Under the pieces are notes generated by a model that searched no databases, was not told where the DNA came from, and worked only from the letters and a program-made list of their open reading frames with translations. Positions 1 through 34,094 of a DNA stretch of 34,094 bases are shown here, in pieces (position 1 is the stretch's first letter; every line of letters starts with the position of its first letter). The position numbers and the translations under genes are program-made. The stretch is taken from contig JAGWKL010000016.1 in assembly GCA_028865345.1 (NCBI GenBank), forward strand, positions 1 through 34,094, in the 5' to 3' direction. Origin of the DNA: Candidatus Omnitrophota bacterium (lineage in GTDB: Bacteria; Omnitrophota; Gorgyraeia; Zapsychrales; Fredricksoniimonadaceae).

Positions 1-3000
1 GTCTTTCCGTCGATGACCACCGTCTGTCCGCCTATGCCGTCGATTGCGGTCGAGTAATACTCGTGTCCGTCCTTAAAATAGATCCTGTCATTTTGTAAAA
101 ACCGGTTGCTATAAACCATTTTGGGCTTGGCATTGGGCACTGTCCGGTAGACATCTTCAACCACCACTCCCTGGTTGACCTGGCGCAAATCCGTGGTCCA
201 CACGTGCAGCAATCCGTCCGGGGAGTCCTTGGGCAGGACCGACATGGTCTTGGCCACAGGATCGGACAGGTTGCCCGGAAAATAGGAGGGCAGCTCAAAG
301 ATCAGGGAGGTGTTATTCGGCTGCATGACCTCCACGCGGCTGCCGTTCATGTCCCTGTTGAGATAAACCCGGGCCGTCACGTGCTGATGGATGTCCATCA
401 TGGTGACCTCTGAGGCATGCTCCCGGATGATCTCATGGATCCGGGGGTCCTTCAGGTCCTGCCAGGAAACATACCCCGAATACCGCATATCATGAGAAAC
501 GACGAGAAAATGAGTTCTCAAATATTCGCCCATGGAATGAACGTCCATAAGCTGATAGCCGCCGTCGAACATTTTGACAAAGCGGCCTATCGTACGGCCT
601 TGGGCATCGATCTTTAATATTTCAACGGCTTTCTGTTCCAATTGCGGGGTCAATTGATCTATATCGCTGATGCGCACCCGTTCGGTTTGCAGGGGCTTGA
701 GCACTTCCTGGGCATAGGTGGCCGCCGGATGGGCGGATTTCAGACGCACAAGGGCGTAATGTTCGTTGACCCAGGCCAGGGTTTCTCCGGACTTGGCTAC
801 TGTCGTTGGTGTTTCAGGGGCCCAGGCCTGCGCCACCTTGTCCACCACAAATTTAGGCATGCCGCCTTCATCATATAAACCGTACGTCTCTTGAGGGTCC
901 CTGGCTATTTTGGCGGGATTGTCTTGCAGGGTCATCAACAGAGCGCTGATCCCCAGACGATGAGCTGTTCTCCAATCTGTCAGGTCCGCATTGGCCTGCG
1001 AACCTTCCCCTGCATTTGAATTTTTACCGGTTTCAGCGATATAAAACGGCCTTGAGACGCCTGCCTCCCGTGTAGCCCTGAGCCAATCTTCCTGCAGGGA
1101 GGCTATGTTGCGGTAACAGTTGATCCCCCAAAACTCAACGGCAGGAGCATTGGTCAAAGCCGTCTGGAAATCCCGGGGATTGTCGCCCAGGGTGAAGGAT
1201 ATGGCGACATTTTCTCCCAGTGCCTCCTTAATGCCGAGAGCATCCCTGTTTATTTCTTTAAAAAGATTCTCTAAACTTACACCCCCTATCCAGTCAGGAT
1301 GCAGGTTTAATTCGTTTCCCAGATCGACGACGATCTTGGCCCTGCCGCCCAGCGCGTCGGACAATTGCCTCAAATAGGGCAGATAATTATGGCTTTCCAG
1401 AGAAACGCCTTCCACCGGCGTTGGAGGTGTCTGCCCCCAGAAGCTTGATAAATTTTGGTGATCATACGCATGCGCATTGAACGGGATCCCTACAATGATC
1501 GTCCTGACGGACGACCGTTCCACTATTTGTCTGGCCAGATCTACAGGGATGGGCAGATACGTGCGCACGGCCGTGGCGCCCAGACTGTTCAGTTTCGCGA
1601 TATCGCCGGACCTGAACATCTCCGCGTCGATGGTGGTCCCGTGAAATGTATTTCCGTCCGGAGCAAGCAGGGTTTGAGTATTCCTATGCCGGACAGGCGC
1701 GGCGCTTGGGGCGCTGGGAGCGCCGGAGGCCGGTAATTCCAACTGGGGCTCCGGCGCCTTGGGCAGGATGACAAAGCGTTGTTTGTCCGTGCCCTCAACC
1801 GGCACCATGACCGCCTGGCTCTTGATGACCAATTCCGCCAATTCGCTTTCAGTACGGATTTTTTGTAAATGAGTTGAATTGTATTGTTGTTCCTGGGGCG
1901 TCAGGACATTGCCCTTGATAAAAATATCAAATCTTGGGCTGCCTGTGACTGGGTCGATCGAACGCCGGTCTTCGGCTTGGATGCCTCCGTTCCTTAACGC
2001 CGATGTAATCACCTGGTAGTCATCAATGGTCCTCTTGCCGGCTTCCAGAATTTCCACAACCACCTTGTGCTCTTTGCCGTCCGCGCCTGTGACCGTCTTG
2101 ACCCTGACCATCGTATTTCCCGTAATCACGGACGGCGCCTGTTCGCCCGGCAATTTGATTCCAAAGACCCTGCCTACCACCTCATCCCCGAAATCCTTGG
2201 CCGGATAAAAATCTTCCGCCGGCTGGTCAAGGGCCCTTTGATGGCCCTGGGCATCGATGGCCACTCCATATTGGGCAAACCCATGCAGTCTCAAATCAAT
2301 AAGCCTGTTCTCTTCCTGGAGTTGTTGGATCCTTTCCTGGCGCATCTTATTGGAAGGGTCCACGACACCTATCACCTGCTGCTGATCATCAAGAAGGACC
2401 TGGGTCTTGGGGTCGAGCTGTTTATTAAGACCTGTGAACATGTACAATCCGTCGGGCAGCCGGGTCACTCCGTTTCTGGCGTCGAGAAAGCCGATGGTGC
2501 GAACATGGTCCAGGCTGTCAAGCACCGCCGGAGGCCTGCCGTCCGTAAAATAAATGACCCCGTAATGGTCCTGGGCCTCCTGATAAATGCCTTTTAGGGC
2601 CGGTGAAGATTCCAGGATCAAGCCGCCGCCTGAAAACAACGATCTTAGTTCCGGCGGGATCTGCGTCAATTGCGGTCTTTTGGAAAGATCGTAGTGGCCG
2701 TATTTCTCTGCTACGGTCGGGGTGTGAAGCACTTGCCGCCATTCATCGAAAACCCTGCTGAATTCATCGGAGGTGTAGTCGCGTATGATGCCGCCGGCCT
2801 CTTGCAGGCCCGAAGGTGCTTGAAAAGCTTTTCCCGGAACGAACCTCAGCCGCTGGCCGAGATTGTCGGTCAAGGCGCTGGTCTCATTCAACTGCCGGGG
2901 ATCGGTGATGAACCGGACGATATGCCCGGACAAGGGGTTCCTTAAGACTCCCCATATCATATGGCCCTGAGCGTCGAATCCCTTTAACAGCTGCTTCTCG

Positions 3001-6000
3001 AGCTGCAGGTCTTGCAGGGAAGGCATCCTCTCCATAAATACCGCGTTGGGCTCAAGGTAAGGTTTGCCCGTCACGGCTTTGCCTGTCTCCTGCTCGGTCA
3101 GCCTGCGGGCGAAATCGTCGGTGACAAAGGTCTCGGCGGTATAAACATCGCCCTGGCCCTGGATGGTCCCTTTGGAGGGATCGACGTGCAAGATAAACCC
3201 GCGCACCGTGGCCCGGTACATGTCCAGGCGCGAATCGAACGGCACCGAAGAATCCACCTTCTCCCAGCCGTGGTGATTGTTCTGCCTGTACCTGGTGTGC
3301 GGATCGTCGATCTTGTACACATCGATATAGATTGCGTTGGGGTCTCTATTAAATGAAGCGTCGTAGGTAAAGGCGCGGTGGTAATCATTGACCTTGAGTT
3401 GATAACCTAAATTCTCAAATACAAAATGATCGCTGCTGTGGCCGATGATGCCCCTGTTGCCCAGGATATAATCCAGCTTGCCCAAAACAGCACCGACGGT
3501 CTGGACGATGCCGACATTATAAAGTTTTTCTTCCACCCTGTGGCCCTGCTGGTCGAAAGAAATGACCGGCGTGACATGCACGGTCAACGATTGGACGATC
3601 CCTCCAAGCGGCCCCATGCGGGCATCATAAAGAACGTCCTGGCCCCGCGTGGGGTGCATCACCACGTAATTTCTTAAGTCCGCCAGGATCTGCGCCCCGT
3701 ACAAAGGCCCGGCCACCTGGCTTAACGTGCTTTGGGTGCCGATTTGAGTGAGCCCTTGGGATATTTGCGTCAGGTTGAGTTCTTCACGAAACGGCAGGTC
3801 AGGAACGATACTGAAATAATTTCCCTTGCCCAGCGGCACTACTTCGCTGACCTGTGGCGCGTTATTCATCTCAAGGGTGAAGGGCGTGCCATTGGCCAGA
3901 TTCCCCTTGGCCGGCATGCGGGCCTCATGATTGATTTGATTGATCTGATAATCGATCCATGCAACGCCCACGTTGTCCGGACTAAAACCGTTTATCGGCG
4001 GGGCTATTCCGGGTGTTTGGTAAGGCAAGGGGACCGGCGGCAATTGGGGCACGGATAAATGATAGGTGGCCACCAGCTGTCTCTCTTCCGCCTGTTTTAC
4101 TCTGGCGGCCTCCTCTGCCTGGGCCGCTTTCAGTTTGGATTGTGCGATCTGGGAATTCAGATTATTTTCTTCAGCCGTATTGCTGGCCTGCACCTGGGAT
4201 TCCCGGTTCATTTCATTTGTAAAGGCATATCCTTGCACAGGAGCTGTCTGGGACGAGACAACCGCCGGCTGGGAGACAGAAGAAGGGGGCGAAGAATGAG
4301 GGTTTAAATTTTGATTTATACCCGCCGCAGGAACTTGTGGCGCTACCCCTACCGCCGACGGTGCCGGTGACGGCACTCCAACCGTCGGTAAAAGCGGTGG
4401 CGGCGGGGGCGCCCCGGCCGTCGCCGGAACTGATGGCGGCACCCCTGCCGTAAAAACGGCCCCGGCATTGGATTGGGTTTGCTGATTAAGGCTCTCCAGA
4501 AGGCGGTGTATATCTCCTAAAGATTGATTCAAATTTTGAAGGCTTTGGGAATGTATCGTTGAGGCGGCGCCCCATGTTTTGACGATAGTCCGCGTTGATT
4601 GTTCCAGTTGGTTTAACGTATGGACTATGTCCGCACGTTGTCCTTCGGGAAGGCTTTTGATAAAACCCGGATCTTTCAGCAAGTCGTGCAGGGCGTTGGC
4701 TTCTGCCGTAAATCGCGGGACAACGGGATTGGCCAGCGCTCCAAAAATACGGTTGCCTTGCGTATCATCGTCAAACGTTGATTGCAGATCTTGGACCGTA
4801 CGGTTGAGTTTCTGAAAATCATTGATGGCCGTTGGACCGGCAACGACCTGCTGAATCGTCTGTTGGGGCCCCGGCGGCGCCAAATTCTGGGCGCCCTTGG
4901 CATAAGCCACATTGGCACCGGCCAGAAAGGCAAGGGTCACGGCCGCAAGGGCAAATTTCCTGAAGGTGGTCCCCAGCATGGCGGCGTCACTGAATTGTTG
5001 CGGCCCAAGAAAGTCCTTTGTCTCGGATATGCTTGTCCCCAGCCTCAGGGCCTCAGAAGCTGACATCATCGGCTTGGGGCTCGTGATTTGAGCAAGGTCG
5101 AGATCCGACCCGCCGTTTCTGATCTCTTCGAGCCCGACGGTCAGTTCAAAAGCCCTGGTCGAATTCAATACGTTCAGGGCGGCCTGTGCTAAATTACGCC
5201 CTGAACCTACGCTCATGGCGCGGTCGAGATGGTCCCACACGATGCCTCCGGAGAAGTACTTTCTGGGCACCGTCTCCCCGGTCCAGGGATTAACGTCTTC
5301 TTTGATATAGTTGTAGACACCTTTTTTATACGACTTAATGTATTGCCTATAGATCTCCTCATCGATGTTCTTGTCCGTCACTTCTACGCCATGGATCTTC
5401 TTGCGGTTGACATACCCTTTGCCGATCAGGCTTTCTTTCAACTTGTTCTTATACCAGAACGCCAGGATCAGGGAATTGTAGACCTGTCGTAAGGCCGCAA
5501 AATTTTTGCCCGTATTGACTTCTTTATCGATCAGCGGCAGGATGATCCGGCGGATCAGGGCATTGGACAGTTGCCTGGCCGCGCCGGCGGCCCCCCTGTT
5601 CTCGTGGGGGACGGATGTTTTGTGAAGGGCCAGGTAATCCTCTTCCAGCATCACCTTCAATTTGGCTTTAATGATCACCGCGGTGTTATCTACGGGGTCC
5701 TCATAAACCACCGCTTGATCGGGAAGTATCCAGACTTTATTAAACGTGCTGACCGGGATATTGGTGGTGCCGAGGCGTTTGTAGGCTTCCTCGTAAATCT
5801 TGCTCCAGAATTCCCGGCCGATGTTTCCCTCCGGATACATGACGGAGGCTGTGACCTGCTTGAGCAAATAGTCCTGGGCCAGCATCTCCTTGCCCATTTC
5901 CGTGAGCCCGAATTCCGGCTGGATGACGCGGCCGTGCTCGTAAGGGGAGAGATTGACCCACATGTCTTTTTCGGGAATGGTCAACGAGGCCAGAAAATAT

Positions 6001-6290
6001 TTAACCAGCCGGTCGCCTTCCGCTTTCAGGAAGGCCCTCCTTGCCAACGGGTCTTCGGACTCGGCGCGGTCCCCCTGGGACATGACGAATTCGAATTTGA
6101 ACGGGTTGTTCTTGAAGACCTTAAGGCCGAGAATGACGGAGGGAGAAAACGACGGCGTCAATGGGACCATCCTGCCGGGGGGAGGCAGGAAAGGCACATC
6201 GGCGAATACAGGCTCCGTGACCACGGTATTGAACAAGAACGTTATCAATACCAACCAAATAATCGGCATTCTATTGGTCATTCTTGCCAT
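1..6290 (-). CDS. Giant secreted protein (partial, C-terminus beyond left edge), ~2096 aa in window: N-terminal signal peptide, internal TM/signal-like segment, Pro-rich linker, clan GH-A glycosidase-like domain
   Basis: Manual translation from ATG 6290-6288 (MARMTNRMPIIWLVLITFLFNTVVTEPVFADVPFLPPPG...) stays open to position 1 with no stop; in-frame TAA just upstream of the ATG. All minus ORFs in the track in this interval are in other frames. 6290 mod 3 = 2 agrees with the two leftover bases at the edge. Confidence 0.9.
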   Translation of the reverse strand, partial: MARMTNRMPIIWLVLITFLFNTVVTEPVFADVPFLPPPGRMVPLTPSFSPSVILGLKVFKNNPFKFEFVMSQGDRAESEDPLARRAFLKAEGDRLVKYFLASLTIPEKDMWVNLSPYEHGRVIQPEFGLTEMGKEMLAQDYLLKQVTASVMYPEGNIGREFWSKIYEEAYKRLGTTNIPVSTFNKVWILPDQAVVYEDPVDNTAVIIKAKLKVMLEEDYLALHKTSVPHENRGAAGAARQLSNALIRRIILPLIDKEVNTGKNFAALRQVYNSLILAFWYKNKLKESLIGKGYVNRKKIHGVEVTDKNIDEEIYRQYIKSYKKGVYNYIKEDVNPWTGETVPRKYFSGGIVWDHLDRAMSVGSGRNLAQAALNVLNSTRAFELTVGLEEIRNGGSDLDLAQITSPKPMMSASEALRLGTSISETKDFLGPQQFSDAAMLGTTFRKFALAAVTLAFLAGANVAYAKGAQNLAPPGPQQTIQQVVAGPTAINDFQKLNRTVQDLQSTFDDDTQGNRIFGALANPVVPRFTAEANALHDLLKDPGFIKSLPEGQRADIVHTLNQLEQSTRTIVKTWGAASTIHSQSLQNLNQSLGDIHRLLESLNQQTQSNAGAVFTAGVPPSVPATAGAPPPPPLLPTVGVPSPAPSAVGVAPQVPAAGINQNLNPHSSPPSSVSQPAVVSSQTAPVQGYAFTNEMNRESQVQASNTAEENNLNSQIAQSKLKAAQAEEAARVKQAEERQLVATYHLSVPQLPPVPLPYQTPGIAPPINGFSPDNVGVAWIDYQINQINHEARMPAKGNLANGTPFTLEMNNAPQVSEVVPLGKGNYFSIVPDLPFREELNLTQISQGLTQIGTQSTLSQVAGPLYGAQILADLRNYVVMHPTRGQDVLYDARMGPLGGIVQSLTVHVTPVISFDQQGHRVEEKLYNVGIVQTVGAVLGKLDYILGNRGIIGHSSDHFVFENLGYQLKVNDYHRAFTYDASFNRDPNAIYIDVYKIDDPHTRYRQNNHHGWEKVDSSVPFDSRLDMYRATVRGFILHVDPSKGTIQGQGDVYTAETFVTDDFARRLTEQETGKAVTGKPYLEPNAVFMERMPSLQDLQLEKQLLKGFDAQGHMIWGVLRNPLSGHIVRFITDPRQLNETSALTDNLGQRLRFVPGKAFQAPSGLQEAGGIIRDYTSDEFSRVFDEWRQVLHTPTVAEKYGHYDLSKRPQLTQIPPELRSLFSGGGLILESSPALKGIYQEAQDHYGVIYFTDGRPPAVLDSLDHVRTIGFLDARNGVTRLPDGLYMFTGLNKQLDPKTQVLLDDQQQVIGVVDPSNKMRQERIQQLQEENRLIDLRLHGFAQYGVAIDAQGHQRALDQPAEDFYPAKDFGDEVVGRVFGIKLPGEQAPSVITGNTMVRVKTVTGADGKEHKVVVEILEAGKRTIDDYQVITSALRNGGIQAEDRRSIDPVTGSPRFDIFIKGNVLTPQEQQYNSTHLQKIRTESELAELVIKSQAVMVPVEGTDKQRFVILPKAPEPQLELPASGAPSAPSAAPVRHRNTQTLLAPDGNTFHGTTIDAEMFRSGDIAKLNSLGATAVRTYLPIPVDLARQIVERSSVRTIIVGIPFNAHAYDHQNLSSFWGQTPPTPVEGVSLESHNYLPYLRQLSDALGGRAKIVVDLGNELNLHPDWIGGVSLENLFKEINRDALGIKEALGENVAISFTLGDNPRDFQTALTNAPAVEFWGINCYRNIASLQEDWLRATREAGVSRPFYIAETGKNSNAGEGSQANADLTDWRTAHRLGISALLMTLQDNPAKIARDPQETYGLYDEGGMPKFVVDKVAQAWAPETPTTVAKSGETLAWVNEHYALVRLKSAHPAATYAQEVLKPLQTERVRISDIDQLTPQLEQKAVEILKIDAQGRTIGRFVKMFDGGYQLMDVHSMGEYLRTHFLVVSHDMRYSGYVSWQDLKDPRIHEIIREHASEVTMMDIHQHVTARVYLNRDMNGSRVEVMQPNNTSLIFELPSYFPGNLSDPVAKTMSVLPKDSPDGLLHVWTTDLRQVNQGVVVEDVYRTVPNAKPKMVYSNRFLQNDRIYFKDGHEYYSTAIDGIGGQTVVIDGK
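820..1666 (-). other. Clan GH-A (GH17/GH5-like) glycoside hydrolase-like TIM-barrel domain inside the giant protein
   Basis: FHGTTIDAEMF..LNSLGATAVRTYLP ... KIVVDLGNELNLHPDW (candidate acid/base Glu, codon 1311-1313) ... VEFWGINCYRN ... RPFYIAETGKN (candidate nucleophile Glu, codon 1032-1034). Confidence 0.6.
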
Positions 6291-6389
6291 AACAGTCGTC
6301 TCTATTTAATAAGGGGCCTACTTACATATCCACTTATTTAAAGTATACAATATGATTTTCTTAAGAAAGGGTATCTTTCGGCAAAAACA

Positions 6390-6403
6390 GGAAAGCGCTT
6401 TCC
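6390..6403 (-). terminator. Possible weak terminator after the TPR lipoprotein gene
   Basis: Perfect palindrome ggaaagcgctttcc followed on the minus strand by TGTTTTTG; short stem. Confidence 0.25.
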
Positions 6404-6474
6404 GAACAAAACAGCGACGGAAACAAAGCGAAGGAAAGGGCTTTTCTTGAAAATTTTCTTGAAATTGTATCCCG

Positions 6475-6990
6475 CTAAGACTTGGACGAAGGGCCCGGCG
6501 TCTTTGGGGACGGCGATTGTTCTTCCGGCGTATTGATGAGGTCCCTCAGCAGCGCCGCTGATTTAAGCGTGTTGTCCTTGTCCTGCTGGGACTGGAAAAT
6601 TTCTACACTGCGGCGGGCCGCCAGCACGGCCGGCAATTTCTTGCCGTCCATGTGGTTGGCGATGCTCAACATGTAGAAAATCGTTCCGTTGTCGGGAAAG
6701 GTCTTGGCCGCCATGTCCAGGAAATCAACGGCCTGGCCGTACTGATGGACATTCAGGAGGATCTGGCCCAAAAGCAAATACGCTTCCGGTTCGGAAGGGT
6801 TGACCCTGATGGACGTCTCCAGATCGATGACCGCGGACTTCAGGTCCTGATGCTGCAGATCACCCAGGCTTTTCAAGATCAATTTATGGCCGATGTCTTT
6901 TCTCTGGTCCATGGTCGGCTGCCCTTGTTGCGGTTTTTGGCAACCTGCCAGGGCAAATAAGGCGATTAAAATGAACAAGGCTTTTTTCAT
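6475..6990 (-). CDS. TPR-containing lipoprotein
   Basis: MKKALFILIALFALAGCQ lipobox (LAGC); TPR-like AYLLLGQILLNVHQYGQAVDFLDMAAKTFPDNGTIFYML. Confidence 0.8.
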   Translation of the reverse strand: MKKALFILIALFALAGCQKPQQGQPTMDQRKDIGHKLILKSLGDLQHQDLKSAVIDLETSIRVNPSEPEAYLLLGQILLNVHQYGQAVDFLDMAAKTFPDNGTIFYMLSIANHMDGKKLPAVLAARRSVEIFQSQQDKDNTLKSAALLRDLINTPEEQSPSPKTPGPSSKS

Positions 6991-7006
6991 GGTTCTTTTC
7001 TCCTAT

Positions 7007-8497
7007 CTATGTTTTTTGCAAGGCTTTTGATGCCAAATACCGGTGCACGCTCCCGGCGGCGGCGCGGCCTTCATGGATCGCCCATACGACCAACGACTGG
7101 CCGCGTGTCATATCACCGGCGGTGAACACTCCCGGCACCGACGTCATTTTGCCGGCATCAGCCGCCACGTTGCCGCGGCTGTCCAAAGCCACACCCAATT
7201 CTTCGATCATCCCTTTCTTGACAGGGCCTGTGAATCCTAATGCCAACAACAATAAATCACAATCCATTTCAAACTCCGAACCGGCGATCTCGCTCATCTT
7301 CATCTGCCCGGAGACGGCATCTCTGCTCCAGTTCAGGCGCACGGCATGCAATTTCTTCAGCTGCCCGTTCTCACCGCTCAAACGTTTGGTCAGGATGCTG
7401 TAATCGCGCACGCAGCCTTCTTCGTGGGAGCTCGACGTGCGTAAAATGAACGCCCAATTAGGCCAGGGATTGTCCGGGGCCCTCTTCGACGGGGGCTGAG
7501 GCAGCAGTTCCAATTGGTGCACGCTCAAAGCTCCTTGACGTATGGCCGTACCCACGCAATCCGAACCGGTGTCCCCTCCTCCCAGGACGATAACGCGTTT
7601 TCCCTGCGCCGCCAGGTCTTCCATGGAAGGCGGCTTGACGGACAAAATATGTTCCGCGTACCTCGCCTTGAAATTCTCCGTCGCATATTTGTTGTCGCGC
7701 AGGTTCTGCTGCGGCAAATAATACATGGCCTGATAAACGCCTTTTAATTCACGGCCCGGCACGGGAAGCTCGCGCCCGGCCTCGGCGCCGCCGCACAAAA
7801 CAATGGCATCGTATTTCTCGCGCAGCTCGGCGACGGAAACATTGACGCCCACATGGGCGTTGGTTTTAAAAACCACCCCTTCGGCGCTCATGATGTCCAG
7901 GCGCCGGGCCACCACCCATTTTTCCAATTTAAAATCCGGGATTCCCAGGGTCAAAAGCCCGCCTAAGACCTCATTTTTCTCATAGACCGTGACCTTGTGC
8001 CCCTTTTTGTTAAGCTCGTCGGCGCAAGCCAGGCCTGCAGGCCCGGAACCGATGACCGCGACCTTCATGCCGGTGCGGTGCGCGGGCTTATGGGGCTCAA
8101 GCCAGCCTTTTTCATAAGCGTGTTCTACGATGGCAAGTTCAATATTCTTGATGGTCACCGGCGGGGCGTTGATGCCCAAAACGCAGGCGTTCTCGCACGG
8201 GGCGGGACAGACACGGCCGGTGAATTCCGGAAAATTATTGGTTTTATGCAGCCGCTCGACGGCCTCCTGCCAGCGGTCGCGGTAAACCAAATCATTCCAA
8301 TCGGGAATGATGTTACCTATCGGGCAGCCGGACTGGCAAAACGGCACGCCGCAATCCATGCAGCGGGCCCCCTGGTTCCTCAATTCCTTGGCGGGGGGAA
8401 GGTGCGTGAATTCCTTGAAATTCTTGGTCCGGCGGGAAATCTCGTCCCTCTTGTATTCCTGCCGGTCATACTTCATGAACCCTTTGATATCGCCCAT
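7007..8497 (-). CDS. gltD: Glutamate synthase (NADPH) small subunit
   Basis: 496 aa; Cys clusters ARCMDCGVPFCQSGCPIGNIIPDW and GRVCPAPCENAC, GSGPAGLACADEL dinucleotide fold; adjacent to gltB. Confidence 0.96.
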   Translation of the reverse strand: MGDIKGFMKYDRQEYKRDEISRRTKNFKEFTHLPPAKELRNQGARCMDCGVPFCQSGCPIGNIIPDWNDLVYRDRWQEAVERLHKTNNFPEFTGRVCPAPCENACVLGINAPPVTIKNIELAIVEHAYEKGWLEPHKPAHRTGMKVAVIGSGPAGLACADELNKKGHKVTVYEKNEVLGGLLTLGIPDFKLEKWVVARRLDIMSAEGVVFKTNAHVGVNVSVAELREKYDAIVLCGGAEAGRELPVPGRELKGVYQAMYYLPQQNLRDNKYATENFKARYAEHILSVKPPSMEDLAAQGKRVIVLGGGDTGSDCVGTAIRQGALSVHQLELLPQPPSKRAPDNPWPNWAFILRTSSSHEEGCVRDYSILTKRLSGENGQLKKLHAVRLNWSRDAVSGQMKMSEIAGSEFEMDCDLLLLALGFTGPVKKGMIEELGVALDSRGNVAADAGKMTSVPGVFTAGDMTRGQSLVVWAIHEGRAAAGSVHRYLASKALQKT

Positions 8498-8499
8498 GT

Positions 8500-11400
8500 T
8501 TACTTACCTGCCCCTGCCTGCGCCCTAGGCGTACTGTCCTCGGTCTTGATGGCTTCGGCTTCTTCCAGGACCCTGCGGTAATCCCTCGGATAAACCTTGA
8601 TAAATTGCGCCAGACACTTCTGCCAGTTGTCCAGAATGCCCTGGGCCACCGTCGAGCGCGTAAATTTAAGATGTTTTTCGATCAAATCCCTGACGATAGA
8701 AATATCTTTCTCTTCATGGACGGGGAAAAGGTCCACCATGCCCGGATTGCAATTCTTGCCAAAAACCCCGTCGCGGTCCCAGACATAGGCAATGCCGCCG
8801 GACATCCCTGCCGCGAAATTGCGGCCTGTGGGGCCTATGACAACGACCTTGCCGCCGGTCATGTACTCGCAGCCATGGTCCCCCACACCTTCCACCACGG
8901 CCAGGGCGCCGGAATTACGCACTGCAAAACGCTCGCCCGCCAGTCCCCTAAAAAACGCCTCCCCTTTAATGGCCCCATACAGCACGACATTGCCGACGAT
9001 GATGTTCTCTTCGGGAACGTAGATGGCCTTGCGCGGAGGATAAATGACCATGCGCCCGCCGGAAAGCCCCTTGCCGGCATAATCATTGGCCTCGCCTTCC
9101 AGGGTGAGGCTTATGCCATGGGCCAGGAAAGCGCCGAAACTCTGGCCTGCCGAACCCTTAAATTTAATTTGGATGGTGTCATCGGGAAGCCCCGCGAAAC
9201 CGTATTTGCGCGCCACCTCGCTTGAGAGCATGGTGCCGACCGTGCGGTTGATGTTACGGATGGGGACCTCGATCGTCACCGGTGTTTGGTTGTCGATGGC
9301 CCCCCGGGCCTGGGCGATAAGCGTGTTGTCCAAAGCTTTCTCAAGGCCATGGTCCTGTGTGGCGCAATGGCGGACGGCCACCCCTTTGGGCACGTCGGGC
9401 CTGTGCAGGACATTGGTCAGGTCAACGCCACGGGCCTTCCAATGGTCGATGGTGTCCTTGGTGTCTAAGCAGTCCACCCGGCCGACCATGTCTTCGAATT
9501 TCCTGAATCCCAACTCCGCCATGATCTGGCGCACTTCCTCGGCGATAAAAGTAAAAAAGTTGACCACATATTCCGGCTTCCCGTCGAATTTCTTGCGCAG
9601 TTCGGGGTCCTGGGTCGCCACGCCCACCGAACAGGTGTTGAGATGGCATTTGCGCAGCAATATGCAGCCCACGGTGATCAGGGCCGTCGTGGAAAATCCG
9701 AATTCGTCGGCGCCAAGCAAAGCGGCGATGACCACGTCGCGGCCGGTCTTCAGCTGCCCGTCAACCTGCACGCGGATGCGGCCGCGCAGGTCATTCATGA
9801 CCAGCACCTGCTGGGTCTCGGCGATCCCTAACTCCATCGGCAGTCCCGCATGCTTGATGGACGTCTGCGGAGAGGCGCCCGTGCCGCCTTCGTATCCGGA
9901 GATGAGCACATGGTCCGACTTTCCTTTGGAGACGCCGGCCGCAACGGTCCCCACGCCGATCTCTGAAACCAGCTTGACGGAAACCATGGCCCGCGGGTTG
10001 GCGTTCTTGAGGTCATGGATCAGTTGGGCCAAGTCCTCGATGGAATAAATATCATGGTGCGGCGGCGGCGAGATGAGCTGAACGCCCGGGGTGGTGTGCC
10101 GGGTGTAGGCGATCTCCCTGGATACCTTGTGTCCCGGAAGCTGTCCGCCCTCGCCGGGCTTGGCGCCCTGGGCCATCTTGATCTGCAGCTGGTCCGCATT
10201 GACCAAATATTCGATGGTCACCCCGAAACGGCCCTGGGCCACCTGCTTGATGCGGCTGCGCCGCCAGTCGCCGTTGGGGTCCTTCTTAAAACGCACCGCG
10301 TCCTCGCCGCCCTCGCCGGTATTGGAAAACCCGCCCAAACGGTTCATGGCAATGGCCAGGGTCTCATGCGCCTCCCTGGAAATGGAGCCGTAACTCATGG
10401 CCCCGGTGGCAAAACGCTTGACGATCTCCGAGGCGGGTTCAACTTCCTCGATAGGAACAGGTTTGCCCGTTTTGAATTTAAGAAGCCCTCGGATATTGGC
10501 AGCCTGCCGGCTGTGTTCATTGACCGCCTTGGAATATTGCTTGAACACCTGGAAATTACCGGAACGCGCGGCATGCTGCAAAAGGGCGATTGTCGTCGGA
10601 TTTAATTGATGGAATTCCGCCTCCTTGCGCCAGGCATACTCACCGCCCTCTTCCAGCATACCGTCGGCTGAGGGCCATTTGGGATACCCGTCGTCGTGGC
10701 GCATCAAAGCCTCCTGCGCCACAATATCGGCATTGATGCCGCCGATACGCGAGGGGGTGGCGGTAAAATATTTGTCGACCAGATCCCCTCCCAGGCCCAC
10801 CGCCTCAAAGATCTGCGCCCCGCAATACGACTGGATCGTGGAAATGCCCATTTTAGAAATGATCTTATATAACCCCTTGTGGCAGGCCTTCAGAAAATTC
10901 TTCTGCGCCTCCGTAAAAGAGATCGACAGCTCGAATTTATCATCCCTGGTCATGGCCTCGATGGTCTCCAGGGCCAGGTAAGGATTGACCGCGTTGGCCC
11001 CGTAACCGATGAGGACCGCGAAATGGTGCAATTCCCTGGCCTCGCCTGTCTCCACCACAAGGCTCACCCTGGTGCGGGTGCCCTGCCGGATCAAATGATG
11101 GTGCAGCCCCGCGCAGGCCAACAGCGACGGGATAGGCACGCGCTTGGACGAAATGTCCCTATCCGAAAGGACAAGAATGCTTGTCCCCTCTTTAATGGCG
11201 CGGTCGGCGTGCGCGCAAAGGGCCTTAAAGGCCTTTTCCATGCCCGCACAACCGTCCTTTTTATCGAACACCGTCGGCAAGGTCAACGCCTTGAGCGTAG
11301 AATGCCTGATGTGGCGGATCTTTTCCAGTTCTTCGTTGGTCACAACCGGATGCTGGATCCACAGGCGATGGCAATGCTGAGGGCCCTCTTCCAGCAAATT

Positions 11401-13041
11401 GCTCTCCGGCCCCAGCATCATGTCCTCCGCCATGATGATCTCCTCGCGGATGGCATCGATGGGAGGATTGGTCACCTGGGCGAACAGTTGTTTAAAATAT
11501 TCAAAAAGGAGCTTGGGCCTCTGCGACAACACCGCCAACGGCGTGTCCGTGCCCATGGAGCCGATGGCTTCCTCGCCGCGGGCCATGGGCTGCAAAATGA
11601 TCTTAAGGTCTTCCAGGGTGTAGCCGAAGGCGCGCTGGCGTTCGAGCAGGGTCTCTTTATCCAGGCCATGGGTTTTCTGGGGCGCGGGAAGGTTGCGGAT
11701 ATCGACGATGTTCTCCCTCAGCCACTTCTCGTACGGACGGCCTTTGGCGTACGTTTCCTTGACTTCGCTATCGTCGATGATGCGGCCTTCCCGGACATCC
11801 ACCAAAAACATTTTTCCGGGCTGCAGACGGCCTTTGGAGACGATCTTTTCATCGGCCACCGGCAGCACCCCCGCCTCCGAGGCCATGATCACGATATCAT
11901 CGCTTGTCACCAGGTAGCGGGAAGGACGCAGGCCGTTACGGTCGAGCAGGGCGCCCACGTACCGTCCATCGGAAAACGCGATGGCGGCAGGGCCGTCCCA
12001 GGGCTCCATCAGGCAGGAATGATATTCATAAAAAGCGCGCTTGGCCCGGTCCATTTCCTGGTGGTTGCTCCAGGCTTCGGGGATCATCATCATCATCGCG
12101 TGAGGCAGCGAACGGCCGCAGAGGACCAGCATCTCCAGCACATTGTCAAAGGTCGCGGTGTCCGAGCCGTGCGGCACGACGATAGGCAGCACTTTCTTGA
12201 TGTCGTCGCCGAAGGCCTTGGAGACAAACTGTTTTTCCCTCGTCTGGATCCAGTTGATATTGCCCCGCAGGGTGTTGATCTCGCCGTTATGGGCGATGTA
12301 GCGGTACGGGTGCGCCAGGGCCCAGGTCGGGAAAGTGTTGGTGGAATAACGCGAATGCACCAGGGCAATGGCCGACACCATCGCCGGGTCGCTTAAGTCG
12401 GGGAAAAAGCGGTCCAACTGTTCGCTCATCAACTGTCCCTTATAGACCAGGGTATGGCTGTTGAGTGAACAGAAATAATAATAATTGCGCTGCGGCAAGG
12501 TGGAATTATAAACCTTGTTCCACAAGCGTTTGCGGACCACGTACAGCTTGCGGTCAAAATCCTCTTGGGCCGTGCCGGCGCCGCGCGCGATAAAAAGCTG
12601 CTTGAAGGCAGGCATCACCGACCGGGCCACCCGGCCGACCTTGTTGGGCTCATGCGGGACCTCGCGCCAGCCGATCAGTTTTTGGCCTTCCTCATGGATG
12701 ATGTGCTCGGTCCATTCCTCGATGGTGTTGCGGTCCTCGGGGGATGTTGGCAAAAACACCAGCCCCGCGCCGTAATCACCGGCAGGCGGGAGCTCCAGAT
12801 GGAGCCCGGCCAGTTCCTTGCGGAAAAAGGCGTCCGGCATCTGCATCAGAATGCCCGCTCCGTCACCGGTCTCGGGGTCGCAGCCGCAGGCCCCGCGATG
12901 GGTGAGGTTTTCCAGGATTTCGATGCCATGGCGGACCATGTCATGGGACTTGAGTCCCTTGATATGGGCGATAAAACCGACACCGCAGGAATCATGTTCG
13001 AATCGCGGGTCATACAAGCCTTGTTTCGGCGGAAAACTCAA
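8500..13041 (-). CDS. gltB: Glutamate synthase large subunit
   Basis: 1513 aa; N-terminal [16 protein letters not shown] (propeptide followed by Ntn Cys), [26 protein letters not shown]-terminal GXGXG beta-helix region. Confidence 0.97.
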
Positions 13042-13089
13042 TTGTACCTGTCTCCAAACGGGATTAAATATGCTTAAACTGGAAGGGTT

Positions 13090-13118
13090 ATTTTATTATT
13101 ATTCGTCGAAAAATGCAA
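13090..13118 (-). promoter_or_regulatory. Candidate sigma70-type promoter of gltB
   Basis: Minus strand TTGCAT (13118-13113) - 17 nt - TAAAAT (13095-13090), in the 90-nt gap upstream of gltB. Confidence 0.45.
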
Positions 13119-13131
13119 ATTAAATTAGTGA

Positions 13132-13836
13132 TCAGCCATGCCAATTCCTGATTTGAATGATGTTCAAGAACATCTGCAGGGAGTCCTTGAAAAGATTGAC
13201 CTTGCTGCCCTCTACATGGGTCCAATTGACAGGCACTTCCTTGATGCGCAAATTCATTTGTTGGGCCAAATACAGCAGTTCCAGGTCAAAGCCATACCCT
13301 TCCAGGCGAAGTTTGCCAAACAGCTCCCGGACCAGGCCGCCGCGAAACATCTTAAAGCCGCATTGGGTGTCTTTGATCCCCTTGATGAGCATGCTCGAAA
13401 CCAGGAAATTGAAGACAGCCCCTATCCACTTGCGGTAGGCTTTTGTATTGACCTGCGATTGCCCGTCGCGCAGCACCCGGGAACCGATGACAATATCATA
13501 ACCTTCGTCAAAATACCCCAGGTGCCGTTCGATCTCCCGGGGCGGGGTCGATCCGTCGGCATCCATAAACAACACAATATCCCCTTGGCACTCCAGGAAC
13601 CCCTGTTTGACGGCATACCCTTTGCCGTGATTGCGTTCAAGGCTCATCACCTTCAAGCCCGGAAATTCTTTCTGAAACGATGAGGCGACCCGGGCTGTTT
13701 TGTCCCTGCTTCCGTCGTCGACCACGATGATCTCATAGGTATGCGACGCACGGCGGCAATGATCGATGACCGTCTTTAAAAAAACCGGCAGCCGTTTTTC
13801 CTCGTCCTTGGCCGGGATAATGATCGAAATTTTCAT
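13132..13836 (-). CDS. Glycosyltransferase family 2 (dolichyl/undecaprenyl-phosphate glucosyltransferase-like)
   Basis: MKISIIIPAKDEEKRLPVFLKTVID..., DADGSTPP, CGFKMFRG. Start trimmed from the track's 13890 to ATG 13836, which overlaps the upstream stop as ATGA. Confidence 0.85.
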   Translation of the reverse strand: MKISIIIPAKDEEKRLPVFLKTVIDHCRRASHTYEIIVVDDGSRDKTARVASSFQKEFPGLKVMSLERNHGKGYAVKQGFLECQGDIVLFMDADGSTPPREIERHLGYFDEGYDIVIGSRVLRDGQSQVNTKAYRKWIGAVFNFLVSSMLIKGIKDTQCGFKMFRGGLVRELFGKLRLEGYGFDLELLYLAQQMNLRIKEVPVNWTHVEGSKVNLFKDSLQMFLNIIQIRNWHG

Positions 13837-14522
13837 CGGACAAAACGGTATTTTACGATCGGCCAGAACATTTCCAGGGCCGTTGTCCACTTGATCTTCT
13901 TGCCTGCCCCGCGCGAACGCGCCGTGTAGTCAATGGCCACCTCCATGATCTTAAACCCCCGGCGCAACAGCTTCACCGTAAACTCGGTCTCGAAAGCAAA
14001 ATTCCTGGAGGTGATGGCCATTCCTTCCAAGGCCCGCCGGGTGAAAACCTTGTAACAGGTGTTGATGTCCGTGATATTGACGCCATACAAGAGGCCAAAT
14101 GTCCAGTTGGAAATGTTGTTGGCCCAGCGGTTGACGGGCTCCATCGCCTCGATGCGGCCCAAAAAACGGGAACCGTAGACCACCTGGGTTGCGCCATCCA
14201 GGATCGGCTGCAAAAGTTTGGGATATTGATCGGGGTCATACTCCAAATCCGCGTCCTGGACAAGCAGAATGTCGCCGGTGGCATTCTTAAATCCGGTCAA
14301 AAGGGCCGCGGTCTTGCCTTGATTGTGCTGATGGAGCACGGCACAATCAGGCTGCCCTTCAAAACGCCTTAGAACCTCGGCGGTCCGGTCTTTGGATCCG
14401 TCGTTGACGATGACGATCTCTTTCGTAAGGCCGGAAGGCAGGGAAACCGCGCGCACCTTTTCCACGATCTGCCGTATGGTCGCCTCTTCATTATAGGCGG
14501 GAATGACAATAGATACTTTCAA
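13833..14522 (-). CDS. Glycosyltransferase family 2 (DPM1-like)
   Basis: MKVSIVIPAYNEEATIRQIVEKV...VNDGSKDRT...VQDADLEYDP...DINTCYKVF; typical GT2 DXD and NTC-K motifs. Confidence 0.88.
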   Translation of the reverse strand: MKVSIVIPAYNEEATIRQIVEKVRAVSLPSGLTKEIVIVNDGSKDRTAEVLRRFEGQPDCAVLHQHNQGKTAALLTGFKNATGDILLVQDADLEYDPDQYPKLLQPILDGATQVVYGSRFLGRIEAMEPVNRWANNISNWTFGLLYGVNITDINTCYKVFTRRALEGMAITSRNFAFETEFTVKLLRRGFKIMEVAIDYTARSRGAGKKIKWTTALEMFWPIVKYRFVR

Positions 14523-14523
14523 A

Positions 14524-16128
14524 TCACTCCTTGTACCTGTTGGTGATGGGCAACCGCCAGTCCTTGCCGAAGGCGCAGGGCGTGATTTTCACTCCCGGCG
14601 GGGCCTGGCGTCTTTTGTACTCATTCATATCGACCAACCGGACGGTCTGCCGGACATGTTTTTCATCCATGCCGGAGGCGATGATATCGCCGGGCGAGGC
14701 ATGGCCTTCGACATAGGCCATCAAGATTTTATCAAGCTCCTCATACGAACCCAGAGTCTCTTCATCCGTCTGGTTGAGCCTCAACTCGGCGGACGGGGCC
14801 CGAAGCAGGATGCTTTTAGGGATGACGGGATGGCGGGATATGCTGTTACGGAAACGCGCCAGTTCATAGACCTTGGTCTTAAAAACATCCTTGATGACCG
14901 CATAGCCCCCGGACATGTCGCCGTAAAGCGTGCAATAGCCCACGGCCATCTCGCTTTTATTGCCCGTCGTCAGGATAAGCCAGCCGAACTTGTTGGACAG
15001 GGCCATCAAAATATTGCCGCGGATGCGCGCCTGGATATTTTCCTCGGCGATGTTGGGGGCAAGATCCTCGAATTGCCTGTGCATGGTCTTCAAATAAGAC
15101 GAGAAGACCTTTTTGATGGGGATCTCTCTCAATTCCATCTTTAAATTTTTAGCCAGGGCCCTGGCATCCTGGCGGGTGGCCCGGCTGCTGAAAGGGCTGG
15201 GCATGGCGATCGCCGTTACATTTTCCGGCCCAAAAGCATCGCAGGCGATGCAAGCGACCAGGGCGGAATCGACACCGCCGCTTAAGCCTAAGGCCGCTTT
15301 TTTAAAACCGTTCTTTAAAGCATAGTCCCGCGTGCCCGTGACTAAGGCCTTATAAATTTCCTCGCTGCTGTCCAAAACAGGGGCCACGGGGTTTTTCGAT
15401 GACGACAGATCAACGCCCAGGAGATTTTCCTCAAATTGGGGCGCCCTGGCGAGCAATTGACCGTCAGCGGCCAACACCATGCTGCCGCCGTCGAAGATGA
15501 GCTCGTCCTGGCCCCCGGCGCAATTGACATAGACCAACGGCAGCCTGGTTTCCTTGACGCGGCGGCTCAAAAGCTCCTCACGTTCTTTAAGCTTGCCGGA
15601 ATGGTAGGGGGACGAGGAAATATTAATAAGGATTTGGGCCCCGGCCCCGGCCTGGGCCCGGTACACCGCCCCGTCCACCCAGATGTCTTCGCAGATATTA
15701 AGGCCGATCACAACGCCCTCAACGGTGATGATCCCCGAATTTTGGCCGGCGGAAAAATAGCGCTTCTCATCGAAGACCCCGTAATTGGGCAATTCATGCT
15801 TATGATAAACGTCCTGCACCTTTCCTTCTCGGATAACAGCCGCCGCATTATAGATCTTGCCCGCCGAATCGCTGTCCACGAAACCTGTGATCAGGGTGAT
15901 GCCCCGTATCTTCCTGGCCAGGACATCCAGCGCCTTGATATTATCCGCCACGAAATGTTTTTTCAAAAGCAGGTCCTCCGGCGGATAACCGCAAACGGCC
16001 AGCTCGGGAAACACGACAAGCCCAGCGCCGGTCTTTGCGGCCAGGGCGGCGTACTCCAGGATCTTGGCGCTGTTGCCGCCTAAATCTCCGACGGTAGGAT
16101 TAATTTGTGCGAGAGAAAGCTTTAACAA
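14524..16128 (-). CDS. nadE: Glutamine-dependent NAD+ synthetase (nitrilase/glutaminase domain + NAD synthase)
   Basis: LSLAQINPTVGDLGGNS... nitrilase-type N-domain and ALGLSGGVDSALVACIA PP-loop. Track start is 16176; a TTG at ~16128 preceded by GGAGG is a better start (LLKLSLAQINPTVGDL). Confidence 0.93.
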   Translation of the reverse strand: MLKLSLAQINPTVGDLGGNSAKILEYAALAAKTGAGLVVFPELAVCGYPPEDLLLKKHFVADNIKALDVLARKIRGITLITGFVDSDSAGKIYNAAAVIREGKVQDVYHKHELPNYGVFDEKRYFSAGQNSGIITVEGVVIGLNICEDIWVDGAVYRAQAGAGAQILINISSSPYHSGKLKEREELLSRRVKETRLPLVYVNCAGGQDELIFDGGSMVLAADGQLLARAPQFEENLLGVDLSSSKNPVAPVLDSSEEIYKALVTGTRDYALKNGFKKAALGLSGGVDSALVACIACDAFGPENVTAIAMPSPFSSRATRQDARALAKNLKMELREIPIKKVFSSYLKTMHRQFEDLAPNIAEENIQARIRGNILMALSNKFGWLILTTGNKSEMAVGYCTLYGDMSGGYAVIKDVFKTKVYELARFRNSISRHPVIPKSILLRAPSAELRLNQTDEETLGSYEELDKILMAYVEGHASPGDIIASGMDEKHVRQTVRLVDMNEYKRRQAPPGVKITPCAFGKDWRLPITNRYKE

Positions 16129-16162
16129 AAGACCCTCCGTTGCCTGCATCGAACGCTTGAGG

Positions 16163-16864
16163 TTATGCGTTGGCAATGTTCAAAAAATTCTGGTACAACA
16201 TCTGGGCCTGGGCATCGAAGGCTTTTTTGTATTTCCAATAATCCTCCAGCATGCACTTGGCTACGGTCCGGCGGCCTAACAGGTCCGTATGGCAGTACTC
16301 CTCGCTCCATTGCCTGATGCTCGCCTCCGTGACCTCAACATGAAATTGCAATCCGTAGGCATTAGTACCAACGGCCAAAGCCTGGTGCGGACAGCCGTCG
16401 GCTGTGGCCAGCAATCGGCCGCCGGCAGGGACCTGGAACATGTCCCCGTGCCAATGATAAATCGGATCTTGGATGCGAAATCCCTTAAATAACGGATCCT
16501 TTTCTCCTTCCGGGGTCAGCTGTATCCGGTACCAGCCTATCTCCTTGACGGGCGATTTGACCACCCGGGCGCCGGCCGCCTTGGCCAAAAGCTGGGAGCC
16601 CAGACATATGCCCAAATAAGGGACTTGGGTCTTCAAAACTTTCTGGATAAATTCATTCTCCGGCTTAAGAAAGGGGTATTTGTCTTCCTCGTCGACATTC
16701 ATAGGGCCGCCCAGGACGACCACGGCCTTGTATCCCTGCGGGTCGTACGGCAGCTTCTCGCCTGCTCCCAGCTCCACGGTAATGAAATGCTCACCTTGGG
16801 CCTTGAGAAAATCCCCCAGCGTCCCCGGGCCTTCGATATCGATGTGCTTGATAATTAAAATCAT
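16163..16864 (-). CDS. Class I glutamine amidotransferase (GMP synthase glutaminase-like)
   Basis: PYLGICLGSQLLAKAAGA (nucleophile Cys) and LQFHVEVTE (His-Glu); stand-alone GATase1, 233 aa. Confidence 0.88.
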   Translation of the reverse strand: MILIIKHIDIEGPGTLGDFLKAQGEHFITVELGAGEKLPYDPQGYKAVVVLGGPMNVDEEDKYPFLKPENEFIQKVLKTQVPYLGICLGSQLLAKAAGARVVKSPVKEIGWYRIQLTPEGEKDPLFKGFRIQDPIYHWHGDMFQVPAGGRLLATADGCPHQALAVGTNAYGLQFHVEVTEASIRQWSEEYCHTDLLGRRTVAKCMLEDYWKYKKAFDAQAQMLYQNFLNIANA

Positions 16865-16880
16865 TAAGAAATTATACTAT

Positions 16881-16917
16881 AAAAAAAAGCCCCCGCCAGA
16901 AGATTTGGCGGGGGCTT
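16881..16917 (-). terminator. Rho-independent terminator of glnN
   Basis: 12-bp perfect stem aagcccccgcca/tggcgggggctt, 7-nt loop, followed on the minus strand by T8. Confidence 0.9.
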
Positions 16918-16939
16918 TAGGTCTTGCTTAACCCTAAAC

Positions 16940-19081
16940 TTAATAATTCAACAACAGCATTTCCGCATAGCTGGGCACAGGCCACAGATCGGCCGGGACC
17001 AAACCTTCCAGCTCGTCGATAGGCCCGCGCAGCTTGGCCATGGCGGCAAAAATTTTCAAACCGTCATGCTTGACCAACGCCGCTTCCAGGCTATCGCAAT
17101 TACCCAGGGCTTCCTCGATCAGGGCGGAAACTGCTTTAAGCAGCTTCTTCTGCGCCGTGGTCTTGCCGGCGGAACCGACGGTCTTGATGGTGTCCGCGAG
17201 TTGCTTCTGGTACTCGATGGCCGCGGGAATAAACTGTGTTTTGGCCATCTGCAGGGCGCAATCGCCTTCCAGCACCTGGACCGTCACATAGGCATGCTTG
17301 TTGATCTCAAAGCGGGAAGCTATTTCCTCTTGTGTCAGGACCCCGTGCTTGATCAGGACCTGGATGTTTTTCTTGGCCTTGATGGCTTCCAGGGCTTCCG
17401 GGGTGTTTTTCAAATTGGGCAACCCGCGCTTCTTGGCCTCGGTCTGCCATTGGGGAACATAATTGTCGCCGTTATAAACGACCCTTTTGTGTTTCTTGAT
17501 GATGTCTTGAAGCACTTTTTGCAAAGATTGGTTGAAATCTTTGCCGGCCTTCTTGTCCGCTTCCAGTTGGTCGCAGATGTCGGAAATGCTCTCTGCCACG
17601 ATGGTGTTAAGGACCATGTTGGCGGCTGAAGGGTTCATGCCGGAACCGACGGCGCGGAATTCGAACTTGGCGCCGGTGAAGGCGAACGGAGAGGTCCTGT
17701 TGCGGTCGGTGGTGTCCTTGGCCAGGGTCGGCAGGGAATCAACGCCCACGTGGATGCTGCTGCCCTGCTTGGAGGTCTTGGCCCCGCCGCGTTCGATCTG
17801 CTCGATGATATCGGTCAGCTGATCGCCCAAAAAGATGGACACGATCGCCGGCGGCGCTTCGTTGGCGCCCAGACGGTGGTCATTGCCTGCGGAGGCGACA
17901 CCCACGCGCAAAAGATCGGCATAAGAGTCCACGGCCTTGATGACCGCGCACAAGACCGTCAAGAACTTGGCATTTTCATGCGGGTTCTTGCCCGGATACA
18001 GCCAGTTCTTGCCGTCCGGCCCGACGATGGACCAGTTATTATGCTTGCCGGAACCGTTGATGCCGGCAAAAGGTTTCTCATGCAAAAGGCAGGCCAGCCC
18101 GTGCTTGTCGGCAATGGTACGCATAAGCTCCATGGCCATCATATTGTGGTCCACACCGGTGTTAAGGTCTTCATAGATCGGCGCGATCTCATATTGGGCC
18201 GGGGCCACTTCGTTATGACGGGTCTTGGACGGCATCCCTAAGCCCCACAGCGTACGGTCCAATTCTTCCATAAAGCCCATGATGCGCGGCTTGATGGCGC
18301 CGAAATAATGGTCTTCCTGCTGCTGGTGCTTGGCCGGTTTTTTGCCGAATAATGTGCGGCCGGTCTGCACCAGGTCGGGACGGGCCAGATAATGGGCCTT
18401 GTCGATGAGGAAATATTCCTGCTCGGGGCCCAGAGTGCAATAGGCGCGCTTGCCCTTGGTGTCGATGCCGAAGAGATTGGCCAGTCGGCAGACCTGCTTG
18501 CTCAAAGCCACCATGGAACGCAGCAAAGGCGTCTTTTTGTCCAGCGCCTCGCCGTGATAACCGATATAAAATGTCGGGATGCACAGGGTGGTCGCTTCAG
18601 GGCCTTCCTTGATAAAGGCCGGGGAAGTCGGGTCCCAGCCGGTATAACCGCGCGCCTCGAAAGTCGCACGCAGTCCGCCGGAAGGGAATGAAGAAGCGTC
18701 AGGCTCGCCCTGGATAAGATTTTTACCTGAAAAACTTAAGATAACCCCGCCTTCGTCGTTCCAGTCGATGAACGAATCATGCTTTTCCGCCGTGACGCCG
18801 GTCATGGGCTGGAACCAATGCGTATAATGGGTGGCCCCACGTGCCACAGCCCACTTTTTCATGGCTTCGGCCACTTCATCGGCGATGGTCGCATCCAGTT
18901 TGCCGCCTTCTTTAATGGTCCTTTCGATAGAAGCATAGGCCTTGGGAGAAAGCATTTCTTTCATCACCTTGAGGCTGAATACGTTTTCACCGAAATGTTC
19001 AGGCAAATGCTCGCTGAAAGAACCGTTGCAGCAGCATTCCTCTTGGGCCGCCTGAATGACTTCTTCACGGGTTTGACTCAT
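16940..19081 (-). CDS. glnN: Glutamine synthetase type III
   Basis: 713 aa; GSIII features: [55 protein letters not shown]. Confidence 0.95.
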
Positions 19082-19132
19082 AAATCCTCCTGGTATTGAT
19101 CATTGCTGAAAATGTGGTGTGAAATATGGTGA

Positions 19133-19161
19133 ATATTACTCTTTAACATAAATGTTGTCAA
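19133..19161 (-). promoter_or_regulatory. Strong sigma70-like promoter of glnN
   Basis: Minus strand TTGACA (19161-19156) - 17 nt - TAATAT (19138-19133); spacer holds inverted repeat AACAT-TT-ATGTT. Confidence 0.65.
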
Positions 19162-19190
19162 GATTTTTAACCCCTGCCAAAATCTTAAAG

Positions 19191-19223
19191 ATGGGGCACC
19201 CCGCCTTTGGCGGGGTGCCCCAT
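19191..19223 (-). terminator. Intrinsic terminator or processing hairpin after the PII gene
   Basis: 15-bp perfect stem atggggcaccccgcc/ggcggggtgccccat with a ttt loop, between the PII stop and the glnN promoter; only a weak downstream T tract. Confidence 0.65.
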
Positions 19224-19237
19224 AGACACGAGAGGAA

Positions 19238-19579
19238 CTAACCGATGGCTTTCGATCCTTCCTCACCGGTACGGATGCGGATACATCTTGGCAGATCCAC
19301 GACAAAGATCTTACCATCCCCTATCTTGCCGGTACGGGCCCCTTTGATGATGGCCTTGATCGTCGGCTCAACGAAATCCTCGTTGACCGCGATTTCCAAC
19401 CGTACCTTGCGCAGCAGGTTGCCTGTTTCCTTGACCCCGCGGTAGTACTCGTCCACACCTACCTGGCGGCCGTGGCCAAGGACCTCAGACACGGTGATCA
19501 GATTCACATTCGCCGCATAGAGCTCCTGCTTGACATCTTCGAGCTTATGGGGCTGAACTATGGCTATGACTAATTTCAT
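19238..19579 (-). CDS. glnK: PII nitrogen regulatory protein (GlnB/GlnK family)
   Basis: 113 aa, [20 protein letters not shown]...[20 protein letters not shown]...[13 protein letters not shown]...[15 protein letters not shown]; adjacent to amt. Confidence 0.95.
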
Positions 19580-19607
19580 GGTAAGAAACCTCCTTATGTC
19601 AGGATTT

Positions 19608-20870
19608 TTATTCTAAGATCGTATACGCACGCTCATGATGCTGGCTCAAGTCGATGCCGACGGCTTCATCTTCGGCTGAAGCGCGGAAACCGCCCAAAAC
19701 CTTATCGACGATAAAACAGATCACCAGCGTCATGATGAAGGTGTATACGGTCGTCAGCAAGCAGCCTTTGGCTTGTGTCAAAAACTGCCCCGCATTTCCG
19801 TCAAACACGCCTGAACCGGCGGAATTGACCGCTTTAACGGCGAACAATCCCGTGGCCAAAGCGCCCCAAAGCCCGCCGATATAGTGCACGCCGAAGGCGT
19901 CCAGGGTATCATCATAACCGAATTTCGGTTTGACGAAGGCCACCATGCAATAGCAGAACACGCTGACCAGAAAACCGATCCATAAGGAACCGCCGACATC
20001 CACAAAGCCTGAAGCCGGAGTAATGGCAACCAGACCGGCCACAGCGCCTGAGCAAGCACCGACCAGCGTGGGAGCGCCTGCAAATATCCACTCCATGGCC
20101 GCCCAGCTGATGGCTGCGGCAGCTGTTGCCGTATTGGTAACCACAAAGGCGCTGGTTGCGAGAGCACCGGCAGAAACTGCTGAACCGGCGTTAAAACCGA
20201 ACCAACCGAACCACAGCAAGGAAGCGCCGAGCATGACAAACGGCACGTTATGCATGCCGGGCTTATTGATGCCTAGGCGTTTTCCTAAATAAAGGCAGCT
20301 GGCAAGGCCCGCAATACCGGCGTTCATGTGCACGACAGTACCGCCCGCGAAGTCCAAAACGCCCCACTGACCTTCGATCCCGTCATGCGACCAGACCATG
20401 TGGGCCACCGGACAATACACAAAAAGCAGCCATAATACGGTCCACCAGACCCAGCCCGAAAATTTGACCCTTTCGGCAAAAGAGCCGATGGCCAGGGCAG
20501 GCGTGATGACCGCGAACATCAATTGGAAGACCATATACGCCTGGTTGGGAATGGTCGGCGCATACGGGTCCGGTGTGCTCATCGAAACGTTGTGCAGCAT
20601 GAACCAGCTGAAGCCTCCGACAAATCCTTTTAATATGCCGGGAGCGCCGGGCCCAAAGGCCAGGCTATAGCCGACAACCACCCATAGTACGCTGACAATG
20701 GCCAGACACATGAAACATTGCATCAACATGCTGTTGACGTTTTTACGCCTTACCATGCCTCCATAGAAGAAGGCCAGGCCCGGAGCCGTCATCGCCAGGA
20801 CCAAGGCGGCTGAGGTCAGGACCCATGCGATGTCCCCGCTGTTAAGGGGATTTGCTGGTGTTGTTCCCAT
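19608..20870 (-). CDS. amt: Ammonium transporter
   Basis: 420 aa, [64 protein letters not shown] upstream of ATG. Confidence 0.96.
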
Positions 20871-20897
20871 TACGTTTTCCTCCTGTGTTATGACTGG

Positions 20898-21023
20898 TTA
20901 AACAAGGTGGTTCTTTAGAGCGAAAAACAGCCCCATAGCTAAAAAAGCCTGCAAAAAGGCAAACATACCTGCAATGAGTTCCGCGTGCCGCAATTTTTTA
21001 CTGGTGGTATGGGTCGCTTTCAT
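20898..21023 (-). CDS. 41-aa single-TM small protein upstream of amt
   Basis: MKATHTTSKKLRHAELIAGMFAFLQAFLAMGLFFALKNHLV; start trimmed from the track's 21134 because AAAAGGAGGGATGCTT lies directly before ATG 21023. Confidence 0.65.
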   Translation of the reverse strand: MKATHTTSKKLRHAELIAGMFAFLQAFLAMGLFFALKNHLV

Positions 21024-21030
21024 AAGCATC

Positions 21031-21300
21031 CCTCCTTTTAAGAAGAATCTGTTCTTAAAGGCCCCCATGAACCTACGAGGTTCATGGGGAATGTTTCCAG
21101 GCAAAAAAAAGTCCGGTTTTTCTAAGCTTATCATCGCTTATAAAAACCGGACTTCAACGCCCTTGTCCCGTTTATACCGGGACTATAAAATAAAAAATCC
21201 CCTTAAGCTTGTTACTTCTCCCAAGAGGACAATTCACTGCCCGTTCTTCTATCCGAAACGCCAGCGCTCCGGATCTATTGATCATTTCAAACTACAAGGG
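21031..21300 (-). promoter_or_regulatory. Structured leader RNA / attenuator (or stand-alone sRNA) of the amt operon
   Basis: On the minus-strand RNA: stem 21251-21274 (10 bp incl. 2 G-U, CUGG loop), hairpin 21199-21228 followed by U6AU4, stem 21165-21183, long terminator-like hairpin 21109-21154 followed by U8, stem 21063-21089 (12 bp, 3-nt loop), stem 21037-21059 just before the RBS. Confidence 0.6.
21103..21154 (-). terminator. Intrinsic terminator in the amt leader
   Basis: aagtccggttttt / aaaaaccggactt 13-bp stem plus inner taagc/gctta, then T8 on the minus strand. Confidence 0.8.
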
Positions 21301-21301
21301 A

Positions 21302-21329
21302 AGTATACCTGCTAAACAAAAAATGTCAA
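21302..21329 (-). promoter_or_regulatory. Sigma70-like promoter of the amt leader
   Basis: Minus strand TTGACA (21329-21324) - 16 nt - TATACT (21307-21302). Confidence 0.65.
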
Positions 21330-21337
21330 GAAAAATT

Positions 21338-21553
21338 TTACAAGCCCTTGACAATCTTCTCCGCCTTGGCCCAATCCTCTTCGGCACTGCCGGGACCGCC
21401 GTTGCGTTTGAGATAAAGCTCATACGCTTTTTCCGCGATCCTCTGCTGCAGGTCCCCGTTGCCGGAAGCCGTCGGGCGCGTCGGAGCCTCGACCCTGTTT
21501 TTGGCCGCGTTGGTTTTGACTGTGGTTCTCTTGACCGTGTTCGCTTGTATCAT
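21338..21553 (-). CDS. DUF2934-like small protein
   Basis: 71 aa; IAEKAYELYLKRNGGPGSAEEDWAKAEKIV resembles the DUF2934 signature. Confidence 0.7.
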   Translation of the reverse strand: MIQANTVKRTTVKTNAAKNRVEAPTRPTASGNGDLQQRIAEKAYELYLKRNGGPGSAEEDWAKAEKIVKGL

Positions 21554-21657
21554 AGACGCCTCCAGGAAATAAAAAATCTTTGATCTAGCAAATATGGGAA
21601 ACCATCCTATACCTGAAGGCGCAATTTTGTCAATAAAAAAATTTCTCTAACAGGTTT

Positions 21658-21839
21658 TCACTTCTGAAGTTCCGACAATGGGCTTCAGCGGGCGCTTTCT
21701 TGGTCGTCGGTTACTTCTGCAACTCCGCCATAAGCATGATTGATTCCGCGATCTCTTTCAAAAGGCTTCAGTAGCGCTCTCTTGGTCGTCGTTACTTTTG
21801 TAGCTCAGCCATAAGTATTATAGACTCAGATATTTCCTT
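21658..21839 (-). repeat. Tandem imperfect copies of the 3' tail of the ANTAR gene
   Basis: Tails KEISESIILMAELQK* (21839-21792), KEIAESIMLMAELQK* (21758-21711) and remnant LSELQK* (21678-21658), separated by a shared spacer CGACGACCAAGARAGCGC..CTGAAGC. Confidence 0.85.
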
Positions 21840-23021
21840 CATGGATTTGCAGGTGTCCATGCTTTTTTTATGGATCAGGCGATACGCCGCCTCTTCGGAA
21901 AGGCTGTTCATTTTCATCAGGATCCCCTTGGCCCGTTCTATGACTTTACGTGTTTCGAGGGCCTCCCTGGCCTTCAGGGCTTCCTGCATCAGTTTGGTGT
22001 TCTCCACTGCCACGGCCGCCTGGTTGGATACCATCTGCAAGACCCCGATCTCTTCCTCTGTAAAATGGTGCGGCTCCTTGGTATAGACATTGACGACGCC
22101 GATGGCCTTGGTTTTGACGATCATGGGCACCGCCACCATGGAAGTCAATCCCTCTTTAACGGCCAGGTCACGGTACACATATTTTTCGTCCTTGCGCACA
22201 TCATAAACAACCGCAGGCTTTTTAGTTTGGAGTACGGAACCGGTCAGGCTGTTGGCTACCTTAATATTGGGCTTGAGCTTATATTCCGCGCTCAAGGACT
22301 GCGTGGCCGCCATCGAAAGCTCCTCGCCTTTTTCGTCCAGCAGCATGATGGAACATATCTTGGAGTTGAGCATTTCAGCCGTGACCACCACGATCAGGTT
22401 AAGGATCTCATCCAGGTAACTTTCACTCGTGATCGAATGGCTGACCTTGATCAAAGAATCAAACTGCATGGCCTTTTTCTTGGTCTCTTCGAAAAGCCTG
22501 GCATGTTCGATGATACCGCCGGCCTGCTTGGCGATCATGTCAATCAGGTTGACGGTTTCCACCGAATAATCCTGCTGGCTCTTATGCTGGACATTAACGA
22601 CCCCCACGGCCCTTCCCTTATAAATGATGGGAACGGACAAAAACGCCTCATACCGGTCTTCCGGAAGCACGTCAAAACTTTTGAACCGGGGGTCCTTGTA
22701 GGCGCGCGCCTTGATGGCCACGGTCTTGTTCTCCCGGGCCACCCAGCCGGTGATGCCCTCCCCGGTTTTGAGAACAATGTTGCCCAGCTCCTTTTTGTGG
22801 GCGGTCTTGGAGGCCATGAGCACGAGGTTGCTCTTGTTCTCGTCCAGAAGATAGATAAAAACAGAATCCGCGTCCGTCATCTCGGTGACGATCTTGACGA
22901 TCAGCTGCAGGGTCAGGCTTAAGTCAAGCTCTGAAGAGGCAATGTCCACGATGTTGCGCAGGATCTGCAGCTCCTGTGCCGCAGTCACGCTTACCTTCTT
23001 ATTTTTAGTTCGTTCAGCCAT
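21792..23021 (-). CDS. GAF-GAF-ANTAR domain regulator (putative RNA-binding antiterminator)
   Basis: Two GAF-like repeats (GEGITGWVARENKTVAIKARAYKDPRF..., TGSVLQTKKPAVVYDVRKDEKYV...) and C-terminal ALETRKVIERAKGILMKMNSLSEEAAYRLIHKKSMD (ANTAR). Confidence 0.9.
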   Translation of the reverse strand: MAERTKNKKVSVTAAQELQILRNIVDIASSELDLSLTLQLIVKIVTEMTDADSVFIYLLDENKSNLVLMASKTAHKKELGNIVLKTGEGITGWVARENKTVAIKARAYKDPRFKSFDVLPEDRYEAFLSVPIIYKGRAVGVVNVQHKSQQDYSVETVNLIDMIAKQAGGIIEHARLFEETKKKAMQFDSLIKVSHSITSESYLDEILNLIVVVTAEMLNSKICSIMLLDEKGEELSMAATQSLSAEYKLKPNIKVANSLTGSVLQTKKPAVVYDVRKDEKYVYRDLAVKEGLTSMVAVPMIVKTKAIGVVNVYTKEPHHFTEEEIGVLQMVSNQAAVAVENTKLMQEALKAREALETRKVIERAKGILMKMNSLSEEAAYRLIHKKSMDTCKSMKEISESIILMAELQK

Positions 23022-23082
23022 AATGGAATGGCACTACGATATCACAACCTCCCGTCTGTCTCAAGTATTTATTCTTCCATGC

Positions 23083-23221
23083 GGTGGAAAAGGAGGGCAT
23101 AATTCCTTACGCAAAGGTTCATCCTAAGCCTTCCACATCCGATTGGGAACGCAGTACTGCCAAACAAGATATTGGGCAACCCAATACCTTGGCGTAAGGA
23201 ATTATGCCCTCCTTTTCCACC
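23083..23221. repeat. MITE-like / long inverted-repeat element
   Basis: ggtggaaaaggagggcataattccttacgc (23083-23112) is the exact reverse complement of 23192-23221; inner palindrome attgggcaacccaat (23171-23185). Confidence 0.75.
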
Positions 23222-23259
23222 AAAACTTGTCGCGAGAAAGGGGTTTTTCGAGTATCCTC

Positions 23260-23287
23260 TTGACAATAATAAGTTTATTTCTATGAT
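23260..23287 (+). promoter_or_regulatory. Sigma70-like promoter of nuoJKLMN
   Basis: TTGACA (23260-23265) - 16 nt - TATGAT (23282-23287), ~35 nt upstream of nuoJ. Confidence 0.6.
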
Positions 23288-23320
23288 TGAAGATACGAAA
23301 CGTGGCATCAAAGGTAAATT

Positions 23321-23833
23321 ATGTCTCTTTTTTTCTTTTATTTCTTTGCAGCCATCCTGATCGCCGCCTGCCTTTCCGTGGTGCTGGCGCGCCATCCCCT
23401 TTATAATGTTTTGTCCCTTGTCGTCGCTATTTTTGCCCTATCTTGCCTCTTTGTGCTGCTGGAGGCATATTTCGTGGGCATGGTCCTTTTACTGGTCTAT
23501 GCGGGCGCGGTCCTGGTATTCTTCCTTTTTGTGGTCATGTGCCTGAACCTGAACGCCCTGCCATTGATGCAACCGGCCCAAAAACAGCTTCAATGGTTCG
23601 GCGCCTTGGGCGGCTTGATGTTCGCGGGCACCTTTCTTTTGGCCATGAAAAGTTTCCTGGCGGCCCGCGCCATGGGGCCTTCCTCGATCCGCGGGACGAT
23701 CGAGGCAGTGGGAAAAATTCTCTTTACAAATTACCTGCTGCCCTTTGAGCTGACATCACTCCTTTTACTGGTGGCGGTCTTCGGGATCGTATCCCTGGCC
23801 CAGGGCGCCCTAAGCACAGGCAAGGAAAGATAA
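23321..23833 (+). CDS. nuoJ: NADH-quinone oxidoreductase subunit J
   Basis: 170 aa; MVLLLVYAGAVLVFFLFVVMCLN; first of the J-K-L-M-N order. Confidence 0.93.
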   Translation: MSLFFFYFFAAILIAACLSVVLARHPLYNVLSLVVAIFALSCLFVLLEAYFVGMVLLLVYAGAVLVFFLFVVMCLNLNALPLMQPAQKQLQWFGALGGLMFAGTFLLAMKSFLAARAMGPSSIRGTIEAVGKILFTNYLLPFELTSLLLLVAVFGIVSLAQGALSTGKER

Positions 23834-23835
23834 AA

Positions 23836-24138
23836 ATGGTCCCATTAGGATCCTATTTGATGTTAAGCGGCATCGTATTTGCGATAGGGCTGGTTGGTGT
23901 CACCACCAGCCGCCACGTGATTAAGGTCCTTTTGTCCCTGGAGCTGCTGCTGGCGGCGTCCAACCTCTCTTTTGTGGCTTTTTCCAAGTTTAACGGCGAT
24001 TACGCGGGGCAGCTGATCGTATTTTTTGTCATACTGGTCGCTGCTGCGGAGGTGGCCATAGGGCTTGCCATCATCGTCCTGATGTACCGCCAATTGTCGA
24101 CGATCCAGGCCGATGCGTTAAAGGAAATGAAATGGTAG
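23836..24138 (+). CDS. nuoK: NADH-quinone oxidoreductase subunit K
   Basis: 100 aa; SLELLLAASNLSFVAFS...VAAAEVAIGLAIIVLMYRQ. Confidence 0.94.
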   Translation: MVPLGSYLMLSGIVFAIGLVGVTTSRHVIKVLLSLELLLAASNLSFVAFSKFNGDYAGQLIVFFVILVAAAEVAIGLAIIVLMYRQLSTIQADALKEMKW

Positions 24139-25985
24139 ACCCCCATTTAGTCTGGACAGCCTTTTTTGCGCCGCTGGCGGCTTGCGTTTTGATCACGCTT
24201 TTGTTTTTGAAAAACAAGACCGCCAGCAGCCTGGTTGCCATTGCCGGCATCCTAACTTCTTTTATTTGCAGCTGTCTGGTCTTTGGCCAAATATTCCATA
24301 CCCAGCACCCTGCGCAATTGCAGCAATCATTGGCCTGGATCCATTTCGACGCCCTGACCATCAATTTCGGCTTCCTCATGAACCCTCTGGCCATCGTCAT
24401 GCTCCTCATCGTCACCGGGGTGGGCAGCGCCATTTTCATCTATTCCAGGGGATACATGGATGAAGACCCCAGCGCCCCAAGATTTTTCGCGGAATTGAGC
24501 CTCTTTGCCTTCTCCATGATCGGCATTGTGTTGTCCAACAATTTTATCCAGCTTTTCATCTTTTGGGAGCTGGTAGGGTTGAGTTCCTATCTGCTGATCG
24601 GTTTCTGGTACACCAAGCCCTCGGCCGCCGATGCCGGGGTCAAGGCTTTCCTGGTCAACCGGTTGTCCGACTTCGGCTTTCTCTGCGGCATCCTCTTATT
24701 GTGGAGCGTCTCCGGTATCGCGGGCGGTGTCCGCAGCTTTCAATTTACTGACCTCGCCGCTGTGGTCCCTCTTTTAAATCCCCATTTACTGACGGTCATC
24801 GCCCTGTTGTTGTTTTGCGGTGTGGTGGGTAAATCCGCCCAAATCCCTTTGCACGTCTGGCTCATCGATGCCATGGAAGGCCCCACACCGGTCAGCGCCC
24901 TTATCCATGCGGCCACCATGGTGGCGGCCGGTGTTTATTTCCTGGCCCGTGTTTTTTTTGTTTTTGCGCATTCCCCGACAGCCCTTACAACCATTGCCTA
25001 TGTGGGGGCCATCACCTCTTTAATGGCCGCTATCCTGGCCGTTGCCGAAAATGACATCAAAAGGATCCTGGCATATTCCACCTTAAGCCAACTTGGGCTG
25101 ATGGTCATGGCCTTAGGATTAGGCGGCCCGGTCCAGGGAATGTATCACCTGACCACCCATGCCTTTTTCAAAGCGCTGTTGTTCCTGGGCGCAGGCAGCG
25201 TGATCCACGCCCTTCATGAAGAACAAAATATTTGGAACATGCGCGGCCTTTGGAAAAAAATGCCCATAACAGGTTGGACGTTTTTTATCGGTATGCTGGC
25301 CTTAAGCGGCATTCCTCCTTTGAGCGGGTTTTGGAGCAAGGATGCGATCCTATACCTGGCTTTTAAATCCAGTTTTACGATTTATTTGATCGCGGCCGTG
25401 GCCTGCGGTTTAACTGCTTTTTACATGGGGCGGTTGTTTTGCGTGGCATTCTGGGGCAAACCGTCCGAATCTCATGGGGGCCACGGCATCCACGAATCTC
25501 CGGCAGTTATGACCGTTCCTTTGATTTTTCTGGCCGTGCTTTCGGTCATCGGCGGATTCATCGGCATTCCACATTTTCTCTCTCCCCAGGAAACCCCTGA
25601 AAAACTGAACATGGGCATGGCGGCGGTCTCCTCCGTCGTCGCATTCTTGGGGCTGGGCTTCGCGTATATGTTCTATGGCAGGCGTCCTGCAGTCGATCCA
25701 TTGATTGCCCTGCTTAAAAACTTTTATACCGCCATGAAAAACAAATTTTACTTCGACATCGTCTACGGATGGTATGTGGACCATGTCCAGCAGAACATTG
25801 CGCTGTTTTTATACCGGTTTGAACGAGAATTCATTGTCCGCTTATTTCTGGGCGGGGTCACGGCCGCGGCCCGCGCCGGCGGCAGGACATTGCGTTATTT
25901 CCAGAACGGCATCGTCCAGTTCTATGCCCTCGTTTTTGTCATGGGCGCCGTGTGTTTATTTTTGGTACTGACTAAAACTTTATGA
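24132..25985 (+). CDS. nuoL: NADH-quinone oxidoreductase subunit L
   Basis: 617 aa; FWELVGLSSYLLIGFWY, WLIDAMEGPTPVSALIHAATMVAAGVY, LGLMVMALGLGG. Confidence 0.95.
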   Translation: MVDPHLVWTAFFAPLAACVLITLLFLKNKTASSLVAIAGILTSFICSCLVFGQIFHTQHPAQLQQSLAWIHFDALTINFGFLMNPLAIVMLLIVTGVGSAIFIYSRGYMDEDPSAPRFFAELSLFAFSMIGIVLSNNFIQLFIFWELVGLSSYLLIGFWYTKPSAADAGVKAFLVNRLSDFGFLCGILLLWSVSGIAGGVRSFQFTDLAAVVPLLNPHLLTVIALLLFCGVVGKSAQIPLHVWLIDAMEGPTPVSALIHAATMVAAGVYFLARVFFVFAHSPTALTTIAYVGAITSLMAAILAVAENDIKRILAYSTLSQLGLMVMALGLGGPVQGMYHLTTHAFFKALLFLGAGSVIHALHEEQNIWNMRGLWKKMPITGWTFFIGMLALSGIPPLSGFWSKDAILYLAFKSSFTIYLIAAVACGLTAFYMGRLFCVAFWGKPSESHGGHGIHESPAVMTVPLIFLAVLSVIGGFIGIPHFLSPQETPEKLNMGMAAVSSVVAFLGLGFAYMFYGRRPAVDPLIALLKNFYTAMKNKFYFDIVYGWYVDHVQQNIALFLYRFEREFIVRLFLGGVTAAARAGGRTLRYFQNGIVQFYALVFVMGAVCLFLVLTKTL

Positions 25986-27454
25986 CACCTGATCTTTCGT
26001 GGATCTTTTTATCACCCTTGCTGGGGCTTATCCTGGTGGCCCTCGTGCCTCCGGAGAGAACCTGCCTCATCCGGCGGATATCCGCCGTTGCCACACTTGT
26101 TCCCTTTGTCCTTTCCGTCTGGGCGTATGCAGCTTACGACCACGCGGCCGGCGGCTTTCAATTTGTCCAGAGTGTCCCCTGGGTCCTGCCGCTGGGGATT
26201 TCTTATCATCTGGGCATCGACGGCATCAACTCCCTGCTCATCGTCCTGTTGGGCGCCGTTTCATTTACGGCGGTGTTGATCTCCTCATCCATCAAGGAGA
26301 GGATCAAAGAATATTACATTCTGCTTTTGATAACAATCCTCGGCACCTACGGCGCTTTTCTGTCGCTGGACATCTTCTTTTTCTATTTCTTCCATGAAGT
26401 GGCTGCTGTCCCGGTCTTTTTGATGATCGCCATCTGGGGGTCCGAAAAACGGGAATATGCCGCCATGAAACTGACCCTGTATCTGGCCGCCGGAGCAGCT
26501 GTTGCCCTGGTCGGATTGCTGGCCCTTTATCTGGCCAGCGGGGTCCAGACATTCGATTTGGTCGCCCTGCAGGCGCAATTGGCCAGACATCCTATACCCA
26601 TCGGCGTACAAAACTGGATTTTCCCGCTTATCGTCGTCGGCTTTGGCATCACCCTTACCCTGTGGCCTTTTTACACCTGGGCGCCGGTGGGTTATGGGGA
26701 AGCGCCCACCGCCGTCAGCATGCTGCATGCCGGCGTGCTCAAAAAACTGGGGGCCTATGCCATCATCCGTTTTGCAATTCAGCTCATGCCGCAAGCGGCC
26801 CATGTCTGGATGCCTTTTATTGCAGCGCTGGCTGTTGCCAACATCATCCATTGCGGACTGGTCGCGCTGACCCAGCGCGACCTGAAATATCTTTTGGGAT
26901 ATTCCAGCTGCAGCCACATGGGCTACATCCTGCTTGGCCTGGCCTGCTTTAATACCATGGGCATCAATGGTGTGGTGTATTTGATGTTCGCCCACGGCAT
27001 CATGGCCGCCCTCGCCTTTGCTTTGACCGGCTTCGTGGAGACCCAAACTAAAACGCGCGATCTTGATGAATGGGGCGGCATAACCAAATACATGCCATTT
27101 GTGGGCACCTGTTTTATAATGGCTGCCCTGGCAAGCGCCGGGGTTCCGGGGTTCGCCAATTTCGTCGCTGAGATCCTGGTGCTCTTAGGCGCGTGGGACC
27201 AATACCGCTGGTATACGGTGTGGGCCGTCTTCGGGCTGGTCATCACGGCCATCTATTTGATGAAAGCCATCCGCCTGGGGTTCCAGGGTCCGCCCAGGCC
27301 ACAGTTTGCCTCCCTGACGGACGCGCGGACTACGGTGGATAAACTGCCTTATGCCTTATTATTGGCCTTATTAATATTGACCGGGTGCTTGCCGACGGTC
27401 ATTTTGTCGCACATCCAAACAAGCACCCGGGTGATCGTAGAAAGCATGCGTTAG
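25982..27454 (+). CDS. nuoM: NADH-quinone oxidoreductase subunit M
   Basis: 490 aa; YHLGIDGINSLLIVL, FFYFFHEVAAVPVFLMIAIWG, GEAPTAVSMLHAGVLKKLGAYA; ATGA overlap with nuoL. Confidence 0.95.
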   Translation: MTPDLSWIFLSPLLGLILVALVPPERTCLIRRISAVATLVPFVLSVWAYAAYDHAAGGFQFVQSVPWVLPLGISYHLGIDGINSLLIVLLGAVSFTAVLISSSIKERIKEYYILLLITILGTYGAFLSLDIFFFYFFHEVAAVPVFLMIAIWGSEKREYAAMKLTLYLAAGAAVALVGLLALYLASGVQTFDLVALQAQLARHPIPIGVQNWIFPLIVVGFGITLTLWPFYTWAPVGYGEAPTAVSMLHAGVLKKLGAYAIIRFAIQLMPQAAHVWMPFIAALAVANIIHCGLVALTQRDLKYLLGYSSCSHMGYILLGLACFNTMGINGVVYLMFAHGIMAALAFALTGFVETQTKTRDLDEWGGITKYMPFVGTCFIMAALASAGVPGFANFVAEILVLLGAWDQYRWYTVWAVFGLVITAIYLMKAIRLGFQGPPRPQFASLTDARTTVDKLPYALLLALLILTGCLPTVILSHIQTSTRVIVESMR

Positions 27455-27456
27455 CT

Positions 27457-28887
27457 ATGTTCCCTGTGATCAATTGGAATTTGGTTTCTCTTGAAGTCCT
27501 GATGTCCATCATTCTGGTGGGGCTGACGGTGTTGGACATCGTGCTGCCCAAGAACACTCAAAAGGACTGGCTGGGACTTTTAAGTTTCATCGCCCTCTTG
27601 GGCCTGATCGCCTTCTGGCTCACCCAGGGGGCCTTGCGCGGCGTCACCTTCAGCGGCATGTTCGTCATGGACCCCCTGGCCTGGTTCTTCAAGGCCTTTT
27701 TTCTCGTTGTCATGGTCTTTATTTTCGCCATGACCAGGGAGTTCTTTAAATCCCTCGGCGAGCGGCGCAATGAATTTTATTTGCTGTTATGGCTGGCGCT
27801 GATCGGCATGTGCCTGATCGCCTCAAGCGCGGATTTTCTGATGCTTTTTATTTCAATAGAAGTTCTTACCATTTCCCTCTACGTCATGACCGCGTATCTC
27901 AAAACCGACAAGCTCTCCATTGAAGCCGGGATGAAATATTTGATCCTGGGTTCCCTGGCAGCGGGGTTTTTTCTCTACGGCATCAGTTTTCTGTACGGGG
28001 CGGCCCATTCCACGCATTTTGGCGTGATCGAATACTTCTGCCGGACCCATGCCATGTCTTCCATGACTCTTTTTGCCCTGGTCCTTATTTTTGCGGCGGT
28101 CTCTTTCAAGGCCGCGGCTGTCCCGTTCAATCTGTGGGTCGCTGATGTTTACCAGGGTGCGCCGACGCCGGTCACGGCCCTTTTGTCCGTCGGTTCCAAA
28201 GCTGCGGGGTTTGTTGTCCTGATGCGCCTTTTTTTCTTTGTTTTCAACGCCTGGCACCCCCAGTGGAGCCTTGTGTTGGCCATCCTGTCGGCGATCACCA
28301 TGACCTACGGCAATTTGATAGCGATGTTCCAGACCAACATCAAAAGACTGCTGGGTTACTCAAGCGTCGCCCATGCGGGTTATCTTTTGATGGGCCTCGC
28401 CGCAGGCACGGCCTTGGGTGCTGCGGGGATCAATTACTATCTTTTGGGGTATCTTTTTACGAACCTGGCCGCGTTTATGGTCATCGTCGTATTTTCGATG
28501 GCCGCCGGCAGCGACGCCATCGCGGATTATGCGGGACTGTCCCGGCGCTCGGGTATTTTAGCGTTGGGCCTTCTGCTGGCTCTGGTGTCTCTGGCAGGCA
28601 TTCCGCCTTTGGCAGGGTTCTTCGGTAAATTCATTCTCCTCATGGCCGTTATTAAAAGCGGCTACGTGTGGTTGGCCCTTATCGCAGCCGCGAACATCGT
28701 GGTGTCGTTCTATTACTACCTGATGGTCGCCAGGCGCGTCTATGTCGATCCTCCGGCGGCGGATGCCGCGCCGGTCGTTGTGGCGCAAGGGCTGCGGCTT
28801 TTACTCATCTTCGCCATGGCCGGGATCATCGCCATCGGCATCTTCCAGGGGCCGTTCTTCAACGCCGCCCTGACCGCTATAAAGTAA
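27457..28887 (+). CDS. nuoN: NADH-quinone oxidoreductase subunit N
   Basis: FNLWVADVYQGAPTPVTALLSVGSKAAGF, LLGYSSVAHAGYLLMG; start trimmed from the track's 27385 to ATG 27457 (MFPVINWNLVSLEVLMS). Confidence 0.93.
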   Translation: MFPVINWNLVSLEVLMSIILVGLTVLDIVLPKNTQKDWLGLLSFIALLGLIAFWLTQGALRGVTFSGMFVMDPLAWFFKAFFLVVMVFIFAMTREFFKSLGERRNEFYLLLWLALIGMCLIASSADFLMLFISIEVLTISLYVMTAYLKTDKLSIEAGMKYLILGSLAAGFFLYGISFLYGAAHSTHFGVIEYFCRTHAMSSMTLFALVLIFAAVSFKAAAVPFNLWVADVYQGAPTPVTALLSVGSKAAGFVVLMRLFFFVFNAWHPQWSLVLAILSAITMTYGNLIAMFQTNIKRLLGYSSVAHAGYLLMGLAAGTALGAAGINYYLLGYLFTNLAAFMVIVVFSMAAGSDAIADYAGLSRRSGILALGLLLALVSLAGIPPLAGFFGKFILLMAVIKSGYVWLALIAAANIVVSFYYYLMVARRVYVDPPAADAAPVVVAQGLRLLLIFAMAGIIAIGIFQGPFFNAALTAIK

Positions 28888-28910
28888 AGTTTCCTGAGCC
28901 GGAAGACGGA

Positions 28911-29672
28911 TCAATAACCGTGGGGAAGTGCGTAAAGGGAATTTCTAAGCTGGACGGTTTTCTTGAGGCCCGCCAGCTCATGGATCATGGTCTGCTGGAA
29001 CTCGATATATTTCTTTCTGGCGGCCGCGTAATCTTTGGCCTGGGTCAACCGGAAAATTTCCTGATCAAAATTTTCCGCTTCCTGGGCGATCCTGTCCAAT
29101 TGCCGCCGGATGTACACCTGTTGTGACAACTGCCGGAAATTATTTTTTAGCCTGATCAATTTCCCCCGGACAACCGCGGAGTCTTTTTCACCTGCCAGAA
29201 AAGCCGCCTGCTGATATAACATAAGGGCCCTGGTTTCCAGCCCCTTCTCGATCGCGGGGCTGCGCATGGCCCTGATCCGAAGCATCTCATTGTCCAATTC
29301 ACGGGCGGCCTTGCGGTTTGTGTCTTTCTGGAAAGCAACGGTGGATCTATAGTCAGGCATTGTCTCCTCGACCTTGTTAAAGGCCGCCAGCGCCTGGCCC
29401 ATCCTCTGCTGCCGGTATAAATTCAACGCCTCATCGTACATCTGCTCCGTGAGGCGGCGGTGCTGCCGGCGCTCTTGGCGGGCATGCTGTTTCTTCAATG
29501 CTTTTAAAATGATCTCCTCGGCCTTAAGGAGCCTCGCCGTGTCCTGGATGTTGATGCCTTCCATCGCAGCGTCGGCCGGGGCTTCGCCGGTGGAAGGCCC
29601 GCTTTGCGCGTAAGAGGGATGGAAAACCGGCAGGAAAAACAAAAGAAAGGCTAGGGCGCACCTTTTTATCAT
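28911..29672 (-). CDS. Secreted coiled-coil-rich hypothetical protein
   Basis: Start trimmed to MIKRCALAFLLFFLPVFHPSYAQSG (signal peptide); ATG overlaps the upstream stop (ATGA); helical, Gln/Arg/Lys-rich body. Confidence 0.75.
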   Translation of the reverse strand: MIKRCALAFLLFFLPVFHPSYAQSGPSTGEAPADAAMEGINIQDTARLLKAEEIILKALKKQHARQERRQHRRLTEQMYDEALNLYRQQRMGQALAAFNKVEETMPDYRSTVAFQKDTNRKAARELDNEMLRIRAMRSPAIEKGLETRALMLYQQAAFLAGEKDSAVVRGKLIRLKNNFRQLSQQVYIRRQLDRIAQEAENFDQEIFRLTQAKDYAAARKKYIEFQQTMIHELAGLKKTVQLRNSLYALPHGY

Positions 29673-30094
29673 TTTGGTTGGGCCTGGGCAGAATACTTCT
29701 TTTGGATGCTCCTCCATTGGGCAAGCTGTTGCGGCGTCAATATCTCCGCGACCTTCCTGCTGTCCTCAATGTTCCGGTAAGATATGTCCACCTGGATCCT
29801 GGACATTTCTTCCAATTTGCTTTTAATGGCCGCCATATCGGCATTCTTCTCGATCAACTGGTTCAATTGGGCCCCCAACTCCTTTAACGTGTTGTTTTGT
29901 CCGTCTATAAAATTCTGCTCGTCATAAAGCAGTGCTTTGAGTTTAAGTTCCTGGTCATCGGTGATCCCCAATTCGTTTTTAAAAGAAAAAATGGTCTTTA
30001 CCTGCTCCGGCTGATTTTGGGCGAAACAACGCGGTACGGCCATACAGACAAACAGCAATAAGCCTAATAATAACCCTCTTTTTCTCATGTTCAT
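29669..30094 (-). CDS. Spy/CpxP-like (LTXXQ) periplasmic protein
   Basis: 141 aa, signal peptide MNMRKRGLLLGLLLFVCMAVPRCFAQ, LTPQQLAQW motif near the C-terminus. Confidence 0.7.
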   Translation of the reverse strand: MNMRKRGLLLGLLLFVCMAVPRCFAQNQPEQVKTIFSFKNELGITDDQELKLKALLYDEQNFIDGQNNTLKELGAQLNQLIEKNADMAAIKSKLEEMSRIQVDISYRNIEDSRKVAEILTPQQLAQWRSIQKKYSAQAQPK

Positions 30095-30134
30095 GACTCC
30101 TTTTGGATGGCAAACAGGATTCTTTTATTTATTT

Positions 30135-30164
30135 ATTCTAAATATCGAACAAAAAGATTGTCAA
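30135..30164 (-). promoter_or_regulatory. Candidate promoter for the Spy-like gene pair
   Basis: Minus strand TTGACA (30164-30159) - 18 nt - TAGAAT (30140-30135); the -35 overlaps the upstream stop codon. Confidence 0.4.
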
Positions 30165-33100
30165 GGATTAATCGAAGTAAAACCTGTCAAGCCGCCGGCG
30201 GTCAAAGGCGGCAAAGGATTAAATAAAAATTGCTGCAGGTAGCTGTGCGCTAAAATACGTTGTGCCAAGGCCCCTTCCATGTAGACGATTTGGGCCAAAA
30301 GCTGCCAGTCAGCTTTCTGTTCCTCCTTGATCCAGGCAGGGTTTGATGTCCGGTCCATCTGATCAAGCATGGCGATCGCCCGCCGGCATTGCTCCTTGGC
30401 GCGGACAAAGTCCAGGTGCTGAAAATAGAATACGGCCTTGATTTCAGCCTGGACCACCTGGCGCATTGTCCCATGGAAAAGCAAGGCCTTTTTAAGCCTC
30501 TGCCGCAATCTCTTAAGCTCCCCGCCAGACTCTCCGCCGGAGACCTGCATGTCTTGAAGATACATTTGGGGGCCGACGAGCTGTTCATATCTTTCCATCA
30601 TTTGCCAAAGTTTGAAGATCCCTTCAGGCAGGTCTTGCGGTTTTAAATACGTCAGGGCCCTTTCCTGCCAGAGAATGGCGTTCCTCACTTCCCCATACCG
30701 GATGAAGACATCCGCCATTTTGTCCGACCACAGCTCAGGGCCGGTCGAGGCCAGAGGCTCCCCGGAGGATTGGGCCAGGATCTCCTCGGCCAACGTCAGC
30801 GCCTGGGCATATTTTCCCTGGTCATACATATTAATGAACGCCTGAACATCCCCGCTGATGTCGCCCGGCCTGCCCTGGCTGGATTTGACGGGCCCGAAGG
30901 ACGCCTGGCCTATGGGCATGGCGGGTGCCGACGTCACATTCGAGAACAACGGCCCCAGGGTGATATAAAATCTGACCGTGACGGGATTGCTCGTCAGTTG
31001 GGAATCGGTGGCCGAAATCGAAATTTGCTCGATCTTCGTCATGTTCATCAGCCCGCCCGCCGTCAGGACGCCGTCGGTAAACCCGAGCACCTCGCCTGTC
31101 CCTAAAACCACGGGGCGGCCTGAAGCGTCCGTCACCGTAGGAAGGTTGGCGCTCCCCAGTCCCGCCGCATCAAAGGTGAAGGTCTTGTCTCCGGTATAGG
31201 AGACCGCCACGTTGCCGTACGGGTCAAAGGCCGTCAGGCCCAGCTGGTCGGTCATGCCCACCGTCAGCAGTGCCGACGGCGCCGTCAAAACCAGGCTGCT
31301 TGCGGCGCCGGCGTTCACCGTGATCGTCACCGTAGCGCTCGTCAAATGCCCGTCGGTGGCTGAAAGGCCGAAGGTCTGGGCCTTGTAGAGGCGCATCAGA
31401 CCGCCGGCGGTACTCACCCCGTTGGTGAAGGTCAGCAACTCGCTGGTACCGAAACCGGCCGCCGTGCCGGATAAGTCCGTCACCGTCGGAGAATAAACGC
31501 CTATGGCGCCCGCTCCGCTGAAGGTGAAGGCCCTGTTACCGCTATATGTGGTCGCCACGTTGCCGAATACGTCATACGCGGTGATCGTCAGTTGATCGGT
31601 GTCGCCCGCGGTCAGGGTGGTGGTCGCCGGTGTCAGGACCAGCCTGACAGCCACGGCGGGAGTGACCGTTATCCCCACCGTGTTGCTCGTCAGGGTCCCG
31701 TCGCCGGCAACCATGGAGGCATTCTCTACTTTGTAAAGGGTCATCAGGCCGCCGGCCGTGCTCACCCCGTTGGTAAAGGTGATTGTTGTAGGCATCCCCA
31801 AATCCACCGCAGCGCCGGTCTTGTCTGTCACGTCGGGAATATAGCTGTTGAAGTTGCTGGCGCCGCTGAAGGTGAAGGTCTTGTCGCCGGTATAACCGGT
31901 CGCCACGTTGCCGTAGGTGTCATAAGCTGTAACGGTCAGCTGGTTCGTGCTGCCGGCGGACATCGTGTTGCTCGCTGCGGTCAATTCCAGGCTGACGGCC
32001 GCACCCGGCGTAACTGCCACATTTAAAGTATTGGTGGTAAAGGTCCCGTCATTGGCTGTGATGGAAGCATTCTGTGCTTTATACAAGGTCATCAACCCGC
32101 CTGCCGAACTGACTCCGTTGGTGAAGGTCATGGTCTCGGAGGTGCCGAAGTCGACCGCCCCGCCTGTCTTGTTCGTCACTGTAGGATGGTAGGAGCCGAT
32201 GGTATTAGCCCCCGAGAAGGTAAAGGTCTTGTCCCCTGTATATCCCGTGGCTACGTTGCCGTAGGTATCGTAAGCTGTGATCGTCAACTGGTCGGTCGCG
32301 CCTGCGGTGATGCTGCCGCTTGCCGCTGACAATGTCAAACTTACTGCCGCCGCAGAGCTGACCGTCACAGGAACGGAATTGGAAGTCAGGGCGCTGCTCG
32401 TCGCGCTGACAGAAGCTGTCTCAGCTTTATACAAAGTCATCAATCCGCCTGCCGTGCTGACACCATTGGTAAAGGTCAGGGTCTCAGAGGCCCCGAAATT
32501 GATTGCCGTGCCGTTTTTGTCCGTCACCGTCGGATGATTGCCGTATGCGGAGACGGACGCGCCGCTGAAGGTGAAGGTCTTATCTCCGGTATAAGAAGTG
32601 GCCACGTTGCCATAAGTGTCATAGGCTGTGATGGTCAGCTGATCGGTTGTGCCGGCAGCGATTGAGCCCGAAATGGCGGACAAGGTGAGGCTGACAGCCG
32701 AAAGCGGATTGACAGTCATACTCACGGCATTGCTGGACAGGGTCCCGTCATTGGCAATGATCAACGCATTCCCAGCCTTGTACAAAGTCATGAGCCCCCC
32801 TGCCGTACTGACACCATTGGTAAAGGTCAGGGTCTCGGAAGTTCCGAAGTTTACCGCTGTCCCGTTCTTATCCGTGACCGTCGGATGATAGCTGCCCACC
32901 GTACCGGCCCCTGAAAATGTGTATGTCTTGTTGCCGGTATAGGAGCTCGCCACGTTGCCATAAGTGTCATAGGCGGTGACCGTCAATTGGTCTGTGCTGC
33001 CTGCCGGCATTGTTGAGCCGGCCGCGGTAAGGGTTAGGCTCGCTGCCGCCGAGGCACTGACCGTCACTGAGACAGTGTTGCTGGTGAAGGTCCCGTTGGT

Positions 33101-34093
33101 AGCCGAAACCGCTGCTGTCTGTGCATCATATAATGTCATGAGCCCGCCGGCGGTGCTCACCCCGTTGGTAAAGGTCAGATTTTCGACCGTGCCGAAATGG
33201 ATCGCAGAACTGGCATTGTCCGTTACCGTGGGGCTGGTGCCGTCGGGTGAGCCGGACGCGCCGCTGAAGGTGAAGGCCTTGGCGCCTGCGTATGAGGTCG
33301 CCGTGTTGCCGTATGTATCGTAGGCTGTGATCGTCAACTGGTCGGTTGCGCCTGCGGTGATGCTATTACTTGCTGCTGACAGGGTCAGGCTGGCTGCCGC
33401 CGCCGGAGACACCGTTACGCTGACGCCATTCGTAGTCATGCTGCCTATGGTCGCTGAAATGGATGTGGCCCCCGCTTTATAAAGCGTCATCAACCCGCCT
33501 GCGGAACTGACACCATTGGTAAAGGTGATGGTCGTTGATGTCCCGAAAGTTTTGAGGGCGCCACTCTTGTCTGTTACCGTCGGGTAATAGGCGCCAATGT
33601 TAGTTGCCCCGCTAAAGCTCACGCTCTTGTCACCGGAATAAGAAGTCGCCACGTTGCCGTAGGTGTCATAGGCTGTGATCGTCAGCTGATTGGTGTTTCC
33701 GGCCAGCATGGAGCCGCTGTTGGCCGACAACCCCAAGCTTACGGCTGATGAAGGCGTGACACTGACATTGGCGGCATTGCTGGTGAAGATACCGTCGGTG
33801 GCGGTGATCGAAGCGCTCTGGACCTTATACAAGGTCATCAACCCGCCTGCCGTGCTCACCCCGTTGGTAAAGGTCAACGTCTCGGAGGTTCCGAAGTTAA
33901 CTGCGCTGTTTGTCTTGTCCGTTACCGTCGGATGATAACTGCCTATGCTGTTGGCTCCTGCAAAGGTAAAGGTCTTGTCTCCCGTATATCCCGTGGCTAC
34001 GTTGCCGTATGTATCGTAGGCTGTGATCATCAACTGGTCGGTCGCTCCTGCGGTGATGCTTCCGCTTGCTGCTGACAATGTCAAACTTGCTGC
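30161..34093 (-). CDS. Long repetitive Ig-like/adhesin-type surface protein, C-terminal part (N-terminus beyond right edge)
   Basis: Frame open to the right edge (AASLTLSAAS... upstream of the track's TTG start at 34084). Nine ~116-aa repeats with core DQLTITAYDTYGNVATSYTGDKTFTFSGA...TFTNGVSTAGGLMTLYKA, then a TPR-like helical C-terminal domain. Confidence 0.9.
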   Translation of the reverse strand, partial: AASLTLSAASGSITAGATDQLMITAYDTYGNVATGYTGDKTFTFAGANSIGSYHPTVTDKTNSAVNFGTSETLTFTNGVSTAGGLMTLYKVQSASITATDGIFTSNAANVSVTPSSAVSLGLSANSGSMLAGNTNQLTITAYDTYGNVATSYSGDKSVSFSGATNIGAYYPTVTDKSGALKTFGTSTTITFTNGVSSAGGLMTLYKAGATSISATIGSMTTNGVSVTVSPAAAASLTLSAASNSITAGATDQLTITAYDTYGNTATSYAGAKAFTFSGASGSPDGTSPTVTDNASSAIHFGTVENLTFTNGVSTAGGLMTLYDAQTAAVSATNGTFTSNTVSVTVSASAAASLTLTAAGSTMPAGSTDQLTVTAYDTYGNVASSYTGNKTYTFSGAGTVGSYHPTVTDKNGTAVNFGTSETLTFTNGVSTAGGLMTLYKAGNALIIANDGTLSSNAVSMTVNPLSAVSLTLSAISGSIAAGTTDQLTITAYDTYGNVATSYTGDKTFTFSGASVSAYGNHPTVTDKNGTAINFGASETLTFTNGVSTAGGLMTLYKAETASVSATSSALTSNSVPVTVSSAAAVSLTLSAASGSITAGATDQLTITAYDTYGNVATGYTGDKTFTFSGANTIGSYHPTVTNKTGGAVDFGTSETMTFTNGVSSAGGLMTLYKAQNASITANDGTFTTNTLNVAVTPGAAVSLELTAASNTMSAGSTNQLTVTAYDTYGNVATGYTGDKTFTFSGASNFNSYIPDVTDKTGAAVDLGMPTTITFTNGVSTAGGLMTLYKVENASMVAGDGTLTSNTVGITVTPAVAVRLVLTPATTTLTAGDTDQLTITAYDVFGNVATTYSGNRAFTFSGAGAIGVYSPTVTDLSGTAAGFGTSELLTFTNGVSTAGGLMRLYKAQTFGLSATDGHLTSATVTITVNAGAASSLVLTAPSALLTVGMTDQLGLTAFDPYGNVAVSYTGDKTFTFDAAGLGSANLPTVTDASGRPVVLGTGEVLGFTDGVLTAGGLMNMTKIEQISISATDSQLTSNPVTVRFYITLGPLFSNVTSAPAMPIGQASFGPVKSSQGRPGDISGDVQAFINMYDQGKYAQALTLAEEILAQSSGEPLASTGPELWSDKMADVFIRYGEVRNAILWQERALTYLKPQDLPEGIFKLWQMMERYEQLVGPQMYLQDMQVSGGESGGELKRLRQRLKKALLFHGTMRQVVQAEIKAVFYFQHLDFVRAKEQCRRAIAMLDQMDRTSNPAWIKEEQKADWQLLAQIVYMEGALAQRILAHSYLQQFLFNPLPPLTAGGLTGFTSINP

Positions 34094-34094
34094 C
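31200..34094 (-). repeat. Tandem coding repeat, period ~348-351 bp
   Basis: The 'ctgtgatcgtcaactgg'-type block recurs at about 34021, 33673, 33325, 32974, 32626, 32275, 31927 and 31579. Confidence 0.9.

Follow-up and report, generated by a model that had tools for sequence, protein, structure and literature searches.

ANTAR-target RNAs are described as tandem hairpins whose hexaloops have A as the first and G as the fourth nucleotide (A1 and G4), with one of the hairpins overlapping a terminator (PMC3369931). In the literature consulted it is the second hexaloop that overlaps the terminator stem. Three known systems are close to the locus described here, a leader on the minus strand (21031-21329) of contig JAGWKL010000016.1 of Candidatus Omnitrophota bacterium (assembly GCA_028865345.1), the whole 34,094-nt stretch of which was analysed and is called the window below. 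The EutV/eut leaders of Enterococcus faecalis (PMC3369931, PMC8934654) resemble it in their tandem short hairpins (5-12 nt apart in eut) with a conserved G4, in the second hairpin that shares the 5' arm of the terminator, in the presence of several terminators per operon, and in an ANTAR domain with the same G4-binding residues. The differences are that EutV has a receiver domain phosphorylated by a kinase, whereas GAF-GAF is fused to ANTAR here, that the targets are the genes for the ammonium transporter (amt), P-II and glutamine synthetase (GS), and that the loops in the window are mostly G1, with two of 8 nt; the partner hexaloop of many relatives sits at the tip of the terminator. The NasR/nasF leader of Klebsiella (PMC7496416) is similar in that a sensor domain is fused to ANTAR and nitrogen assimilation is controlled by antitermination, but NasR has a NIT nitrate sensor and the window protein has two GAF domains. 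In other phyla, e.g., in Desulfotomaculum, ANTAR RNAs have been predicted ahead of P-II, amt and GS genes, with the same targets and the same RNA class, and the 2012 survey pointed out that ANTAR proteins with GAF or PAS domains had yet to be characterised (PMC3369931). Our literature search found no report of such ANTAR RNAs for Omnitrophota.

The minus strand of the window carries, in this order, a GAF-GAF-ANTAR gene, a DUF2934 ORF, the leader, a 41-aa ORF, amt, P-II and type III glutamine synthetase (GSIII) (Table 1), and farther downstream an amidotransferase, an NAD synthetase and a glutamate synthase, all of them predicted and named from sequence. The leader very probably consists of two tandem ANTAR-dependent antiterminators, at which transcription stops by default after ~107 and ~193 nt and where an activated ANTAR dimer opens the amt-PII operon. 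It belongs to the known ANTAR class; the lineage and the regulon are new, and a variant with a hexaloop at the terminator tip is frequent.

Table 1. Coordinates of the leader elements and neighbouring genes in the window, listed in minus-strand order
Feature	Position	Strand	Basis
GAF-GAF-ANTAR protein gene, proposed antiterminator	21792-23021	-	Pfam ANTAR 4e-20, two GAF stretches
DUF2934 ORF	21341-21553	-	between ANTAR gene and leader
Promoter TTGACA-N16-TATACT, sigma-70-type	21302-21329	-	TTGACA 21329-21324, TATACT 21307-21302
P1, 9-bp hairpin, hexaloop GCUGGC (G1, G4), first ANTAR-type hairpin of unit 1	21251-21274	-	folding, covariation
P2, antiterminator hairpin GGGC-AGUGAAUU-GUCC, 8-nt loop (A1, G4)	21227-21242	-	folding, model R1 37.0 bits
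T1, intrinsic terminator, stem -10.0 kcal/mol, U6AU4 tail	21187-21230	-	folding, helix covariation
Spacer hairpin GUCCCG-GUAUAAA-CGGGAC, interval from T1 to P3	21165-21183	-	folding
P3, antiterminator hairpin GGGC-GUUGAA-GUCC, hexaloop (G1, G4)	21149-21162	-	folding, model R1 30.3 bits
T2, strong intrinsic terminator, stem -24.5 kcal/mol, U8 tail	21103-21154	-	folding
Perfect palindromic hairpin (12-bp), just 5' of ribosome-binding site	21063-21089	-	folding
Small hairpin	21043-21056	-	folding
41-aa single-TM ORF, first gene of controlled operon	20898-21023	-	ORF call
amt, ammonium transporter	19608-20870	-	PF00909 at 1e-114; TIGR00836
P-II family nitrogen regulator	19238-19579	-	PF00543
GSIII, type III glutamine synthetase	16940-19081	-	domain searches

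The minus-strand RNA of the leader folds at -105.1 kcal/mol compared with -68.2 +/- 4.3 kcal/mol for 200 dinucleotide shuffles (z = -8.5), none of which (0/200) reached an equal value. An earlier note on this DNA had read the region as a minus-strand attenuator of the amt operon or a new sRNA, with a promoter, six stem-loops and two terminators, and had suggested an Rfam search and a look in relatives for covarying pairs and an antiterminator. The promoter is present where it had been placed and matches the consensus at 11 of 12 positions; a comparable TTGACA...TATA promoter also stands 5' of the leader at related amt loci. All six stem-loops appear in the fold, but as judged from sequence comparison the conserved device is made up of P1, P2/T1 and P3/T2 only. 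The two terminators, proposed at 21199-21228 (with U6AU4) and 21109-21154 (with U8), were recovered as T1 and T2, respectively, and the distance of ~80 nt from T2 to the small TM ORF agrees. Both had escaped a generic terminator scan because their loops exceeded its 8-nt limit or their stem contained a mismatch. Among the remaining hairpins, the spacer hairpin was rejected as a functional part, being absent from several relatives, and so was the palindrome, which has a single copy in the genome and was not found in the leader of the nearest relative.

What the earlier reading overlooked were P2 and P3, which compete with the terminators, and the upstream ANTAR gene; P2 and P3 would be the antiterminator that had been asked for, and its likely effector gene is next door. 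The 3' arm of P2 doubles as the 5' base of T1 and that of P3 as the 5' base of T2, each pair having GUCC in common, and the members of each pair are mutually exclusive as predicted structures, with a calculated -4.5 kcal/mol for P2 against -10.0 kcal/mol for T1 and -4.2 kcal/mol for P3 against -24.5 kcal/mol for T2. Comparison of the intervals from the ANTAR gene to amt in relatives revealed a repeated element, GGGC-RNNGNN-GUCC, in which the 3' arm at the same time forms the 5' base of a terminator, and a total of 72 distinct units with such a hairpin/terminator overlap were gathered, mostly from relatives. The tip of T2, UAAGC-GAUGAUAA-GCUUA, occupies the place of the second ANTAR hexaloop of the relatives.

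Covariation in relatives is evident in P1, which was left out of every covariance model, so that the test is independent. Across nine sequences (the window and eight relatives) 7 of its 9 pairs changed on both sides, compared with 3.3 in shuffles, and 98.8% of cells are paired; a hexaloop with A1 and G4 occurs in seven of the nine. P2 begins 8 nt past P1 in the window, the corresponding spacing in the eight relatives being 7-9 nt, and P3 is separated from the T2 tip by ~8 nt. Loop positions 1 and 6 of P1 are G-C or A-U in 7/9 sequences; in the wider set of units no convincing association between these two positions was seen. Among the base-hairpin loops of the relatives G4 occurs in 64/64 and A1 in 56/64 units, partly owing to model selection. 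All loops in the window have G4, with A1 in P2 only and G1 in P1, P3 and the T2 tip, and the loops of P2 and the T2 tip are 8 nt long, so the window copy departs from strict A1/G4 hexaloops. Such loops might bind weakly. P1 of the nearest relative (G003) has G1 as well, which marks this as a trait of the lineage and not the decay of one copy.

The plain pattern GGRCRNNGNNGTCC was rejected as a search tool, with 61 matches in the whole genome against 38 for a reversed control, mostly without a terminator; since it is too unspecific on its own, a covariance model that includes the terminator was used. Seven units went into this model (R1); two are from contig C57 of the same genome, and the leader of the window contributed none. 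It detects both window units (E = 5e-8 and 4e-6 for the first and the second), and in the 2.1-Mb genome the sole other significant place is a tandem pair 58 nt apart, located before a PAS-LuxR gene. On this sequence evidence the PAS-LuxR regulator is a predicted second member of the regulon. No other ANTAR units in the genome are as good as this tandem pair (L062 1919-2032, on contig C57 of genome G000), which stands directly before the PAS-LuxR gene and whose tips are the hexaloops AAUGAU and GAUGGU; G003 carries a similar pair (L079), and two weaker unit-like terminators lie past the PAS-LuxR gene (L062 887-998). In the terminator helix of 36 units from 19 sources, changes on both sides were seen at 12/14 pairs, and the paired fraction of cells was 95.6% compared with 67% in shuffles, figures that are inflated by the fitting of this alignment to the model.

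Rfam 15 gave 0 matches at the gathering score; the best one below threshold reached 26.3 bits where 50 would have been needed and was not credible. A leader with several hairpins and with terminators ahead of a nitrogen operon would also be expected from a metabolite-binding riboswitch or a leader-peptide attenuator on the amt operon, yet besides the lack of an Rfam match, conservation is limited to hairpins of 14-24 nt with a G4 loop and includes neither a junction nor a pocket, a three-frame translation has no evident leader peptide before T1, and the leader is tightly linked to an ANTAR gene, all of which renders this explanation exceedingly improbable. The earlier note was right in recognising no riboswitch class, since the leader is, in our reading, a protein-dependent antiterminator.

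Comparison across the phylum supports the attenuator part of the earlier proposal. In 53 ANTAR loci, nearly all of Candidatus Omnitrophota, the R1 matches are located on the strand of the ANTAR gene and usually just downstream of it, and the only two matches on the opposite strand are mirror images of plus-strand terminators. Of the units, 35 have amt as the next gene and 23 have GSIII, and the other ten are followed by DUF2934, PAS-LuxR or other genes. Among 285 genomes of the phylum, R1 matches and ANTAR genes co-occur (75/82 vs 136/203; Fisher p = 1e-5, with phylogeny ignored), and the strict model R1 finds no match in the majority of the phylum's genomes that bear an ANTAR gene. Outside the order, which contributed no training data to the model, at least 11 genomes have a match within ~3 kb of an ANTAR gene, and the genes beside a few of these units resemble, by eye, those for type I glutamine synthetase, P-II and amt. 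From these comparisons, the ANTAR switch is predicted to govern the nitrogen genes throughout the lineage.

These data also bear on whether the product is a free-standing sRNA of ~190 nt, running from the promoter to T2 and acting in trans, with read-through into the operon being incidental. Such an RNA would account for the strong promoter and the strong T2, and Rfam offers no match that would speak against a new sRNA. What is conserved, however, is a hairpin competing with each terminator ahead of same-strand nitrogen genes, similar units precede GSIII, type I GS, amt and PAS-LuxR genes, and leader length, spacer and number of units differ among relatives, which fits a repeated switch better than the body of an sRNA. 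We consider a trans-acting sRNA highly improbable, and this half of the earlier proposal finds no support as the main function, the terminated RNAs of ~107 and ~193 nt being explicable as OFF products.

The candidate antiterminator protein has the sole ANTAR match (PF03861) in the genome and is kept across the order, with 54 of 55 relatives matching the whole protein or its domains. Among solved structures, its first GAF domain is nearest to N-terminal GAF domains from PtsP-type phosphotransferases, and the second GAF domain resembles that of NifA. PtsP- and NifA-type GAF domains sense glutamine or 2-oxoglutarate status in some bacteria. Our guess, drawn only from the target genes and the GAF similarity, is that the signal may be nitrogen status, perhaps nitrogen limitation. 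For the ANTAR domain, the nearest solved structures are EutV, Rv1626 and NasR. The RNA-contacting residues of EutV, including a tyrosine that stacks on G4, are known (PMC8934654), and R142, K143, K149, E160, Y164 and M172 are identical here, with R142, K149, E160 and Y164 being those that contact or order the G4 nucleotide. K147 is R in the window protein, and four residues that contact the backbone in EutV differ, with H for R168, D for N173, C for R175 and S for R177.

The course of events that we infer for the antitermination switch is as follows. In transcription from the promoter (21329-21302), P1 would form first and then P2, whose 3' arm also starts T1, and the same would apply to P3 and T2. 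In the absence of an active ANTAR protein, T1 and T2 would prevail as the more stable structures and the RNAs of ~107 or ~193 nt would be released. The GAF-GAF-ANTAR protein would become active in response to nitrogen status, probably when nitrogen is limiting, via its PtsP/NifA-like GAF domains, and its dimer would then bind the loops with the conserved G4, namely P1 together with P2, and P3 together with the T2 tip hairpin. The bound dimer would hold P2 and P3 and thereby block closure of the terminators, and RNA polymerase would read on into the small membrane-protein gene, amt and P-II. ANTAR RNAs that overlap the ribosome-binding site or the AUG are known (PMC8164766), and an ANTAR target could exert its main effect on translation or on the stability of the RNA, or have its polarity reversed, as has been reported for some actinobacterial ANTAR RNAs. 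In the window, however, the hairpins overlap terminator bases ~80-200 nt upstream of the start codon and the terminator pairing is strongly conserved, and we regard such modes of action as very improbable here.

Two topologies can be distinguished among the antitermination units. In the genus of the window and some others, T1 is in the textbook order, with P1 upstream and P2 sharing the terminator base. Many other units have no upstream P1, and their terminator tip is an RNNGNN hexaloop (e.g., AAUGUU, AAUGAC and AGCGAU) located 6-12 nt past the base hairpin. Among the 27 non-seed units whose tip is a hexaloop, 13 fit RNNGNN against an expected 12.5% (p = 7e-6), a statistic that keeps some bias as the model scores the tip too. 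It can be speculated, with more doubt than confidence, that Omnitrophota harbor an ANTAR variant where the base of a terminator faces competition from one hexaloop hairpin and the intact tip of this terminator is the partner hexaloop, the dimer gripping the forming terminator and peeling its base open, with GAF-GAF-ANTAR directly reading glutamine or 2-oxoglutarate and nitrogen control extending across the phylum. The terminator-tip arrangement could alter views on how an ANTAR dimer captures nascent RNA. An uncultured phylum hereby gains a concrete, testable nitrogen-control circuit consisting of a sensor protein, RNA targets and target genes, and a GAF-ANTAR case with clear cognate RNAs becomes available.

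Several further observations were made in the window and its counterparts. The 41-aa single-TM ORF (20898-21023), for which no match was found in Pfam or NCBIfam, is possibly a small membrane partner of Amt. Several relatives (L005, L006, L009, L019, L020 and L029) have short TM ORFs with little sequence similarity at the equivalent place. No ANTAR unit was found in the window at 19082-19237, 5' of GSIII; this interval carries a TTGACA promoter of its own and a GC-rich hairpin with perfect pairing, and the nearest relative has an ANTAR unit before GSIII (L136 8729-8777). The promoter region of the DUF2934 ORF (21554-21633) looks like a lost ANTAR unit. A U-rich AGATTTTTTATTT stretch is kept there without a hairpin, and L005 and L006 have a complete ANTAR-type terminator unit at the equivalent place. 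Also, the end of the window (30161-34084) contains a large ORF with many near-identical repeats of ~110 aa, of Ig-like or cell-surface type.
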